From assembly GCF_036227325.1 (NCBI RefSeq), contig NZ_CP109467.1:2356001-2420000 (forward strand): a stretch of DNA of 64,000 nucleotides, written 5' to 3'. The first letter of the stretch is position 1. Each line of letters starts with the position of its first letter. Origin of the DNA: Streptomyces sp. NBC_01465 (GTDB lineage: Bacteria > Actinomycetota > Actinomycetes > Streptomycetales > Streptomycetaceae). Made by a program: the position numbers and the translations under genes. The notes under the pieces are model-generated. The model had not been told where the DNA came from. It searched no databases and saw only the letters and a list, made by a program, of their open reading frames with translations. Positions 1 to 64,000 of this stretch are shown here, one piece after another.

Positions 1-581
1 GCTTCGATGAGGCGGCGCTTGGCCATGCGGCCGATCACCACCAACTTGTCCAGGTCCACGGCCAGTTGGGAGTCCGGGTCCGGAGTCGTCGCCAGTTTCT
101 CCTCGGCGAAGAGGCCCGCTTCGACCTTGCGGGCGAGGTCCACCTCCTCGGCCGCGGTGAGGAGTGGGATGCGGCCGATCTCGCGTAAGTACTGGCGGAA
201 GAGATCGGAGGAGGGGCCTCCGGTGTCCGCACGGTTGCGGCTGGGTTCGGGAGGCTCGGGGACCTCTTCCTCCTCCATGACGGCCTCGGCGGGTGCGTCC
301 GGTTCGCTCTCCGGTTCCGCTTCGGGATGGTGAGCGGCCCTGCTCTGCGCGGGGACTGCCGTGACCACGTCGTTGTCGGTCAGGGTCTGGGTCTGCACGG
401 GTGCGACCTCCAGGGTTCTCGCTGCCGGATCGGGGGCGTGCGGCAGCGGGACATGGGCGGCCGAGCCGCCGTCCGTCCCGTACACGATGAGCGGATCCGC
501 GGGGGTGAAATGCCCACTGTCAGTGGGCCGGCCGCGCTCCGAGGACTCAGGCACCGCAACCCAGTGTGGGGTACGACACAT
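1..581 (-). CDS. hrdA: Principal-type RNA polymerase sigma factor, HrdA-like (3' part outside window)
   Basis: The reading frame is open through the left edge, and 193 N-terminal residues are visible. The first ~105 are acidic, Pro/Ala-rich and poorly conserved. After them comes sigma-70 region 1.2: [19 protein letters not shown], then [14 protein letters not shown], then [19 protein letters not shown] at the edge. Regions 2-4 (core and promoter binding) lie outside. The ATG at 581 is chosen; an in-frame GTG lies 9 bases upstream and a stop occurs shortly before that. In Streptomyces the vegetative sigma factor is HrdB; the non-essential paralogue hrdA sits beside dnaG, so HrdA is the likelier identity. 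That assignment rests on gene context. The dnaG-to-sigma order resembles the E. coli rpsU-dnaG-rpoD operon. Confidence 0.85.
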
Positions 582-623
582 CGCCGCCACGAGGGGCGTG
601 CGGTGACTTTTTGAGTCCGCGCT

Positions 624-639
624 GTAACCGGGCGGTTAC
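624..639. promoter_or_regulatory. Inverted repeat between dnaG and the sigma-factor gene
   Basis: GTAACC and GGTTAC are perfect 6-bp arms around a GGGC loop, in the 82-bp gap between the dnaG stop and the sigma start. No T-run follows, so it could be an operator or a weak attenuator. Its function is not known. Confidence 0.4.
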
Positions 640-663
640 CGGGGTGGGGGCGGAGGGGCCGGG

Positions 664-2559
664 TTAGAGGGCTTCCGCGCCTCGGTTGCGCAGCGACTGG
701 CCGTACTGCTGGAGGACCCAGAGCTCGTTCTGGACGGCTGCCAGGTGCTCCGGGGAGCCGTGGCCGCCGAGGCGGGTCAGGGTGCCCTGGACCTCGACGA
801 TGCGGCGGTCGACGGCGCGCAGGCGGACGTGGACCAGCTGGTCTCCCGCGTACACCTCGTCGACGTTCTTGGCGTGGATCGCCTCTACGGCCAGCTCGGT
901 GACGAGCGCGCGGACCGTGTCGTTGGGGGCGATGTCGATGACCGTGGTCAGGTAGTCGGGGGTGGCCTGGTCGGCGCCGCCCGCCTCCTCGATGCACTGG
1001 CGGACCGCTGCGTACGGGGGCGCCGTGAACTCGTCGATGCCGTACGCGTCGAAGGCCGGGGAGACCAACTCCGGGCGCTGCAGGGCCAGTTTGAGGAGCT
1101 CGCGCTCGGTGCGATGCGCCGGGGAGCGGAGGTTGAGGGCCGGGCCGCCGGAGGGGGCCGTGGGGGCCTGGATCTCGCCGCGGGCGGAGCCGCCGCGGGT
1201 GGGAGCCGGCGCCTTGCCGCCGTTGTTCCGGGCCCACTGGGCGAGCTGGCTGATGCGCTTGACGACGAACTGGGTGTCCAGGATGCCGAGCATGCCGGCC
1301 AGCTGGACCGCGACCTCGTGCTGCGCGCCGCTGTTCTTGATGCGGGCGACGACCGGGGCCGCCTCGTCGAGGGCGGCGGCGCGGCCGGCCGGGGTCTCGA
1401 GGTCGTAGCGGCCGACGATCTGGCGGAGGGCGAACTCGAAGAGCGGGGTGCGGGGTTCGACCAGGTCCCGTACGGTCTCGTCGCCCTTGGCGAGGCGCAG
1501 GTCGCAGGGGTCCATGCCGTCGGGGGCGATCGCGATGTACGTCTCGGCGGCGAACTTCTGGTCGTCCTCGAAGGCGCGGAGGGCCGCCTTCTGGCCCGCT
1601 GCGTCACCGTCGAAGGTGAAGATGACGCGGGCCGATCCGTTGTCCATCAGGAGGCGGCGGAGGATCTTGATGTGGTCGGTGCCGAAAGCCGTGCCGCAGG
1701 TGGCGACGGCGGTCGTGACGCCCGCGAGGTGGCAGGCCATGACGTCGGTGTACCCCTCGACGACCACGGCCCGCGACGACTTGGCGATCTCCTTCTTGGC
1801 CAGGTCGATTCCGTACAGGACCTGGGACTTCTTGTAGATCGCCGTCTCGGGGGTGTTGAGGTACTTGGGGCCGTTGTCGTCGTCGCGGAGCTTGCGCGCG
1901 CCGAAGCCGACGACCTCGCCGCTGATGTCGCGGATCGGCCACATCAGGCGTCCGCGGAAGCGGTCGATGGGCTTTCCGCCGCGGGCCTCCTGGGAGAGGC
2001 CGGAGGTGATCAGCTCCTTGTCGCTGAAGCCCTTGCCGCGGAGGTGGCGCGTCAGGTGGTCCCATCCTGCGGGGCTGTAGCCGACGCTGAAGTGCTGGGC
2101 CGCGGACTGGTCGAAGCCGCGCTCGGCCAGGAACTTGCGGCCGATCTCCGCCTCGGGGGTGTCCAGCTGCTCGACGTAGAACTGGGCGGCCGCCTTGTGC
2201 GCCTCGACCAGGCGGATGCGCTCGCCGCGCTGGTGGGAGGGGTTGTACCCGCCCTCTTCGTACCGGAGGGTGATGCCCGCGGTGCCCGCGAGCCTCTCGA
2301 CCGCCTCCGAGAAGGAGAGGTGGTCGATCTTCCGGATGAAGGCGATCGTGTCGCCGCCCTCCTGGCAGCCGAAGCAGTGGAAGAGACCCTTGCTCGGGCT
2401 GACCTGGAAGGACGGGGACTTCTCGTCGTGGAAGGGGCAGAGGCCCTTGAGGTTGCCGCCGCCCGCGTTGCGCAGCTGGAGGTATTCGGACACGACGGCG
2501 TCGATCGGGACCGCGTCCCGGACCGCCTTCACGTCGTCATCGTTGATCCTGCCTGCCAC
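664..2559 (-). CDS. dnaG: DNA primase DnaG
   Basis: This cytoplasmic enzyme makes RNA primers for lagging-strand synthesis and works with the DnaB helicase. The 631-residue length is normal for the family. The N-terminal zinc-binding domain has C41, H44, C62 and C65 (CPFHDEKSPSF, then FHCFGC). The RNA polymerase/TOPRIM core follows, with VVVEGYTD around residue 265 and FDGDAAGQKA around 315. The C-terminal ~200 residues are the variable DnaB-interaction part. The start ATG at 2559 begins MAGRINDDDVKAVRDAV, the usual Streptomyces N-terminus. It lies 28 bp after the upstream flavoprotein stop and is followed by the sigma-factor gene on the same strand. Confidence 0.98.
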   Translation of the reverse strand: MAGRINDDDVKAVRDAVPIDAVVSEYLQLRNAGGGNLKGLCPFHDEKSPSFQVSPSKGLFHCFGCQEGGDTIAFIRKIDHLSFSEAVERLAGTAGITLRYEEGGYNPSHQRGERIRLVEAHKAAAQFYVEQLDTPEAEIGRKFLAERGFDQSAAQHFSVGYSPAGWDHLTRHLRGKGFSDKELITSGLSQEARGGKPIDRFRGRLMWPIRDISGEVVGFGARKLRDDDNGPKYLNTPETAIYKKSQVLYGIDLAKKEIAKSSRAVVVEGYTDVMACHLAGVTTAVATCGTAFGTDHIKILRRLLMDNGSARVIFTFDGDAAGQKAALRAFEDDQKFAAETYIAIAPDGMDPCDLRLAKGDETVRDLVEPRTPLFEFALRQIVGRYDLETPAGRAAALDEAAPVVARIKNSGAQHEVAVQLAGMLGILDTQFVVKRISQLAQWARNNGGKAPAPTRGGSARGEIQAPTAPSGGPALNLRSPAHRTERELLKLALQRPELVSPAFDAYGIDEFTAPPYAAVRQCIEEAGGADQATPDYLTTVIDIAPNDTVRALVTELAVEAIHAKNVDEVYAGDQLVHVRLRAVDRRIVEVQGTLTRLGGHGSPEHLAAVQNELWVLQQYGQSLRNRGAEAL

Positions 2560-2587
2560 GTAAGGAGTCTACGGGGAGGGACTGACA

Positions 2588-3850
2588 TCAGACTGCCAGG
2601 GAGTCCAGGGGCACCGACGGGTCCCCCAGCAACTCGGGGTTCACCTCCGTCCGCGAGCGGATCAGCTGCTGGATCGTGTCTGTGACGTCCCACACATTGA
2701 CGTTCATCCCGGCCAGCACGCGGTGGTCCTTCAGCCAGAAGGCGATGAACTCGCGCTTGCCCGCGTCGCCGCGGATGACCACCTGGTCGTACGAGCCCGG
2801 GGGCGCCCAGCCCGAGTACTCCAGGCCCAGGTCGTACTGGTCGGAGAAGAAGTAGGGGATCCGGTCGTAGCTGACCTCGTGGCCCAGCATCGCGCGGGCA
2901 GCGGCGGGGCCGCCGTTGAGGGCGTTGGCCCAGTGCTCGACGCGGACGGTGGTGTCGAGGAAGGGGTGCTGGGCGGAGGCCACGTCACCGGCCGCGTAGA
3001 TGTCGGGGTCGGAGGTCTGCAGGCTCGCGTTCACCGCGATGCCGCCGCCGTGTTCGCGGGGCGCGAGGTCCAGGCCTGCCGCCTCGGCGAGGCCCGTACG
3101 GGGTGCGGCGCCGATCGCGGCGAGGACGTCGTGGGCGGGGTGCTCCTCGCCGTCGGAGGTCAGGGCCGCCAGGACCATGCCGTCGTGTCCGGTGATCTCC
3201 GTGAGGCGGGCGCCGAAGTGGAAGCGGACGCCGTGGGAGGTGTGCAGGTCGGTGAAGATCTGGCCGAGCTCAGGGCCGATGACCTGATGGAGCGGGGTGG
3301 CTTCCGGTTCGACCACGGTCACCTCGGCCCCGTAGCCGCGCGCGGCCGCCGCCACCTCCAGGCCGATCCAGCCCGCCCCGGCGACGACCAGGTGGCCGTT
3401 GTCGCGGCCGAGCGCGGACAGCACGTTGCGCAGCCGGTCGGCGTGGGCCAGGCGGCGCAGATGGTGGACGCCGGCGAGGTCCGTGCCGGGGATGTCGAGG
3501 CGGCGGGGTTCGGCGCCGGTGGCCAGGAGGAGCTTGTCGTAGTGGATGAGGGTGCCCTCGCCGAGACGTACGGCCTTGGCGGTGCGGTCGATCGCGACGA
3601 CCGTCTGGCCCAGGTGCAGCTCGACGTCGGCCTGTGCGTACCAGGCGGGCTCGTGGACGAAGACGCTGTCGCGCTCCTCCTTGCCGGTGAGGAAGCCCTT
3701 GGAGAGCGGCGGGCGTTCATAGGGGTGGTCGCGTTCGTCCCCGACGAGGATCACCCGGCCGGTGAACCCCTCGCCGCGGAGCGTCTCGGCGGCTTTCGCC
3801 CCCGCCAGGCCCCCGCCGATGATGACGAACGTGCGATGTGCGTCGACCAC
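2588..3850 (-). CDS. FAD/NAD-dependent ferredoxin-reductase-like oxidoreductase
   Basis: This 420-residue protein has two dinucleotide-binding motifs: GGGLAG near residue 13 (FAD) and GAGWIG near residue 160 (NAD(P)H). It also carries the second FAD signature YAAGDVA and the EHWANALNGG segment, typical of the C-terminal domain of ferredoxin/rubredoxin/putidaredoxin reductases. The family passes electrons from NAD(P)H to a small iron-sulfur partner; no partner gene is adjacent. The GTG start at 3850 is preceded by GAGGAGG at good spacing. The longer open frame upstream is unlike the family, so I do not extend it. The physiological substrate cannot be read from the sequence. Confidence 0.9.
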   Translation of the reverse strand: MVDAHRTFVIIGGGLAGAKAAETLRGEGFTGRVILVGDERDHPYERPPLSKGFLTGKEERDSVFVHEPAWYAQADVELHLGQTVVAIDRTAKAVRLGEGTLIHYDKLLLATGAEPRRLDIPGTDLAGVHHLRRLAHADRLRNVLSALGRDNGHLVVAGAGWIGLEVAAAARGYGAEVTVVEPEATPLHQVIGPELGQIFTDLHTSHGVRFHFGARLTEITGHDGMVLAALTSDGEEHPAHDVLAAIGAAPRTGLAEAAGLDLAPREHGGGIAVNASLQTSDPDIYAAGDVASAQHPFLDTTVRVEHWANALNGGPAAARAMLGHEVSYDRIPYFFSDQYDLGLEYSGWAPPGSYDQVVIRGDAGKREFIAFWLKDHRVLAGMNVNVWDVTDTIQQLIRSRTEVNPELLGDPSVPLDSLAV

Positions 3851-3948
3851 TTGATGCCTCCTCGATGTGCCTGCGCCACTTGCGAGCGTCCCGCACGGAG
3901 CGTGATGGGGGAAGAGGGGGCGGGTGCCCGGGCGTGTCTTTTGGCTGG

Positions 3949-4725
3949 TTAGACCCAGGTGTCGTGGGCGAGTTTCGCAACCAGAGCGAGGACTACGCAG
4001 AGCAGGGCGACGCGGACGAAGGCGGAGCCGCGGCGCAGTGCCGTACGGGCGCCGAGTGTGCCGCCCGCGACGTTCGCGACCGCCATCCCGGCGCCCAGCG
4101 TCCACAGGACGTGGCCCAGTGCCGCGAAGAGGGCGAGGGCTCCGAGGTCGGTGCCGACCGAGACGACCTTGGCCATGGCGGAGCCGCGCAGGAAGTCGCT
4201 GCCGAGGAGCGAGACGAAGGCCATGACCAGCAGGACCCCGGTGCCGGAACCCAGCACTCCGCTGTAGAAGCCGACCACCGCGCCGAGCAGGCAGTTGAGT
4301 GGCACGCAACTACGGTGCGTGTGCGGGTCCTTGGGCGCACAGGACCTGCCCGGCCAGGCGACCCAGGCCGCCGCGAGGACCAGTACCGCCATCACGGCCG
4401 GTCTGAACACGTTCTGCGGGAGGTGTGAAGCGGTCAGCGCGCCGGCCACCGAGGCCGGGATGCCGGCCAGTCCCGCGGCGGCGACCGGACGCCAGTCGAC
4501 GGGCACCTTGCGGCTGTAGGCCACGGCCGCCGACGAGGTGCCGGTGATCGCGACCAGTTTGTTGGTGCCCAGCACGGTCGCGACCGACGCACCCGGCAGC
4601 GCGAAGAGCAGCGCGGGGATCTGGATCAGTCCCCCGCCGCCGACCACCGCGTCGAGCCAGCCGGCCGCGAGCGCCACCGCGAGCAGGGCACAAATGCCCC
4701 AGACATCAAGATCGAGTACGTCCAC
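3949..4725 (-). CDS. TauE/SafE family sulfite/anion exporter-like membrane protein
   Basis: This 258-residue integral membrane protein has about eight hydrophobic segments. It shows the family hallmarks AGWLDAVVGGGGLIQIPALL near the N-terminus, LGTNKLVAITGTSSAA, and a second half-repeat with FYSGVLGSGTGVLL. TauE/SafE proteins are thought to move small organosulfur or sulfite anions; the substrate here is unknown. The GTG at 4725 has a GGGGGA ribosome site just upstream and gives the normal length, whereas the frame further upstream is not membrane-like. It precedes the flavoprotein gene by 98 bp on the same strand and may be co-transcribed with it. A paralogue lies at 27422-28210. Confidence 0.88.
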   Translation of the reverse strand: MDVLDLDVWGICALLAVALAAGWLDAVVGGGGLIQIPALLFALPGASVATVLGTNKLVAITGTSSAAVAYSRKVPVDWRPVAAAGLAGIPASVAGALTASHLPQNVFRPAVMAVLVLAAAWVAWPGRSCAPKDPHTHRSCVPLNCLLGAVVGFYSGVLGSGTGVLLVMAFVSLLGSDFLRGSAMAKVVSVGTDLGALALFAALGHVLWTLGAGMAVANVAGGTLGARTALRRGSAFVRVALLCVVLALVAKLAHDTWV

Positions 4726-4929
4726 ACCGCATCCCCCGGTGCGGCGGCTCGCGGAGTCTCCCCCCGTGGGACAGCCGCGGCCGCCGCCGTCCAAGAGTGT
4801 GTGCGGGACGGGGGGTTGACGGAGGTTTCGTCCAGAATGCAAAGGGAGCGCAAACGTCAGCGGCGTTGTTGGCTACGCTCCTGGAGGAGCAGAGGCAGGA
4901 AGCGGGACAGACCGGGCGCAGGGGGGCGC

Positions 4930-5922
4930 ATGTTACGTATCCACTTCGGCACTGAAGACCTCAACCGATTAAGGGTGGCGGCCGGACCGGACCCACTGTG
5001 GGAGACGGTGCACAGCCTGCACCTCCTGCAGAACCGGCAGGCCGCGCTCGTCTTCGACCCCTGGCGGCGCGAGGTGCGGGCCGCGCTCGCGAAGGCCGGG
5101 CTCACCGAGACGGTGGCCGCGCTCCACCGGCTCTGCCCGTGGGCCGAGTACTTCCCCGACTTCCTCACCCCGGGGCAGGGCATCGACGATCTGGAGACCG
5201 GGATCGAGCAGGTTCTCTCGGTACCGATACGGCGCCTGGGCCGGGAGATCGGGCACCTCTACCCCGGTACGCGGCCGCTGCCGCCCGGGGCCCGGAGCCT
5301 GGCCGGCGGGGACCCGCGGACCCTGTCAGGGCTCGGTGACGCGTTGCGCCGCTACCACGCGGTGGCAGTCGCCCCCTACGCCGGGGAGATCAGGACGGTG
5401 GTGGCAGCCGACCGTCTGGTGCGGGCGGATGCGGCGCTGAACGCGGGCCCCGGCGGGCTCCTGACCAGCTACCAGCCCGATCTGGCCTGGCGCGGGGACC
5501 GGCTCGAGTCGGCCTATCCGGTGGCGAAGGAACTCGCCCTGGAAGGGCGGGCGTTGACGCTGATCCCCTCCTTCTTCTGCGTACGGAGCCCGGTCGCCCT
5601 GGCCGACCACGAACTGCCGCCCGTGCTCGTCCACCCGCTCACTCCCGCGCCCGGCTGGCTGGCCAGGTCCCGGGCCACGGATCCCGCGCAACTTCCGGTG
5701 GGGCAGCTGATCGGGCCGACCCGGGCGACCGTACTGGACGCGCTGGAGCGGCCGTTGACGACGACTCAGATCGGCGAGGCCCTGCGGATCACCCTCTCCA
5801 CGGCGAGCCGGCACGCCACCGTGCTGCGCGAGTCCGGTCTTGTCACCTCGGAGCGGCGCGGCTCCGCGGTCGTGCACACCCGGTCCCGGCTGGGCGACGC
5901 GCTCATGGACGGGCGGCTGTGA
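4930..5922 (+). CDS. ArsR-type winged-helix transcriptional regulator with a long N-terminal domain
   Basis: The protein has 330 residues. The C-terminal ~75 form a winged helix-turn-helix: [20 protein letters not shown], then [19 protein letters not shown], with a wing at RRGSAVVH. The first ~250 residues resemble the uncharacterised extension of large Streptomyces ArsR-like regulators (compare the gene at 58937-60055) and probably sense a ligand or partner. The ATG at 4930 follows a G-rich ribosome site. It is divergent from the TauE permease, with 204 bp between the starts, and overlaps dgt tail-to-tail by 20 bp. The target is unknown; the divergent permease is the obvious candidate. Confidence 0.82.
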
Positions 5923-7186
5923 ACAGCCGGTGCAGGGAGCGGGCCGAGGCGTCGGTGAGGGCGGCGATCTGGTCGACGACCACGCGCTTGCGGGTCCTGT
6001 CGTCGGACGCCGCGTCGAACAGGGCGCGGAACTGCGGGTCGAGGCCTTCGGGGGCGCGGGCGGTGAGCGCCTCGGCGAGCTCGGCGAGGACGATGCGCTG
6101 GTCGGCGCGGAGCCGCTCCTGCTCGTCGCGCTGCATGACGTAGAGGTCGGCGACGGCCTTGAGGACGGCGCACTCCAGGCGGGCCTCGCGCGGGACGACC
6201 AGTTCGGCCGCGTACCGGGTGAGCCTGCCCGTTCCGTACGAGGCACGGGTCGCGGCTTCGGCGGCGAGGCAGAAGCGGCCGATGAGCTGGCTGGTGGCGT
6301 CCTTCAGCCGGGCCTGGGCGACGGCCGTCCCGTCGTATCCGTGCGGCCACCACTCCTGGCCGAGGAGGCGGTCCAGGGCCTCGGCCAGCTCGTGCGGGTC
6401 GGTGTCCTCCGGTACGTAACGGCCGATGGCGGCGGTCCAGATGGCGGCCCGTTCGTGCTCGGAGTAGAGGCAGTTGGGGTCGATGTGGCCGGCGTGCAGG
6501 CCGTCCTCGACGTCGTGCACGGAGTAGGCGACGTCGTCGGACCAGTCCATGACCTGGGCCTCGAAGCACTTGCGGTCGTCGGGGGCGCCCTCGCGGGCCC
6601 AGGCGAAGACGGGCAGGTCGTCCTCGTACACGCCGAACTTGGGCGAGTCGGGCTCGGTGGGGTGACTGCCGCGCGGCCAGGGGTACTTGGTGGCGGCGTC
6701 GAGAGCGGCGCGGGTGAGGTTGAGGCCGACGCTGACCAGGTCGCCGGTGCGCTCGGAGTGGACGAAGCGCTTCGGCTCGATGCGGGTGAGGAGGCGCAGC
6801 GACTGGGCGTTGCCCTCGAAGCCGCCGCAGTCCTTCGCGAAGTCGTTGAGGGCCTGTTCGCCGTTGTGGCCGAAGGGCGGGTGGCCCATGTCGTGCGAGA
6901 GGCAGGCCGCTTCGACGAGGTCGGGATCGCAGCCGAGGGCGGCACCGAGCTCACGGCCGACCTGGGCGCACTCCAGGGAGTGGGTCAGTCGGGTGCGGGG
7001 GCTGGCGTCCCAGATCTGGGTCCTGGATCCGGGGGTGACGACCTGGGTCTTGCCGGCGAGGCGGCGCAGTGCGGAGGAGTGCAGCACGCGGGCGCGGTCG
7101 CGCTGGAAGGCGGTGCGGCCAGGGCGCTTGTCGGGCTCGGGGTCCCAGCGTTCGATGTCGGTCGGGGTGTACGCAGTGCCTTCCAT
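5903..7186 (-). CDS. dgt: Deoxyguanosinetriphosphate triphosphohydrolase (HD domain)
   Basis: This enzyme hydrolyses dGTP (and possibly other dNTPs) to the deoxynucleoside and triphosphate, controlling dNTP pools. The 427-residue protein shows the HD-domain metal ligands H69 (RLTHSLE), H98-D99 ([14 protein letters not shown]), H102 and H107. A conserved N-terminal signature reads [20 protein letters not shown]. In actinobacteria dgt commonly accompanies dnaG, as it does here about 3 kb away. The start is ATG at 7186. The 3' end overlaps the convergent ArsR-type gene by 20 bp. Confidence 0.95.
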
Positions 7187-7221
7187 GCACCGAGGGTAAG
7201 TGGCCGGACTGACAGCGGGCC

Positions 7222-8118
7222 TCAGGCGGTGGCGGCCAGGTGGAGCGGGGCGGTGTCCTGCGCACCGGCCAGGGCGCGGTCGTAACGCTGCAGGATCAGC
7301 CGGGCGAGGGCGGGGTGCGCGCCGAGCGGGGCGGCGGCGATCCAGGGGGCGGCGGCCGCGCTCGCGGAGGCGAAACGTCCCGGCGCGGTGAAGTACGAGG
7401 CGACCGCGACCCGGTGCCGGCCCCTGGCTGCCAGCGCGCGCACGGCTTCGCGGACGGTGGGCGATGCGGCGGACGCGTACCCCGGCAGGACGGGGACACC
7501 GCCGAGCCGCTCGCTGAGCATCGCGGCCGTACGGCGTACGTCGGCGGCCGAAGCGGGGTCGCGCGAACCGGCGGCGGCGAGGACGACCCCGGTGGAGCGG
7601 GCGGCTCCGTCGGCGGTACGCCAGCCGGCCTCGACGAGCCGCGCGTACAACGCCTCGACCAGCAACGGGTGCGGGCCCAGCGGGGCGGCGGTGCGGGTGT
7701 GGAGGCGGGGCGCGGTGGCGACGGCCTCGGGGAGGTCGTGCTTGATGTGGTAGCCGCGGCTGAGGAGGAGGGGGACGAGGACGGCCTGTCCGGTGCCGAG
7801 TACGGCGAGGGAGGCGGGGAGCAGGGGTTCGTTCAGCTCGATGTGGCCGAGGCGCACGGAAAGTCCGGGGCGCAGGTCACGGACGCGCTCCAGGAGGGTC
7901 GTCACGGTGCGCAGGGCCTGCGGGTCGCGGCTGCCGTGGGCGACGGCGACGAGGGTGGGCGCGGTCTGGTCAGGGTGCACGGGCCTGCGGGATCCGTTCA
8001 GTGAGACAAGGCTGAGCTGGGTTCCGAGTTGGGCGGTGATGCGGGTCAGCAGACCCGATGTGGTGTCGAGAGGCAGTAATTCGGGCCGTACATCGCGAGG
8101 GTGCTCGGGCTCCGTCAT
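7222..8118 (-). CDS. Sirohydrochlorin chelatase / CbiX-like protein
   Basis: This 298-residue protein has two tandem CbiX-like halves. The first has the family motif [10 protein letters not shown] with H61, the likely metal-insertion histidine. The second has AAAGSRDP without the histidine, as is usual for the degenerate half. The family inserts iron (siroheme) or cobalt into sirohydrochlorin or related tetrapyrroles. Siroheme is the cofactor of NirB at 34517-37027, so a role in nitrite assimilation is a reasonable inference. The ATG at 8118 starts after a gap shared with the divergent DUF4132 operon. A candidate GlnR-like element lies 23 bp upstream. The ~50 residues before the first half are non-conserved. 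Confidence 0.85.
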
Positions 8119-8140
8119 GGACCGACCCTGCCAGGCGGAG

Positions 8141-8167
8141 GTTGCCCCGGGATTGCGTGAGGGTGAC
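8141..8167 (-). promoter_or_regulatory. Candidate GlnR-like element upstream of the siroheme chelatase
   Basis: Read on the minus strand: GTCAC, 6 nt, GCAAT, 6 nt, GCAAC. The Streptomyces GlnR pattern is gTnAC, 6 nt, GaAAC, repeated with the same spacing. The first half-site is perfect and the others are partial. The spacing and the nitrogen-related gene support it; the match alone is weak. Confidence 0.3.
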
Positions 8168-8204
8168 GGGTCTTTTCCTGAGCCTCACCGACCCCGGACG
8201 TCGA

Positions 8205-8227
8205 TTGTCAGTGCCCTCACTTACGGT
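8205..8227 (+). promoter_or_regulatory. RecA-independent DNA-damage (PafBC-type, RecA-NDp) promoter of the DUF4132 operon
   Basis: TTGTCAGTG (8205-8213), exactly 8 nt, then TACGGT (8222-8227). This matches the published mycobacterial/Streptomyces RecA-NDp consensus tTGTCrgtg, N8, TAnnnT, recognised with the WYL-domain activator PafBC. The ATG at 8290 is about 60 nt downstream of the -10, with a GGGGAGGGAG ribosome site. Function is inferred from the motif. Confidence 0.75.
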
Positions 8228-8289
8228 GATCGGCAACTGAAGTTGATGTTCGGGGAGAGCATCGGCCAATCCGGGGAGGGAGCTCTGCC

Positions 8290-9189
8290 ATGGGCTGGAT
8301 CGAGACGGCGACGGGCGGATATTCCGTCGGCCTGGACGGCACGAAAGTGCTGTGCAGGAACGCGGCGGGCCGTGCGCTGAAGCAGGTGCCCGCCAAGCTC
8401 CGCGACGACGCGGAGGTGGTGCGGCTGCGGCAGGTGGCGCAGTGGCTGGAGCGGCACGCACGGGAGTGCCGCGAGCAGGTGGACACCTGGCTGGTGCGGT
8501 CGCTGCCGGTGCCGGCCGCGCTGCTGGCGCGGGTCTGGCCGGATCCCGCCTGGCAGGAGGCGCTGCGGGATCTGGTGGTGGCGCCGGTGGGCGCGGACGG
8601 TGACGCCGACTTCGCGCGTGCCGGGTTCCTGCGGGACGCGGATCCGGATCCGAGCCGGGGGCTGGGCGTGGTCGACCTCGACGGGGACTCGGTACGGCTG
8701 ACGGAGGAGTCCGTGCTGATCCCCCATCCCGTGCTGCTGCTCGAAGACCTGGAGGAACTGCGCGAGTTCGCGGCGGAGCTGGGCGTCGAGCAGGGGCTGG
8801 AGCAGTTGTTCCGCGAGGTGTGGCCGCGGCCCGCCGACCTCGAAGGGCCGGCCGGTGCCGCGCACGAGTGGGGCGCGTACGCGGGCGGGACGTTCGAGGA
8901 GTTGCGTCATGCGACGGGCCGGGCGGTGGCGGCCGGGTACCGGGTGCGCGGTGGATACGCGGTGTGTCCGACGGTCGAGGGCGGCAGGCCTGTGGAGGCC
9001 GCGTACTGGGTGGGCGACGACTACCCGGAGGGCGAGGCGTACACCGGCGCTCTGGAGTGGCGGGACGCCGGCGGCAAGCGGCTGACTCTGCGCGAAGTGG
9101 GGCCTGTGGCCTGGTCGGAGGGGGCGCGGATGGCTGCGCTGGTGTTCGCGGGGCGTGTGGTCAAGGACGACGAGGGGGAACTGCTGTGA
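8290..9189 (+). CDS. DUF4132 (MolR/YehI C-terminal-like) protein
   Basis: This 299-residue protein resembles the DUF4132 domain at the C-terminus of E. coli YehI (MolR). It has the N-terminal strand pattern GYSVGLDGTKVLCRN, a helix with ALKQVPAKLRDDAEV, the central SVLIPHPVLLLEDLEEL, and the terminal GPVAWSEGARMAALVF. In E. coli the domain is part of a ~1200-residue protein; here it stands alone as the first gene of the set. Its molecular activity is unknown. It starts after the damage-type promoter at 8205-8227 and ends in a GTGA overlap with the next gene, which implies translational coupling. I am confident of the family and have no basis for a catalytic claim. Confidence 0.8.
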   Translation: MGWIETATGGYSVGLDGTKVLCRNAAGRALKQVPAKLRDDAEVVRLRQVAQWLERHARECREQVDTWLVRSLPVPAALLARVWPDPAWQEALRDLVVAPVGADGDADFARAGFLRDADPDPSRGLGVVDLDGDSVRLTEESVLIPHPVLLLEDLEELREFAAELGVEQGLEQLFREVWPRPADLEGPAGAAHEWGAYAGGTFEELRHATGRAVAAGYRVRGGYAVCPTVEGGRPVEAAYWVGDDYPEGEAYTGALEWRDAGGKRLTLREVGPVAWSEGARMAALVFAGRVVKDDEGELL

Positions 9190-12100
9190 GCGGACTGCTG
9201 GAGGCCGGGGCGGTACTGCCGCTCGGCGGCGGTGTGGATGCGGATGCGGGCGATGTGCTGACCGCGCGGGCGTACGGGCATTCCGTACTGGACGGGCGCA
9301 CGGTGGTGCGGTTGGTGCCCGAGGCTCTGGGGCCGGCGGAGGATCTCTCACTCGAATATCTGGGGTTCGCGGCCGAATCCTCCGCGCTGGTGGGGCGGGT
9401 GAAGCGGCAGTCGCTGGGGTTCCCCGCGTGGGCGCTGGTCCATGATCCGGCCAACGGGCACCACGCCCTGGCCGTGGTCAAGGAGATGGAGCGGCTGGCC
9501 CGGATGGTGGCGAGCAAGCCGGGGAACGCCAAGGACGGGTTCGACGAGATCGCCGGGCGGCTGGACCGGTCGGTTCCGCAGTTCCTGCCGACGTACTACG
9601 AACAGGTGGCACGGCTCTTCCTGGCGGCCGAGTCGGTGCAGCAGGCGTCGGCCTTCTTCGGCAAGGCGCGGGCCGCCGAACAGCGGCATGCGCTGGTGGT
9701 CGACGAGGAGCGGCTGCGCGAGGTGTTCCTGGAGTTCGCCGGGGCGGGCGCGTTGAGCGGGAAGGCGCTGCGCGACCATGCGAAGGGCCTGGCGGAGAGG
9801 CTGTCGGCGCAGGAGGCGTACGCACAGTTCAGGTCGCTGTCCGTGGAGCGGTGCGCGGCCGGGCTCGCCCCGTACGCGGGCATGCTGGAGGATCTGCGGC
9901 GGCTGGCCAGGAAGACCGGTCTCGATGCGCGGGCCGAAGAGCGGGAACTGCTCGCGGAGATCATCCACTCGGGGGCGATGAACCGGGCTGCGGCGAGCTT
10001 CTGGACGGCCGCGCTGCCCGCGCTGGCGGAGGTCGCCGGCGCTGAACAGGGAGTCAGGGAACGGCTGCTGGCGCTCTTCCCGTCGGCGGGCGGGGACAGT
10101 CCTGAGGTCTTCGACGCGGCGTGGCTGGGCCTGCTCGACAGGTGCGGGGCGATCGGGCTGCTGGAGGACGGGACGGTGCCGGCCGCCGCGTGGCTGGAGG
10201 CCTGGGCGAAGCACCGCAAGCGCGGCTGGCGGCAGACGAAGCGGCTCGCCGGGGAACTGTCTCTGGTGGAGCGTCTTTCGGCCCGGCTGATCGCGGACGG
10301 GACACCGGTTCAGCTGGTCAGCGGACGTGGCTGGCGTGAGGCTGCCGACCTCGATCTGCTGGACACGGCGCTGGCAGCGGGAGTTCCGGTCGCCGATCCC
10401 TCCGCGCGGTCCGCGCGGCTGCAGCTCGACTCCTGGATCCAGGACGACGGGGAGGGACGGCGGGATCTGGTCGCGCTCACGTCCGACCCGCGCTTCGCCG
10501 CGCTCATGAAAGAGGCGGTGAAGAACCTCTCGGACGCCAACGGGCAGTGGACCGGGCCCTCGCAGCGGTTGCAGCGCGCCGCCGAGTATCCGGCGCTGCG
10601 GGCCGTCATCGCCGCCTGGCTCCGGGACCGCGCCGAGGAGGTGGGGCGGCCGATCGGGCTTCCCGGGCTGCGCAATCTGCTGCGCGATGTGGCGCTGTTC
10701 GCGTCTCCTTCCGTACTGGCGACCGCGCCCGCCGCGGTGCGGCGGATCGTCTCCTTCGACCCGGCACCGGTGCTGGGACGGTCACTGCGGGCGGGCGTCT
10801 ACGACGAGTTGGGCTGGCCCGCGCTCGACGAGGCGCTGAACCGGGTGAGCGCGGCGAGCGGGAAGAAGAACTTCCACGGCGTGGACGCGTGGCCCGCGCT
10901 GGGGGTGCGGGCCGGGCTCCAGGTCGCGCTGGCCGGGCCTGCGGAGGTGCTCGACGACCGCGCGCTGAACCTGCCCGCGCCCACCGCGCACCGGGATCCG
11001 CTCGTGCGGTACGTGGACGGGCAGTGGCTCACCGCGTCCTGGGCCGACGGGGGGTGGAAGGGCACCTGGTCGGGCAGGCCGGCCGACGTCTTCAAGGTGA
11101 CGGGTTCACTGCACGGCAGCGGCCGTGTCTCCCTCGCCATGCCCGGCGGAGGCCGCAGTTACGGCGGGCGGCCGGTGCACGCCGGTGACACGTCCTTCGC
11201 GGAGCAGCAGCGCGAGATCGCCTTCGACACCATCTCCTACTGGGTGCTGCACGACGGCAGTTGGTACGAGTACGACCCCGAGACCGCGCGACGCGGGCGG
11301 GCGTCGGTGCCGGCCTTCTTCGACTCGGCGCTCGTGGGCGCCGGAGCCGGGGTTCGGTTGGCCGAGGCAGGGTGTCGGCTGCTGCCGGTGCAGCCCGGCC
11401 TCGAGGACTCGCCGTTCGGGTCGAAGGACGGAATGCTGGGCTGGTCGGTGACGTACGACGAGAACACCGGTACGCACACGGCCTGTTCGGTCGACGGAAC
11501 GCGCGGCCTGCCCGTCACTGCCGGTATCCCGGTGGCGCCACTCAGGATGCCCGGGAAGTCGGTGCTGCATCCCGTGCGGAGCCACTGGTCGGGTGAGCAC
11601 ATCGAGCTGCGGGACACGGACGGGGTCGTGGTCGCCACCCTGCAGGAGGGTGACCGGGGCAGCACGTACACAGCGGGCTCCCGGTTCGTACCGCCCCTCT
11701 GGTACTGGCATGCGCTGCGACCCCGCGACGAACGGGGTTCGGCCGCGCTCCGGTCGGTGAGCGACACGGATGCGGCGGCGCTGCTGGCAGCGGTGGAGGA
11801 GGGGCTCACCGCTGCGGAAGCCGTAGCGCGGGTCCTGCCCGCGATCACCGACGAGGCGCTGGTCGCAGGGGTGGCCGGGGTGGTGCAGGAGGCCGTCAGG
11901 TGCGCCGAGCGGCTCGGCAGGCTTGCGGAGAAGGCCGTACAGGGGGAGGCCTCGCCGGCCGCTCCGGTCGTGCGGCATGCGACGGACGGGCTGTTGTCCG
12001 GATCGCTGAACGCGCTGCTGGACAACAGAGGGGCCCACTACGGGTTCGGGAGTCCCGACTACGCGGCCACCACGGCCGTGGACCAACTGCACGTACTGCG

Positions 12101-14033
12101 ACAGGTGTTGCGGGTTCCGCCGCCGTCCGGCGACGAGACGTTCAGCTTCGGCGCGACGCGTGTCGAATGGCGCGGGCTCGCCGGCGTCGGCCTGGCCGCG
12201 GCCGCGCTGCGGGCCGTGCACCCGGTCATGGGCGAGAAGGAGCGGGCGGCGCTGGTCGAGTTCCTCACCGCCGCACTCGACTGCGGTGAGGCCGGGGACT
12301 CGGTCCTGGCCGACCCGCGGGGCAGGCTGCGCTCGCTGGTTCTTTCCGCTCCGTCGGGACCCGCCGGGGTCGGTACGGTCCGCCGCGACGGACAGCGGGT
12401 CGTACTGATCACCGCGGCCACCTGGAGGCCCGTCTCCGGACAGCACTGGTGTGCCCTGGAGTACGACCCTGCCGGGCAGTTCGGGCCGTGGGAGGGGTGG
12501 CAGATCCAGGAGACACAGGTGCACGGTGCGCCGGACGACCCGGTGAGGGCGCCCGCACTGCGCCGGCTGCTGGCCGTGGCCGCCGAGCGCGGACCGGTGC
12601 CGTTCCGGCCGGAACAGGTGACGGAGTTCGCCGAGGCGACCGGTGTGGACACCGCCTCCGCGCTGCTGATGCTGCTGGGGCTTCCTGGGCATCACGCGTA
12701 CGGCCGCAACGATCTGCCCGGAGCCGAGTGGCTGACGCCTCTGGGGCTGAAGGCGACACATGTCGGGACGGCCAGGGAGAGTCTCGGGCAGATGGGCGCC
12801 GAGCTCCGGCGCCGGCTCGTCGGCCTGTTGGTGCCCGAAGCGCCCGAGCAGGTCGACGGGCTCTGGGAGCGGGGCTTCGACCTGGGACCGGTGATCGACG
12901 GGTGGATCGAGGCACGCGGCAAGCAGCGCCCCGTTCCGCAGGAGTTGCTCGACCGGGCCGTTCGGGAGGGACTGGGGGCGATGGAGTTGCAACTGGCGCT
13001 CAACCCGAAGCTGGACGCGCGGCTCTGGGGCCGTACCGTGCAGCGCCTCAAGGACGGCGTGATGGGGGCGGAGGAGCCCGGGAAGCTGCTGGACCTGCGG
13101 GGGCTGTCGCGGATCGCCGTCGGACTGCGCTGGCTGGCGTACCGGCTGCCGTACGGCGATCCGCTGCGGGAGGTGCTTCCCGAAACGCTGCGTGCGGTGC
13201 GTGAGCGGATGGCCGATCCCGGGCTGCTGTTCCAGATCGACCAGGGCTGGGCGCAGCCGGGGCAGTTGTCGCTCTCGGAGCGGATCCGGGAGGCATGCGC
13301 GATGCCCGGGACCGGCGGGGCGAATGCGGAGGGGCTGGTGTCCGCCGGACCTGCGCTGGTGCTCGGGCCGACCCGGTACAGCGGGGAGTACGGGCGGGAG
13401 ACCGTCTGGCTGCGGCCGGCCGCGCTGCTGGAGGACGGGGTGGTGGATCACTCTGCCGTGAAGCTGGTGCTGGCGGCGAGTGAGCAGTTGGTGGGGCTGC
13501 GGGCGGTGCGGGCGCTGCTGGGAGAGCGGTTCGCGGAGCTGGTCGGTGCCGGTGGTGCGGAGGGATCCGTGAGTGCGCCTCAGGACCCGGGGGTGTCCGT
13601 TCCGGGTCTGGTGAGTGAGGCCGCGGCCCGGTTCGGTCTCTCGGACGATGCGGCCACGCTCTATCTGATGCTGCTCGCGCTTCCCGATCCGACCGACCGC
13701 AACCAGGCGTTGTGGACGGGCTGGAAGCCGGCCCGGCTGAAGAAGGCCCGGGCCGAACTGGCCGCCACCGAGCTGGTGGTGGAGGCCAAGCGGTCGCGTG
13801 CGGGGCGTTCGCTGTTCCTGCCCGGCGGCTGGGTGGAGGTCAAGTCGCCCCGTCTGCCGTGGGAGTCCTGGAAGTCGGAGCTGCTGCCGGCCCGGGGCGA
13901 GGGCGTGTTCGTCGTACCGGACTGTCCGGTGGCGGTGCTGTACGCGCGGGCGTGGCAGCGCGTCGTGGAGGGTGATGTGCCGGGGTTCGAGGAGTTCACC
14001 GGCCGCGAGAGCCGTAGGGGAGGCAGGCGATGA
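9186..14033 (+). CDS. Giant 1615-residue protein of unknown function in the DUF4132/MoxR/VWA operon
   Basis: I do not recognise a catalytic domain. The 1615 residues are soluble, with no signal peptide or membrane segment. Residues ~1-400 are mostly helical, and a beta-rich middle has several Trp/Tyr motifs (GSWYEYDP, YWHALRPRD). The last ~100 residues look like a winged helix (WKPARLKKARAELAATELVV, then a wing and FLPGGWVEV), so nucleic-acid or protein binding is possible. The GTG start overlaps the preceding stop (GTGA) after a GAGGGGGA ribosome site, and its own stop overlaps the ATPase start (ATGA). By position and size it probably supplies the bulk of a MolR/YehI-like function together with the DUF4132 protein, but this is inference. 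Confidence 0.85.
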   Translation: MSGLLEAGAVLPLGGGVDADAGDVLTARAYGHSVLDGRTVVRLVPEALGPAEDLSLEYLGFAAESSALVGRVKRQSLGFPAWALVHDPANGHHALAVVKEMERLARMVASKPGNAKDGFDEIAGRLDRSVPQFLPTYYEQVARLFLAAESVQQASAFFGKARAAEQRHALVVDEERLREVFLEFAGAGALSGKALRDHAKGLAERLSAQEAYAQFRSLSVERCAAGLAPYAGMLEDLRRLARKTGLDARAEERELLAEIIHSGAMNRAAASFWTAALPALAEVAGAEQGVRERLLALFPSAGGDSPEVFDAAWLGLLDRCGAIGLLEDGTVPAAAWLEAWAKHRKRGWRQTKRLAGELSLVERLSARLIADGTPVQLVSGRGWREAADLDLLDTALAAGVPVADPSARSARLQLDSWIQDDGEGRRDLVALTSDPRFAALMKEAVKNLSDANGQWTGPSQRLQRAAEYPALRAVIAAWLRDRAEEVGRPIGLPGLRNLLRDVALFASPSVLATAPAAVRRIVSFDPAPVLGRSLRAGVYDELGWPALDEALNRVSAASGKKNFHGVDAWPALGVRAGLQVALAGPAEVLDDRALNLPAPTAHRDPLVRYVDGQWLTASWADGGWKGTWSGRPADVFKVTGSLHGSGRVSLAMPGGGRSYGGRPVHAGDTSFAEQQREIAFDTISYWVLHDGSWYEYDPETARRGRASVPAFFDSALVGAGAGVRLAEAGCRLLPVQPGLEDSPFGSKDGMLGWSVTYDENTGTHTACSVDGTRGLPVTAGIPVAPLRMPGKSVLHPVRSHWSGEHIELRDTDGVVVATLQEGDRGSTYTAGSRFVPPLWYWHALRPRDERGSAALRSVSDTDAAALLAAVEEGLTAAEAVARVLPAITDEALVAGVAGVVQEAVRCAERLGRLAEKAVQGEASPAAPVVRHATDGLLSGSLNALLDNRGAHYGFGSPDYAATTAVDQLHVLRQVLRVPPPSGDETFSFGATRVEWRGLAGVGLAAAALRAVHPVMGEKERAALVEFLTAALDCGEAGDSVLADPRGRLRSLVLSAPSGPAGVGTVRRDGQRVVLITAATWRPVSGQHWCALEYDPAGQFGPWEGWQIQETQVHGAPDDPVRAPALRRLLAVAAERGPVPFRPEQVTEFAEATGVDTASALLMLLGLPGHHAYGRNDLPGAEWLTPLGLKATHVGTARESLGQMGAELRRRLVGLLVPEAPEQVDGLWERGFDLGPVIDGWIEARGKQRPVPQELLDRAVREGLGAMELQLALNPKLDARLWGRTVQRLKDGVMGAEEPGKLLDLRGLSRIAVGLRWLAYRLPYGDPLREVLPETLRAVRERMADPGLLFQIDQGWAQPGQLSLSERIREACAMPGTGGANAEGLVSAGPALVLGPTRYSGEYGRETVWLRPAALLEDGVVDHSAVKLVLAASEQLVGLRAVRALLGERFAELVGAGGAEGSVSAPQDPGVSVPGLVSEAAARFGLSDDAATLYLMLLALPDPTDRNQALWTGWKPARLKKARAELAATELVVEAKRSRAGRSLFLPGGWVEVKSPRLPWESWKSELLPARGEGVFVVPDCPVAVLYARAWQRVVEGDVPGFEEFTGRESRRGGRR

Positions 14034-15178
14034 CGGGTTCCGTAGGGGCTGTGCAGGACCGGCAGGTCGCGCTGCCCGAGGACCGGTATGCGCGGGAGCT
14101 GGCGTTTCTCGCCGCGTACGACGAAGGGGCGAGGCCTCCGGGGTGGCGGCTGACGCCGCGTGCGGTGGTCACCTTCGTCTGCGGTTCCGGTGATGAGGTG
14201 CTGCGGGCGTCGGACGGTCAACAGACGGTCGTCGCACGGAAGTTCGTGGGCGACCGGGCTCTGGTCGAGCGGTGTGTGGTCACGTTGGCGGGCGATCGGG
14301 GGCTGCTGCTGGTCGGGGAGCCCGGCACCGCCAAATCGATGCTCTCCGAGCTCCTGTCCGCCGCCGTGTGCGGAACGAGCACGCTCACCGTGCAGGGCAC
14401 GGCGGGCACCACCGAGGACCAGCTCCGGTACGGCTGGAACTACGCGATGCTGCTGGCCAAGGGCCCGAGTCGGCAGGCTCTGGTCCCGTCTCCGGTGCTG
14501 ACGGCGATGACGCGCGGCGCGGTCGCGCGCATCGAGGAGGTCACGCGGTGTCTGCCCGAGGTCCAGGACGCCCTGGTGTCGCTGCTGTCCGAGCGGCGGA
14601 TGTCCGTACCCGAACTGGCCGGTGGGGAGGACGGGGACGGGACGGTGCACGCCGTGCCCGGGTTCACGCTGATCGCCACGGCCAACCTCCGGGACAAGGG
14701 TGTCTCCGAGATGTCCGCCGCACTCAAGCGCCGCTTCAACTTCGAGACGGTCGGCCCGATCGGTGACCTCGACGCGGAGACGGCCCTGGTGCGAAGCCAG
14801 GCGACGGCCGCGCTGGCACGTTCCGGGGCCGAGTTCGCCGTGGACGACACCGTGCTGCAGGCGCTGGTGACCGCGTTCCGGGATCTGCGGACCGGGCGCA
14901 GCGCGGAAGGCTGGGAGATCGAGCGGCCCTCGACGGTGATGTCCACGGCGGAAGCGGTGCAGGTCGCCTCGGCCATGGGGATCGGCGCCGCATATCTGGG
15001 CACGGGCCGGGATGTCGTACGGAGCCTGCCCGGCCATCTGCTCGGGACCGTACGGAAGGACGACCCGGCCGATCACGCACGGCTGTTGGGGTACTGGGAC
15101 GGGCCCGTGCGGCGGCGGGCGGAGGGCGGGGCTCCGCTCTGGCGCACGCTGTGGGAGCTGCGTGATGAGCTCGCCTGA
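14030..15178 (+). CDS. MoxR-type AAA+ ATPase (YehL-like)
   Basis: This 382-residue AAA+ ATPase has Walker A GEPGTAKSM at residues 96-104 and a Walker B region AVARIEEVTRC around 164-174 with paired glutamates E169-E170. A sensor segment ATANLRDKGVSEMSAALKRR includes the arginine-finger region. MoxR ATPases remodel partners through an accompanying VWA protein, and here that partner is encoded by the next gene. The first ~70 residues are a family-specific extension containing GWRLTPRAVVTFVCG. The start overlaps the previous stop (ATGA), and its last 14 bp overlap the DUF5682-VWA start. It corresponds to E. coli YehL. It probably uses ATP to load or remodel the giant or DUF4132 protein. Confidence 0.92.
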   Translation: MTGSVGAVQDRQVALPEDRYARELAFLAAYDEGARPPGWRLTPRAVVTFVCGSGDEVLRASDGQQTVVARKFVGDRALVERCVVTLAGDRGLLLVGEPGTAKSMLSELLSAAVCGTSTLTVQGTAGTTEDQLRYGWNYAMLLAKGPSRQALVPSPVLTAMTRGAVARIEEVTRCLPEVQDALVSLLSERRMSVPELAGGEDGDGTVHAVPGFTLIATANLRDKGVSEMSAALKRRFNFETVGPIGDLDAETALVRSQATAALARSGAEFAVDDTVLQALVTAFRDLRTGRSAEGWEIERPSTVMSTAEAVQVASAMGIGAAYLGTGRDVVRSLPGHLLGTVRKDDPADHARLLGYWDGPVRRRAEGGAPLWRTLWELRDELA

Positions 15179-18100
15179 GGAGGCTGTCGAGGAGCTGGCG
15201 GGGTGCCGCGCCCCGTTCCTGATCGGGGTGCGGCACCACTCCCCCGCGCTGGCCGCAGCCCTGCCCGCGATGCTCGACCGGGCCGGTCCCGACGTTCTGC
15301 TGGTGGAGCTGCCGGAGGAGTTCACACCGTGGCTGGAGCATCTGGGCGATCCGGCAACGGTGCCGCCAGTGGCGCTGGCGGGCAGCGGGGGTGCGGGCGA
15401 CGGTGGTCCGGTCTTCCTGCCGTTCGCCGAGTTCTCCCCGGAGTTGGCGGCGATCCGCTGGGCGCGCGCGGCAGGGGTGCCGGTGGTGGCGTTCGACCTG
15501 CCGCTGGCCGCGCGGGCGGCGGATTCCGGGGATCGGGCAGGGTCTCGGGACCCGGGCTCGGCGGGGGCGCTCGCGGCAGCGCTGAGGGCGCGGACCGGTG
15601 GCCGGCCCGGTGACGATCTGTGGGACCGGCTCGTGGAGGCCACGGCGCCCGGCTCGACGCCCGAGGCTCTCCGGCGGGCGGCGCTGCTGGTGGGATGGGC
15701 GCTGCGCGGGGACACGGGCGAGGTGGATCCGTACGACCTGCGGCGCGAGGAGAACATGCGGCGCAGGCTGGCGTCGTACGCGGGCCGGCGTACAGCGGCG
15801 GTGATCGGCGCGTTCCACGCCCCGGCCCTGATGTCTCCGTACGAGAGCGGCGTTTCGGCCGGTGGCCCGGCGGAGTCCGTGGCCGACTCCGCGGACGTCG
15901 TCACCTCGCTCGTGCCGTACGCGTATCCGCTGCTCGACGCGCGGTCCGGGTATCCCGCCGGGATCCGCGATCCGGAGTGGCAGCACGGGGTGTTCCTCGC
16001 AGGGGGCGATCCGGCGCGACTCGACGATCTGCTGACCGACACCGCCGTACGTATATGTGCTGCCGTACGGGATGCCGGGCACCCCAGCGGGCCCGCCGAT
16101 GCACGCGAAGTGGTGCGAGTCGCACGGGATCTGGCCACCTTGCGGGGGCTGCCGGCCGCCGGGCGCGGCGAGTTGGTCGAGGCCGTGCAGACCGTGCTCA
16201 CGCAGGGGCAACTCCTCGGGCGGGGGCGTGTGGTGGCCTCGGCCATGGAGCAGGTGCTCGTCGGGTGGCGGCAGGGCCGGCTCGCGCCCGGGACACCGCG
16301 CTCCGGGCTCGGCCCGTGCGTCGAAGCACTGACCGGGGAGCTGTCGCTGCCGGGACCGGACTCCCCCGCCCGGCGTGAACTGCGCCTCGACGTCCTGAGG
16401 TCCGATCTGGACCGGCGCCGGGAGATCATGCTGCGTCGGCTGGCCGCCTGCCGGATCCCGTACGGCCAGGAGACCGAGGTCGCGGGGGTCGGCGATGCCG
16501 CCGCCCTCACCACCCGATGGGCCGTGGCCTGGTCCCCCGCGACCGCCGCGATCCTCGATGCCGCGGGAACCCACGGAGTGACCCTGGAGCAGGCCGCTGC
16601 CGGAATGCTGCGGCAGCGGCGCGCCACAGAGCAGCGGGAGGGCGGGCCGACCGCCGCCCAGATACTGGCCGGCCTAAAGGAGGCCGCCCACTGCGGGCTG
16701 CCCGTGCTCGCTGGGGAGCGGCTGACGGAGACGGCCGAGATACTGCCCGCGGTCGGCTCGCTTCCCGAACTGCTCGCGGGTCTCGGCCTGTTGGACAGGA
16801 TCGCCGCCGGCCATCTGCCCGGGCTGCCTGCCGACTGGTCGGCCGACGCCGTCACCGCGGCGTACGAGGAGGTGGCCGCGGCGGGGGTCCGTGCGCTGGA
16901 CGGGCTGACGGGTTCCACCGAGCCGGAGGACGCCCGTGCGCTCGTCACGCTCGCCACGCAGGCCGGCGCCGCGGGCGGAGGCCTGCGTCTCGCGGACGCC
17001 CTGGCCAGGCTGGACGCGGCGGCGACCCCGTTGATCCAGGGCGCGGCGGGCGCGGCGCGGGTCCTCCTCGGACAGCGGGACGCCGGAGGCTTCGGGACCC
17101 GGATGGCATCCCGTACGGACGGGGCGACCACGCCCGAACTCCGCGCCGACCTGGCCGCGTTCCTGCGCGGTGCGCTGCTGGCCGCAGGCCCCCTGCTGGA
17201 GGTCGGCCAGGCGCTGGACCCCCTCATCGAACGGGTCGAGTCACTGCCCGACCGCCCTTTCATGGACCGGCTGCCCGCACTGCGCTCCGGTTTCGAAGCG
17301 CTGTCACCGGCCGCCAGGGCCCGGCTGCTGGCGGCAGTGGAGGACCGTACGGGAGTCGCCGCGGGCGTGCTCCCTTCCGCAGTGCAGGACCCGGCCGTCC
17401 TGGCTCTCCTCGCCGAGGCCGACCTGGCGGGACGTGAGGCGCTGGCAGCAAGGGAGTTGGAGGTCGGCGCCACCTGGTCCGATACGGCCCCCGTGCTGCC
17501 CGGCACCGTCCCCGTACGGGTGACCGGCCACGCCCTCACCGCCGCCGAGCGGTGGCGGCTGCTGCTGGGACGGGGGCAGGAGCTGACCGGGTCCGCGCGC
17601 CGGATCGCGGGCGCGCTCGACGAGTTGTACGGAAGCGGGCACGGCGAGGGTTCGCGCGGCGGGGACGGCGGGGGCTCCGGTGGTGGGTCCGAGGCGTCGT
17701 ACCCCGATGTGCGTTCCTGGTCGGAGGAGCTGACGGCGCTCTTCGGGCCCGGGGTGCGCGAGGAAGTGCTGGCCGCCGCAGCCGACGCGGGGCGGCTCGA
17801 CGCGGCGCTGGAGCTGGACCCGGCCTCGGCCCGCCCCTCCGTGGACCTGCTGCGGACGGTGTTGTCGTACGCGGGCGGAATGCCCGAGCGGCAACTGGCC
17901 CGGCTGCGACCGCTGGTGGCGCGTCTCGTACGGGAACTGACCGAGGCCCTCGCCAACAGGATGCGGCCCGCGCTCACCGGCCTGTCCCACCCGCGCCCCA
18001 CCCGCCGCCCCGGCGGGCAGCTGGACCTGGCGCGCACCCTGCGGGCCAACCTCGCCACGGCGCGCCGGGATCCGGAGTCCGGCGCGGTGACGGTGCTGCC

Positions 18101-18647
18101 CGAGCGGCCGGTGTTCCGTACGAAGGCGCGCAGGTCGGCCGACTGGCGCCTGGTGCTCGTCGTCGATGTGTCCGGGTCCATGGAGGCCTCGACGGTCTGG
18201 GCGGCGCTCACCGCCGCCGTGCTGGCCGGAGTCCCGGCCCTCAGCACGCACTTCGTCGCCTTCTCCACCGAGGTCCTCGACCTCACGGACCGGGTCGACG
18301 ACCCACTCGGCCTGCTGCTCGAAGTGCGCGTCGGCGGGGGTACGAACATCGCGCGCGGGCTGCGCCATGCCCGCGCGCTCGTGACCGTGCCCTCCCGCAC
18401 GCTGGTCGTGCTGGTCAGCGACTTCGAGGAGGGCGGTCCGGTCGCGCCGCTGCTCGGCGAGGTCCGCGCACTGGTCGACTCGGGCTGCCATGTCCTGGGC
18501 TGTGCGTCGCTCGACGATGCCGGCCGGCCACGCTACTCGACGGGCGTGGCGGGTCAGTTGGTCGCCGCCGGAATGCCGGTCGCCGCTCTCAGCCCCTTGG
18601 AACTGGCCCGCTGGGTCGGCGAGCGCGTAGGAGGTACGCACCGATGA
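15165..18647 (+). CDS. DUF5682-VWA fusion protein (YehM+YehP-like)
   Basis: The protein has 1160 residues. The N-terminus carries the DUF5682 signature PFLIGVRHHSPA (residues 17-28), then DVLLVELPEEF, and FHAPALMSPY near 220, as in E. coli YehM. A Gly/Ser-rich linker sits near residues 825-845. The C-terminus is a von Willebrand A domain with an intact MIDAS: DVSGSM at 1001-1006, a threonine in GGGTNIARG, and an aspartate in VSDFEEGG. E. coli encodes these as separate YehM (~760 aa) and YehP (~380 aa); the summed length matches this single chain. The VWA is expected to dock on the MoxR ATPase encoded just upstream. The ATG at 15165 overlaps that gene by 14 bp. Confidence 0.9.
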   Translation: MSSPEEAVEELAGCRAPFLIGVRHHSPALAAALPAMLDRAGPDVLLVELPEEFTPWLEHLGDPATVPPVALAGSGGAGDGGPVFLPFAEFSPELAAIRWARAAGVPVVAFDLPLAARAADSGDRAGSRDPGSAGALAAALRARTGGRPGDDLWDRLVEATAPGSTPEALRRAALLVGWALRGDTGEVDPYDLRREENMRRRLASYAGRRTAAVIGAFHAPALMSPYESGVSAGGPAESVADSADVVTSLVPYAYPLLDARSGYPAGIRDPEWQHGVFLAGGDPARLDDLLTDTAVRICAAVRDAGHPSGPADAREVVRVARDLATLRGLPAAGRGELVEAVQTVLTQGQLLGRGRVVASAMEQVLVGWRQGRLAPGTPRSGLGPCVEALTGELSLPGPDSPARRELRLDVLRSDLDRRREIMLRRLAACRIPYGQETEVAGVGDAAALTTRWAVAWSPATAAILDAAGTHGVTLEQAAAGMLRQRRATEQREGGPTAAQILAGLKEAAHCGLPVLAGERLTETAEILPAVGSLPELLAGLGLLDRIAAGHLPGLPADWSADAVTAAYEEVAAAGVRALDGLTGSTEPEDARALVTLATQAGAAGGGLRLADALARLDAAATPLIQGAAGAARVLLGQRDAGGFGTRMASRTDGATTPELRADLAAFLRGALLAAGPLLEVGQALDPLIERVESLPDRPFMDRLPALRSGFEALSPAARARLLAAVEDRTGVAAGVLPSAVQDPAVLALLAEADLAGREALAARELEVGATWSDTAPVLPGTVPVRVTGHALTAAERWRLLLGRGQELTGSARRIAGALDELYGSGHGEGSRGGDGGGSGGGSEASYPDVRSWSEELTALFGPGVREEVLAAAADAGRLDAALELDPASARPSVDLLRTVLSYAGGMPERQLARLRPLVARLVRELTEALANRMRPALTGLSHPRPTRRPGGQLDLARTLRANLATARRDPESGAVTVLPERPVFRTKARRSADWRLVLVVDVSGSMEASTVWAALTAAVLAGVPALSTHFVAFSTEVLDLTDRVDDPLGLLLEVRVGGGTNIARGLRHARALVTVPSRTLVVLVSDFEEGGPVAPLLGEVRALVDSGCHVLGCASLDDAGRPRYSTGVAGQLVAAGMPVAALSPLELARWVGERVGGTHR

Positions 18648-20332
18648 CCGCACTCCCGCCGGTGACCGCCGAGGTGGCGGCCGCCGCACTCGACCTGCTG
18701 CCAGCCCGGCTGCGCAAACGCGTGGACGGGGCGGTGGCCAAGGCTGCCGGTTGGCCGGTGGAGGTCACACCGGACGGGGTGGTGGTGCGGGCGGCGGAGG
18801 ACACCGCGGTGACGCTGAAGGTGACGGGGACGGGGGTCGTCATGCATGCGGACGACGCCGTCTGTTCCTGCCTGCTGGCCCCGGCATGCCTGCACCGTGC
18901 TGCGGTGCTGTCGCGTGCGCCCCTGGCCGAGGCGGCCTCCGAGCCGCCGGCCTCCGAGCCGCCGGAGCCCGCGGCGGTGGACGAGGAGCAGGGACCTGGC
19001 CGGATTCCGGACCAGGACCCCTCCGCCGACTGGCCCGCTGCGGCGGCCCGGTCCCTGTGGGAGGCCGGAGTCGCCGTACTGGCGGCGGGAGTTGCGGGCA
19101 GTGGGGCGGTACACCGCAGCCGGCTCCTGCACGCCTCGCACTCCGCACGCCTCGCAGGGCTCCACCGGCCATCGGCGACGGCGGTGCGTGTCGCGCGCCG
19201 GCTCGGCGAGGCGCGCGGCGACGACCCCGCGTTCCGGCTCGGCGAACTGGTCGCGGATCTGGCCGAGTTGCTCGAATCCACCCGTCTCCCGAACCGCACC
19301 GCGCTCACCCCCGCGCGCCGCAGCTACACGCCGGCCGGACCCCTGCGCCTCTACGGCCTGTTCACCGAGCCTGTCGTGACCGCGTCCGGCTACGCGGGAG
19401 CCACCACGTACGCGCTCGCCCCGGACGGCTCCCTCCGTACGATCTCCGACATCGCCCCCGGTGCCGCCGACCGTGCCGCGCAGGCGGCCAACTCCCGTGT
19501 CCCCGGGGGTGCCGCGCTCTCCCTGCGCGAGCTGGGTGACGGCGGCGGGCTGATCCTCACCTCGCCCACGGTCTCCGCGGACGGCCGGATCGGCGGCGGA
19601 AGCGAGGTTCGTTCCGTTCGCGCGCAGGGTGCCCAGTGGCACGAAGCGCCGCTCGACACGCTGTGGGAGCAGCCGCCCGCAGCGCAACTCGACGCCCCCT
19701 CGGGGCTGCTCTTCCTCGCCGGCACCCTCACCACCGACGGCACCTTCGCCGCCGACGGGGGGCCCACCCTCCGCCTGGCGGCACCGGACGAGCGGCTCGA
19801 GCTCCCGTACGCGGAGAACCTGCGCCTCCTCACCGCGCGCCCGGGCCTGACCTTGCGCATCATCGGCCGGGTCCGGTCCGAGCACCCGGGCTCGATCGCC
19901 GTCCTGGCCGCCGTCTGGCCGGGGCCCGACGGCGTCCCCGTACGCGCCGACCTCGGCCTGCGCCGCCTCAACCGCACGCACCTGCCGCCCCTCGCACCCG
20001 TCACGGCGGTGCCGCACCCCTCCCCGGCCGAACTCCCCGTCGCACTGGACCTGTTGCGCCGGACCGTCGACCGTACGGTGGCGGGCGGCCGCCCCGTCGC
20101 GGCGTGGGCGGCCGCGGACGGCGACCTGCCGCACCGGCTCAGGGCGGCGGGCCTGACCACCGGGGCGGACTGCGCCCGGGCGCTCGCCGACGCGGCGGCG
20201 GACCGCAGGCACGACGCACTCGGAAGGCTGCTCCCCGGCGACCCGGACGCCTTCGCCCGGGCCTGGCTCGCCGCCTCCGTCTATGCCAGGACGGCGACCA
20301 GGTCGCTGCTCACGGCGTCGTACCGGAGCTGA
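18644..20332 (+). CDS. SWIM zinc-finger protein (YehQ-like)
   Basis: The protein has 562 residues. The SWIM motif CxCx5CxH is present as C74, C76, C82 and H84 (VCSCLLAPACLHRAA). SWIM domains bind zinc and usually contact DNA or protein. The remainder has no domain I recognise, apart from an Ala/Glu/Pro-rich linker after the finger at ~90-115. The ATG at 18644 has GGAGGT upstream and overlaps the previous stop (ATGA), so it closes the five-gene run. It corresponds to E. coli YehQ, the last gene of that set. The 3' end overlaps the convergent PEP-mutase-like gene by 23 bp. Confidence 0.9.
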   Translation: MTALPPVTAEVAAAALDLLPARLRKRVDGAVAKAAGWPVEVTPDGVVVRAAEDTAVTLKVTGTGVVMHADDAVCSCLLAPACLHRAAVLSRAPLAEAASEPPASEPPEPAAVDEEQGPGRIPDQDPSADWPAAAARSLWEAGVAVLAAGVAGSGAVHRSRLLHASHSARLAGLHRPSATAVRVARRLGEARGDDPAFRLGELVADLAELLESTRLPNRTALTPARRSYTPAGPLRLYGLFTEPVVTASGYAGATTYALAPDGSLRTISDIAPGAADRAAQAANSRVPGGAALSLRELGDGGGLILTSPTVSADGRIGGGSEVRSVRAQGAQWHEAPLDTLWEQPPAAQLDAPSGLLFLAGTLTTDGTFAADGGPTLRLAAPDERLELPYAENLRLLTARPGLTLRIIGRVRSEHPGSIAVLAAVWPGPDGVPVRADLGLRRLNRTHLPPLAPVTAVPHPSPAELPVALDLLRRTVDRTVAGGRPVAAWAAADGDLPHRLRAAGLTTGADCARALADAAADRRHDALGRLLPGDPDAFARAWLAASVYARTATRSLLTASYRS

Positions 20333-21092
20333 GCCGCTGCACCTCCGCGTACGTCACCGTGCCCGGCTCCGCCGGCCTGCCCGCCCTGATGTCCTTCGCC
20401 ACCCCGACCGCCGCGCCGAGTGCCGCGCGGAAGAGCAGGGAGCCGAGGCTCACCCGGCTCACGCCCAGGGCGGCGAGCTCGGGCACGGTGGGGCCGGTGG
20501 CCGAGTAGAGGATGTTCAGGGGGACGTCGAGGTGCTTGAGCAGGGCCGTGATCGTCCCCGGGTCGCTCAGTGCGGGGACGAACACGCCGTCTGCGCCCGC
20601 CTGTTGGTAGGCCGCAAGACGGTGCTCGGTCTCCTGCTGCCTGTCGCCGCCCAGCCAGTAGGTGTCCGTACGGGCATTGACGAAGATCCCCGGCACGGCC
20701 TCCTTCACCGCCGCGATCTTCGCCGCGTGCAGGTCCGCAGGGGTGAGCGTGCCGTCTCCCCTGCCGTCCTCCAGGTTGATGCCGACCGCGCCCGCGTCCG
20801 CCAACTCCCGTACGAAATCCGCCACTTCATCCGGGTCGTCGCTGAAGCCGCCCTCCGCGTCCACCGTCAGCAGGAAGCCGGATCCGCCCAGTCGGTGTGC
20901 GAGCAGCAGCGTCTCCTCGCGGGTCGCTCCCGTGCCGTCGGGGAGGCCCGCCGCCGCGGCCACGCCCAGGCTGGTGGTGCCGATCGCCTCGAAGCCCTCG
21001 GCCGCGAGAGCCGTCGCGGAGGCGTGGTCCCAGGCGTTGGGGAGCAGGAGCGGGGTGCCGGGGCGGTGGTGGAGTGCGGTGAAGTCGTTCAT
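20310..21092 (-). CDS. Isocitrate lyase/PEP mutase family protein
   Basis: This 260-residue TIM-barrel protein belongs to the ICL/PEPM superfamily. It has PLLLPNAWDHASA near the N-terminus, the metal-binding segment TVDAEGGFSDD, GINLEDGRGDG, and IFVNARTDTYW. The superfamily makes or breaks C-C or P-C bonds next to a carboxylate (oxaloacetate hydrolase, 2-methylisocitrate lyase, PEP mutase). The lyase catalytic motif KKCGH is absent, so an ordinary isocitrate lyase role is unlikely. Its ATG overlaps the stop of the upstream P450-DinB gene (ATGA), suggesting a joint, unknown function. Confidence 0.88.
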   Translation of the reverse strand: MNDFTALHHRPGTPLLLPNAWDHASATALAAEGFEAIGTTSLGVAAAAGLPDGTGATREETLLLAHRLGGSGFLLTVDAEGGFSDDPDEVADFVRELADAGAVGINLEDGRGDGTLTPADLHAAKIAAVKEAVPGIFVNARTDTYWLGGDRQQETEHRLAAYQQAGADGVFVPALSDPGTITALLKHLDVPLNILYSATGPTVPELAALGVSRVSLGSLLFRAALGAAVGVAKDIRAGRPAEPGTVTYAEVQRLSSGTTP

Positions 21093-22321
21093 GGGGTCTG
21101 CTCCTTGGCGGGGGTGAGGTCTCCTACGGCGTCGGCGTAGTACACCGAACCTTGCAGATGGGTGGCGATCTCCCGGAACGTCCAGCCCGTCCCCGGCGAG
21201 TCGTCCAACTGGCCGGCCGTGAGGGCGTCGAGGCGGTTCGACCAGATCCTGGCCAGCCGGTTCAGTCTGCTGTGCGCCTCGTCGAGGTCTTCCCGTGTGA
21301 ACGGCGCCAGGTCGGCCGGGGTCGTGGTCGCCGAGGCGTGCCAGTGGTCGGGCTGCGGTTCCTCGCCCGCGAGGCGTGCCTCCAGTTCCGCAAGGTGGTC
21401 GACGAGGTGGTCGGCCACCCGGCGGATCGCCTTGTGCGGGGTGTAGACGCGGTCGTCGACGGCGCGCGGGCTGCCGTCCCAGTGTGTCCAGGTCGACGCG
21501 AGGCGCAGTACGTGCGCGACCAGGGCCGTGATCCCGTCCGCCAACTCCCGCCCCGGCGGCCTGCGTTCGAGGATCCCCGCCGCCAGCGCCAGTGCGTGCT
21601 CCCGGCCGGGGCAGACCCGGGGCTCGGCGCCGAAGGTGAGGTGGTCGGCCGCCTCCGGGTCGCGGTTGGCCGCCGCGATGTCGAGCAGCACCAGGTCGCC
21701 CTCGGCGACGGCGACCCCGCCGACCCGTGTCGCGGCCGCGGCGGTCCTGCGCATGACCCGTACCGGCGGGTCGTACCGGAGCGTGTCCGTCAGCCGCGCC
21801 TCGACGGACTCCCCGGGCCCCCCAGCGCGCGCCCGCGCCTTCTCCACCAGCCCGCCGGTCGCGTCACACGCCTGTACGAGCAGACCGATCCGGTGGGCGG
21901 CGGCCTCCGGCTCCGGACCGCACCGCTCCACCAGCCGCGCCACCGCCGCGTCCTCGACGGCTCCGCCCCCACCGAAGTACGCCCCGGCCACGACCCCGAC
22001 GTCCCGGGCGACCGCGTCCGGCTCCCCGATCCCCATCGCCTCCGCCAGCGCGCGGACCACCGCCGTCCGCGCGTCCCCCTCCCCCACCGTCTTCCGCAGC
22101 CCCGCCGGATCCAGCCGCGCCAGCTCCGCCTCCACCCGTGCCCGCCGCCGCGCATGCTCCTCGCCCGCACTGAACCGCGCGACGGAGGCGCGCAGCCAGG
22201 CCACCGTCCCCACCGGCCCCGGATCAGCGGGGATCGGGACCAGGTGAGGGTCGGCGAGGGCGGATCGCACTTCGGCGTACCGGGCGAACTCGTGCTCGTG
22301 CTCGTGCGTGGTCGGCGTCAT
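21089..22321 (-). CDS. Short cytochrome P450-like domain fused to a DinB-like domain
   Basis: The protein has 410 residues. Residues ~1-260 look like an abbreviated P450: EEHARRR (C-helix), an I-helix remnant VQACDATGGL, a K-helix with DTLRYDPPV where the usual ExxR glutamate is aspartate, and an intact haem loop FGAEPRVCPG with C237. Ordinary bacterial P450s need about 400 residues. Residues ~265-405 form a DinB/maleylpyruvate-isomerase-like four-helix domain (HKAIRRVADHLVDHLAELE, then GWTFREIATHLQGSVYYA). The ATG at 22321 (MTPTTHEHEHEF) is preferred to a longer frame. Haem binding is plausible; monooxygenase activity is uncertain because substrate and redox elements are shortened. It is coupled to the PEP-mutase-like gene. 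Confidence 0.75.
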   Translation of the reverse strand: MTPTTHEHEHEFARYAEVRSALADPHLVPIPADPGPVGTVAWLRASVARFSAGEEHARRRARVEAELARLDPAGLRKTVGEGDARTAVVRALAEAMGIGEPDAVARDVGVVAGAYFGGGGAVEDAAVARLVERCGPEPEAAAHRIGLLVQACDATGGLVEKARARAGGPGESVEARLTDTLRYDPPVRVMRRTAAAATRVGGVAVAEGDLVLLDIAAANRDPEAADHLTFGAEPRVCPGREHALALAAGILERRPPGRELADGITALVAHVLRLASTWTHWDGSPRAVDDRVYTPHKAIRRVADHLVDHLAELEARLAGEEPQPDHWHASATTTPADLAPFTREDLDEAHSRLNRLARIWSNRLDALTAGQLDDSPGTGWTFREIATHLQGSVYYADAVGDLTPAKEQTP

Positions 22322-22439
22322 GCCCCGCACGCTAGGCCCGGAATGCTTCGGTCCCCGCCGAACTGTCCCGGTGCGCAACCGCAGCACCGCCCCACGCGTC
22401 CGATCACTCAGAAGACATCACACCCGGTTGGAGACATCT

Positions 22440-23108
22440 GTGCGCAGACCACACCTGCCGAGGACGCAGCGCGGAAAGCGCCGCGCCGTCCAGGGCGTCA
22501 TGGTCGCCTGCGTCCTCGCGCTGACCCCCGCCACCTGGATGCAGGCGACGGCCTCCGACCGGATCCGTACGACCGCCGATGTGCCCGCGACCGACGTTGC
22601 CGTCGTCTTCGGCGCCGGTCTCTGGGACGGGGAGCCCTCGCCGTACCTCGCCCACCGCCTCGACGCGGCCGCCGAGCTGTACGCGGCGGGCAAGGTGAAG
22701 GTCGTGCTGGTCACCGGCGACAACAGCCGCGAGGACTACGACGAGCCCGACGCCATGCGCACCTATCTCGCCCAGCACGGCGTCCCCACGAAGAAGGTCG
22801 TAACCGACTACGCGGGCTTCGACACCTGGGACTCCTGCGTACGCGTCAAGAAGATCTTCGGCGTCGACCGGGCCGTCCTCGTCAGCCAGGGCTTCCACAT
22901 CCGCCGCGCCATCGCCCTCTGCCAGGCCGCAGGGGTCACCTCGTACGGGATCGGGGTCGACGACAAGCACGACGTGACCTGGTACGCGGGCGGGGCTCGC
23001 GAGGTGCTCGCCGCCGGGAAGGCCGCCATGGACGCGGTGTTCAAGCCGGACCCGACGTTTCTCGGCCCGAAGGAGAACGGGGTGCGGCTCGCCCTCACCG
23101 CACGGTAG
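22440..23108 (+). CDS. YdcF/SanA-like DUF218 membrane-anchored protein
   Basis: This 222-residue protein begins RRPHLPRTQRGKRRAVQG and is followed by one hydrophobic segment, about residues 17-35, so it is probably an N-terminally anchored envelope protein. The DUF218 core has VAVVFGAGLWDGEPSPYLAHR, then VLVTGDNSREDYDEPDAM, and VSQGFHIRRAIALC. E. coli SanA of this family affects vancomycin exclusion at high temperature; the biochemical activity is unknown. The GTG at 22440 has GGAG seven bases upstream. It is divergent from the P450-DinB gene. Confidence 0.88.
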   Translation: MRRPHLPRTQRGKRRAVQGVMVACVLALTPATWMQATASDRIRTTADVPATDVAVVFGAGLWDGEPSPYLAHRLDAAAELYAAGKVKVVLVTGDNSREDYDEPDAMRTYLAQHGVPTKKVVTDYAGFDTWDSCVRVKKIFGVDRAVLVSQGFHIRRAIALCQAAGVTSYGIGVDDKHDVTWYAGGAREVLAAGKAAMDAVFKPDPTFLGPKENGVRLALTAR

Positions 23109-23138
23109 GGGCCGGGCTGAGGTGCGCGTACCGGTGGC

Positions 23139-23176
23139 GTAATGCGGTGCGCCCGGCTCCGTAACACGGCCGTCGC
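23139..23176 (+). promoter_or_regulatory. Candidate GlnR-like element upstream of nasA
   Basis: GTAAT (23139-23143) and GTAAC (23161-23165) are spaced exactly 22 bp, as the two a-sites of a GlnR box should be. The GaAAC-type b-sites at 23150 and 23172 are poor. GlnR control of nasA is known in S. coelicolor, which raises the prior; the match itself is weak. Confidence 0.35.
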
Positions 23177-23188
23177 ACGGTGGGGGGC

Positions 23189-25312
23189 ATGACCGACACC
23201 ACCACCCCGACCCACTGCCCCTACTGCGCCCTGCAGTGCGGGATGAACCTCAAGGCCGTGCCCGCCGGGGGCGTCGAAGTGGTGGAGCGGCCGGACTTCC
23301 CGGTCAATCGGGGCGCTTTGTGCGGAAAGGGGCGTACGGCACCCGAGGTGCTCTCCTCCAGTGTCCGCCTCACCGAGCCGCTCGTCCGCCGTGACGGCGT
23401 CCTCACCCCCGCCTCCTGGGAGGAGGCCGTCAGTACGGTCGCGGCCGCGCTGCGCGGGACGCGACGCGAGTACGGGGCCGACGCGGTGGGGGTCTTCGGC
23501 GGCGGGGGGCTCACCAACGAGAAGGCGTACACGCTGGGCAAGTTCGCCCGCGTCGCGCTCGGCACCTCGCAGATCGACTACAACGGGCGCTTCTGCATGT
23601 CGTCGGCCGCCGCCGCCCACCAGCGGGCCTTCGGGCTCGACCGCGGGCTGCCCTTCCCCGTGGAGGACATCGAGCACAGCGGCTGCGTCATCCTCGTCGG
23701 GTCCAATCCCGCCGAGACGATGCCGCCCGCACTGCGCTTCTTCACCCGGCTCAGGGAGAACGGCGGGAAGCTGATCGTCGTCGACCCGCGCCGCACCCGC
23801 ACCGCCGACCAGGCCGATCTGCACCTCTCGCCCCGCCCCGGGACCGATCTCGCCCTGGCACTCGGCCTGTTGCACCTGGTGATCGCGGAAGGCCGTACGG
23901 ACGAGGATTTCATCGCGGAACGCACCACCGGCTGGGAGGAGGCGCGGGCCGCCGCCATGGCGCACTGGCCCGAGCAGGTGGAGCGCATCACCGGAGTCCC
24001 GGTGCCCCAACTGCGGGCTGCGGCACGGATGTTCTGCGACGCCGGGAGCGGCATGGTGCTCACGGCGCGCGGACCCGAGCAGCAGTCCAAGGGGGTGGAC
24101 ACGGTCGGCGCCTGGATCAACCTCTGCCTCGCCACGGGGCGCGCCGGCCGGCCCCACTCCGGATACGGCTGCCTCACCGGCCAGGGCAACGGGCAGGGCG
24201 GCCGCGAACACGGCCAGAAGGCCGACCAGTTGCCCGGCTACCGCAAGATCGACGACCCGGCCGCCCGCCGCCATGTGGCCGAGGTCTGGGGCGTCGACCC
24301 CGACTCGCTCCCCGGCCCGGGACGCAGCGCCTACGAACTGCTCGACGCGCTCGGCGGCGACATCAGGACGCTCCTCGTCATGGGTTCCAACCCGGTCGTC
24401 TCCGCTCCCCGCGCCGGCCACATCGAACAGCGGCTGCGCTCCCTGGACTTCCTGGCCGTCGCGGACGTCGTCCTCTCCGAGACGGCCGCGCTTGCCGACG
24501 TCGTCCTGCCCGTGACGCAGTGGGCGGAGGAGACCGGGACCACGACCAATCTGGAGGGCCGGGTGCTGCTGCGGAAGCAGGCGCTGAGTGCTCCGGAAGG
24601 CGTACGGAGTGATCTCGAAGTCCTGCACGAGCTGGCCGCGGCCCTCGGCCACGCGAAGGGGTTCCCGTCCGAACCGGCCGAAGTCTTCGAGGAGTTGAGG
24701 CGCGCGTCGGCGGGCGGGGCCGCAGACTACTCCGGAATCACATATGCCCGCATCGAGGCGGAGGACGGCGTCTTCTGGCCGTGCCCGGACCCCGCACACC
24801 CCGGGACGCCCCGCCTCTTCCTGGACCGTTTCGCGACCCCGGACGGCCGCGCCCGCTTCGTCCCCGTCAGCCACCGGCCCGCGGCGGAGGAGACGGACGC
24901 GGAGTACCCGCTGCTGCTGACGACGGGCCGGGTCGCGTCCCAGTACCAGTCCGGCGCCCAGACCCGCCGCGTGCCCGCGCTCAACGCCGCGGCCCCCGGC
25001 CCCTTCGTCGAACTCCACCCCCGCCTCGCGGAGCGCCTCGGAGTCGCGGACGGCGACGCCCTCGCCGTCACCTCGCGGCGGGGCCGGGCCGTCGCGCCCG
25101 CGCGGGTCACCGAGACGATCCGCCCCGACACGGTCTTCATGCCGTTCCACTGGCCGGGCGAGGGCCGCGCCAACACCCTCACCAACCCGGCGCTGGACCC
25201 GACGTCGCGCATGCCGGAGTTCAAGGTCTGCGCGGTACGCGTCGAGCCCGCCAGTCCCCGCCCGGCACCGGACGCCCGCCCGACCGCAGACGCCGGGCCG
25301 CGGCGCCCGTGA
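23189..25312 (+). CDS. nasA: Assimilatory nitrate reductase, molybdopterin oxidoreductase family
   Basis: This enzyme reduces nitrate to nitrite in the cytoplasm. The 707-residue protein has an N-terminal [4Fe-4S] motif C10-x2-C13-x3-C17-x27-C45 (HCPYCALQCG, then GALCGKG). C136 in NGRFCMSSA is the likely molybdenum ligand, as in Nap/Nas enzymes rather than the Ser/SeCys types. Molybdopterin-binding segments follow (VGSNPAETMPP, GQGNGQGGREHGQ, TTGRVASQYQSGAQTRR). No signal peptide or C-terminal [2Fe-2S] domain is present, fitting a soluble assimilatory enzyme. The ATG at 23189 follows GGGGGG. The 3' end overlaps the convergent GGCT gene by 92 bp. The product feeds NirBD at 33358-37347; no nitrate transporter lies in the window. 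Confidence 0.92.
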   Translation: MTDTTTPTHCPYCALQCGMNLKAVPAGGVEVVERPDFPVNRGALCGKGRTAPEVLSSSVRLTEPLVRRDGVLTPASWEEAVSTVAAALRGTRREYGADAVGVFGGGGLTNEKAYTLGKFARVALGTSQIDYNGRFCMSSAAAAHQRAFGLDRGLPFPVEDIEHSGCVILVGSNPAETMPPALRFFTRLRENGGKLIVVDPRRTRTADQADLHLSPRPGTDLALALGLLHLVIAEGRTDEDFIAERTTGWEEARAAAMAHWPEQVERITGVPVPQLRAAARMFCDAGSGMVLTARGPEQQSKGVDTVGAWINLCLATGRAGRPHSGYGCLTGQGNGQGGREHGQKADQLPGYRKIDDPAARRHVAEVWGVDPDSLPGPGRSAYELLDALGGDIRTLLVMGSNPVVSAPRAGHIEQRLRSLDFLAVADVVLSETAALADVVLPVTQWAEETGTTTNLEGRVLLRKQALSAPEGVRSDLEVLHELAAALGHAKGFPSEPAEVFEELRRASAGGAADYSGITYARIEAEDGVFWPCPDPAHPGTPRLFLDRFATPDGRARFVPVSHRPAAEETDAEYPLLLTTGRVASQYQSGAQTRRVPALNAAAPGPFVELHPRLAERLGVADGDALAVTSRRGRAVAPARVTETIRPDTVFMPFHWPGEGRANTLTNPALDPTSRMPEFKVCAVRVEPASPRPAPDARPTADAGPRRP

Positions 25313-25631
25313 TCACGTACACCCAGGCGCGCACCGGGGTGCCGTCGGGGCGCAGGGCTTCGCGGGCCACGCGGGCGTACTCGTCCTCCAACTGGTCGAG
25401 TTCGCCGAGGAGTTGGGGGTACGCGGCCGGCTCGGCGGTGACCAGCTCCCCCTGGGCCGTCGCGCCCGGCTCCTCGACCGCGTACGGGTAGCCGGGGCCC
25501 TCGTACAGCACCAGTCCCGGCAGGGTCGCGGGCTCCTCCGACGCCGTGCGGCCGCGGAGGAACAGGTCGTGGTTGAGGCCGCCGGGGCGCAGGGTTCCGT
25601 ACACGAAGAAGGGGAGTTGCTGCTCCGGCAT
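25221..25631 (-). CDS. Gamma-glutamylcyclotransferase (AIG2-like) family protein
   Basis: This 136-residue protein has the GGCT signature FFVYGTLRPGGLNHDLF near the N-terminus and the acidic segment LDQLEDEYARVAREAL carrying the likely catalytic glutamate. The family converts gamma-glutamyl amides to 5-oxoproline, though many bacterial members are uncharacterised. The ATG overlaps the cutA stop (ATGA), so it is translationally coupled to cutA. The last ~30 residues are basic and overlap the nasA 3' end by 92 bp on the opposite strand. The true C-terminus is set only by this stop. Confidence 0.82.
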   Translation of the reverse strand: MPEQQLPFFVYGTLRPGGLNHDLFLRGRTASEEPATLPGLVLYEGPGYPYAVEEPGATAQGELVTAEPAAYPQLLGELDQLEDEYARVAREALRPDGTPVRAWVYVITGAAARRLRSGGRPVPGGDWRARRVPRRP

Positions 25632-25966
25632 CAGGCTCGCGTCTCGTCCGTCAGCCACGCCAGATACTCCGCGCTGCCGCCCACCACGGGTGTGGCGATG
25701 ATCTCCGGCGTCTCGTAGTCGTGCGCCGACGCGAGGTGGGACTCCAGGGCGTCGTAGCGGTCGGCCGCCGTCTTCAGCAGCACCTGCCACTCCTCGGCGG
25801 TCTCGATCGCGCCCTGCCACCGGTAGACCGAGGTCACCGGGCCCGAGATCTGCGCGCAGGCCGCCAGCCGCGCCTCCACCGCGCCCGAGGCGAGGGCTTT
25901 CGCCTTCGCCTCGGTGTCGGTCGTGGTCAGTACGGTCAGCCACCGCGCATCGGTCATCTGCGTCAT
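25631..25966 (-). CDS. cutA: Divalent-cation tolerance protein CutA
   Basis: This 111-residue protein matches the usual CutA1 length. It has LTVLTTTDTEAKAKALA at the N-terminus, then ARLAACAQISGPVTSVYRWQ, the EEWQVLLKT strand and HDYETPEIIATPVVGG. CutA1 is a small trimeric, PII-like fold protein linked to metal tolerance; its role in actinobacteria is unclear. The start MTQMTDARW at 25966 sits 20 bp downstream of the FMN reductase stop on the same strand. The three genes (FMN reductase, cutA, GGCT) may form one unit downstream of a SoxR box. Confidence 0.92.
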   Translation of the reverse strand: MTQMTDARWLTVLTTTDTEAKAKALASGAVEARLAACAQISGPVTSVYRWQGAIETAEEWQVLLKTAADRYDALESHLASAHDYETPEIIATPVVGGSAEYLAWLTDETRA

Positions 25967-25986
25967 ACGGTGATTGTCGCGCGCGC

Positions 25987-26577
25987 TCAGCCCCCGTACG
26001 GACGGACCGACTTGGCGTCGCGCAGCGCGTGCGCCCACCAGGTCAGCTGGTCGAGCTGCACCTTCGCGGCCCCGTTCGGCGCCTCCGGGTCCTTGTGCGT
26101 GCCGCCGGCGTCGAAGTGCCCGTGCGCGTTGTGGAAGCTGACCGTCTCGCGGATCGTCACGGTGTGCATCTCGGCGAAGACCTGGCGCAGCTGCTCGACG
26201 GCGCGCAGGCCGCCCGAGATCCCTCCGTACGAGACAAAGGCGACCGGCTTGGCCTGCCACTGCGTGAAGTGCCAGTCGACGAGGTTCTTGAGGGAGGCGG
26301 GGAAGGAGTGGTTGTACTCGGGGGTGATGACGACGAAGGCCTCGGCGGACTCCAGTTGGGGTGTGACGCGGTCGAGCACGGCGGTGACCTCGGGCGCGGG
26401 CTCGTGGGAGAGGGCGGTCGGGAGGTCGACGTCGGCCAGGTCGAGCACGCTGATGTCGAGGTCGTCGTGGAGGCGGGCGCGCTCCAGGTACCAGTCGGCG
26501 ACGGTGTCCGCGAAGCGGCCGTGGCGGTTGCTGGCGATGATGACGGTGAGCCGCAGGGGCGGTGTGGTGAGGTCCAT
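25987..26577 (-). CDS. NADPH-dependent FMN reductase, SoxR-regulon type
   Basis: This 196-residue flavodoxin-fold oxidoreductase has the FMN-binding loop IIASNRHGRFADTVADW near residue 12, then FVVITPEYNHSFPASLKN and FVSYGGISGGLRAVEQL. The family reduces FMN, quinones or azo compounds with NAD(P)H. The start ATG at 26577 (MDLTTPPLRLTV) directly follows a SoxR-type operator. In S. coelicolor the orthologous position is SCO2478, an established SoxR target (from memory). It likely responds to redox-cycling antibiotics and precedes cutA and GGCT on the same strand. Confidence 0.92.
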   Translation of the reverse strand: MDLTTPPLRLTVIIASNRHGRFADTVADWYLERARLHDDLDISVLDLADVDLPTALSHEPAPEVTAVLDRVTPQLESAEAFVVITPEYNHSFPASLKNLVDWHFTQWQAKPVAFVSYGGISGGLRAVEQLRQVFAEMHTVTIRETVSFHNAHGHFDAGGTHKDPEAPNGAAKVQLDQLTWWAHALRDAKSVRPYGG

Positions 26578-26592
26578 GCGGAGAGCGTCGTA

Positions 26593-26610
26593 CGTCAACC
26601 AAGGTTGAGG
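26593..26610 (-). promoter_or_regulatory. SoxR box in the promoter of the FMN reductase
   Basis: On the minus strand CCTCAACCTTGGTTGACG has perfect 6-bp inverted arms TCAACC/GGTTGA with a 2-bp centre. It sits between a TTGACC -35 (26609-26614) and a GACGCT -10 (26584-26589), giving the 19-bp spacer typical of MerR-family promoters. A TACGAC alternative -10 gives 16 bp. It closely matches known SoxR operators, and the gene is a known SoxR target. Confidence 0.78.
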
Positions 26611-26631
26611 TCAAGCGGGCCGTGCGGAACG

Positions 26632-26637
26632 TACGGT
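26632..26637 (+). promoter_or_regulatory. -10 element, probably leaderless, for the class IV aminotransferase
   Basis: TACGGT ends 6 nt before the ATG at 26644, and no ribosome site is present, which suggests a leaderless mRNA. The upstream TTGAGG region overlaps the SoxR box, so SoxR could affect both directions. Confidence 0.45.
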
Positions 26638-26643
26638 GGCCGT

Positions 26644-27405
26644 ATGCATATCGAGATCGACGGCCGGCCCGTCCCCGCTCAGGACCCGCTCGCCGTCCCG
26701 GCGTTCTTCAGTTACGGGCACTTCACCGCGATGCAGGTGCGGGGCGGGCGCGTGCGCGGCCTCGCGCTGCACCTCGCGCGCCTGGACTCCGCGACGCGCG
26801 AGCTGTTCGGGGCGGGGATCGACGGCGACCACGTACGGGGACTGGTGCGCGGGGCGCTGGAGCGGGCGGGGGTGCGGGACGCGTCGACGCGCGTGTACGT
26901 GTACTGGGCGCCGGACGCGGAGGCGGCGACCCTGGCGGTCACGGTGCGGCCCCCGGCGGTGATGGCGGAGGCGGCGCAGGCCCTGATGCCGGTCCCGTAC
27001 GAGCGGCCCGTCCCCCACATCAAGCACCTGGGCGGCTTCGCCCAGACCTACTACGGGCGGGCGGCGGTCGCCGCGGGCTTCGACGACGCGCTGCTGACGG
27101 GGGCGGGCGGGGTGATCACGGAGGGCTCGATCACCAACATCGCTTTCTGGGACGGGGAGTCGGTGGTCTGGCCGGACGCGCCCGCGCTGCTCGGCATCAC
27201 GATGGCGCTGCTGGAGCCGCTGCTGCCTTCGGTGCGGCGGCAGGTGACGCTGGGCGGCCTGGGCAGCTACCGGGCGGCGTTCGTCACCAACTCGCAGGGC
27301 ATCGCGCCGGTGCGGCGGATCGGCCCGACCGAGTTCGCGGTGGACGAGGCGCTGATGAAGACGGTGGCGGGGGTGTACGCGGACGTGCCGTGGGACGCGA
27401 TCTGA
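26644..27405 (+). CDS. Class IV aminotransferase (PLP-dependent)
   Basis: This 253-residue protein belongs to the branched-chain aminotransferase/4-amino-4-deoxychorismate lyase fold. The likely PLP lysine is in VPHIKHLGGFAQTYYGR. The phosphate-binding and fold signature GVITEGSITNIAFWDGE and a C-terminal FVTNSQGIAPVRRIG follow. The shape is closest to small aminodeoxychorismate-lyase-like members, so p-aminobenzoate or amino-acid metabolism is possible; the substrate cannot be assigned. The start ATG lies 66 bp from the divergent FMN reductase start, just behind a leaderless-type -10. Confidence 0.88.
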   Translation: MHIEIDGRPVPAQDPLAVPAFFSYGHFTAMQVRGGRVRGLALHLARLDSATRELFGAGIDGDHVRGLVRGALERAGVRDASTRVYVYWAPDAEAATLAVTVRPPAVMAEAAQALMPVPYERPVPHIKHLGGFAQTYYGRAAVAAGFDDALLTGAGGVITEGSITNIAFWDGESVVWPDAPALLGITMALLEPLLPSVRRQVTLGGLGSYRAAFVTNSQGIAPVRRIGPTEFAVDEALMKTVAGVYADVPWDAI

Positions 27406-27421
27406 GGGCAGCGGGCTCCGC

Positions 27422-28210
27422 TCACATCCACTGGTCGAAGGCCAGCTTCGCGACGAGCGAGAAGACCACCACGAGCAGCACGCCGCGTACGAACTCAGCT
27501 CCCTTGCGCAGCGCCATGCGCGCGCCGAGCGTGCCGCCCACCAGGTTGAACACCGCCATGATCGCGGCCAGTTCCCACATCACCACGCCCTGGTACGCGA
27601 ACATCGCGAGCGCGCCCGCGTTCGTGCAGACGTTGACGATCTTGGCGGTCGCCGAGGCCGTCACCAGGTCGAGGTGGAGCACCGCGGTCAGCGCCAGGAC
27701 GAGGAAGGTGCCGGTGCCGGGGCCGAACAGGCCGTCGTAGAAGCCGATCCCGCCGCCGACGAGCACGATCGCGGTGGCGATACGGGCGCGGGTGACGGGG
27801 GTGGTGTCCTGCTGAACCCTGCCGAACGCCGGGCGCAGCATCACGAACGCCGCGACGGCGAGCAGCACCACCATGATCACGGGGCGCAGGACCGCGCTGC
27901 TGATGCCCGCCGCGAAGAAGGCCCCGGTCATGGAACCGACGAGGGCCATGAGCCCGATGCGTACCGCCATCTTCACGTCGACGGGCGCCTTGCGCAGGTA
28001 CGTCGCCGCCGCGCCCGTGGTACCGACGATGGAGACCGCCTTGTTGGTCCCCAGGATGTGCACGGCCTGGACGTGCGGCAGTCCGAGGAGGAGCGAGGGC
28101 AGCAGGAGCAGTCCGCCGCCGCCCACCACCGCGTCGATCCAGCCGGCCGCGGCGGCGGCCAGGCAGAGGAGGACGAGGGTGGTCAGGGAGAGGTCGGGCG
28201 GCATGAGCAT
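27422..28210 (-). CDS. TauE/SafE family membrane permease (second copy)
   Basis: This 262-residue integral membrane protein has two half-repeats: AAAGWIDAVVGGGGLLLLP with LGTNKAVSIVGTTGAA in the first, and GFYDGLFGPGTGTFLV in the second. About eight membrane segments are visible. It shares the repeat motifs and overall length with the gene at 3949-4725 and ends with a similar tail (SLVAKLAFDQWM against LVAKLAHDTWV). The ATG at 28210 is chosen because an AGGGT sequence lies upstream; an ATG at 28204 is the alternative. The substrate is unknown, probably a small sulfur or organic anion. Confidence 0.88.
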   Translation of the reverse strand: MLMPPDLSLTTLVLLCLAAAAAGWIDAVVGGGGLLLLPSLLLGLPHVQAVHILGTNKAVSIVGTTGAAATYLRKAPVDVKMAVRIGLMALVGSMTGAFFAAGISSAVLRPVIMVVLLAVAAFVMLRPAFGRVQQDTTPVTRARIATAIVLVGGGIGFYDGLFGPGTGTFLVLALTAVLHLDLVTASATAKIVNVCTNAGALAMFAYQGVVMWELAAIMAVFNLVGGTLGARMALRKGAEFVRGVLLVVVFSLVAKLAFDQWM

Positions 28211-28247
28211 GACCGCGACCCTAGGCAGGAGATACGTGTCCCGTCCA

Positions 28248-28451
28248 TCAATGACCGGATTGTTGAGCGAGATCAGAGGTTCCCGCGGAGGGCGGCGACC
28301 GGTCGGGGGCGGGCGGGGCGGCCGGGGTGACGACGGCGGCCAGGACGGAGGCCGCGAGGGCGCTCGTGAGGAGCAGGCCGGCGGCAAGTCGGCGTGAGGA
28401 GCGGTCGGTGGGGGCGGCGGGTGGGGCGGGCGGTCTGCGGTGGCGGGCCAT
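28248..28451 (-). CDS. Possible small single-pass membrane or secreted protein
   Basis: This is a 67-residue reading frame with a basic, Pro-rich start (ARHRRPPAPP), one hydrophobic segment LAAGLLLTSALAASVLAAVV and a hydrophilic tail. It lies 31 bp after the ferric-reductase-like gene on the same strand. An AGGAGG is present but 12 nt from the ATG. It could be a small partner of the flavocytochrome, or chance coding in GC-rich DNA. Confidence 0.4.
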   Translation of the reverse strand: MARHRRPPAPPAAPTDRSSRRLAAGLLLTSALAASVLAAVVTPAAPPAPDRSPPSAGTSDLAQQSGH

Positions 28452-28482
28452 GGTGGGGGTGGGCCTCCTCAGCGGGGCTGGC

Positions 28483-30513
28483 TCAGTGGGGGAACTGCTC
28501 GGAGTGGATGCGGTCCTCGGGGACGCCCGCCGTCGTGAGCGCGGTGGTCGCGGCGGCCGCCATGCCGGGCGGGCCGCAGAGGAACACGTCGTGGTCGGCG
28601 AGGTCGGGGATCAGGTTGCGGAGGGCCTGGGGTGCGAGGGGGTCGAAGGAGGCGTCGGAGGGGCCGAGGAGGTAGTGGAGGGCGGCTCCGCGTCGGTGGG
28701 CGATCTCCTCGAGTTCGTCGCGGAGTACGAGCTGGGCGGCGCTGCGGGCGCGGTAGAGGAGGGTCAGCTCGCCGGGGCCGGCGGGGAGGGTCTCGTACAG
28801 GACGCGCATCGGTGTGATCCCGACGCCGCCGGCCAGGAGGAGGACCTTGCGGCGGGTGCGGCGGTGGGCGGTCATCGCGCCGAAGGGGCCCGAGGCCAGG
28901 ACGCGGGTGCCGGTGCGGAGGCGGCGGATGCGGCGGGTGTGGTTGCCGACGGACTTCACGGTGATGCGCAGGGTGTCGCCGGTGACGGGCGCGGAGAGCG
29001 AGAAGGGCAGCGCGGTGTGCCAGATGCGGCGCTGGAGGAAGCGCCAGCGGAAGAACTGGCCTGGTTCTGCCCGGAGTTGGGCGAGACCGATGCCCTGCAT
29101 GACGACGGAGACCACGTCGGGGGATTCGTGGCGGACGGCGATCACGCGCAGGCTGTGGCGCAGCGCCTGCCGTACGGGGACGACGACCCGGTACCAGAGG
29201 AGGAGTACGGCGACGGTGGCGTGCGCCATCGCCCAGAGCCATCGGGAGAGGGCGCTGCTCGCGATGTCGGGACCGACGAGCTGGTGGGCGAAGGCGAGGG
29301 CGGCGCCGACGTACGTGAGGAAGTGGACGGCGCGCCAGACCTCGTGGGGCAGCCGTACGCGGATCCGGCGGGCCGAGGTGATGCCCGCGGAGGCGATGAG
29401 GACGGTGCCGGCGAGGGCGGCCGCGATACCGGCGTACCCGAGGAGGCCGACGGCGGCGGTGAGGAGGTCGGTGCCGGTGTGGGCGGTGTAGGCGCAGAGG
29501 GCGAGGACGGCGTGCCCGGCGCAGAGGGAGAGGACGTACCGTCCGCCGAAGGCGTGCCACCGGGCGAGCCGGTCGGCGCCGACGCCGTGCTCGACGGCGG
29601 GGACGCGGGCCATGAGGAAGAGCATGACGAGAACGCCGTACCCGGCAAGAAGCCCGGAGAGATGCGCCCCGGAGGCGAAAAGGGCATCGAGCCGGGCGGA
29701 GGCGTCGACTTGCAGCCCCCAGAGGGCACACACCCCGAAGGCCCCGGCGGCGATCCCGCCGCGCAGGGCGCGGGGGGCGAGGCGGAGGGGCGGGGCGGGC
29801 GGCGCGGGCTGCGGCTGAGGGCGCGCCCCGAACGCGGCGCGTTGGACGACATGCGCGCGGTCGGGTGCCACTTGCGAGCCCGCAGCAGCCGCCGGCGCGG
29901 CGTGCACGGATCGCGCGCCCGCGAACACGGGCTGCGGACCGTAAGGAAACTGCGCAGGCCGCGGAGGCAGCCCCAGTTGCTCCGCGGACGGCGCATGGTG
30001 CCCGCCTTGCGGAGCGGGTCCGACGCGATCCGGACCGAGCGGCGCGGGCCCGGCGGTGCGCGCACCGTCCGGCGCGGGCCCCGCAAAGTGCACACCGTCC
30101 GGCGCGGATTCGGCGCGATACGCAGATTCAGCGCAGTGCGAGCTGAACGGCACGGGTCCGTCGGTGTGCGCGCCGATCCGCGCAGGCTCGGCGCCGTGCG
30201 TGCCGTCCCGCGCCGGCTGCGCATCGTGCGCGATCTCCGCGGGCTGTGGTCGCAGTCCTGCGTGCTCCACGCGTTGCGCGTCGGTCGATACCGTCCGCGG
30301 GCTGGCCCCCACTCGGGATGCCGCCCACTTCGCCCGCGCGCCCCGCACCCGTGCCCCCCACGCCGTGAGCCCGCGGCGGGGCCGCGGCCTGGCGTGTGGG
30401 CGTGGGGGGATCCGTATGCCGGCGCTCGCCTCGGCCGTCGCACCCGTCTGCTGCAAGTACGCAGCCAGAGCAGGGTGGGTGGCGTGGTGCTGGTCCGGGG
30501 CCTCTGTGGTCAC
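28483..30513 (-). CDS. Ferric-reductase-like transmembrane flavocytochrome with long low-complexity N-terminus
   Basis: The protein has 676 residues. The first ~240 are Ala/Pro/Gly/His-rich, with degenerate short repeats of the AGPAPxG type. About five membrane segments follow, with haem-ligand-like histidines (LCAGHAVLALCAY, RAVHFLTYVGAALAFAHQL). The C-terminus is an FAD/NAD(P)H module: RIWHTALPFSLSAP, then VLLLAGGVGITPMRVLYETL for NAD(P) and FLCGPPGMA. The family moves electrons across the membrane to ferric iron or other acceptors. The GTG at 30513 is preferred because a -10 (TAGATT) lies 8 nt upstream; a start at 30534 would overlap that -10. A two-component system lies just upstream. Confidence 0.88.
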   Translation of the reverse strand: MTTEAPDQHHATHPALAAYLQQTGATAEASAGIRIPPRPHARPRPRRGLTAWGARVRGARAKWAASRVGASPRTVSTDAQRVEHAGLRPQPAEIAHDAQPARDGTHGAEPARIGAHTDGPVPFSSHCAESAYRAESAPDGVHFAGPAPDGARTAGPAPLGPDRVGPAPQGGHHAPSAEQLGLPPRPAQFPYGPQPVFAGARSVHAAPAAAAGSQVAPDRAHVVQRAAFGARPQPQPAPPAPPLRLAPRALRGGIAAGAFGVCALWGLQVDASARLDALFASGAHLSGLLAGYGVLVMLFLMARVPAVEHGVGADRLARWHAFGGRYVLSLCAGHAVLALCAYTAHTGTDLLTAAVGLLGYAGIAAALAGTVLIASAGITSARRIRVRLPHEVWRAVHFLTYVGAALAFAHQLVGPDIASSALSRWLWAMAHATVAVLLLWYRVVVPVRQALRHSLRVIAVRHESPDVVSVVMQGIGLAQLRAEPGQFFRWRFLQRRIWHTALPFSLSAPVTGDTLRITVKSVGNHTRRIRRLRTGTRVLASGPFGAMTAHRRTRRKVLLLAGGVGITPMRVLYETLPAGPGELTLLYRARSAAQLVLRDELEEIAHRRGAALHYLLGPSDASFDPLAPQALRNLIPDLADHDVFLCGPPGMAAAATTALTTAGVPEDRIHSEQFPH

Positions 30514-30521
30514 AGGTAGCG

Positions 30522-30527
30522 AATCTA
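30522..30527 (-). promoter_or_regulatory. -10 element for the ferric-reductase-like gene (leaderless start)
   Basis: TAGATT on the minus strand lies 8 nt before the GTG at 30513. No ribosome site is visible, consistent with a leaderless transcript. No clear -35 is seen. Confidence 0.4.
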
Positions 30528-30574
30528 GGCGCACACCCCGCCGCTAACGCCCTGGTCAGAAGGGTCCGGGCGAT

Positions 30575-30593
30575 CCTTAAGGCGCCCTTGAGG
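30575..30593 (-). promoter_or_regulatory. 11-bp-period direct repeat, possible response-regulator site
   Basis: On the minus strand CCTCAAGG and CCTTAAGG (7 of 8 identical) are separated by 3 nt, so they recur at one helical turn. They lie about 50 bp upstream of the ferric-reductase-like promoter and just after the response-regulator gene, a common layout for regulator binding. Confidence 0.3.
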
Positions 30594-30629
30594 AGCGGCT
30601 CAGCAGTGGTTAATCCAGGCCCGCGGCCC

Positions 30630-31274
30630 TCACGCCTCCAAGTACCGCAGCACCGCCAGCACCCTCCGGTGCCCGCCCTCCGACTGCGGCAGGTCCAGCT
30701 TCGCGAAGATGTTCGCGATGTGCTTCTCCACCGCCCGCTCCGATACGACGAAGCCCTCCGCGATCGACTGGTTCGTACGCCCCTGCGCCATCAGCCCCAG
30801 CACCTCCCGCTCGCGCGGCGTCAGCGCGTCCAGCGCGGACGCCCGCCTGCTCGCGCCGAAGAGCTGGGCGACCACCTCCGGGTCGAGCGCGGTGCCGCCC
30901 GCCGCGACCCGTTGCAGTGCCTCGACGAACTCGCCGATGTCCACGACCCGTTCCTTGAGCAGATAGCCGACGCCCGCCCCGCCGTCGCCCAGCAGCTGGG
31001 CCGCGTACCGCGTCTCCACGTACTGGGAGAAGATCAGCACGCCCACCCCCGGCGACGAGGCACGGATCTCGACCGCCGCCCGCAGCCCTTCGTCCGTGTG
31101 GCCCGGCGGCAGCCTGATGTCGATCACGGCCGCGTCCGGGCGGTGTTCGGCGACCGCCGCGAGCAGCGACTCCGCGTCGCCGACCGCCGCGGCGACCTCC
31201 ACTCCGCGCAGGGCGAGGAGCTGCACGAGCCCGTCCCGCAGGATCGCCGAGTCCTCTGCGATGACGACGCGCAT
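30630..31274 (-). CDS. NarL/FixJ-type two-component response regulator
   Basis: This 214-residue protein has a receiver domain at residues 1-~118: VVIAEDSAILRDG with the acidic pair, the phospho-acceptor aspartate in AAVIDIRLPPG, and K in YLLKERV. A LuxR-type helix-turn-helix is at the C-terminus (LTPREREVLGLMAQGRTNQS, then SERAVEKHIANIFAKL). The ATG at 31274 follows AAGGAA and lies 13 bp after the kinase stop. The natural target is unknown. The ferric-reductase-like gene next downstream, with a repeated element in front of it, is the best candidate. Confidence 0.94.
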   Translation of the reverse strand: MRVVIAEDSAILRDGLVQLLALRGVEVAAAVGDAESLLAAVAEHRPDAAVIDIRLPPGHTDEGLRAAVEIRASSPGVGVLIFSQYVETRYAAQLLGDGGAGVGYLLKERVVDIGEFVEALQRVAAGGTALDPEVVAQLFGASRRASALDALTPREREVLGLMAQGRTNQSIAEGFVVSERAVEKHIANIFAKLDLPQSEGGHRRVLAVLRYLEA

Positions 31275-31287
31275 GGTGACAATTCCT

Positions 31288-32532
31288 TCAGCGGTACGGG
31301 AGTTCGACACTCACCACCGTAGGCCCTCCGGCCGGGCTGTCGCAGGTCAACGTGCCGTCCACCGTACGGACCCGGGCCAGCAGCCCCGTCAGCCCGCTGC
31401 CCCCGCCGACCACCGCTCCCCCGCGCCCGTCGTCGCTCACCGAGAGCCGCAGCCCGTTCTCGTACGGCCGCACCCTCACCTCCGCCCCGGCCGCCCCGCT
31501 GTGCTTGGCCGCGTTGGCGAGGAGCTCGGCCGTACAGAAGTACGCGATCGACTCCAGGGCGGGGGACGGGCGTTGGGGAAGGTCGACCGTGACCGCGACC
31601 GGGAGCGCGATGTCCGCGGCGAGCGTGGCGAGCGCCGTGTCGAGGCCCTGGTCGAGGACCGGCGGGTGGATGCCCTTGACCAGGTGGCGCAGGTCGGCGA
31701 CGGCTTGCTGGGCGTTGGACCGGGCGGTGGCGACGACTTCGAGGAGGCGCTCGCGGTCGGCGTCGGCCGCGATCAGTTCGCCGATCATCGCGAGGTGCAT
31801 GCCCAGGCCGACGAGGCGCGCCTGGGTGCCGTCGTGGAGGTCGCGTTCGATCCGGCGGAGCGTCGCGGCGGCGTCGTCGACGGCCTGGGCGCGGGTCTCC
31901 TCCAGGGTGTGGATACGTCGGGCGGCGGCGTCCGGGCCGAGGAGCCCGGCCAGCAGCAGACGGTGCGGGACGAGGGACCAGCGGACCAGGCGGGGAGCGA
32001 GCCAGAGGAGCAGCACACCAGCCGCGACCACGGCCAACCACCGTGGCCAGGAGTCGAGTTCGACTCCCCCGATCTCCAAGGAGACATGACGCGTAGAGCC
32101 GTCGGGCTCCCGGACCGTGATGTAGTTCCAGCGCTTGAGGAGCGGATGCAGGACGAACATCACCCCGTACGCGTACCCCACCACCACGGCCGCCAGCGGC
32201 GGGACCGCGGTCAGCGGCGCTGCCAGCGCGCAGCCCACGGCCCGCCATCCGGCCCGGTCGCCGAGCACGGCCCGCCGCCAGCCGAAGGCGCCCGTACCGC
32301 CTCCGGGGTGCGGCGGCGCATCGATCCGTACGTCCAACAGCGCCCGCAGCAGGGCCCGTTGGAGGTCCCCGAGCGCCAGCGCCCCGCGCACGGTCAGCGC
32401 GAGCAGCCACGGCCCGAGCGGTGTCACGCTGAGCGCGCCCCCGGCCAGCAGCCCGCACAGGACCAGCACCAGGCCCGTCAGGGCGAGGGGCAGGGCCAGG
32501 GCCGCGTAGAGGAGGGCGCGCAGGGTTCGCAT
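31288..32532 (-). CDS. Two-component sensor histidine kinase (HisKA_3 type)
   Basis: The protein has 414 residues. The N-terminal half has four hydrophobic segments in a putative-sensor domain; an extracytoplasmic loop around residues 130-155 contains KRWNYITVREPDGSTRHVSL. The kinase part carries the HisKA_3 box IERDLHDGTQARLVGLG with the phosphorylated histidine. The ATPase domain follows with an N-box AELLANAAKHSGA and G-boxes SDDGRGG and GSGLTGLLARV. The start ATG at 32532 is 10 bp after the stop of the separate sensor protein. It pairs with the response regulator immediately downstream. Confidence 0.94.
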   Translation of the reverse strand: MRTLRALLYAALALPLALTGLVLVLCGLLAGGALSVTPLGPWLLALTVRGALALGDLQRALLRALLDVRIDAPPHPGGGTGAFGWRRAVLGDRAGWRAVGCALAAPLTAVPPLAAVVVGYAYGVMFVLHPLLKRWNYITVREPDGSTRHVSLEIGGVELDSWPRWLAVVAAGVLLLWLAPRLVRWSLVPHRLLLAGLLGPDAAARRIHTLEETRAQAVDDAAATLRRIERDLHDGTQARLVGLGMHLAMIGELIAADADRERLLEVVATARSNAQQAVADLRHLVKGIHPPVLDQGLDTALATLAADIALPVAVTVDLPQRPSPALESIAYFCTAELLANAAKHSGAAGAEVRVRPYENGLRLSVSDDGRGGAVVGGGSGLTGLLARVRTVDGTLTCDSPAGGPTVVSVELPYR

Positions 32533-32542
32533 GGGGTTCAAC

Positions 32543-33175
32543 CTAGAGCTGGTGGATCAGCGGGATCGAGAAGAGGGCGCAGACGGCGGCGATCGCCAGT
32601 GCCAGACCGGTGGTCCGGAGGAGGCCGGTCCGGTCCGTACCGAGGAAGCCCTTCACGAGGCGGGTCTGCAGCGCGGTGAACCCCTTCATCACCCAGGGCG
32701 TGAGCAGGAGGAACCCGATCCCGCCGCACGCCGCGTGCAGCGCCCACGCCCCGGCCATCGTGGGGCCGCCCCAGGAGCCGGAGGGGTCGTTGTCGGGCCG
32801 CAGCGGGTAGCCGAGGTTGATCACCACGACCAGCCAGAAGAAGCCGGAGAACGCGACCGCGACGAGGTTCAGCGGGGCGCTGATCAGCGCGTGGACCAGC
32901 GCGAGCGGTCCGGTGCGCGCGGGCTCTTCGACCTGTACGCCGAGGAGCCGCCGGGCCAGTCCGCGCTGGATGCGGCCCGCAGGTCCGCCGACCAGGGCGA
33001 GCGGGATGCAGAGGAGGCCGACGGGGAGTGCGAGGACGATGTACGCCAGCCGGAGCCAGGTCTCGGCGCGGAACGGCTCGCGCAGGATCACGCGAGCGAG
33101 AGCGCGGGCCCGGGCGCCGGTCCGGCCGGCTGCGGGGCGGGCGGTGCGGGTGAGGGGCTGCTGTGTGAGGTCCAT
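32543..33175 (-). CDS. Stand-alone putative sensor-domain membrane protein
   Basis: This 210-residue protein has about four membrane segments: LAYIVLALPVGLLCIPLALV, a pair near 110-130 (LNLVAVAFSGFFWLVVVINL), a segment around 155 and LALAIAAVCALFSIPLIHQ at the end. It resembles the sensor domain of the following histidine kinase (short basic helix, LGVQVEEP loop) but has no kinase. It is first in a three-gene unit with that kinase and its regulator. It probably cooperates in signal perception. The ATG at 33175 has GTGAGG upstream. Confidence 0.82.
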   Translation of the reverse strand: MDLTQQPLTRTARPAAGRTGARARALARVILREPFRAETWLRLAYIVLALPVGLLCIPLALVGGPAGRIQRGLARRLLGVQVEEPARTGPLALVHALISAPLNLVAVAFSGFFWLVVVINLGYPLRPDNDPSGSWGGPTMAGAWALHAACGGIGFLLLTPWVMKGFTALQTRLVKGFLGTDRTGLLRTTGLALAIAAVCALFSIPLIHQL

Positions 33176-33297
33176 GCGTCCAGGCTCCCGCCGGCACGGC
33201 TCCCGATCGATCGTGCCTCCACGGAAGTCGGGGGTTCGGTTTACCCCACCCCCGCACCCGGCCCTCACACCGCGCCCCCGCCCGCGCTGAGCGCAAC

Positions 33298-33335
33298 GTC
33301 CCCCGCGGGAAACGGAAGGGATCCGGACGGGTAAC
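33298..33335 (+). promoter_or_regulatory. Candidate GlnR box upstream of the nir operon
   Basis: GTCCC, 6 nt, GAAAC (33309-33313, perfect b-site), 6 nt, GATCC, 6 nt, GTAAC (33331-33335). All spacings fit the GlnR pattern and it ends 22 bp before the first nir ATG. nirB is a known GlnR target in S. coelicolor. Two of the four half-sites are imperfect. Confidence 0.45.
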
Positions 33336-33357
33336 ACCGGGCCCGCAGGCTGCGGAC

Positions 33358-34515
33358 ATGAGCAAGGACATCGTGGTGATCGGGAGCGGGACCGCCGGCT
33401 CCCGGCTGGCCCGGCAGCTGGGTACGGAGGTCACCGTACTCGGCGAGGAGCCGCACGCCCCGTACAACCGGGTGCTGCTCGCCGAGGTCCTGGCCGGCCG
33501 GTACGGGGCGGACGCCATCACGCAGCCCGCCGTCCCCGTACGGCGCGGAGTGCGCGTCGTCCGGATCGACCGCGCGGACCGGGTCGTCCAGTGCGACGAC
33601 GGGTCCGCGATCCCCTACGGCACCCTGGTCCTCGCCACCGGATCGAACCCGGTGCTGCCCCCACTGCGCGGCCTGGGCAATGAACTCCCCGACGGCGTCC
33701 ACCCGTTCCGTACGCTCGACGACTGCGTCGCCCTGTCGGAGGCGGTCCGCCCCGGCACCCGCGCCGTCGTCATCGGCGGCGGCCTCCTCGGCGTCTCGGC
33801 CGCCCGCGCGCTGGCCCTGCGCGGCGCCCAGGTGGTCCTCGCCCAGCAGGGCGAGCGCCTCATGGAGCGCCAACTCGACGTCTCCGCCTCCGACTTGCTC
33901 CGTACGCACCTCACCGACCTCGGCGTCGAGGTGCACACCGAGTGCCACGTCCGAGGCCTGCGCGGCCGGGACGTCGAGCTCGCCGACGGCTACGTCCTCA
34001 CCTCCGACCTCACCGTCCTGGCCTGCGGCGCCCGCCCCCGCACTGGACTCGCCCGCGCCGCTGGGCTCGACGTGCGCAAGGGCATCGTCGTCGACGACGA
34101 GCTGCGCACCTCCGACCCCCGCATCCACGCCGTCGGCGACTGCGCCGAGCACAACGGCCAGGTGTACGGACTCGCGGGCCCGGCCGTCGAACAGGCCGAC
34201 GTGCTCGCCGAGTTGCTGTCGGGGCGGCCCGCCGCCTACACCGGCACCCGCGCCCTCACCCGCCTCACCCTCAACGGTCCTGGCCCCCTCGATCTCGCCG
34301 CCTTCGGCGAGACCACCCCGCTCCCCGGCGACGACGTGGTCGCCCTCGCCGACGCCACCCGCGGCGCGTACCGCAAGGTCGTCGTCCGCGGGGACCGCCT
34401 CGTCGGCGGCGTACTCCTCGGCGATCTCACCTCCGTCGGTGAGCTCGCCCGCACCTGGGAGGGCGACGAGCCGCTCCCCTCCACCCCGCTGGTCCACCTG
34501 CTTGGAGGCTCCTGA
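33358..34515 (+). CDS. NirB-like FAD/NAD(P)H oxidoreductase, first gene of the nir operon
   Basis: This 385-residue protein resembles the N-terminal flavoprotein module of NirB. It has IVVIGSGTAGSRLA at the start, the PYNRVLLAEVLAG segment typical of nitrite-reductase flavin domains, GGGLLGVSAARALALRG for NAD(P)H and IHAVGDCAEH for FAD. The [2Fe-2S] and siroheme parts are absent. It probably supplies or modulates electrons to the full-length NirB encoded 1 bp downstream. The ATG at 33358 lies behind a candidate GlnR box. S. coelicolor has the same arrangement (SCO2486 before SCO2487, from memory). Confidence 0.88.
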   Translation: MSKDIVVIGSGTAGSRLARQLGTEVTVLGEEPHAPYNRVLLAEVLAGRYGADAITQPAVPVRRGVRVVRIDRADRVVQCDDGSAIPYGTLVLATGSNPVLPPLRGLGNELPDGVHPFRTLDDCVALSEAVRPGTRAVVIGGGLLGVSAARALALRGAQVVLAQQGERLMERQLDVSASDLLRTHLTDLGVEVHTECHVRGLRGRDVELADGYVLTSDLTVLACGARPRTGLARAAGLDVRKGIVVDDELRTSDPRIHAVGDCAEHNGQVYGLAGPAVEQADVLAELLSGRPAAYTGTRALTRLTLNGPGPLDLAAFGETTPLPGDDVVALADATRGAYRKVVVRGDRLVGGVLLGDLTSVGELARTWEGDEPLPSTPLVHLLGGS

Positions 34516-34516
34516 C

Positions 34517-37027
34517 ATGCCGATGCCCACACCTACGATCGTGGTCGTCGGCCACGGAATGGTCGGCCAGCGCTTCCTGGAGGCGCTCGTCGAGCGCGGC
34601 CTGACCTCGACCTGCCGGGTGGTGGTGCTCTGCGAGGAGCCGCGTCCGGCGTACGACCGGGTCAAGCTGACCTCGTACTTCTCGGGCTCGACGCCCGCCG
34701 AACTCTCCCTCGTCGAGGGCGACTTCATGGCGGCGAACAACATCGAGCTGCACCTCGGCGACCCGGCCACCGCCGTCGACCGCACCGCCCGCACCGTCAC
34801 CGCCCGCTCCGGCCAGGTCTTCACGTACGACACGCTCGTGCTCGCCACCGGCTCCTACCCCTTCGTCCCGCCCGTCCCCGGCAAGGACGCCACGGGCTGC
34901 TTCGTGTACCGCACCATCGAGGACCTGCTGGCCATCGAGGAGTACGCGAAGACCGCCCGCACCGGCGCGGTCGTCGGCGGCGGCCTGCTCGGCCTGGAGG
35001 CGGCGGGCGCGCTCAAGGGGCTCGGACTCGACACGCACATCGTGGAGTTCGCACCCCGGCTGATGCCCGTCCAGATCGACGAGGGCGGCGGCGCGGCCCT
35101 GCTCCGTACGATCGAGAACATGGGGCTGGCCGTCCACACGGGCGTCGGCACCCAGGCCGTCACCACCGACGCCGCCGGCGCGGTCAGCGGCATGGAGCTG
35201 AGCGACGGCTCCACGGTCGCCGCCGACCTCGTCGTCTTCTCGGCGGGCGTCCGGCCCCGTGACCAACTTGCCCGCGAATGCGGTCTGTTGGTGGGCGAGC
35301 GCGGCGGAATCAAGGTCGACGAGCAGTGCCGTACCTCCGACCCCGCCGTCTTCGCGATCGGTGAGTGCGCGCTCGCGGCCGACGGCCGGGTCTACGGCCT
35401 GGTCGCCCCCGGCTACGAGATGGCCGAGACGGCCGCCGACACGATCGCGGAGAAGGAGAACGCCTTCAACGGGGCCGACCTCTCCACCAAGCTCAAGCTC
35501 CTCGGCGTCGACGTCGCCTCCTTCGGCGACGCGCACGGCTCCGCCGAAGGCTGCCTGGACGTCGTCTACTCCGACTCCCGCTCCGGCATCTACAAGAAGC
35601 TGGTCGTCTCCCCCGAAGGCGCCCTGCTCGGTGGTGTGCTGGTCGGCGACGCGGATTCGTACGCGCTCCTGCGCCCCCTCACCGGATCGATCCCGCCCGT
35701 CGCCCCCGAGCAGCTCATCGCCCCCGCCGGCAGCGGCCCGGTCGCGCTCGGCCCCGACGCGCTGCCCGCCGACGCCGTCATCTGCTCCTGCCACAACGTC
35801 ACCAAGCACGCGATCCAGGAGTGCACGACCCTCCCCGAGGTGAAGAAGTGCACCAAGGCCGGTACGGGCTGCGGGAGTTGCGTCAAGCTCATCGGCCAGC
35901 TGCTGCCCGCCACCGGCGACAAGGGGCTCTGCGGCTGCTTCCCGTACACCCGCAGCGAGCTGTACGAGATCGTGCGCACGCTCGGCCTCACCTCGTTCGC
36001 GGCCGTCCTCGACTCCCACGGCCGGGAGGGCGCCCGCGGCGGCGACGGCTGCGAGATCTGCAAGCCGACCATCGGCTCCATCCTCGCGAGCCTCGGCAAC
36101 GGGCACATCCTCGACGGCGAGCAGGGCGCCCTGCAGGACACCAACGACCACTTCCTGGCGAACATGCAGCGCAACGGCTCGTACTCGATCGTGCCGCGCA
36201 TCCCCGGCGGGGAGATCACCCCGGAGAAGCTGATCGTGATCGGCGAGGTGGCCCGCGACTTCGGCCTCTACACGAAGATCACCGGCGGCCAGCGCATCGA
36301 CCTCTTCGGCGCGCGCGTCGAGCAACTCCCCCTCATCTGGACCCGGTTGGTGGACGCGGGCTTCGAGTCCGGGCACGCGTACGGCAAGGCCCTGCGGACG
36401 GTGAAGTCGTGCGTCGGGCAGACCTGGTGCCGCTACGGCGTCCAGGACTCGGTCCGTATGGCCATCGACCTGGAGCTCCGCTACCGCGGGCTGCGCGCAC
36501 CCCACAAGCTGAAGTCGGCGGTCTCCGGATGCGGCCGCGAATGCGCGGAGGCCCAGTCCAAGGACTTCGGGATCATCGCGACCGCCAACGGCTGGAACCT
36601 CTACGTCGGCGGCAACGGCGGCGCGACCCCGCGCCACGCGGACCTCCTCGCCCAGGACCTCTCGGACGCCGAGCTGGTCCGGCTCATCGACCGCTTCCTG
36701 ATGTTCTACATCCGCACCGCGGACCGCCTGGAGCGCACCGCGACCTGGCTGGAGCGCTTGGAAGGCGGCCTCGACCATCTGCGCGACGTCGTCGTGCACG
36801 ACTCGCTCGGCCTCTGCGACGAGCTGGAAGCGATGATGCAGGCCCATGTCGCGAACTACCGCGACGAGTGGTCGGACACCATCAACGACCCCGAGCGCCT
36901 GCGCCGCTTCGTCTCCTTCGTCAACGCCCCCGACACCCCCGACCCGTCGGTCGCCTTCGTCCCCGAGCGCGACCAGATCAAGCCCGACCTGACGATCCTC
37001 ACCCTCGAAGGGACGCGCACACTGTGA
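34517..37027 (+). CDS. nirB: NAD(P)H nitrite reductase large subunit
   Basis: This 836-residue enzyme reduces nitrite to ammonium with six electrons from NAD(P)H in the cytoplasm. In order it has an FAD/NAD module (VVVGHGMVGQRFLEAL; GGGLLGLEAAGALKGLG), a BFD-type [2Fe-2S] domain with C423, C425, C452 and C455, a second short Cys-rich stretch, then the sulfite/nitrite reductase haemoprotein domain. The siroheme-[4Fe-4S] ligands are C632, C638, C672 and C676 (KSCVGQTWC; SGCGREC). Length and order are normal for NirB. The ATG at 34517 has GGAGG upstream, 1 bp after the previous stop, and its end overlaps nirD (GTGA). Confidence 0.96.
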   Translation: MPMPTPTIVVVGHGMVGQRFLEALVERGLTSTCRVVVLCEEPRPAYDRVKLTSYFSGSTPAELSLVEGDFMAANNIELHLGDPATAVDRTARTVTARSGQVFTYDTLVLATGSYPFVPPVPGKDATGCFVYRTIEDLLAIEEYAKTARTGAVVGGGLLGLEAAGALKGLGLDTHIVEFAPRLMPVQIDEGGGAALLRTIENMGLAVHTGVGTQAVTTDAAGAVSGMELSDGSTVAADLVVFSAGVRPRDQLARECGLLVGERGGIKVDEQCRTSDPAVFAIGECALAADGRVYGLVAPGYEMAETAADTIAEKENAFNGADLSTKLKLLGVDVASFGDAHGSAEGCLDVVYSDSRSGIYKKLVVSPEGALLGGVLVGDADSYALLRPLTGSIPPVAPEQLIAPAGSGPVALGPDALPADAVICSCHNVTKHAIQECTTLPEVKKCTKAGTGCGSCVKLIGQLLPATGDKGLCGCFPYTRSELYEIVRTLGLTSFAAVLDSHGREGARGGDGCEICKPTIGSILASLGNGHILDGEQGALQDTNDHFLANMQRNGSYSIVPRIPGGEITPEKLIVIGEVARDFGLYTKITGGQRIDLFGARVEQLPLIWTRLVDAGFESGHAYGKALRTVKSCVGQTWCRYGVQDSVRMAIDLELRYRGLRAPHKLKSAVSGCGRECAEAQSKDFGIIATANGWNLYVGGNGGATPRHADLLAQDLSDAELVRLIDRFLMFYIRTADRLERTATWLERLEGGLDHLRDVVVHDSLGLCDELEAMMQAHVANYRDEWSDTINDPERLRRFVSFVNAPDTPDPSVAFVPERDQIKPDLTILTLEGTRTL

Positions 37028-37347
37028 CGCTCCAACTCCTCCTCGACGGCGGCTGGTTCACCGTCTGCGAGCAGTCCGACATGATCCCGGGCCGCGGTGT
37101 CGCGGCGCTGCTCCCCGACGGCAGGCAGGCCGCGCTCTTCCTGGACCGCACGTCACGTCCGTACGCAATCGGCAACCGCGACCCCTTCACCGGGGCGCAC
37201 GTCCTGTCGCGCGGACTGATCGGCACCCACGAGGGCCGCACCTTCGTCGCGTCCCCGCTCCTCAAGCAGCGCTTCGACCTGGAGACGGGTGCCTGTCTGG
37301 ACGACGAGGAGGTCTCGGTCCCGGTCTTCGCGGTGCGTGCCCTCTGA
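37024..37347 (+). CDS. nirD: Nitrite reductase small subunit, Rieske-like
   Basis: This 107-residue NirD-type Rieske-fold protein has the conserved IPGRGVAALLPDGRQAALF and AIGNRDPFTGAHVLSRGLIG segments. As in other NirD proteins the Rieske Cys/His cluster ligands are missing, so it is a structural or regulatory subunit of NirB rather than an electron carrier. The GTG start overlaps the nirB stop. A hairpin follows 4 bp after the stop and probably ends the operon. Confidence 0.94.
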   Translation: MTLQLLLDGGWFTVCEQSDMIPGRGVAALLPDGRQAALFLDRTSRPYAIGNRDPFTGAHVLSRGLIGTHEGRTFVASPLLKQRFDLETGACLDDEEVSVPVFAVRAL

Positions 37348-37350
37348 CGT

Positions 37351-37366
37351 CCGCATTCTTATGCGG
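37351..37366 (+). terminator. Hairpin after nirD
   Basis: CCGCAT, TCTT, ATGCGG: a perfect 6-bp stem with a 4-nt loop, 4 bp after the nirD stop. No T-run follows, as is common for Streptomyces terminators. Confidence 0.55.
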
Positions 37367-37458
37367 CTCACAACCTCCCCTCAGGAACCACGAAGCGTCC
37401 GTCCCTAGCGTCAGCCTCACCACCCCGTCCCCATGGGGCTACAACGGCGAGGAACCGG

Positions 37459-38925
37459 ATGTTTCTGATCTATCTCAGGCGTGAGCTGAGCCGGCGCAAG
37501 AAGGCCGCCCTGGTGATCTCCATGGGCCTGGCGCTGGGTATCGCGCTGGTCATCACCGTCACCTCGGTGTCGGCGGGCATGAAGCAGGCACAGACGCAGG
37601 TGCTGAAGTCCCTGTACGGCATCGGCACCGACATGACGGTCACCAAGGCGGCCGAGGCGCCGTCGAGCAGCAGCAGCGGCCGTCCCAAGTTCAACTTCGA
37701 CGCCCAGTCGAACGACAGCAGCAAGTCGCAGAGCTCCGACCGGGTCATGACCGCGGGCGGCCAGACCCTGGCCTCCACCAAGGTCGCGGCGGTCGCGAAG
37801 CAGACCGGCGTGGAGAACGCGGTCGGCGCGCTCAGCCTCAACGTGATGAAGGTCGACGGCACCTTCACGCAGGGCAAGGCGAAGTCCACCACCTCGGGCG
37901 GCACCGGCCAGGGCGGTCAGGGCGGCGGCGGAGAAGGCGGCGGCCAGCCCGGCGTCCAGGGCGGCGGCGCCTCCTTCGACGTCAACAGCTACACGGTGTA
38001 CGGCGTGGACACGGCCAACCTGACCCTCGGCCCGCTCTCCTCCTCGAAGGTCACCACGGGCACCACCTTCACCAGCGCCCAGTCGAACGCCAAGGTGGCG
38101 GTCGTCGACTCCTCGTACGCCAAGGAGAAGTCGCTGAAGGTCGGCTCCACGGTCACCATCAAGTCCGTGAAGTACAAGGTCATCGGTGTCTCGACGGCCA
38201 CCAGCGGCGACTCGGCCGCCAACATCTACATCCCGCTGAAGCAGGCGCAGACCCTCGCCTCCTCCGCGAACAAGGTCTCGACGATCTACGTCAAGGCGAC
38301 CGACTCGCAGCAGATCTCGGCCGTCAAGAAGACCATCCAGAAGAACATCTCGGGTACGACGGTCACCACGTCGGCCGACCTGGCGAAGACGGTCTCGGGC
38401 TCGCTCTCGACCGCCACCAAGCTCGCCACCAGCGTCGGCAAGTGGCTCTCCATCGCCGTCCTGCTCGCGGCCTTCCTGGTCGCGGCGCTGCTCACCTCCT
38501 CGGCGGTCAGCCGCCGGGTGCGCGAGTTCGGCACGCTCAAGGCGCTCGGCTGGAAGAGCGGCAAGGTCACCCGTCAGGTGGTCGGCGAGTCCTTCGTCAA
38601 CGGCCTGATCGGCGGCGGCCTCGGCATCGCGCTGGGTCTCGGGGCGGCGTACGTCGTGACCGCGATCAGCCCGACGATGACGGCCGAGCTCGGCTCCACC
38701 ACCTCCGACTCGGGCGGCGGCCCCGGCGGTGGCGGCATGGGCGGCGGCCCGGGTCAGCAGGCGGCGTCCAAGGCCATCGAGGTCGCCCTCTCCGCCCCGG
38801 TCTCGGTCACCACCATCGCCCTCGCGGCGGGTCTCGCGATCGCGGGCGGTCTGATCGCCGGCGGCTTCGGCGGCTGGCGCGCGTCCCGGATGCGCCCGGC
38901 GGACGCGCTCCGCAGCGTCGCGTAA
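37459..38925 (+). CDS. MacB/FtsX-type ABC transporter permease
   Basis: This 488-residue protein has the topology of MacB-like permeases. One N-terminal membrane helix (ALVISMGLALGIALVITVTSV) comes first. A large extracytoplasmic domain of about 290 residues follows, rich in Ser/Thr/Lys with a Gly/Gln-rich run near 150-170. Three C-terminal FtsX helices are centred near 340, 390 and 460. A second Gly-rich loop (GGGPGGGGMGGGPGQQA) lies before the last helix. It pairs with the ATPase 28 bp downstream; such systems act as mechanotransmitting exporters or envelope-stress modules. The ATG follows GAGGAA. The substrate is unknown. Confidence 0.9.
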   Translation: MFLIYLRRELSRRKKAALVISMGLALGIALVITVTSVSAGMKQAQTQVLKSLYGIGTDMTVTKAAEAPSSSSSGRPKFNFDAQSNDSSKSQSSDRVMTAGGQTLASTKVAAVAKQTGVENAVGALSLNVMKVDGTFTQGKAKSTTSGGTGQGGQGGGGEGGGQPGVQGGGASFDVNSYTVYGVDTANLTLGPLSSSKVTTGTTFTSAQSNAKVAVVDSSYAKEKSLKVGSTVTIKSVKYKVIGVSTATSGDSAANIYIPLKQAQTLASSANKVSTIYVKATDSQQISAVKKTIQKNISGTTVTTSADLAKTVSGSLSTATKLATSVGKWLSIAVLLAAFLVAALLTSSAVSRRVREFGTLKALGWKSGKVTRQVVGESFVNGLIGGGLGIALGLGAAYVVTAISPTMTAELGSTTSDSGGGPGGGGMGGGPGQQAASKAIEVALSAPVSVTTIALAAGLAIAGGLIAGGFGGWRASRMRPADALRSVA

Positions 38926-38953
38926 CTCACCACCCCCACCAGGAGCAACTCCC

Positions 38954-39646
38954 ATGTACAAGCTCACCGGCGTCTCCAAGCAGTACTCGCGGGGCAAGGA
39001 GACCGTCCACGCCCTGCGCGGCATCGACCTGGTCATCGAGGACGGCGACCAGCTCGTCATCCAGGGCCCCACGGGCGGCGGCAAGTCCACGCTGCTGCAG
39101 ATGATCGGCGCCCTGGACCGGCCGACGTCGGGCAGCGTCGAGCTCGACGGTGTGGACCTGGCCGGGCTCAGCGAGGCCAAGCTCACCAAGGTGCGCTCGG
39201 AGAAGATCGGCATCATCTTCCAGAGCTTCAACCTCATCCCCACGCTCACCGCCCAGGAGAACGTGGAGACAGCCCTGGTCCCGATGGGCGTCAAGCCCGC
39301 CGAGCGCCGCGAGCGGGCGGCCGAGGCGCTGCGCTCGGTGGGTCTGGGCGAGCGTCTGCACCACGCGCCCTCGGAGCTCTCCGGCGGCCAGCAGCAGCGT
39401 GTGGCGATCGCCCGCGCGCTGGTCAAGAAGCCGAAGGTCCTCCTCGCCGACGAGCCCACGGGCAACCTCGACGAGGGCACCAGGGACGACATCATGAACG
39501 TCCTCAACACGATGTGCCGTGAGCACGGGCTGACCTTCATCATGGTCACCCACGACTCCGCCCTGGCCGCCAAGGCCCCGCGCCTGGCGACCATCAAGGC
39601 CGGCGAGGTCACGGTCACCGAGCAGGCGCAGCAGGTCAGTCACTGA
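38954..39646 (+). CDS. ABC transporter ATP-binding protein (LolD/MacB type)
   Basis: This 230-residue ATPase has Walker A GPTGGGKST near residue 41 (threonine in place of the usual serine in the loop), a Q-loop in IIFQSFNLIPTLTA, signature LSGGQQQRVAIARAL, Walker B VLLADEPTGNLD and H-loop MVTHD. The PTGNLD sequence is typical of the MacB/LolD/FtsE subfamily that works with FtsX-type permeases, here the gene directly upstream. A strong hairpin 14 bp after the stop ends the unit. Confidence 0.95.
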   Translation: MYKLTGVSKQYSRGKETVHALRGIDLVIEDGDQLVIQGPTGGGKSTLLQMIGALDRPTSGSVELDGVDLAGLSEAKLTKVRSEKIGIIFQSFNLIPTLTAQENVETALVPMGVKPAERRERAAEALRSVGLGERLHHAPSELSGGQQQRVAIARALVKKPKVLLADEPTGNLDEGTRDDIMNVLNTMCREHGLTFIMVTHDSALAAKAPRLATIKAGEVTVTEQAQQVSH

Positions 39647-39659
39647 TCTCTCCCCGTCC

Positions 39660-39702
39660 CCGAAGAGCCGGTCCGTGTCCTCAGCGCGGACCGGCTCTTC
39701 GG
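39660..39702 (+). terminator. Strong terminator hairpin after the ABC exporter
   Basis: CGAAGAGCCGGTCCG (39661-39675) pairs perfectly with CGGACCGGCTCTTCG (39687-39701) across an 11-nt loop. A further C-G pair closes it, giving 16 bp. No T-run is seen. It separates the exporter from the LacI-type gene. Confidence 0.85.
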
Positions 39703-39791
39703 CGTACGCGACCGAAATGCCGGACGCCGCCCTGCGTAAGCTCTGGAAGATTCCCGGCAGGCGTGCGGGGGTGAAGGGGGAAGGTGGGGAA

Positions 39792-40823
39792 ATGGGCAAG
39801 GTGACGATCACCGACATCGCACGGGCGGCCGGGGTCTCGGTACCGACCGTGTCCCGCGTGGTCAACGGCCGCTCGGACGTGTCGCCGCAGACCAGGGCGA
39901 GGATCGAGGACCTGCTGCGGGAGCACGGCTACCGCAGGCGGCCACAGGCGTCCGGCAACCGGGCAGCCCTGGTCGACCTGGTCTTCAACGACCTGGACAG
40001 TCCCTGGGCGGTCGAGATCATCCGGGGCGTGGAGGAGGTCGCGCACGCGGCCGGCGTCGGCACGGTGGTGTCCGCGATCCACGACCGGGCCGGCTCCGCA
40101 CAGCAGTGGATGAAAAATCTCCGGGCGCGTGCGTCGGACGGCGTCATCCTGGTGACATCGGTCCTCGAACCAGGGATGCACGAGGAGCTGCACCGGCTCG
40201 GCGTACCGCTCGTGGTGATCGATCCCGCCGGCTCGCCGACGCTGGACGCCCCGACGGTCGGCGCCACCAACTGGGCGGGCGGAATGGCCGCGACGGAGCA
40301 TCTCATCGCGCTCGGCCACCGCAGGATCGGGTTCGTCGCGGGCCCGCCCCGGCTGCTGTGCTCGCGCGCCCGCCTGGACGGATACCGGGCCGCGCTGGAG
40401 GGTGCGGGGATCGCGGTCGACGATGCGCTGATCGTGCAGGGCGACTTCTACCACGCGTCCGGATTCGCGGGCGCGGAACAGCTGTTGGCGCTGGCCGAGC
40501 CGCCGACCGCGCTCTTCGCCTCCAGCGACCAGATGGCGCTCGGCGCGATCGAGGCGCTGCGCCGCCGGGGCCTGCGGGTGCCGGAGGACCTGAGCGTGGT
40601 GGGCTTCGACGACTTGCCCGAGGTGCGCTGGTCCGCGCCGCCGCTGACGACCGTGCGCCAGCCGCTGTCCGAGATGGGCAAGGTCGCCGCCCGTACGGTC
40701 ATGAGGCTGGCCAGGGGCGAGGAACTCGACTCCCCGCGCGTGGAGTTGGCGACGGAGCTGGTCCTGCGGGCGAGCACGGCACCACACTCCCCCAACTTGA
40801 CCGACCGTTCCAATATCGCCTAA
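39792..40823 (+). CDS. LacI-family transcriptional regulator
   Basis: This 343-residue regulator has an N-terminal helix-turn-helix ITDIARAAGVSVPTVSRVVN (residues ~6-25) and a hinge near 45-58. A periplasmic-binding-protein-like effector domain follows (LVFNDLDSPWAVEIIRGVEE; ALFASSDQMALGAIEALRR; VGFDDLPEVRWSAPPLTTVR). The last motif is typical of sugar-responsive LacI proteins, so a carbohydrate is the likely ligand. No sugar transporter or glycosidase is directly adjacent; the pectin-type operon at 42821-47327 is the nearest candidate target. The ATG follows GAAGGTGGGG. Its 3' end contains the promoter of the TetR gene. Confidence 0.92.
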   Translation: MGKVTITDIARAAGVSVPTVSRVVNGRSDVSPQTRARIEDLLREHGYRRRPQASGNRAALVDLVFNDLDSPWAVEIIRGVEEVAHAAGVGTVVSAIHDRAGSAQQWMKNLRARASDGVILVTSVLEPGMHEELHRLGVPLVVIDPAGSPTLDAPTVGATNWAGGMAATEHLIALGHRRIGFVAGPPRLLCSRARLDGYRAALEGAGIAVDDALIVQGDFYHASGFAGAEQLLALAEPPTALFASSDQMALGAIEALRRRGLRVPEDLSVVGFDDLPEVRWSAPPLTTVRQPLSEMGKVAARTVMRLARGEELDSPRVELATELVLRASTAPHSPNLTDRSNIA

Positions 40824-40826
40824 GGT
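40797..40826 (+). promoter_or_regulatory. Promoter and operator-like element of the TetR gene
   Basis: TTGACC (-35, 40797-40802), 18 nt, TAAGGT (-10, 40821-40826), then 7 nt to the GTG, so the mRNA is probably leaderless. The 20-mer TTGACCGACCGTTCCAATAT recurs 679 bp downstream with 17 of 20 identities, which suggests a TetR operator overlapping the -35 and spacer. Confidence 0.65.
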
Positions 40827-40833
40827 CATTCCC

Positions 40834-41418
40834 GTGGCCAGGACCAAGGAATTCGATCCGGACGCCGCGCTGCAGTCGGCCCTCGAGCTGTTCTGGCAGC
40901 GCGGGTACGAGGCGACGTCGATGGCGGACCTCGTCGAACACCTCGGCATCGGCCGCGCCAGCATCTACGCGACCTTCGGCAACAAGCACGAGCTCTACCT
41001 CAAGGCCCTCGACCGCTACGGCGAGATGCGCGACCCGCAGCTGATCGCCGAGCTGTCGCAGCCGGGCCCCGCCCTGCCCCAGGTGCGTTCCATGTTCCGG
41101 CGGTTCGCAGCCGAGTCCATGGCCGACACCTCACGCCTCGCGGGCTGCCTGGTCAGCAACACGGCCGCCGAACTGGGCCCCCACGACGCCGCCTGCGCCC
41201 GCCGCGTCGAGCGCAGCTGGGACCACCTGGAGACCCTGCTGCACGCGGCGCTGGCCAGGGCGCAGGCCCAGGGGGAGCTGCCCGCCGACCGCGACCCGCG
41301 CGCCATCGCCCGGATGCTCCTGGTCCTGGCACAGGGCCAGCGGATCGTCGGCAAGGCCTCGTCCGACCCGGCCCGGGTCCGCGACGCGACCGAGCAGGCA
41401 CTGGCCCTGCTGGACTGA
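40834..41418 (+). CDS. TetR-family transcriptional regulator
   Basis: This 194-residue regulator has an N-terminal helix-turn-helix (ATSMADLVEHLGIGRASIYA, then TFGNKHELYLKAL) and a mainly helical ligand-binding domain of the TetR_C type. The GTG start at 40834 has no ribosome site but sits 7 nt behind a -10. A near-identical element lies in front of this gene and in front of the SDR gene downstream. The simplest reading is self-repression and control of the SDR gene. Such TetR-SDR pairs often respond to reactive carbonyls or xenobiotics; the ligand is unknown. Confidence 0.92.
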   Translation: MARTKEFDPDAALQSALELFWQRGYEATSMADLVEHLGIGRASIYATFGNKHELYLKALDRYGEMRDPQLIAELSQPGPALPQVRSMFRRFAAESMADTSRLAGCLVSNTAAELGPHDAACARRVERSWDHLETLLHAALARAQAQGELPADRDPRAIARMLLVLAQGQRIVGKASSDPARVRDATEQALALLD

Positions 41419-41475
41419 CCCCGTCTCTTTTTCTTTGACCCCACACCACGGCCCACTTGACGTACGCCCGAATAT

Positions 41476-41495
41476 TTGACCGTTCGTTCCACTAT
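41476..41495 (+). promoter_or_regulatory. Second copy of the TetR operator-like element, before the SDR gene
   Basis: TTGACCGTTCGTTCCACTAT matches the element at 40797-40816 at 17 of 20 positions. It again starts with a -35-like TTGACC and ends 16 bp before the SDR ATG. No good -10 is seen at 17-18 nt. Confidence 0.6.
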
Positions 41496-41511
41496 TGCTC
41501 AGGGGATTCCG

Positions 41512-42276
41512 ATGTCTGCACGCTTCACCTCCCGGACCGCACTCGTCACCGGCGCGGGCTCCGGCCTCGGCCGCGCGATCGCCCTGGCCCTCGCCGCCGA
41601 AGGCGCGAACGTCGTGGTCACGGGCCGCACGGCGACCACCCTGGACGAGACCGTCGCCCTGATCGAGAAGGCGGGCGGCACGGCGGTGGCGTTCACCGCC
41701 GACGTCTCGAACTCCGCCGACGTACGGAACCTGGTGACCCGGACGGTCGACCGCTTCGGCTCGCTCGACGTGGCGGTGAACAACGCCGGTGTCTTCCGCG
41801 GCGGCGCCCCGGTGGCCGAACTCTCCGAGGAGGACTGGACCCTCCAGCTCGGCATCAACCTCTCCGGCGTCCTCTACGGCCTCCAGGCCCAGGTCACCCA
41901 GATGAAGACCCAGCAGCACGGCGGCGCGATCGTCAACATCTCCTCCAACTTCGGCGTCCACCGCCGTGTGAAGGGCGCCGCCGGCTACATCGCGACGAAG
42001 GCCGCGGTCTCCGCCCTGACCCGCGCCGCCGCCCTCGACCACATCTCCGACGGGGTGCGCATCAACGCGGTGAGCCCGGGTGCGGCCGACTCCGTCATGT
42101 CCCTGCACCCCGGCGAGACGGAAGCGGACCGCGCGGCCCGCATGAAGGAGGAGTCGCCGCTGGGCCGCGTCTCCTCCGCCGCGGAAATCGCCGCCGCCGT
42201 CCTCTACCTGGCCTCGGACGACGCCGCGTCGGTGGTCGGCACGGACCTGGTGGTCGACGGGGGCGCGGCAGCCTAG
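41512..42276 (+). CDS. Short-chain dehydrogenase/reductase (SDR), TetR-linked
   Basis: This 254-residue classical SDR has the cofactor motif TGAGSGLGRAIA near residue 14, NNAGVF in the middle, an active-site serine in NISSNFG, YxxxK in GYIATKAA, and a C-terminal GTDLVVDGGAAA. It catalyses an NAD(P)H-dependent carbonyl/alcohol interconversion of unknown substrate. The ATG at 41512 follows AGGGGA. A TetR-type operator copy lies 16 bp upstream, so it is probably induced together with the regulator. Its 3' end overlaps the convergent GNAT gene by 4 bp. Confidence 0.93.
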   Translation: MSARFTSRTALVTGAGSGLGRAIALALAAEGANVVVTGRTATTLDETVALIEKAGGTAVAFTADVSNSADVRNLVTRTVDRFGSLDVAVNNAGVFRGGAPVAELSEEDWTLQLGINLSGVLYGLQAQVTQMKTQQHGGAIVNISSNFGVHRRVKGAAGYIATKAAVSALTRAAALDHISDGVRINAVSPGAADSVMSLHPGETEADRAARMKEESPLGRVSSAAEIAAAVLYLASDDAASVVGTDLVVDGGAAA

Positions 42277-42824
42277 CCGTAACTCCAGGTGTGCAGCAGC
42301 ACCTGCCGCCCCTTGGCCTCGCGCGCAACGGGCTCGTCGTCCGTGAGCCGGAATCCGGCGGCACGGGCGACGGCCACGCTGGGCGCGTTCTCCGATTCGA
42401 TGCGCAACAGCACGCGCCGCGCCCCCAGCCGGTGCGCCGCGTACTCCGTCACCAGCGCGACGGACCGGGCAGCAAGCCCCTGCCGCCGGTGCAACCGGCC
42501 GACACCATAGGCGAGTTCGAGCTCACGGCCGTCGAGCGCGGACCGGAAGAGAAGCACTTCCCCTTGCGGCAACTTCCCGTCGGAGGTGATCGCCAACTGC
42601 ACCGTGCTGCGGCCCTCGTCGCGCCCCGCGCGCGCCTTCGCCAGATACGCACGCGCCGCCTCGGCGTCGAACGGCGAGGGCACGGGCGTCCACCGGTCGA
42701 TCTCCGGATCGTCGTAGAGCTCGACCAACGAGGACAGGTCGTCCTCGGTCCACTCCCTCAGCTCGATGCCCTCCCCGCTCAGCCGGACGTACGGCGGCAG
42801 CACGATCTCGCTCCGGCGTGTCAT
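42273..42824 (-). CDS. GNAT-family N-acetyltransferase
   Basis: This 183-residue protein has the RimJ/RimL-type GNAT fold. It begins with a strand IELREWTEDDLSSLVELYDD, has LELAYGVGRLHRRQGLAARS (acetyl-CoA loop, R/Q-x-x-G-x-A) and ends RVLLRIESENAPSVAVARAAG. The acceptor is unknown. The ATG overlaps the stop of the secreted protein gene upstream (ATGA), which places it as the last gene of the four-gene pectin-type run. A cytoplasmic acetyltransferase coupled to secreted enzymes is unexpected and may reflect compact packing. Confidence 0.88.
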   Translation of the reverse strand: MTRRSEIVLPPYVRLSGEGIELREWTEDDLSSLVELYDDPEIDRWTPVPSPFDAEAARAYLAKARAGRDEGRSTVQLAITSDGKLPQGEVLLFRSALDGRELELAYGVGRLHRRQGLAARSVALVTEYAAHRLGARRVLLRIESENAPSVAVARAAGFRLTDDEPVAREAKGRQVLLHTWSYG

Positions 42825-43543
42825 GCCCCCGATTCTGCCCGCAGACGGCGCACCTCGAAGTCCGAGATGCGGAAGTGGCTCCACGTGGTACGGAAGGCGA
42901 AGTGGCCGCTCGTGTACGGCGCCGGGTCGCGGTAGTCGAAGACGAGCCGGCCGTTGTTCCACCACTGCACGGTCGGGCCGTCGGAGACGATGTGGACCCG
43001 GTTGGGCTCGTTCGCCGTGAGCAGGGGCTCGGTGTAGTCGTAGATCAGCGGGCGGTTGCCGGCCTCGCCGACGTAACGGCGCAGGCGGGTGGTGGTGTTG
43101 GTGTTGGCGCCATAGCCGGCGTAGTACGTCGTGAGCTGGTCGTACTCGGCCAGCGCACCGCTGCGGCGCGTGGCGAAGAGGTTGCGCGGGGAGCGGACGT
43201 CCGTGGCGTTCCAGAAGTTGTTGAGGTCGGAGACACGGTCGTTCACGCCGCCCGCCGACACCGGGGTGGCCGTGTAGGACAGCACGTACGGGCCGGTCAG
43301 GCGCTGCTTGAACCAGACGGTCGCACCACCGGGTACGTCGACGTCGAGCACGCCGCGGGCGGCGGTGACAGTGCCGCCGAGCTCCAACTCCGTTGCCCAC
43401 TGGCCCAGTCCGTGGCGGAAGTGGTCGGCGGCGATCAGCCGGCCGCCCGGCCGGGGGCGGGTCCTGGCGGAGGCGGCGGTGGGAAGCAGGGCACTCAGGG
43501 CGGTGCCTGCGGCGAGGGCGCCGAAGGCGCGGCGAGTGGTCAT
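42821..43543 (-). CDS. Secreted protein, possibly DUF6250 type, in a pectin-degradation-like operon
   Basis: The protein has 240 residues. The N-terminus TTRRAFGALAAGTALSALLP is a signal peptide with a twin-arginine pair; cleavage is likely after the ASA near residue 25. The mature part is beta-rich with a lectin/laminin-like pattern (ADHFRHGLGQWATELELGG; WNNGRLVFDYRDPAPYTSGH; FAFRTTWSHFRISDFEVRRL), consistent with a carbohydrate-binding or glycan-modifying jelly-roll. I recall DUF6250 for similar Streptomyces proteins but cannot confirm it. Both ends overlap neighbours (ATGA), so it is co-translated with the SGNH hydrolase and the lyase-like protein. Confidence 0.75.
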   Translation of the reverse strand: MTTRRAFGALAAGTALSALLPTAASARTRPRPGGRLIAADHFRHGLGQWATELELGGTVTAARGVLDVDVPGGATVWFKQRLTGPYVLSYTATPVSAGGVNDRVSDLNNFWNATDVRSPRNLFATRRSGALAEYDQLTTYYAGYGANTNTTTRLRRYVGEAGNRPLIYDYTEPLLTANEPNRVHIVSDGPTVQWWNNGRLVFDYRDPAPYTSGHFAFRTTWSHFRISDFEVRRLRAESGA

Positions 43544-44589
43544 CGGCGGGGATCTCCTATGGTGGTGCGGATGAGGGTCAGCAGGTGGTCCGCCACCTTG
43601 CGGTGGCCCTGCTCGCTGGGGTGTACGTCGCCGTGGAAGTCGCCGTCGGCGGGCGAGAGCCAGCCGACGGTGTAGACGAACTCGACGTGGTTGTCGGCCA
43701 GTTGGGCTACGACGGCCGCGATGTCGTCCGCGTGCGTACCGTTGAAGGGGCGCAGCGCGAGGATGCGGGCATGCGGGGCGGCCGACCGCAGTTGGCGCAG
43801 GTAGGTGAGGTAGGCGGCGCGGAAGTCGGCGGGTGCGGACGCCGCGTCGTTGGTGCCCTGGTTCACCACGACGACATCGGCATCGCGGTCCGGATCCGCC
43901 CGTGAGCCCGCGAAGTTCCAGCCGTACGCCCCGGATGCCGCCGGCACTCCGCCGTTGCCCGTCTGGATGACGCCCTGGCGGCCGAAACCGACCTGGGTGA
44001 GCTTCGCGCGGAGGGCGTCCGCCACGAGGGTCGGGTAGGCGGCGGTGCCGTCGGCGCAGTCGGAGGTGTTGACGTCGCACAGGGCCATGACGCCCTGCGT
44101 GATGGAGTCTCCGTAGAACGCCAACTCCAGACGCTTGGACGGCCGTTGGGGCAGAATCCGGGCTCCCGGGTCCGGGGCCAGGCCGGTCAGGGCGACGCCC
44201 GTCCGCAGCGGTGGGGTCCAGCGCTCCACGCGTGCGTACACGTCCTTCACCGACAGTTCGACCGTGTGCGGTCCGCGACCGTCCGCCGCGATGGCGAGGT
44301 CGGCGCGGTCGACTGCGTACAGCTGCTCGGCGCCGCCGTCGACCGTCACGTAGACCTGCGCGGGCACGGTGACCGTCGAGACGTCGAAGCGGAGGTGGAC
44401 GCCGGTGCCGGCGAAGCGGAATCGCAGCCGGGAGCCGGAGTTGACGGTGGTGGCCGCCCGGTCGGTGCGGTCCCAGTGGCCTTCGTAGGCGAGACGCCGG
44501 TCGTCGGGGCGTACGAGGGTGGAGTGGTGGACCGGGCTCGCGAGGACGGCGACGGTGGATGCCGCGAGGAACGTAACCCCGAGTCTCAT
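43540..44589 (-). CDS. Secreted SGNH/GDSL esterase with N-terminal beta domain (CE2-like)
   Basis: This 349-residue protein has a signal peptide (RLGVTFLAASTVAVLASPV). A ~110-residue beta domain (YEGHWDRTDRAATTVNSGSR; GTGVHLRFDVSTV) follows. The SGNH hydrolase core has ELAFYGDSITQG with the nucleophile serine, a glycine in GVIQTGNGGVPA, N in VVNQGTNDAA and the Asp/His pair in FHGDVHPSEQG. The layout resembles CE2-type carbohydrate esterases that deacetylate plant polysaccharides. Beside a lyase-like protein, removal of acetyl groups from pectin is the best guess. ATG at 44589 and stop both overlap neighbours (ATGA). Confidence 0.87.
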   Translation of the reverse strand: MRLGVTFLAASTVAVLASPVHHSTLVRPDDRRLAYEGHWDRTDRAATTVNSGSRLRFRFAGTGVHLRFDVSTVTVPAQVYVTVDGGAEQLYAVDRADLAIAADGRGPHTVELSVKDVYARVERWTPPLRTGVALTGLAPDPGARILPQRPSKRLELAFYGDSITQGVMALCDVNTSDCADGTAAYPTLVADALRAKLTQVGFGRQGVIQTGNGGVPAASGAYGWNFAGSRADPDRDADVVVVNQGTNDAASAPADFRAAYLTYLRQLRSAAPHARILALRPFNGTHADDIAAVVAQLADNHVEFVYTVGWLSPADGDFHGDVHPSEQGHRKVADHLLTLIRTTIGDPRR

Positions 44590-47327
44590 GACGGGATCGA
44601 CTCCCCGATCAGCGCCAGATTCTGGATGGCCGCGAGCGCCCACTGCGCGGAGGAGTTGGTGGAGATCCAGGGGATCTCCTCCGTGGTGCGCAGCACGTTC
44701 GGGGCCTTGATCCTGGCCGGGGTCCAGTCGTTCGACGGGAAATAGGTGTCGCTGCCGGTGAAGAACTCGTTCCAGGCGCGCTTGGCGAGTGTCGCGTCGT
44801 TCTTCCTGTGCGCGGCGTACGCGGTGATCCGCGAGTGGGCCGCCGGGAGCGCCGACTTCCAGGTGGAGCCGGTGAGTTGGATCTTCTCGGCGCTGGTGGC
44901 GTTGTAGTACTGGGCGTAGTTCAGCCACGCCTGCGCGAACTCCTTCTCCTCCTCGCCGATCAGCGTGATGATCTCGCTGTTGGTCTCCACGAGCCCGAAG
45001 ACGGCGCTCAGATGCGAGACGCTGACGGCGGTGGAGGCCGTCACGGCGAACTTGCCGGTGTCCGCGTCCAGCAGCCCCGTCCCCGTGAAGAAGCCGTTCG
45101 GCTGGGCGGCGATCGTACGGAGCGAGTTGACCAGCTTCGCCTTCGCCTGGTCCGCCTTGGGACCGTGCCGCTCCCACTCCGTGAGCCAGGCCGCCGATAT
45201 GCCGCCCCAGTCGGTGCCGAAGCCGACCGACAGGGCGTGCCGGTCGCCGGGGGTGTAGCCGTCGGTGCGTACCTTGCGCTGCGGGTCCAGCGCGATGAAC
45301 GTCTCTTCCACGTCGGCGAGTTCGTGCAGCAGGTCGCCCGTACGCTCGTCGCCGGTGAGGAAGTAGTAGAAGCGGCGGTTGGCGGCAGTGGAGATACGGA
45401 CCTGCTTCGCACTGTCCGCATAGTGCTGCACACCGTGCCGGGTCCCGAGCCCCGCCCACTTGCCCAGGTGGTAGACGTCGACCTCGCCGGTGTGGCGGGT
45501 CAGGGCCTCCGCGAAACGGAACACCTCGGCGGAGCCGGTGCGCAGGAAGTGGTACCAGAGCCAGAGGTCGGTGCCGAGTTCGGAGTTGTCCCAGGCGAAG
45601 CCGCCGACGTCGTAGCGCCAGACGTGCCGGTCGTTGTCGTAGGTGTGCTGAACGTCGCCGTAGTCGAGGAAGCCGTACCAGCGTCGGTCCTCGCGCTGGT
45701 CGCGGTAGTACGCGAAGAGCGCGTCGAGGCGGTCCTCGACGGTGGCGCGCGCCGCGCTGGAGCGGTCGACGGGCGCCCAGTCGCCGAACACGCCCGCGCT
45801 GTGGATGCGTTCAGGGGTGGCGGTGAGTTGCGGGGGCGTCGCGGTGGCGGCGGCCTGGGCAGCGAGGGTGGTGGCGGAGGGGGTGGCGGCGTTGGCCCAG
45901 AAGGAGAGCTCGCTGGTGCGGGCTATGCCGTAGGGGGTGCCGAAGCCCTTCTCGTAGTCCTCGTAGGTGATCTCCAGGCCCTCGGACTGCTTCTCGTACG
46001 TGTCCTGGCCCAGGCCGTCGTGGTAGAAGCGCAGGTCGAGCGGGGCGGCCTCGGGAGAGTAGAGCCACAGGGTGACCTCGGCGGCGTCCGTGGCGGCGCC
46101 CCGGATGTCGAGCTGAGTGGGGTGGCGCTGCCAGAAGTCCCGCAGGCCGAAGGAGAGTCCGCCGCCCGCCCCGCCGACGTAACCGAAACCGCCCGCGCGC
46201 CGCCCGGCCGCCGACTGGATCCAGCCGTGGCCCGGCTTGGTGCGCTTGCGGATGCTGTAGCCGTCGGCGGAGAGCTGGGCGAGGGTGTAGTCGCCCCAGG
46301 TGGGGATGTACGCGAGGCGGCCGGAGACGGTGGTGGCCCAGGTGGAGGTGTCAGGCAGCTTCCGGCCGGCGATCTGCGCGGCGCGCACCGCCTCGCCCGG
46401 GTCGCGGCGCAGCCCGGTGATGCCCTGTACGGCTTCGCTGAAGAGGCCGCCCTCGGAGTCGGCGAGGCGGATATGGCGGTCGTACGCGGCATCGACGAGC
46501 GGCACGGTGAAGCGGACGCCGAGACCGCGCAGGAAGTCGCCCTTGTCCGAGCCCGGATTCTGCGTGCCGTCCCAGACGAAGGTGTGCACGAGGCGGAAGG
46601 AGTCGGCGCCCGCCGTGAAGACGAACCGCAGGGTGAACGGCAGCCAGTCGCCCCTTCCCCTGCCGTGGTGTCTGCCCTCGACGCGTACGACGGCGCGCAC
46701 GGGTCCGTCCTGTTCGACGACGGTCTTCTCGACGCGGCCCGTGAACTCCTGCCAGTCGGCGGTCGAACGCGCCTCGTCGCCGACGCTGCCCTGCCGGAGG
46801 GCGACGAGCCTGCCGTCGCGGGCGATCTCCGTGGTGCCGCGCCGGACGGAGGAGACGACGACGGAGGAGCCTTTCGCGCCGAAGACGGTGGTGACTGGTC
46901 CCGTGTCCACCCGTACCTGTCCGCCCCTGGTGGTGACGGAGACCTGCTCGCCACCGGTGGCCGGAATGCCCGAACTCAGCTTGTACGTACCGGACTTGGG
47001 GGCTCCGGAGGCGATGGCGTGCGCCGTCCATTTGGCCGACCCGTCGGGCCAGTAGCCGGTGACCCAGCTCTGTACGGGCACCTCCTCACCGTCGGCGGTG
47101 GCGAGACGGAACCGCTGGTCGGCCGGGTGAACCCCTCTCGCCCAGGGCACGCCCCAGGTGGTGCCGGTGTGCGCTGCAGGGGCGGATCCTTCCAGCCAGT
47201 GCAGTTCGGCGCCGGGGTCGGCGGAGTCGGCTGCGTACGCGCTTCGGTTCGAGGCCCAGGCGAACTGGGCGGCGGCCGCGGCGAATGCGGCGGACTTGAT
47301 GACGGTGCGACGGGCGGGGCCGGACAC
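44586..47327 (-). CDS. Large secreted exo-rhamnogalacturonan-lyase-like protein (Tat signal)
   Basis: The protein has 913 residues. The N-terminus GPARRTVIKSAAFAAAAAQF has the twin-arginine RRTVIK motif and an AYA cleavage site near residue 33, so Tat export is likely. The mature protein has an N-terminal beta region and a long C-terminal alpha/alpha-toroid-like half (YRDQREDRRWYGFLDYGDV; WYHFLRTGSAEVFRFAEALT), as in polysaccharide lyases. I recognise the family as exo-rhamnogalacturonan-lyase-like from memory; the catalytic residues are not assigned. The GTG at 47327 has GAGGAG upstream. It is the first gene of a four-gene overlapping run and is divergent from an SDR gene. Confidence 0.75.
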   Translation of the reverse strand: MSGPARRTVIKSAAFAAAAAQFAWASNRSAYAADSADPGAELHWLEGSAPAAHTGTTWGVPWARGVHPADQRFRLATADGEEVPVQSWVTGYWPDGSAKWTAHAIASGAPKSGTYKLSSGIPATGGEQVSVTTRGGQVRVDTGPVTTVFGAKGSSVVVSSVRRGTTEIARDGRLVALRQGSVGDEARSTADWQEFTGRVEKTVVEQDGPVRAVVRVEGRHHGRGRGDWLPFTLRFVFTAGADSFRLVHTFVWDGTQNPGSDKGDFLRGLGVRFTVPLVDAAYDRHIRLADSEGGLFSEAVQGITGLRRDPGEAVRAAQIAGRKLPDTSTWATTVSGRLAYIPTWGDYTLAQLSADGYSIRKRTKPGHGWIQSAAGRRAGGFGYVGGAGGGLSFGLRDFWQRHPTQLDIRGAATDAAEVTLWLYSPEAAPLDLRFYHDGLGQDTYEKQSEGLEITYEDYEKGFGTPYGIARTSELSFWANAATPSATTLAAQAAATATPPQLTATPERIHSAGVFGDWAPVDRSSAARATVEDRLDALFAYYRDQREDRRWYGFLDYGDVQHTYDNDRHVWRYDVGGFAWDNSELGTDLWLWYHFLRTGSAEVFRFAEALTRHTGEVDVYHLGKWAGLGTRHGVQHYADSAKQVRISTAANRRFYYFLTGDERTGDLLHELADVEETFIALDPQRKVRTDGYTPGDRHALSVGFGTDWGGISAAWLTEWERHGPKADQAKAKLVNSLRTIAAQPNGFFTGTGLLDADTGKFAVTASTAVSVSHLSAVFGLVETNSEIITLIGEEEKEFAQAWLNYAQYYNATSAEKIQLTGSTWKSALPAAHSRITAYAAHRKNDATLAKRAWNEFFTGSDTYFPSNDWTPARIKAPNVLRTTEEIPWISTNSSAQWALAAIQNLALIGESIPS

Positions 47328-47468
47328 GGTGCTCCTCTGGCGGCAAGGGAGTCGGGGGGTGGGCGATCTTGCTGCCACCGTGCCCGTCGAAGCGCATCGA
47401 CGCCAGATCTTCACGGCCCCTGCCATGAGTTCGCAACACCGCGCACACACTGCGCTGCACCCCGGTCG

Positions 47469-47474
47469 TACCCT
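47469..47474 (+). promoter_or_regulatory. -10 element, leaderless start of the second SDR gene
   Basis: TACCCT ends 7 nt before the ATG at 47482, and no ribosome site is visible. The -35 region is weak. Confidence 0.45.
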
Positions 47475-47481
47475 GGGCCCC

Positions 47482-48405
47482 ATGACCCAGGGCTGGAACG
47501 CGCGCGACATCCCCGACCAGAGCGGCCGCACCGCCGTCGTCACCGGAGCCAACAGCGGCATCGGCTACGTCACGGCGCGCGAACTGGCCCGCCGCGGCGC
47601 ACGCGTCCTGCTCGCGTGCCGCAGCGAGGCCCGGGGCCAGGAGGCGCAGGCGCGGCTGCGGCGCGAGGTTCCGGACGCGGACGCCGAGTTCGTACCGCTG
47701 GACCTGGCCGATCTCGCGTCCGTACGGGAATTCGCGGCGGCCTACCCCCACGAGGGGCTCGACCTGCTCATCAACAACGCGGGCGTGATGGCGCTCCCCT
47801 ACGGACAGACCGCGGACGGCTTCGAGACGCAGTTCGGGGTGAACCACCTGGGCCACTTCGCCCTCACGGGCCTCCTGCTCCCCAAGCTCCTCGACACCCC
47901 CGGAGCGCGCGTCGTCTCCGTGTCGAGCGGGATGCACGCCATCGCCAACGTCGACATCGGCGACCTCAACAGCGAGCACCGCTACCGCCGTTGGGTCGCG
48001 TACGGCCGCTCCAAGACGGCCAATCTCCTGTTCATCCACGAGCTCGCGCGCCGCCTAGAAGCTGCGGGCTCCGACGTGATCGCCGCCGCCGCACACCCCG
48101 GCTACGCGGCGACGAACCTCCAGACGGCGGGCACCAAGATGGAGGGCCGCGCCACGGCGACGCGCGTCGTGGAACTCGGCAACCGCGTCCTGGCCCAGCC
48201 CGCGGAGGCCGGCGCCCTCCCCACCCTGTACGCGGCCACCGCCCCCGCCGTGCACCCCGACTCCTTCACGGGCCCCGGCCGCCTGGGCTGGCGCGGGGCC
48301 CCCGCTCCGTCCTGGCGCGCGAAGTGGACGCGGGACGACGTGGCGGGCGAGCGGCTGTGGATCGCGTCCGAGCAGCTCACAGGGGTGCCGTACAAGAAGA
48401 TCTGA
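47482..48405 (+). CDS. Short-chain dehydrogenase, retinol-dehydrogenase-like
   Basis: This 307-residue SDR has TGANSGIGYVTARELARRGA at the N-terminus, LINNAGVMALP, the active-site VVSVSSGMHA serine and YGRSKTANLLF (YxxxK). The NSGIG motif and long C-terminus with AAHPGYAATNL put it in the retinol-dehydrogenase/WW-oxidoreductase-like group common in Streptomyces. The substrate is unknown. It is divergent from the lyase-like secreted protein, with 154 bp between the starts, and probably has its own leaderless promoter. Confidence 0.93.
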   Translation: MTQGWNARDIPDQSGRTAVVTGANSGIGYVTARELARRGARVLLACRSEARGQEAQARLRREVPDADAEFVPLDLADLASVREFAAAYPHEGLDLLINNAGVMALPYGQTADGFETQFGVNHLGHFALTGLLLPKLLDTPGARVVSVSSGMHAIANVDIGDLNSEHRYRRWVAYGRSKTANLLFIHELARRLEAAGSDVIAAAAHPGYAATNLQTAGTKMEGRATATRVVELGNRVLAQPAEAGALPTLYAATAPAVHPDSFTGPGRLGWRGAPAPSWRAKWTRDDVAGERLWIASEQLTGVPYKKI

Positions 48406-48465
48406 AGTTCACTGAAGTCCAACGGCCACACCCTGCTCGTGAACGTTCGACCGCGAAGGACAGAT

Positions 48466-49035
48466 GTGACCCCGTTCGACGTGCCCAAACCGAAAGCTCC
48501 CTGGGTTGTCTTCGGGCCACGCGAGACGGTCGAATTCGAGGAACAAGCGCTGGCACTGCGCGCTGCGGGCGGGCGGGTGTACGAGCTGCAAGCCCGTGAC
48601 CTGAGAGACGAAGTGAGTACCTGCGAAGCCTTTGCCCGGGCGGTCGGAGCCCCGGGCTACTTCGGCTGGAACTGGGATGCTCTGGTCGACTGTCTTGACG
48701 ACCTTCACGATCAGCTCACCGGCGGAGTGGGCATCGTCGTGCTGGTACATGGGGCCGACGAACTCCTCGGGGCGAACCACCTCAGGGTACTGATGAGCTC
48801 GCTCTGCCTCGCAGCCGACCGCACGAACACCGAGGTCGATTCGGACGGTGAGCCCCGTGGCCGACCGGTGGTCATCGAGCATTTCCTCTTCCTGCTCGAC
48901 GAGGTACGCGCAGAGGAGTTCAAAGTCGAGATCGAGGACCCGGACCTCGCGGTCGCCGTCGAGGGAGATTTCCTCACAGTGGCCTTGAATCTCACGGTGT
49001 GGCGTCCCTCAATCTCAGATCCCCGGGTGCACTGA
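48466..49035 (+). CDS. Barstar-family (barnase inhibitor) protein, orphan
   Basis: The protein has 189 residues. The barstar fold is recognised by GGRVYELQARDLRDEVSTCE and by YFGWNWDALVDCLDDLHDQL, the conserved RNase-contact helix region. Canonical barstar is ~90 residues; here a C-terminal extension of ~80 residues follows. Barstars neutralise barnase-type RNases or RNase-tipped toxins, and no such toxin gene is adjacent. The GTG at 48466 is chosen for GAAGGA five nt upstream; a GTG at 48439 is the alternative. It is directly followed by a TnpB element. It may be an orphan immunity gene or a regulator of an unlinked RNase. Confidence 0.85.
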   Translation: MTPFDVPKPKAPWVVFGPRETVEFEEQALALRAAGGRVYELQARDLRDEVSTCEAFARAVGAPGYFGWNWDALVDCLDDLHDQLTGGVGIVVLVHGADELLGANHLRVLMSSLCLAADRTNTEVDSDGEPRGRPVVIEHFLFLLDEVRAEEFKVEIEDPDLAVAVEGDFLTVALNLTVWRPSISDPRVH

Positions 49036-49042
49036 GCTCAAT

Positions 49043-49060
49043 ACAGGGATCAAACCCTGT
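49043..49060 (+). repeat. Perfect hairpin upstream of tnpB
   Basis: ACAGGG, ATCAAA, CCCTGT: 6-bp arms with a 6-nt loop in an AT-richer 146-bp gap. It may be the left-end subterminal hairpin of the element. The surrounding bases look superficially like a tRNA T-arm, but the loop has 6 rather than 7 bases. Confidence 0.5.
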
Positions 49061-49181
49061 CACTTCTACACCTATTGAGAATATTGACCGCCAATTACTG
49101 ACATGCACTTCACTGCAGCGCAAGACGCGGCTTACCTTCAGCCTGCCGAGATCGTTTCAGCGGGGAAGAGGGGGGACGAAC

Positions 49182-50393
49182 ATGCGCCGTGCGTACAAAT
49201 TCCTCCTGCGACCCACTGCTCGCCAGGCTGCCAAGCTGGGCGAGATGCTGGCTGATCACTGCTCGCTCTACAACGGTGCACTCCAGGAGCGCCGAGACGC
49301 CTACCGGCACGTCTCCAGGACCGGCATCACATACGTGCAACAGTCAGCGCAGCTCAAGGGCATCCGTGCTTTTGACCCGGAGCGCCAGGGGCGCTGGTCG
49401 TTCTCCTCCCAGCAAGCAACACTTCGCCGCCTGGACAGGGCATTTGCTGCCTTCTTCCGCCGGGTCAAGTCTGGCGAAACGCCGGGCTATCCTCGCTTCA
49501 AGGGTGCGAACTGGTTCGACACGGTGGAGTTCCCCAAGGACGGGGACGGCTGCCGGTGGGACTCCACCCCGACCGATCCCGTCACGCGCGTGCGACTGCA
49601 GGGTGTCGGCCATGTACGGGTACACCAGCACCGCCCGGTGAAGGGTCACGTCAAAACTGTCAGCATCAAGCGTGAGGGCAAGCAGTGGTACATCATCCTT
49701 GCCTGTGCCGAGGTGCCGACCGAGCCACTCCCCACCACGGGCGCGGAGACAGGCATCGACGTGGGCCTCGCCCATTTCCTCACCACGTCGGAGGGCGAGC
49801 ACCAGCCCAACCCCCGGTTCGGCCGGCGCACTGCCAACGCACTCGCCGACGCCCAGCGCGCCCTCAAGAAATTCCCCCGCCGAAAGCGAGAGAATCGCAC
49901 TGTAAAGCATCAATTGGCGGTCGAGAAGGTGGCGCAACTCCACCGCAAGGTACGCCGTCAGCGCACGGATCACGCGCACAAGACTGCCCTGGCCTTGGTA
50001 CGCGCCTACGACGTGATCGCTCACGAACGCCTCAACATCGCGAACATGGTCCGCACCCCCAAACCCAGCCCCGACCCCGAGCGGCCCGGCCACTACCTGC
50101 CCAATGGGGCTGCGGCAAAGACAGGGCTGAACAAGAGCATCCAGGACGCGGGTTGGGGGGTGTTCCTGGGCATCCTCGCGCACAAGGCTGAAAGCGCCGG
50201 TCGCAAGCTGATCCCGGTGGACCCTCGCGACACCTCCCGCACCTGCCCCACCTGCGGGCACGTGTCCAGCGAGAACCGCCCCACGCAGGAGAAGTTCGAG
50301 TGCACCAAGTGCGGGCACACCGCTCACGCCGACCACGTTGGCGCACTCAACGTCGCTGTCAGGGCCGGGCTGGTCCTTCCTGACGTGGCCTAG
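49182..50393 (+). CDS. tnpB: TnpB, RNA-guided RuvC-like nuclease
   Basis: This 403-residue protein has the OrfB_IS605 fold. An N-terminal helix-turn-helix-like part (AYKFLLRPTARQAAKLGEML) is followed by a RuvC nuclease with all three acidic residues: D193 (GIDVGLAHF), E282 (AHERLNIANM) and D384 (HADHVGALN). The zinc ribbon is intact: C355, C358, C374 and C377. TnpB proteins cut DNA guided by an omega RNA made from the element's right end, next to a short motif. Length and catalytic residues suggest it is functional. The ATG at 49182 follows GGGGGGA. No tnpA lies nearby. Confidence 0.93.
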   Translation: MRRAYKFLLRPTARQAAKLGEMLADHCSLYNGALQERRDAYRHVSRTGITYVQQSAQLKGIRAFDPERQGRWSFSSQQATLRRLDRAFAAFFRRVKSGETPGYPRFKGANWFDTVEFPKDGDGCRWDSTPTDPVTRVRLQGVGHVRVHQHRPVKGHVKTVSIKREGKQWYIILACAEVPTEPLPTTGAETGIDVGLAHFLTTSEGEHQPNPRFGRRTANALADAQRALKKFPRRKRENRTVKHQLAVEKVAQLHRKVRRQRTDHAHKTALALVRAYDVIAHERLNIANMVRTPKPSPDPERPGHYLPNGAAAKTGLNKSIQDAGWGVFLGILAHKAESAGRKLIPVDPRDTSRTCPTCGHVSSENRPTQEKFECTKCGHTAHADHVGALNVAVRAGLVLPDVA

Positions 50394-50408
50394 CCACCGA
50401 CAGGAGAA

Positions 50409-50431
50409 TCCCCCGGAACTATCCGGCGGGA
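50409..50431 (+). repeat. Hairpin after tnpB, possible right end/omega-RNA scaffold
   Basis: TCCCCCGG, AACTAT, CCGGCGGGA: 8 paired bases with one bulged C, 15 bp after the tnpB stop. In TnpB elements the right end, starting within tnpB, encodes the guide RNA scaffold and the bases just beyond act as guide. Confidence 0.45.
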
Positions 50432-50462
50432 GGAGTCACCCACATGACCTCGAAGTGCCCGT

Positions 50463-50867
50463 TCAGCTCTGAATCGCGGACGGGTCCATCCAGACAACCT
50501 CGAAGTGGTGGCCGTCCGGGTCCAGGAAGGAGCGCCCGTACATGAAGCCGTGGTCCTGGGGCTCCTGCGCGGGCGAGCCGCCGGAGGACAGCGCGGTGTC
50601 GACCAGCTCGTCGACCGCCTCGCGGCTCTCCGCGCTGAAACAGGTGATCGACTCGACAGTGGTGGACGTGTCGGCGATCTTCCGCGTCGTGAAGGTCTCG
50701 AAGAAGGACTCCTTGAGCAGCATCAGGACGATCGTGTCGCTGACGACGATGCTGGAGGCGTTCTCGTCGGTGAACTGGGCGTTGACCGAGTAGCCGAGCT
50801 TCGTGAAGAAGGCCTTCGAGACCTCCAGGTCCTTGACCGGCAGGTTGACGAAGATCATCTGAGTCAT
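50463..50867 (-). CDS. VOC (glyoxalase/bleomycin-resistance fold) protein
   Basis: This 134-residue protein has two beta-alpha-beta-beta-beta repeats. It starts QMIFVNLPVKDLEVSKAFFT and has the C-terminal FLDPDGHHFEVVWMDP motif with the metal-ligand-type His/Glu. It resembles the lactoylglutathione-lyase-like group with the YGRSFLDPDGH pattern. The substrate is not predictable. The ATG at 50867 has AAGGA upstream and is preferred to a frame five codons longer. Its stop lies about 30 bp beyond the TnpB right-end hairpin. Confidence 0.88.
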   Translation of the reverse strand: MTQMIFVNLPVKDLEVSKAFFTKLGYSVNAQFTDENASSIVVSDTIVLMLLKESFFETFTTRKIADTSTTVESITCFSAESREAVDELVDTALSSGGSPAQEPQDHGFMYGRSFLDPDGHHFEVVWMDPSAIQS

Positions 50868-51001
50868 GGTGCTGTCCTTCACTCTCTGGCGGCCCGCCCC
50901 CTGGCGTGCGCTTCAAGGGGGTAGACGTGGGGGCAGTGGGAAACTCATCGGTCGAACGGAAACTCGTACAGAAAGAGCTTCGCGGCGATCCCACGGCCCC
51001 G

Positions 51002-51535
51002 CTACTCGAGCCCCGAAGCCCGGAAGACCGCCTGCGCCTCGTCCCCGTCGATCCGCTCGGCCAGCGCCTTCATGGCCCCTGTGCCGGACCGCAGCACCCC
51101 GCGCTCCCGCGCACTCCGTACGCCCGACTCCAGCCGGTGCCAGAGCAGCGGATTGCCGACGAGGACCTCGGGGTCGACCTCCACCCGGTTTCCCTGGGCG
51201 TCTCTCAGTACGAGGCGCGGGGCGACGCCCTCGGAGTGCCGTACGAGCGTCAACTGGCGTGTGGAAACCCGGCGTTCGCGCAGCAGACCGCGGACCGCGA
51301 GCCAGTCGTCGCCCGCCGTGACGCGCGGCGGGTAGAGCACGACGAACAGCGCCACCGCGAGCGCGCCCCAGATCCCGCCCCGCAGCACGCTCAGCGAGCC
51401 GCGTCCGCCGTCCACGAGCAGCAGCATGGCGAGGAGGGCCGCCGCACAGAAGGCAGCGGCCCGCACGTCCCTCCCCCACGCCCGGTCCCGGACGACCACG
51501 CCCGAGGGTACGACCGGGGGCGCGCACCGCGCCAT
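51002..51535 (-). CDS. Small membrane protein with PH-like domain, unknown function
   Basis: The protein has 177 residues. Two adjacent hydrophobic segments (AAAFCAAALLAMLLLV and GGIWGALAVALFVVLYPP) are followed by a ~60-residue beta-rich region (GDDWLAVRGLLRERRVSTRQ; PRLVLRDAQGNRVEVDPEVL) with the pattern of bacterial PH-like domains. A helical tail closes it. No catalytic residue is seen. The start ATG at 51535 lacks a good ribosome site, so the N-terminus is uncertain. It lies downstream of the ABC-2 exporter on the same strand. Confidence 0.75.
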   Translation of the reverse strand: MARCAPPVVPSGVVVRDRAWGRDVRAAAFCAAALLAMLLLVDGGRGSLSVLRGGIWGALAVALFVVLYPPRVTAGDDWLAVRGLLRERRVSTRQLTLVRHSEGVAPRLVLRDAQGNRVEVDPEVLVGNPLLWHRLESGVRSARERGVLRSGTGAMKALAERIDGDEAQAVFRASGLE

Positions 51536-51564
51536 GGAAGTGCCCGGTCCTACGTACGCGGGGA

Positions 51565-52419
51565 TCACACGTCGCGGCGCCGTACGGCAAGCACGGTGAG
51601 GAGTAGCCCGGCGAGCGGCCAGAGCACGAAGGCCGTCCATGCTTCGGCCGCCGTGGGAAAGGCCGATCCGGAGTGCGGATGCACCTGGGACAGGCAGGTG
51701 CGCCAGGCGTAGTACGGGAACATGCCGTACAGGTCGTTCGCCCACTGATGGACGCCTGGTTTGAAGAAGCCCGGCACGACGACGAGAACAGCGCACGCCG
51801 TGACGACCGTGCCGGCCGTGTGCCGCAGGAGCGCCCCGATCCCCATCCCCACCAGGCCCGCCACGGGTGCGAGCAGCGCGTTCGCCACAAGCACGGAGAG
51901 GACGCCGGGATCGGTCACGGACAGGCCGATACCGCGGCCGGACAGAATAGCCTGGCTGACCCCGAACGTGCCCGCCGAGACGACCGCCCCGAGAGCGAGC
52001 ATGACGCCCGCGACGACCACGGCCTTGGCCGTCACCACCCGGTGGCGGGCCGGCACCGCGGTCAGCGTGGTGCGGATCAGACCGGAGGCGTACTCACCGA
52101 CGATCGTCAGCGCACCGACGCAGCCCGCACCGATCATGAGGAGCGAGACACCGACACCGTTGAGCGCCTCGGTCATCGGGTCGTAGTGGGACCGCTCCTG
52201 CGGTCCGAAGTCCGGCCAGTCGCCGTAGGCGTCGAAACTGCTCTGCGCGGCGAACCCGATCAGGACCAGGACGCCGGCCCCGAGCACCCAGTAGGTCGAG
52301 CGGAGCGACCACAGCTTGATCCACTCGGCGGCGACAAGATCGCGCGTACGGACAAGTGGTTCGGCCGGTGCTGCCGGCCGGGGGGCCGCGGGCGGACGGA
52401 CGGCGGTCGGCGACGTCAT
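51565..52419 (-). CDS. ABC-2 type transporter permease
   Basis: The protein has 284 residues. A Pro/Ala-rich cytoplasmic start is followed by AAEWIKLWSLRSTYWVLGAG, the classic first-helix entry of Streptomyces ABC-2 permeases. About six membrane segments follow. A conserved extracytoplasmic part has the PYYAWRTC stretch. It pairs with the ATPase upstream, whose stop overlaps its ATG (ATGA). Such pairs export antibiotics, lipids or peptides; the divergent two-component system is probably their regulator. Confidence 0.9.
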   Translation of the reverse strand: MTSPTAVRPPAAPRPAAPAEPLVRTRDLVAAEWIKLWSLRSTYWVLGAGVLVLIGFAAQSSFDAYGDWPDFGPQERSHYDPMTEALNGVGVSLLMIGAGCVGALTIVGEYASGLIRTTLTAVPARHRVVTAKAVVVAGVMLALGAVVSAGTFGVSQAILSGRGIGLSVTDPGVLSVLVANALLAPVAGLVGMGIGALLRHTAGTVVTACAVLVVVPGFFKPGVHQWANDLYGMFPYYAWRTCLSQVHPHSGSAFPTAAEAWTAFVLWPLAGLLLTVLAVRRRDV

Positions 52420-53327
52420 CGGCTGTCACCCGCGAGGTACTCGGCGCTGTCGGCGGTCAGTTCCATGAATGCCTCCTCCAACGAGGCGCTGCGCGAGGCG
52501 AGTTCACGCAACAGGATCCGGTGCTCGAAGGCGATCTCACCGATGCGGGCCGCGGGGAGCCCCGTCACGGTGAGTGCCCCGGTGGATTCCGTTCGTACGG
52601 CGGCCCCTTCGAGGGCGAGGGCGGTTGCGAGCCGGACGGGGTCGGGCGTGGAGACGGTGACGCGGGTCCGGGTGCCACGTGCCGCGAAGTCTGTGACGCT
52701 CTCCTCGGCGATCAGTTCGCCGCGGCCGATGACGACGAGACGGTCGGCGGTGTGCTCCATCTCGCTCATCAGGTGGCTGGAGACGAGTACGGTGCGCCCC
52801 TCGGCGGCCAGCCCCTTGAAGAGTTCACGCACCCACCGCACGCCTTCCGGGTCGAGTCCGTTGACCGGCTCGTCGAACAACAGCACGGGCGGATCGCCGA
52901 GCAGGGCGGTCGCGATCCCGAGCCGCTGCCGCATCCCCAGGGAGAACCCTCCGACGCGGCGGCGTGCCGCACCGGCCAGCCCCACCTCGTCGAGAACCTC
53001 CTGCACTCGGCGGCGGGACAGCCCATTGGTGCGGGCCAGTGCCGACAGGTGGGCCTCGGCACTCCGCCCGGGGTGGACGTCCCCGGCGTCGAGAAGCGCA
53101 CCGACGTGGTGGAGTCCGGCCTGCCGGTCGGCGAACGGCCGCCCGTCGACGGTGGCGGTTCCGGCTGTGGGCCGGTTCAGCCCGAGGATCATGCGCAGGG
53201 TGGTGCTCTTGCCCGCGCCGTTGGGCCCGAGGAACCCGGTGACGCTCCCGGGCCGCACCGTGAAGCTCAGGTCGTTGACGGCGAGGACGTCGCCGTAGCG
53301 TTTGCTTAGTCCACTGACTTCGATCAT
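52416..53327 (-). CDS. ABC transporter ATP-binding protein (DrrA-like, drug/lipid exporter)
   Basis: This 303-residue ATPase has Walker A GPNGAGKST near residue 38, signature FSLGMRQRLGIA (a degenerate LSGGQ, usual for the subfamily), Walker B LLFDEPVNGLDP and H-loop SSHLMSEMEHT. The ~80-residue C-terminal extension ending LEEAFMELTADSAEYL is typical of DrrA/BcrA-type exporters. The start ATG at 53327 gives MIEVSGLSKRYG; the longer frame upstream is not conserved. It is divergent from the histidine kinase. Confidence 0.95.
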   Translation of the reverse strand: MIEVSGLSKRYGDVLAVNDLSFTVRPGSVTGFLGPNGAGKSTTLRMILGLNRPTAGTATVDGRPFADRQAGLHHVGALLDAGDVHPGRSAEAHLSALARTNGLSRRRVQEVLDEVGLAGAARRRVGGFSLGMRQRLGIATALLGDPPVLLFDEPVNGLDPEGVRWVRELFKGLAAEGRTVLVSSHLMSEMEHTADRLVVIGRGELIAEESVTDFAARGTRTRVTVSTPDPVRLATALALEGAAVRTESTGALTVTGLPAARIGEIAFEHRILLRELASRSASLEEAFMELTADSAEYLAGDSR

Positions 53328-53446
53328 GCGGTCCACGGTGCCGCCGTGATGGCCACCGCCGCATCGGCCGCCGGGCCGGATTAGGGACGCCGTATCTGCC
53401 TTCAGGCATACATCTGCAGGCTGATGTCCGATGGTCGGCAGCGACC

Positions 53447-53452
53447 TACGAT
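53447..53452 (+). promoter_or_regulatory. -10 element, leaderless start of the histidine kinase gene
   Basis: TACGAT lies 7 nt before the GTG at 53460. No ribosome site is seen for that start, and the ATG at 53424 has only a poorly spaced one. Confidence 0.5.
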
Positions 53453-53459
53453 CGCAACC

Positions 53460-54680
53460 GTGCCCGAGATCACGCCTCACCGGCCTCCCGGAACAGCTCT
53501 ACGACGTCCGTCTGTCTGGTTCGGGGTTGCTGCGCTGGGAGTTGCTCTATACGCAACGATGTCTGGTGGTCCCATCCCGGTCGTCGGGCAGGACAGCCAG
53601 GGCGTCGCACTTGCCGCACTCGCGCTCGCCATGGCGGCACCGCTGGGGTGGGCGCGGCGGCACCCGTGGCCGGTCCTCGCGGTACTCCTCACCGAGACTG
53701 CCGCCGCGGTGGCAACGAGGCTGGGGGTCGCGCAGATCTGCCCCCTCGTTCCGGCGGCGGATCTCCTGGTCGGTGTGGTCGCGGCCGCGCGCTCACCACG
53801 CGCCGGTCACGCCGCCGCGGCCCTCACATTCGCCGTTCAGGTGACGGTCGTGCAGGTGAACCTCTTCAGGGACGGCGGCTGGGCGCGCGTACTGGCTCCG
53901 GGGTATCTCGGCCTGACTGCCTGCCTGGCCTTCGCCGTACTGTTCGCCTGGCAGACCGGTGCCTCTGTCCGCGAACGGCGTGCGTACGACGAGGCGCTGC
54001 GCATGCAGGCCGCCGACCGGGCCGTCACCGCCGACCGGCTGCGCATCGCGCGCGAACTCCACGACATGGTCGCCCACAGCATCGGCGTCATCGCGATCCA
54101 GGCAGGCGCAGGCAGTCGAGTCATCGGCAGCGCACCCGAGCAGGCACAGCACTCGCTGGAGGCCATCGAGGTCGTCAGCAGGGAGACCCTGGGCGGCCTG
54201 CGGCATATGCTCGATCTGCTGCGGCAGCCGGAGCCGGGGCGGGAACCCGCCCCGGAATACGCCCCGTTCACAAGTCTCGACGATCTCGACCGGCTGGTCG
54301 CGACGGCGGCGGAAGCGGGAGTCCGGCTAGAGGTGCGGCGCCGAGGTGAGCAGCGCCCGCTGCCCACTGCCGTCGACCGGTCAGCCTTCCGCATCATCCA
54401 GGAGTCGGTGACCAATGTGGTCCGGCACGCGGCAACCGGGCGCTGCCGGGCGACGGTCGAGTACCGGCCCCACGAACTGTGGATCGAGGTGGCCGACGAC
54501 GGGCGCTGCCGCACGGACACTGCAACTGATCCCTCCGGCTACGGCATCTGCGGCATGCGCGAGCGGGTCGCGCTCCTCGACGGCAGCTTCACCGCGGGCC
54601 CACGCCCCGAAGGTGGCTTCCGGGTCGCCGCACGTCTGCCCCTGCCCCGGCCCTGCGACTCGGAGATGACGGCCCCATGA
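53460..54680 (+). CDS. Two-component sensor histidine kinase (HisKA_3), linked to the ABC-2 exporter
   Basis: The protein has 406 residues. Five to six hydrophobic segments fill the first ~170 residues, with little extracytoplasmic sequence, as in intramembrane-sensing kinases. A coiled-coil region (RERRAYDEALRMQAADRAVT) leads into the H-box RIARELHDMVAHSIGVI. The ATPase domain has IIQESVTNVVRHA (N-box) and GYGICGMRERV (G-box). The GTG at 53460 is preferred. It is divergent from the ABC-2 exporter, and its stop overlaps the response regulator start (ATGA). It probably senses exporter substrate or envelope stress. Confidence 0.93.
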   Translation: MPEITPHRPPGTALRRPSVWFGVAALGVALYATMSGGPIPVVGQDSQGVALAALALAMAAPLGWARRHPWPVLAVLLTETAAAVATRLGVAQICPLVPAADLLVGVVAAARSPRAGHAAAALTFAVQVTVVQVNLFRDGGWARVLAPGYLGLTACLAFAVLFAWQTGASVRERRAYDEALRMQAADRAVTADRLRIARELHDMVAHSIGVIAIQAGAGSRVIGSAPEQAQHSLEAIEVVSRETLGGLRHMLDLLRQPEPGREPAPEYAPFTSLDDLDRLVATAAEAGVRLEVRRRGEQRPLPTAVDRSAFRIIQESVTNVVRHAATGRCRATVEYRPHELWIEVADDGRCRTDTATDPSGYGICGMRERVALLDGSFTAGPRPEGGFRVAARLPLPRPCDSEMTAP

Positions 54681-55333
54681 CGATCCGCGTCGTCCTCGCG
54701 GACGACCAGGCGCTGGTGCGCGCCGGGCTGCGTATGGTCATCGACCACAGCTCCGGCATCGACGTCGTCGGCGAGGCCACGACCGGCATCCAGGCGGTGG
54801 CCCTGGCCAGGGAACTGCGCCCCGATGTGGTGGTGATGGACATCAGGATGCCCGGCATGGACGGCATCGAGGCCACCCAGATGGTCACCGCCGACTCCAC
54901 GGGGACCCGTGTACTCGTCCTCACGACCTTCGATGACGACACCAATGTGTACGCCGCGCTGCGTGCCGGTGCGAGCGGCTTCCTCGTCAAGGACATGGCA
55001 CTGGAGGACATCCTCACGGCGGTCCGCGTGGTCGCGGCGGGCGACGCCCTGATCGCGCCGAACATCACCCGCCGCCTCATCGCCGAGTTCGCCGGCCGCC
55101 CCGAACCCGCCCCTCCACCGGCCCGACTCATGTGCGTCACCGCCCGGGAACGCGAAGTCCTGGTCCTCGTCGGACGTGGCATGTCCAACGCCGAGGTCGC
55201 CGACCGTCTGCACATCAGCCCGGGCACCGCCAAGACGCACGTCGCAAGCCTGCTCTCCAAGCTCGGCGTCCGCGACCGGGTCAAGCTCGTCATCCTCGCC
55301 TACGAGGCGGGGCTGGTGTCGCCGTCCCGGTGA
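54677..55333 (+). CDS. NarL-type response regulator, linked to the ABC-2 exporter
   Basis: The protein has 218 residues. The receiver has VLADDQALVRAGL, the phospho-acceptor aspartate in VVVMDIRMPGMDG, and K in FLVKDMA. The C-terminus is a LuxR helix-turn-helix (VTAREREVLVLVGRGMSNAE; SPGTAKTHVASLLSKLGVRD). The ATG overlaps the kinase stop. Its probable target is the divergent ABC-2 exporter promoter at 53328-53450. A short hairpin starts at its stop codon. Confidence 0.95.
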   Translation: MTIRVVLADDQALVRAGLRMVIDHSSGIDVVGEATTGIQAVALARELRPDVVVMDIRMPGMDGIEATQMVTADSTGTRVLVLTTFDDDTNVYAALRAGASGFLVKDMALEDILTAVRVVAAGDALIAPNITRRLIAEFAGRPEPAPPPARLMCVTAREREVLVLVGRGMSNAEVADRLHISPGTAKTHVASLLSKLGVRDRVKLVILAYEAGLVSPSR

Positions 55334-55350
55334 CGCCCCGCTCCGCGTCA
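55331..55350 (+). terminator. Hairpin at the response-regulator stop
   Basis: TGACGC, 8 nt, GCGTCA: perfect 6-bp arms beginning at the stop codon, no T-run. A weak terminator candidate before the APC permease. Confidence 0.35.
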
Positions 55351-55464
55351 ATACGGCGACAAGATCCCCGCCCCGCCCGCCAAGAACCCGGCAACGCCCG
55401 ATGCCCCCGTCCCGCCTCCCGCGCACGCTGAGCACGCAGCGCTCACATCCCGGAGGTAGCCCGC

Positions 55465-57354
55465 ATGACCACCCAGGCCGTCGCCCCCGACGCCGTCCCG
55501 TCCCTCGCTCCGGTGCCCGACCGGCCGCCCGGCGACCGTCACCGGCTCACCGCGACCCAGGGGCTTGCCGCGCTCTCGCTCGACGCCATGGCCTCCGTCG
55601 CGTACGGGCCCGAGGCGATCGTCCTCGTGCTGGCTGCCGCAGGCGCCCACGGACTGGGCTTCACCCTCCCCGTGACCCTGGCGATCGCCGGTCTCCTGGC
55701 CGTCCTCGTCGCCTCGTACCGCCAGGTCATAGCGGCTTTCCCGAACGGTGGCGGCAGCTACGCCGTCGCCCGCAAGCACCTGGGCCCGCGCACCGCGCTC
55801 GTCGCGGCCGCCTCCCTGGTCCTCGACTACGTACTGAATGTCGCGGTCTCCGTCACCGCCGGCGTCGCCGCCCTGACCTCCGCCTTCCCCTCCCTCTACG
55901 GCGACCGCCTGCCCCTCTGCCTCGGCGTCCTGGTCCTGGTCACGGCGATCAATCTGCGCGGCATCGTCGACTCGGCGAAGGCGTTCATCGTGCCGACCGC
56001 CGTCTTCGTCGGCTCGATCATGGCGATCATCGTGGTCGGCCTCTTCCGGGACGCCCCCGCGTCCACGTACACGGCGGAGGGCCACGCCTCGGTCCTCACG
56101 GTCAATGCGCTGCAACATCAGTCGGGAGCCGTCGGCACCCTGCTCCTCCTCAAGGCGTTCGCCTCCGGCTGCTCCGCCCTCACCGGCGTCGAGGCCGTCG
56201 CCAACGCCGTCCCCTCCTTCCGCGCCCCGGCCGCCAAGCGCGCCCAGCGCACCGAGGTGGCACTCGGCGCGCTCCTCGGTGTCATGCTGATCGGGCTGTC
56301 GGTCCTGATCGGCCGCTTCCACCTCCAGCCGGTCGAGGGCGTCACCGTCCTCGCCCAGCTCGCGGACGCCGCGCTCGGCCACAACTGGGCTTTCTACGTC
56401 GTCCAGTTCGCGACCGTCGTCCTCCTCGCGCTCGCCGCGAACACCTCCTTCGGCGGCCTCCCCGTCCTGATGTCCCTGCTCTCCCGCGACGACTACCTCC
56501 CGCACGTCTTCGCCCTCCGGGCCGACCGCCAGGTCCTGCGCCACGGAGTCCTCGCGCTCGCCGTCGTCGCGGCAGCCCTGCTGGTCTTCTCCGGCGGCGA
56601 CACCAACACCCTCGTCCCACTCTTCGCGATCGGCGTCTTCGTCGGCTTCACGATCTGCCAGACGGGCATGGTCATCCACTGGCGTCTGGAGCGCTCCCCG
56701 GGCTGGCGCGGCAAGGCCGCGCTCAACGGCTTCGGTGCCCTGCTCACCGGGGTCGCGGCGATCGTCGTCACCGCGACCAAGTTCACGGAGGGCGCCTGGA
56801 TGATCGTGATCGCGCTCCCCCTCCTCGTCCTCGGCTTCGAGGCGATCAAGCGGGCGTACGGAAGGATCGGCGACCGCACGGACCTGAACGGCGCCGTCCC
56901 CGCGGCCCCGCACCGTGACCGCTCGCTGGTCCTGGTCCCGGTCTCGCACCTGTCGAAGCCGACCTGTGAGGCGGTCAACGCCGCCATGTCGATGGGCGAC
57001 GAGGTGCGCGCTGTGACGGTCACGGACCCCACCGACCCCGAGGACCAGGAGGCGGCCGAGAGTCTCCGCAGGGCGTGGAGGGCGTGGAACCCCGGTGTCG
57101 ACCTGGTCGAGCTGACCTCGGTTCACCGTACGGTCGGCCGCCCCGTCGCCGAGTACGTCCGCAAGATCTACGCGTACCACCCGGACACCCGCGTCACCGT
57201 ACTGATCCCCGAGGTCGAACCGGCCCACCTCTGGCAGCGCCTCCTGCAGAACCAGCGCGGCGCGGTCCTGGCCCACGCGGTGCGCCGGGACACGGACGCG
57301 GCGATCTGCCGGCTGCGCTTCCGCCTGGCGAAGGCGAAGGTCAACAACCCCTAA
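55465..57354 (+). CDS. APC-superfamily amino-acid/cation permease
   Basis: This 629-residue protein has about 12 membrane segments across the first ~470 residues. The first-helix motif is LSLDAMASVAYGPEAIVLVL and the family loop is NGGGSYAVARKHLG. A cytoplasmic domain of ~140 residues follows (LVLVPVSHLSKPTCEAVNAA; IYAYHPDTRVTVLIPEVEPA), shaped like a universal-stress or nucleotide-binding fold. The S-M-A-S-V-A-Y-G unwound helix is typical of APC transporters. The substrate, an amino acid or potassium, is not clear. The ATG follows GGAGGT. It overlaps the convergent LysR gene by 4 bp. Confidence 0.9.
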   Translation: MTTQAVAPDAVPSLAPVPDRPPGDRHRLTATQGLAALSLDAMASVAYGPEAIVLVLAAAGAHGLGFTLPVTLAIAGLLAVLVASYRQVIAAFPNGGGSYAVARKHLGPRTALVAAASLVLDYVLNVAVSVTAGVAALTSAFPSLYGDRLPLCLGVLVLVTAINLRGIVDSAKAFIVPTAVFVGSIMAIIVVGLFRDAPASTYTAEGHASVLTVNALQHQSGAVGTLLLLKAFASGCSALTGVEAVANAVPSFRAPAAKRAQRTEVALGALLGVMLIGLSVLIGRFHLQPVEGVTVLAQLADAALGHNWAFYVVQFATVVLLALAANTSFGGLPVLMSLLSRDDYLPHVFALRADRQVLRHGVLALAVVAAALLVFSGGDTNTLVPLFAIGVFVGFTICQTGMVIHWRLERSPGWRGKAALNGFGALLTGVAAIVVTATKFTEGAWMIVIALPLLVLGFEAIKRAYGRIGDRTDLNGAVPAAPHRDRSLVLVPVSHLSKPTCEAVNAAMSMGDEVRAVTVTDPTDPEDQEAAESLRRAWRAWNPGVDLVELTSVHRTVGRPVAEYVRKIYAYHPDTRVTVLIPEVEPAHLWQRLLQNQRGAVLAHAVRRDTDAAICRLRFRLAKAKVNNP

Positions 57355-58283
57355 CCGGCCGCCAGTTGGGCGGCCGCGACCAGCCGCTCCAGCACGGCGC
57401 CCAGCACCGGATCCCCCTCGGACCCGGCCCGTACGGCGGCGAAGACATGGCGGGTGGGCGCCTGCCCCTCGGGCGTACGCAGGACGAGGCCGGGGCGGTG
57501 CAGCGGCTGGACCAGGCGCGGGACGAGCGCGACGCCCGCACCGGCGGCGACGAGGGCGGCGAGGGACTGCCAGTCGTTCACGGCGTGCCGGATCTCCGGC
57601 GTGAAGCCGCCCGCGGCGCAGACCGACCGGGTCACGGCCCCGCAGCAGCTGCGCCCGTCGCCGACGATCCAGGGGTCGGCGGCGAGCTCCCGCAGGGGGA
57701 TGCGGTCCAGGGAGGCGAGGCGGTGACCGGCGGGGAGAGCGATGTCGAGGAGGTCGGTGAGCAGGTCGGTGCGCGCGTACCGGCGGTCGGTGAACGGGGG
57801 CGCGGCGGCGAAGTCGACGGCCACCGCGAGGTCGATCTCGCCCGCGTCGAGGCGGGTGAAGAGGTCCGGCGGCTCGGCCTCCACGACGGCGACGGAGAGG
57901 TCGGGACGGGTGGCGGCGAGGTCGGTGAGGACTGCGGGCAGGAGCCCGGAGATGGCGCTGGAGAAGGCCCCGACGGTCAGGGCGCCGCGCTGTCCCTCGC
58001 CCCAGGCGGTGAGGTCGGCGCGGGCCCGCTCCAGCTGGGCGGAGATGAGGTCCGCGTGCTGGAGGACCACGCGCGCCTGCCCCGTGAGCCGTACGCCGCG
58101 CCCCTGCCGTTCCACGAGTGGGACGCCCAACTCGCGGGAGAGCGCGGCGAGTTGCTGCGAGACGGCAGAGGGGGTCAGGTGCAGGGCCTCGGCGGTCCGG
58201 GCCAGACTGCCCCGGCGGTCCAGCTCGCGCAGCGCGCCGAGACGGCGCAGATCGATGGTGAAGGCGCCGCTTACCTGTTCCAT
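57351..58283 (-). CDS. LysR-family transcriptional regulator
   Basis: This 310-residue regulator has an N-terminal helix-turn-helix (GSLARTAEALHLTPSAVSQQ, then LAALSRELGVPLVERQGRG) and a two-lobed effector domain with LTVGAFSSAISGLLPAVLTD and VAAGAGVALVPRL. LysR proteins usually control a divergent gene; here that is the alpha/beta hydrolase 51 bp away. The ATG at 58283 lies 6 nt behind a -10-like TAATCT, so a leaderless mRNA is possible. The ligand is unknown. Confidence 0.94.
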   Translation of the reverse strand: MEQVSGAFTIDLRRLGALRELDRRGSLARTAEALHLTPSAVSQQLAALSRELGVPLVERQGRGVRLTGQARVVLQHADLISAQLERARADLTAWGEGQRGALTVGAFSSAISGLLPAVLTDLAATRPDLSVAVVEAEPPDLFTRLDAGEIDLAVAVDFAAAPPFTDRRYARTDLLTDLLDIALPAGHRLASLDRIPLRELAADPWIVGDGRSCCGAVTRSVCAAGGFTPEIRHAVNDWQSLAALVAAGAGVALVPRLVQPLHRPGLVLRTPEGQAPTRHVFAAVRAGSEGDPVLGAVLERLVAAAQLAAG

Positions 58284-58300
58284 CCAGAAAGATTAACTGG
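58284..58300. promoter_or_regulatory. Shared LysR/hydrolase promoter region with interrupted dyad
   Basis: CCAGAAAGATTAACTGG has CCAG/CTGG ends. On the minus strand it contains TAATCT 6 nt before the LysR start. It is a natural place for LysR autoregulation and control of the divergent hydrolase. Confidence 0.4.
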
Positions 58301-58334
58301 ACCTGACACGACGCGGGGCCGGACGATCGTACGC

Positions 58335-58940
58335 ATGACGACCTCGCGCTCCTTCCTGATCCTGCACGGCTGGCAGAACCACCGCCCCGAGGGCCACTGG
58401 CAGCACTGGCTGGCGGACGAGCTGACCGCGCGCGGCCACCGCGTGGCCTATCCGCAGCTCCCGGACCCCGACCGCCCGGACCTGGAGACGTGGCTCGGCA
58501 GGCTCCGCACCCAGCTCGCCGAGGGGCCGGACACGGTGGTCTGCCACAGCCTGGCCGTCGTCCTGTGGCTGCACGCGGTGGCCCGCGGCGATGCGGCCGC
58601 CGACCGCGTGCTGCTTGTCGCGCCGCCGTCCTCCGAGGTGCTGGCGGGGTACGAGGAGGTCGCCGGTTTCGGCGGCCCCACGGCGACCGCCGCGCAGGTG
58701 GCCGCCGCCTCGGGCGCGACCCGCCTCGTCGCCGGGGACGACGACCCGTACTGCGCGGGCGGTGCGGCGGACCACTACGGGAAGCTGCTGGGCCTGGAGA
58801 CCGACGTCGTGGCGGGCGGTGGCCATCTGTCGCTCGACGAGGGGTACGGTGCCTGGCCGTCGGTCCTGGACTGGTGCCTCGACCCTTCGGTACGCCTGGC
58901 CGCCAGGCCCGCCGGGGCGGCAGGCACCATGTACGTATGA
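58335..58940 (+). CDS. Alpha/beta hydrolase, RBBP9/YdeN-like
   Basis: This 201-residue serine hydrolase has FLILHGWQNHRPEGHWQHWL at the N-terminus, nucleophile elbow VVCHSLAVVLWLH, an acidic residue in VAGDDDPYC and a catalytic histidine in GGGHLSLDEGYG. This matches the RBBP9/YdeN group; the substrate is unknown. The ATG at 58335 lies 51 bp from the divergent LysR start. Its stop overlaps the next gene (ATGA). Confidence 0.92.
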   Translation: MTTSRSFLILHGWQNHRPEGHWQHWLADELTARGHRVAYPQLPDPDRPDLETWLGRLRTQLAEGPDTVVCHSLAVVLWLHAVARGDAAADRVLLVAPPSSEVLAGYEEVAGFGGPTATAAQVAAASGATRLVAGDDDPYCAGGAADHYGKLLGLETDVVAGGGHLSLDEGYGAWPSVLDWCLDPSVRLAARPAGAAGTMYV

Positions 58941-60055
58941 GCGTGAGCATCGAGATCGCGGGGCTGCCGCCCGAGCGCATCGTCTTCGAGACGTCGCCGC
59001 TGGCGGAGCTGGGCCTTGCCCTGCACGCCCTGTCCGAGCCCGGGCACCACCCGGGGATGGGCGCCTGGGCGACCGCGACGGCGGCCTCGCTCAAGCCGGA
59101 TCTCGCCGACCGGCTGCACGAGGCGGACTTCCTGTGGCGAAACACGTTCTCCGACCTGTTCATGCCGTTCGCCGGTGTGCGGGGCGGCGACGGCAGGACC
59201 GGGGCGACGCTCGCCGACGACCTGGCGCTCCTGGACCGGCTGGACGACGAGCAATTCGTGGACGCGGCACTGGAGTTCACCTGCCCGACCACGTACAACA
59301 CGGGTGCGCCTTCGCCGCTGACCGACCCGGCCATGCGTAACCGGGCGCTCGACATGGCTGCCGCCCGCGGCCCTCAGCAGCGGGACTTCACCAGCCGGCT
59401 GCTGGACGATCCCGCTGCGACGCGTGCGTGGGTACGGCGCCTGGCGGAGGACTGCGACGAGGCGTTCTTCGCGGACACCTGGCAGCGGGTCCGTGCCCAG
59501 CTGGCCGCGGACGCCCGGCACAAGTCCGAGCTGCTGCGCCACAAGGGGCTGAGCGAGACGCTGCACTCGGTCTCGCCCGCCCTGTCCCTGGACGGAGGGG
59601 GCACGCGCATCGAAGCGGACAAGCTCACCGTCGGACGTGCCACCGCCGTCGATCCGGCGGTCGGGGCGGGGCTCACCTTCGTGCCGTCGCACTTCGGCTG
59701 GCCGCATCTGATGGTCCTGCACCGGCCGCGCTGGCGTCCCGTGATCCACTACCCGGTCGGCGCCCCCGATCTGCCGTCGCACGCGTCGGTGGAGCTGATG
59801 AAGCGGCGGCTGGACGCGCTGGCCCACCCGGTGCGGATGCAGTTGTGCCGCAACCTGGCCCGTGCCCCGTACACGACCGGGGAGCTCGCCGATTTCCACC
59901 GGATCACCGCGCCCGAGGTGTCCCGGCATCTCGCCGTGCTGAAGAAGGCGGGGCTCGTCACCACGACGCGCCGCGGCCGGTACGTCATGCACCAGCTGGA
60001 CGTGACGGTGGTGGCCCGTCTGGGCAGCGACTTCCTGGAGGGAATCCTGCGCTGA
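58937..60055 (+). CDS. ArsR-type regulator with large N-terminal domain (DUF5937-like)
   Basis: The protein has 372 residues. The C-terminal ~70 form a winged helix (LDALAHPVRMQLCRNLARAP; ITAPEVSRHLAVLKKAGLVT; RRGRYVMHQLD). The first ~290 residues (SVSIEIAGLPPERIVFETSP; SPLAELGLALHALSEPGHHP) match the DUF5937 domain that precedes ArsR helix-turn-helices in Streptomyces. This is the same architecture as the gene at 4930-5922. It is translationally coupled to the alpha/beta hydrolase (ATGA). Its stop faces the pcaV stop with only 2 bp between. Confidence 0.85.
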   Translation: MSVSIEIAGLPPERIVFETSPLAELGLALHALSEPGHHPGMGAWATATAASLKPDLADRLHEADFLWRNTFSDLFMPFAGVRGGDGRTGATLADDLALLDRLDDEQFVDAALEFTCPTTYNTGAPSPLTDPAMRNRALDMAAARGPQQRDFTSRLLDDPAATRAWVRRLAEDCDEAFFADTWQRVRAQLAADARHKSELLRHKGLSETLHSVSPALSLDGGGTRIEADKLTVGRATAVDPAVGAGLTFVPSHFGWPHLMVLHRPRWRPVIHYPVGAPDLPSHASVELMKRRLDALAHPVRMQLCRNLARAPYTTGELADFHRITAPEVSRHLAVLKKAGLVTTTRRGRYVMHQLDVTVVARLGSDFLEGILR

Positions 60056-60057
60056 GC

Positions 60058-60495
60058 TCAGCCCCTGAGCTCCTCCGCAGCGTCCGCGACGCGCGCAACG
60101 AGTCGCAGCAAAGTCTCCTGCTCACTCGCATCCAGCGGCGCGAGAAAGACCTTGTTCATCCGGGCGGTCTTCGTCACGAGCCGCCGGTGCACCTTCTCCC
60201 CCTCCTCGGTGAGGGTGAGCACATTGCGCCGCCCGTCGAGCGGGTCGCGGACCCGCTCCACCAGCCCGCGCCGGGCGAGCCGCGCCACCAGATCGGCGAT
60301 CGTGGACCGGTCGAGCCGTACGTGCTCGCCGATGGTCCGCTGGTCGGTGTCGGGCTTCTCCACCAGCGCGTTGAGCACGGCGAACTGCGGGGACGTCGTC
60401 TCCTCGGAGACCATCGTCGTCCAGAGCAGGGTGTGCGCCTGCTGGAGCCGTCTGGCCAGGTGCCCGGGGTGCGTCGACAGGTCGGTCGCAGCCAT
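60058..60495 (-). CDS. pcaV: MarR-family repressor of protocatechuate catabolism
   Basis: This 145-residue MarR protein has a winged helix (DQRTIGEHVRLDRSTIADLV, then ARLARRGLVERVRDPLDGRR) and the DGRR wing typical of MarR. It closely resembles S. coelicolor PcaV as I recall it (THPGHLARRLQQAH; MVSEE; ITSPQF-like core). PcaV represses pca genes and is released by protocatechuate. It is divergent from pcaI, with 113 bp between the starts. The gap contains TCAGTGCACTGA and a second near copy, suitable operators for both directions. The ATG at 60495 follows GAGGAAGAGGGAG. Confidence 0.88.
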   Translation of the reverse strand: MAATDLSTHPGHLARRLQQAHTLLWTTMVSEETTSPQFAVLNALVEKPDTDQRTIGEHVRLDRSTIADLVARLARRGLVERVRDPLDGRRNVLTLTEEGEKVHRRLVTKTARMNKVFLAPLDASEQETLLRLVARVADAAEELRG

Positions 60496-60511
60496 GAGAA
60501 CTCCCTCTTCC

Positions 60512-60523
60512 TCAGTGCACAGA
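60512..60523. promoter_or_regulatory. Imperfect copy of the putative PcaV operator
   Basis: TCAGTGCACAGA differs at one base from the palindrome TCAGTGCACTGA at 60578-60589. It lies 17 bp before the pcaV start and could mediate autoregulation. Confidence 0.45.
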
Positions 60524-60577
60524 CCCATTGACGTGCACCCAACTCAATGGAAGCGTACGGCCTCGACGAACAAATAG

Positions 60578-60589
60578 TCAGTGCACTGA
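60578..60589. promoter_or_regulatory. Perfect palindrome, putative PcaV operator before pcaI
   Basis: TCAGTGCACTGA is a perfect 12-bp palindrome 20 bp before the pcaI start. A flanking inverted pair CCATTGA (60525-60531) / TCAATGG (60544-60550) sits between the two copies. Confidence 0.55.
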
Positions 60590-60608
60590 GCAATGCGAGG
60601 TGGTGGTG

Positions 60609-61409
60609 ATGGCAGAGATACGCACCCTGCACGACGCCGTGGCGGATCTTGTCCACGACGGGGACACCGTGGCGATGGAGGGCTTCACGCATCTGATTCC
60701 GTACGCCGCCGCCCACGAGGTCATCCGCCAGTCGATCACCGATCTCACCCTCGTCCGGATGACTCCGGACGTGATCTACGACCAGCTCATCGGCGCCGGC
60801 CTGGTGAAGAAACTGGTCTTCTCCTGGGGCGGCAACCCGGGCGTCGGCTCGCTCCACCGCTTCCGTGACGCCGTCGAGAACGGCTGGCCGCGCCCCCTCG
60901 AACTCGACGAGCACAGCCACGCGGGCATGGCCAACCGCTACGTGGCCGGGGCGTCACGCCTCCCCTTCGCGGTCCTGCGCGGCTACCGGGGCTCCGACCT
61001 GGCCACCCGCACCGACACGGTCTCCACCGTCATGTGCCCTTTCACGGGTGAGGAGTTGGCGGCGGTCGCCGCCCTCAATCCGGACGTCACCGTGATCCAC
61101 GCACAGCAGGCGGACCCGGACGGCAATGTCCAGATGTGGGGCCTGACGGGCGTGCAGAAGGAGGCGGTCCTGGCGGCCGACCGGGTCCTGGTCACCGTCG
61201 AGGAGATCGTCGACTCGCTGGTGCCGCGCCCGGGCGGGGTGGTGCTGCCGGGGTGGGTGATCGACGCGGTCGCGGTCGTCCCGGGCGGTGCGCATCCCTC
61301 GTACGCGAGCGGCTACTCGGTCCGCGACAACGACTTCTACCAGGCGTGGGACCCGGTCTCGCGAGACCGCGAGAAGTTCACCAAGTGGCTTGAGGAGACG
61401 GTGAGTTGA
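60609..61409 (+). CDS. pcaI: 3-oxoadipate CoA-transferase subunit A
   Basis: The 266-residue alpha subunit of succinyl-CoA:3-oxoadipate CoA-transferase activates 3-oxoadipate for thiolysis in the beta-ketoadipate pathway. Family features are DGDTVAMEGFTHLIPYAAAH, VFSWGGNPGVGSLHRFRDAV and the CoA-transferase core AQQADPDGNVQMWG. The ATG at 60609 follows GAGGTGG. Its stop overlaps a TTG start of pcaJ (TTGA). Expression is probably controlled by PcaV at the palindrome 20 bp upstream. Confidence 0.94.
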   Translation: MAEIRTLHDAVADLVHDGDTVAMEGFTHLIPYAAAHEVIRQSITDLTLVRMTPDVIYDQLIGAGLVKKLVFSWGGNPGVGSLHRFRDAVENGWPRPLELDEHSHAGMANRYVAGASRLPFAVLRGYRGSDLATRTDTVSTVMCPFTGEELAAVAALNPDVTVIHAQQADPDGNVQMWGLTGVQKEAVLAADRVLVTVEEIVDSLVPRPGGVVLPGWVIDAVAVVPGGAHPSYASGYSVRDNDFYQAWDPVSRDREKFTKWLEETVS

Positions 61410-62170
61410 CCAGCTATACGGGCGACGAACTGATGGAGGTCAACGCGGCCCGCGCCCTGGCCGGGGCGAAGACCTGCTTCGTCGGCATCGGCCTGCCCTC
61501 CACGGCGGCGAACCTCGCGCGCGCCACGCTCAACCCCGGCCTGGTCCTGATCTACGAGTCGGGCACCATCGGCTCCAAGCCGACCCGCCTCCCGCTCTCC
61601 ATCGGCGACGGCGAACTGGCCGAGACGGCGGACGCGGTGGTCCCCGTCCCGGAGATGTTCAACTACTGGCTGCAGGGCGGCCGTATCGACTTCGGCTTCC
61701 TTGGCGCCGCCCAGGTGGACCGTTTCGCCAACATCAACACCACGGTCGTCGACCGGGGCCCGGACCGCCCCGAGGGACGACTGCCGGGCGCGGGCGGCGC
61801 CCCCGAGATCGCGGCCAACTGCCGGCAGGTACTGATGGTGCTGCGCCACTCCCCCCGCAATTTCGTCGCGAAGCTGGACTTCGTCACGACGCTCGGCCAC
61901 GGCACGGGCCCGCACGACCGCGCACGGCTCGGCATGCGCGGAGCGGGACCGGTGGCGGTCATCACGGACCTGGGGATCCTGCGCCCCGACCCGGACACGG
62001 CGGAGCTCACGCTCACCGATCTCCACCCGGGGATCACGGTGGAGCAGGTACGGAAGGCGACGGGCTGGGAGCTGCGGACGGCAGCGGAACTCCGTACGAC
62101 ACCCTCACCGACGGAAGCCGAACTGACGGCACTCCGCACCCTCAAGTCAGCGGGAAAGAAAGCCTCATGA
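61406..62170 (+). CDS. pcaJ: 3-oxoadipate CoA-transferase subunit B
   Basis: The 254-residue beta subunit carries the catalytic glutamate, here E51 in LIYESGTIGSKP, that forms the glutamyl-CoA intermediate. Other conserved parts are FNYWLQGGRIDFGFLGAAQV and VITDLGILRPD. The start is TTG at 61406, inside the pcaI stop (TTGA), a rare start that implies coupled and perhaps balanced translation. Its stop overlaps pcaH (ATGA). Confidence 0.94.
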   Translation: MTSYTGDELMEVNAARALAGAKTCFVGIGLPSTAANLARATLNPGLVLIYESGTIGSKPTRLPLSIGDGELAETADAVVPVPEMFNYWLQGGRIDFGFLGAAQVDRFANINTTVVDRGPDRPEGRLPGAGGAPEIAANCRQVLMVLRHSPRNFVAKLDFVTTLGHGTGPHDRARLGMRGAGPVAVITDLGILRPDPDTAELTLTDLHPGITVEQVRKATGWELRTAAELRTTPSPTEAELTALRTLKSAGKKAS

Positions 62171-62937
62171 CGCTCAATCAATCAGACATCGACACGGAAG
62201 TGTCGGCGATACGCGAGGCGTACGAGAAGGCGCGGGCGGGCGGCGCCCCGGTCGCGCACCACCCGCCGCGCGACTACGCCCCGTACCGCAGCAGCGTCCT
62301 GCGCCACCCCAAGCAGCCCCTGGTGGCGATCGCGGGCGACCCGGAGGCGATGGAACTGACGGGCCCGGTCTTCGGCGCAACGGACGTCGGGGACCTGGAC
62401 AACGACCTGACGCGCCGGCACACCGGCGAACCGCTCGGCGAACGCATCACCGTCAGCGGCCGCCTCCTGGACAGCGCAGGACGCCCGGTGCGCGGCCAGC
62501 TGATCGAGGTGTGGCAGGCGAACGCCTCGGGCCGCTACCCGCACCAACGCGACCAGCACCAGGCCCCGTTGGACCCCAACTTCACGGGGACGGGCCGGAT
62601 GCTGACGTCGGAGGCGGACGGCTCGTACAGCTTCACGACGATCAAGCCGGGTGCGTACCCGTGGCGCAACCACGAGAACGCCTGGCGCCCGGCGCACATC
62701 CACTTCTCGCTCTTCGGGACGGCGTTCACGCAGCGTCTGATCACGCAGATGTACTTCCCCGGCGACCCGCTCTTCGCGTACGACCCGATCCTTCAGTCGG
62801 TGACGGACGAAGCGGCGCGCGCCCGCCTGGTGGCCACGTACGACCACGCGCTCTCGCGACCCGAATTCTCACTCGGCTACCGCTGGGACATCGTCCTGGA
62901 CGGCCCGTCCGCGACCTGGATCGAGGAAGGCCGATGA
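62167..62937 (+). CDS. pcaH: Protocatechuate 3,4-dioxygenase beta subunit
   Basis: This 256-residue intradiol dioxygenase subunit binds the ferric iron that opens protocatechuate to 3-carboxy-cis,cis-muconate. The likely iron ligands are Y124 (ASGRYPHQ), Y164 (PGAYPWRN), H177 and H179 (RPAHIHFS). The beta-subunit N-terminal extension (PPRDYAPYRSSVLRHPKQPL) is present. The ATG overlaps the pcaJ stop, and its stop overlaps pcaG (ATGA). In S. coelicolor pcaF lies between pcaJ and pcaH; it is absent here. Confidence 0.96.
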   Translation: MTLNQSDIDTEVSAIREAYEKARAGGAPVAHHPPRDYAPYRSSVLRHPKQPLVAIAGDPEAMELTGPVFGATDVGDLDNDLTRRHTGEPLGERITVSGRLLDSAGRPVRGQLIEVWQANASGRYPHQRDQHQAPLDPNFTGTGRMLTSEADGSYSFTTIKPGAYPWRNHENAWRPAHIHFSLFGTAFTQRLITQMYFPGDPLFAYDPILQSVTDEAARARLVATYDHALSRPEFSLGYRWDIVLDGPSATWIEEGR

Positions 62938-63437
62938 CCTCTCAACTTCCCACGCCTTCGCACACGGTGGGCCCGTTCTACGGCTACGCGCTGCCCTTCG
63001 AGGGCGGCGGCGAGATGGCACCGCCCGGCCACGCGTCGGCGATCACGCTGCACGGCTGCGTGTACGACGGAGAGGGCGAGCCGGTGCCGGACGCGCTGCT
63101 GGAGTTCTGGCAGGGCGAAGGACTGCCGGGCTCGCTGCACAGGAACGGCGTGGACTTCACGGGCTTCGGCCGGGTGGCGACGGACGCGGCGGGCCACTGG
63201 ACGGTGCACACGCTCGCGCCGAGGACGCCGTACATCAGCGTGTGCGTCTTCGCGCGGGGGCTCACGCACCACCTGTTCACGCGGGCGTACGTGAACGACG
63301 GCCCGGACACGCTGCTGGACGCGCTGCCGCCGGAGAGGCGGGAGACGCTGCTCGCGCAGGGCGGCGAGGGTCGTACGTACCGCTTCGACATCCGCCTGCA
63401 GGGCGAGGGAGAGACGGTGTTCCTTGACTTCCGCTGA
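62934..63437 (+). CDS. pcaG: Protocatechuate 3,4-dioxygenase alpha subunit
   Basis: This 167-residue partner of PcaH has the same beta-sandwich but no iron. Features are TPSHTVGPFYGYALPF, the PDALLEFWQ segment and PYISVCVFARGLTHHLFTRA. The ATG at 62934 overlaps pcaH (ATGA). Its last 14 bp overlap the proposed TTG start of pcaB. Confidence 0.95.
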   Translation: MTSQLPTPSHTVGPFYGYALPFEGGGEMAPPGHASAITLHGCVYDGEGEPVPDALLEFWQGEGLPGSLHRNGVDFTGFGRVATDAAGHWTVHTLAPRTPYISVCVFARGLTHHLFTRAYVNDGPDTLLDALPPERRETLLAQGGEGRTYRFDIRLQGEGETVFLDFR

Positions 63438-64000
63438 GGAGACGGCAGATGTGGGCCTGCTGTCGCCGGTGAGCGCGGGGACGCGGGTGGAGGCGGCGAC
63501 GGGGGACGCGGCGTATCTGCAGGCGATGGTGGATGCGGAGGTGGCGCTGCTGAGGGCGCGGGGTTTGGCGGCGGACGGGGTGGACGCGGGGGATCTGGAC
63601 GTACGGGCTCTGGCGTTGAAGGCGCGGGCGGGAGGGAACCCGGTGATCCCGCTGGTGGAGGAGTTGCGCGTACGACTGGGCCCGGAGACGCACAGGGGCG
63701 CGACGAGCCAGGACATCCTGGACACGGCGACGATGCTGGTGGCGCGGGAGTCGGTGGCGCTGATCGTGGAGGACCTGCAACGGGCGGCGAAGGCGCTGGA
63801 GGGCCTGGCGAGGGAGCACAGGAACACCCCGATGCCGGCCCGCACGCTGACGCAGCACGCGGTGCCGACGACGTTCGGCCTGAAGGCGGCGGGCTGGAGG
63901 TCTTTGGTGCTGGACGCCAGAGACCGCCTGCAGAGACTGGCGTACCCGGCCCAACTTGGCGGCGCAGCAGGCACCTTGGCAGCACTGTCGACGCTGCTGC
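63424..64000 (+). CDS. pcaB: 3-carboxy-cis,cis-muconate cycloisomerase (3' end outside window)
   Basis: This fumarase/aspartase-superfamily enzyme lactonises carboxymuconate. The 192 visible residues cover the N-terminal domain: GLLSPVSAGTRVEAATGDAA, the conserved HRGATSQDILDTA segment and MPARTLTQHAVPTTFGLKAA. The GSS-loop active-site motif lies beyond the edge. The start is uncertain: TTG at 63424 (reading MTSAEETADVGLL) matches family N-termini, while GTG at 63451 has GAGGAG nine nt upstream. With pcaIJHG it makes a five-gene overlapping operon. Confidence 0.9.
   Translation, partial: MTSAEETADVGLLSPVSAGTRVEAATGDAAYLQAMVDAEVALLRARGLAADGVDAGDLDVRALALKARAGGNPVIPLVEELRVRLGPETHRGATSQDILDTATMLVARESVALIVEDLQRAAKALEGLAREHRNTPMPARTLTQHAVPTTFGLKAAGWRSLVLDARDRLQRLAYPAQLGGAAGTLAALSTLL

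Follow-up and report, generated by a model that had tools for sequence, protein, structure and literature searches.

A conserved PafBC-type promoter motif precedes a YehL-type MoxR operon in Streptomyces

Introduction

The 64,000-nt stretch of the Streptomyces sp. NBC_01465 chromosome analyzed in this study (hereafter, the window) carries a group of overlapping genes that encode a DUF4132 protein, a MoxR-type AAA+ ATPase and their putative partners. A first-pass annotation, made from the sequence, proposed that a DNA-damage promoter drives these genes. This raises the question of whether an uncharacterized operon is under the control of the damage regulator PafBC and, if so, what its products may do for the cell. 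YehL is a named subfamily of the MoxR proteins, whose roles are described as unclear in the available text of PMC3893208. Our literature search found no established function for the yeh-type MoxR/VWA/SWIM genes, and DUF4132 in E. coli ST131 appears as an insertion site only in the part of PMC9334617 that was available. The other papers cited by PMC number below are likewise cited from partial texts.

Results

An exact damage-promoter consensus lies upstream of five overlapping genes

The features of the locus are collected in Table 1. The RecA-NDp/PafBC consensus, which we take to be TTGTCAGTG-N8-TAnnnT and which also precedes recA in the same genome, was matched exactly at positions 8205-8227, at all of the defined positions and in the spacing, as the first-pass annotation had claimed. 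The end of the -10 box (8227) is separated by 62 nt from the gene 1 ATG at 8290, in agreement with the distance of about 60 nt given earlier, and a GGGGAGG box is located at 8273-8279 ahead of this ATG. This site was the sole exact match in the window. When up to two mismatches were allowed, the window contained three matches, as compared with a mean of 0.36 in shuffled sequences. Sites with two mismatches were observed on the minus strand just before dnaG (2566-2588) and just before an HD-domain (dGTPase-like) gene (7193-7215). These two sites were rejected as further members of the motif set because they are mostly lost in nine relatives: two mismatches were found in 2/9 relatives for the dnaG site and in 1/9 for the HD-gene site, and the remainder showed 3-6 mismatches, with some of the starts extrapolated.

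Table 1. Promoter elements and genes of the operon in the 64-kb window
Feature	Position	Strand	Basis
Upstream box of the candidate PafBC/RecA-NDp-type promoter, TTGTCAGTG	8205..8213	+	Sequence, genome-wide rarity, conservation among relatives
Spacer between the boxes, CCCTCACT, 8 nt	8214-8221	+	Sequence
-10 box TACGGT (TAnnnT)	8222..8227	+	Sequence, conservation
Gene 1, 299-aa DUF4132 protein, operon start	8290..9189	+	Pfam PF13569 2e-25
Gene 2, 1615-aa protein	9186..14033	+	ORF; GTG start chosen by us, overlaps the gene 1 stop
Gene 3, YehL-type MoxR AAA+ ATPase	14030..15178	+	PF07728 1.3e-38; 4-nt overlap with the gene 2 end
Gene 4, DUF5682 fused to CoxE-type VWA (YehM+YehP fusion)	15165..18647	+	PF18934 1.2e-185, PF05762 7e-64; start chosen by us
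Gene 5, 562-aa SWIM-type CxC..CxH protein, YehQ-like position	18644..20332	+	CSCLLAPACLH at residue 74; start chosen by us

The operon had been described as having four genes. We found five, since a gene for a 1615-aa protein lies between the DUF4132 gene and the MoxR gene; this protein had no match in Pfam, NCBIfam or PADLOC. The PF13569 match of gene 1 is above the cut-off and covers 153 of 179 positions. The earlier assignment of a VWA protein was correct for gene 4, which carries the MIDAS motif DVSGS, but it missed a large N-terminal DUF5682 region. By eye, this region presumably resembles TraB/TIKI/ChaN-type enzymes (GxRHHxP, E, FHxPAL). The whole-protein Pfam SWIM score of gene 5 was 14.1 bits, below the cut-off of 19.6 bits. 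With the starts chosen by us, neighboring genes overlap by 4, 4, 14 and 4 nt, and therefore a single promoter should serve all five of the predicted genes. A sequence search for related solved structures gave none, barring three weak matches (E 0.08 to 1). A VWA fold match was obtained for the VWA partner, and a Foldseek search with the model of the DUF5682-VWA protein, which was of mediocre quality (mean pLDDT 69.6), gave no match at E 0.001.

The operon corresponds to the E. coli yeh genes

In E. coli MG1655 the gene order is yehF, yehH (a pseudogene), yehI, yehK, yehL, yehM, yehP and yehQ, and the window operon contains the same gene kinds in the same order. An alignment of 362 columns between the window MoxR protein and E. 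coli YehL showed 46% identity (E 2e-95), and gene 4 was 29% identical to YehM and 39% to YehP. Gene 4 and YehP have DxSGS in common, and gene 5 and YehQ have CxC..CxH in common. BLAST gave no match between gene 1 and YehI or between gene 5 and YehQ, so that these pairs share a Pfam domain or a motif alone. In contrast to the E. coli cluster, the window operon has YehM and YehP fused, contains the 1615-aa gene, lacks a WGR gene and is preceded by the PafBC-type box. Based on the features examined, namely MoxR, the YehM/YehP partners, MIDAS, the SWIM motif and DUF4132, the operon is assigned by sequence to the YehL-type MoxR systems, a known kind with an uncharacterized function.

The E. coli relatives bear on the question of whether damage control of the operon might be exerted by LexA/RecA instead of PafBC. 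We take E. coli molR to be yehF. The gene molR is listed among the LexA-regulated (SOS) genes (PMC3978071, PMC11039860, PMC4576408), which favors such control. A scan of the E. coli yeh region for LexA half-sites gave 10 matches vs 7.0 expected, which is not above chance; the ten include a LexA-like half-site pair with one mismatch immediately in front of yehF. The SOS-box consensus is TCGAACN4GTTCGA. Against control by LexA, no SOS-box-like site was detected near the start of the Streptomyces operon with up to two mismatches to this consensus, and the window as a whole contained two such sites vs 2.4 expected, one of which lies within the MoxR gene at 14232. We thus regard LexA/RecA control of the window operon as highly improbable.

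The motif is conserved upstream of gene 1 orthologues

Of the 121 genus genomes searched, 50 had an orthologue of gene 1 (E 1e-10). Upstream of gene 1 in the best 30 loci, the motif occurred with no mismatch in 14 loci, one in 11, two in 4 and three in 1, as compared with 4-6 mismatches in all 30 loci for the reversed control. Among 3000 shuffles for the same loci, three reached two mismatches and none had fewer. Similarly, in 47 named gene 1 loci (46 Streptomyces and [Kitasatospora] records plus one of Actinacidiphila, with strains partly overlapping the 30-locus set), mismatches of 0, 1, 2 and 3 were found in 8, 27, 9 and 3 loci, respectively. The search upstream of orthologues suggested by the first-pass annotation thus recovered the motif with 0-2 mismatches in 29/30 loci and with 0-3 in 47/47 named loci. 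The T, A and last T of the -10 box were kept in 30/30 loci and in 46/47 named loci. The mean frequency of the major base was 0.94 at the 12 defined positions, 0.62 in the spacer, 0.48 in the 30 nt upstream and 0.62 in the 30 nt downstream, as averaged over 26 of the 30 rows after the removal of near-identical ones. Among 44 loci for which 7.2 kb of sequence downstream was available, 41 kept the order of gene 1, gene 2, MoxR and DUF5682; two of the other three stop short of DUF5682, and the third (L110) is either incomplete or rearranged.

The motif marks a putative PafBC-type regulon

Across the genome, a single contig of 9,138,776 bases, the exact pattern TTGTCAGTGN8TANNNT was present in 34 copies, whereas the reversed pattern was absent and about 0.06 exact copies are expected by base composition (71% GC assumed). 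The motif is therefore more frequent than chance would allow. We read 30 of the 34 sites with their flanks, and the next gene was scanned with Pfam for 26 of them; the remaining four are those of the window operon, the second DUF4132 gene and two without a Pfam scan (L010, L027). Genes for DNA repair, replication or dNTP metabolism follow 10 of the 30 sites read, namely those for UDG, a RecD2-like HHH protein, UvrB (L008), RecQ (L017), a RadA-like ATPase, rpsF, DnaX (L024), ThyX, RecA (L030) and a DEAD/DEAD_2 helicase. An ssb-like frame lies behind rpsF at its motif site, the names RadA and ssb being our reading of the sequence. The remaining sites read precede the window operon and genes for a DUF4132 protein, a SWIM protein, a WGR protein, a sigma factor, enzymes, transporters and proteins of unknown kind, as well as a gene for a macro-domain-like protein that scores below the Pfam cut-off. 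One site (L026), which falls within a long frame, is perhaps not a promoter. The sigma factor, which has a SnoaL-like C-terminal domain, follows an exact motif at L014 (G000:C1:3093093-3093115) and is possibly a second layer of the damage response. At L013 (G000:C1:2436008-2436030), an exact motif is located 46 nt before a gene of the aminoglycoside 3-N-acetyltransferase family.

Since this pattern is also found in front of recA and further repair genes in the genome, the window motif is, on the basis of its sequence, of the RecA-NDp type. The genome also contains two genes for WYL proteins (pafB-pafC) adjoining pafA, and the PafC HTH matched PF19187 at 3e-31. In 61 genomes of the genus we found 1200 exact sites (3 to 40 per genome, median 16), as compared with three for the reversed pattern. 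The motif counts, the repair-gene targets and the WYL pair beside pafA suggest that a PafBC-type regulon appears to exist in Streptomyces. By contrast, an initial search by Stratton et al., who left the point open, suggested that S. venezuelae does not retain the PafBC motif of mycobacteria (PMC9380542, available in part).

Three sister loci of the same gene families carry the motif

Besides the window operon, three sister loci of the same gene families in this genome carry the motif, so that four loci in all are involved. One is a second, divergent system with SWIM-DUF5691 in one direction and MoxR-DUF5682-VWA in the other, and with two boxes placed back to back, of which one is exact and the other carries a single mismatch. 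The SWIM protein of this second system was found in 56 of 61 genus genomes. The motif on its SWIM side was exact in 30/30 genus loci, and that on the MoxR side showed one mismatch (CA for TA) in 27/30 loci and 4-5 mismatches in the other three. At the MoxR-side site L124:5132-5154 (minus strand), the -10 with CA for TA has a well-kept GGTGCA stretch in front. For a second DUF4132 gene (824 aa, with DUF7737), 10 of 12 loci showed an exact match and two (L165 and L167) lacked the motif, and the motif of the WGR gene was exact in 21 of 26 loci and had one mismatch in five. Both of the DUF4132 genes and both of the YehL-type MoxR genes of the genome are covered by the motif. The second DUF4132 gene is preceded by a gene for a 112-aa protein without a Pfam match (L122:10355-10693, minus strand). 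The D. radiodurans DUF4132 gene is likewise preceded by one for a 134-aa hypothetical protein, and BLAST detected no similarity between the 112-aa and 134-aa proteins.

These data bear on the possibility that the site is an ordinary housekeeping sigma promoter that matches the consensus by chance, with expression that is constitutive or tied to the growth phase. Although the -10 box is of the housekeeping type and most of the motif sites read are not in front of obvious DNA genes, the upstream 9-mer is almost as well conserved as the -10 box, exact copies of the motif are rare and some of them precede recA, uvrB and further repair genes, and the motif recurs at four separate loci of these gene families. 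We consider such a chance match quite unlikely, although less so than control by LexA. Rather, the conservation in orthologues, the association with repair genes and the presence of pafBC support, at the sequence level, the original proposal that a damage promoter drives the operon. We prefer the interpretation that the site at 8205-8227 is a working PafBC-dependent (RecA-NDp-type) promoter, with a probability of roughly 0.8.

The motif outside the genus

The strict motif was found at 0/9 gene 1 loci outside the genus (L174, L176, L177, L182, L184-L187, L191), of which L185 and L186 match part of the gene 1 protein only, so that the stretch read may not be upstream. The recA promoters of other genera showed a degenerate form, with TAnnnT in 8/9 and TGTC[AG] in 7/9, and none was recognizable in L225. 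Using a degenerate core, [N]TGTC[AG]N3-N8-TAnnnT, which was chosen after viewing these recA promoters, we found matches at 2/6 gene 1 loci outside the genus. The core was also present at the SWIM-gene start in 12/20 loci outside the genus, one of which (L244) has the exact consensus; the 20 loci represent as many of the 29 matching genomes outside the genus, and several of the 12 positives come from one family and are not independent. It was absent at the other 8/20 SWIM-gene starts, one of which ends at a contig edge. From these counts, the link to the motif probably predates the genus in the case of the second system; for the system of the window, its age is uncertain.

Discussion

The mycobacterial RecA-NDp promoters and those of Streptomyces recA and SCO6735 have the same box, 8-nt spacing and -10 as the window site, and a 5-fold UV induction of SCO6735 has been shown in the literature. 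Unlike recA and SCO6735, the target in the window is an uncharacterized operon. Following the model for mycobacteria, PafBC would be activated by the single-stranded DNA of damaged or stalled forks, and activated PafBC would let the housekeeping RNA polymerase start at the box, PafBC binding and damage induction both being inferred here. One transcript from a predicted start near 8234 would then make all five of the overlapping genes. In M. smegmatis, proteomics of a pafBC mutant showed lower amounts of MoxR1, MoxR2 and a von Willebrand factor protein (PMC5656591).

With respect to the products, an analogy is offered by NorQ-NorD, in which an AAA+ MoxR protein likewise works with a VWA protein that has a MIDAS motif; the role of NorQD is the insertion of iron into nitric oxide reductase (PMC9976466). 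By analogy, the MoxR ring may pair with the VWA adaptor, and the DUF5682, SWIM and DUF4132 parts, which distinguish the window operon from NorQ-NorD, may direct the machine to a target that appears upon DNA damage. That the products form a metal-dependent AAA+ remodeling machine is a tentative proposal, with the odds somewhat against it. A molybdopterin oxidoreductase gene lies near the operon (window 23180-25312) and modA near the Deinococcus locus (L252:8674-9429), and E. coli MolR has been linked to molybdate; the molybdenum genes near the two loci are possibly a coincidence.

Another explanation is that the promoter is of the PafBC type, but that its products are a phage-defense or conflict system for which damage is merely an alarm for infection. 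The patchy distribution of gene 1 orthologues (50/121 genomes) is in line with this, and other MoxR-VWA systems have been proposed as conflict systems (PMC7159879) or adjoin CRISPR loci in some cases (PMC10910872). However, PADLOC (2023) matched 0/5 of the operon proteins at E 0.01, a term search of the available text of PMC7159879 returned neither DUF5682, DUF4132 nor SWIM, and nearly all genomes of the genus encode the SWIM protein of the second system. A defense role thus seems unlikely, albeit less so than the two alternatives on the promoter itself.

Members of the gene set are also found under damage control in Deinococcus. The D. radiodurans DRA0165-DRA0166 operon (DUF4132) has a DdrO operator, and the levels of two tagged proteins, DRA0166 and the WGR protein DR2173, increase upon mitomycin C treatment in the wild type and remain constant in an irrE mutant (PMC8533742). 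We found the DdrO operator again in the DRA0165-DRA0166 sequence. DRA0166 and the second DUF4132 protein of the Streptomyces genome shared 28% identity across 455 aa (E 3e-26); BLAST of the D. radiodurans proteins against the window's own proteins gave no match, and the annotation of the 12.9 kb around the D. radiodurans DUF4132 locus contains neither a MoxR nor a VWA gene. The Deinococcus regulator is the repressor DdrO, in contrast to the PafBC-type box here.

The first-pass annotation knew of no earlier description of a link between this gene set and DNA damage. For this operon and this regulator the claim holds, as our literature search, in which few subscription journals were covered and sources were available in part, found no report of the operon with a PafBC-type promoter. 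For the wider gene set it does not, since E. coli molR under LexA and the Deinococcus DUF4132 and WGR genes under DdrO are on record. What is new is the conserved PafBC-type link in Streptomyces, together with the pattern of three unrelated regulators. We suggest, as a proposal with close to an even chance, that the WGR/DUF4132/YehL-MoxR/DUF5682/VWA/SWIM set is an ancient, unrecognized damage-response machine, a metal-dependent AAA+ remodeler acting on DNA or nucleoprotein at damaged forks, of which PafBC in actinomycetes, DdrO/IrrE in Deinococcus and LexA in E. coli each took control of members.

Taken together, the motif in Streptomyces and the relatives under damage control in two distant bacteria point to a shared role of this gene set in surviving DNA damage. 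The interest of the finding lies in three unrelated damage regulators presiding over members of one gene set, and the damage-type promoter at four loci, along with the Deinococcus and E. coli relatives, turns the role of these genes in damage survival into a cheap and concrete question.
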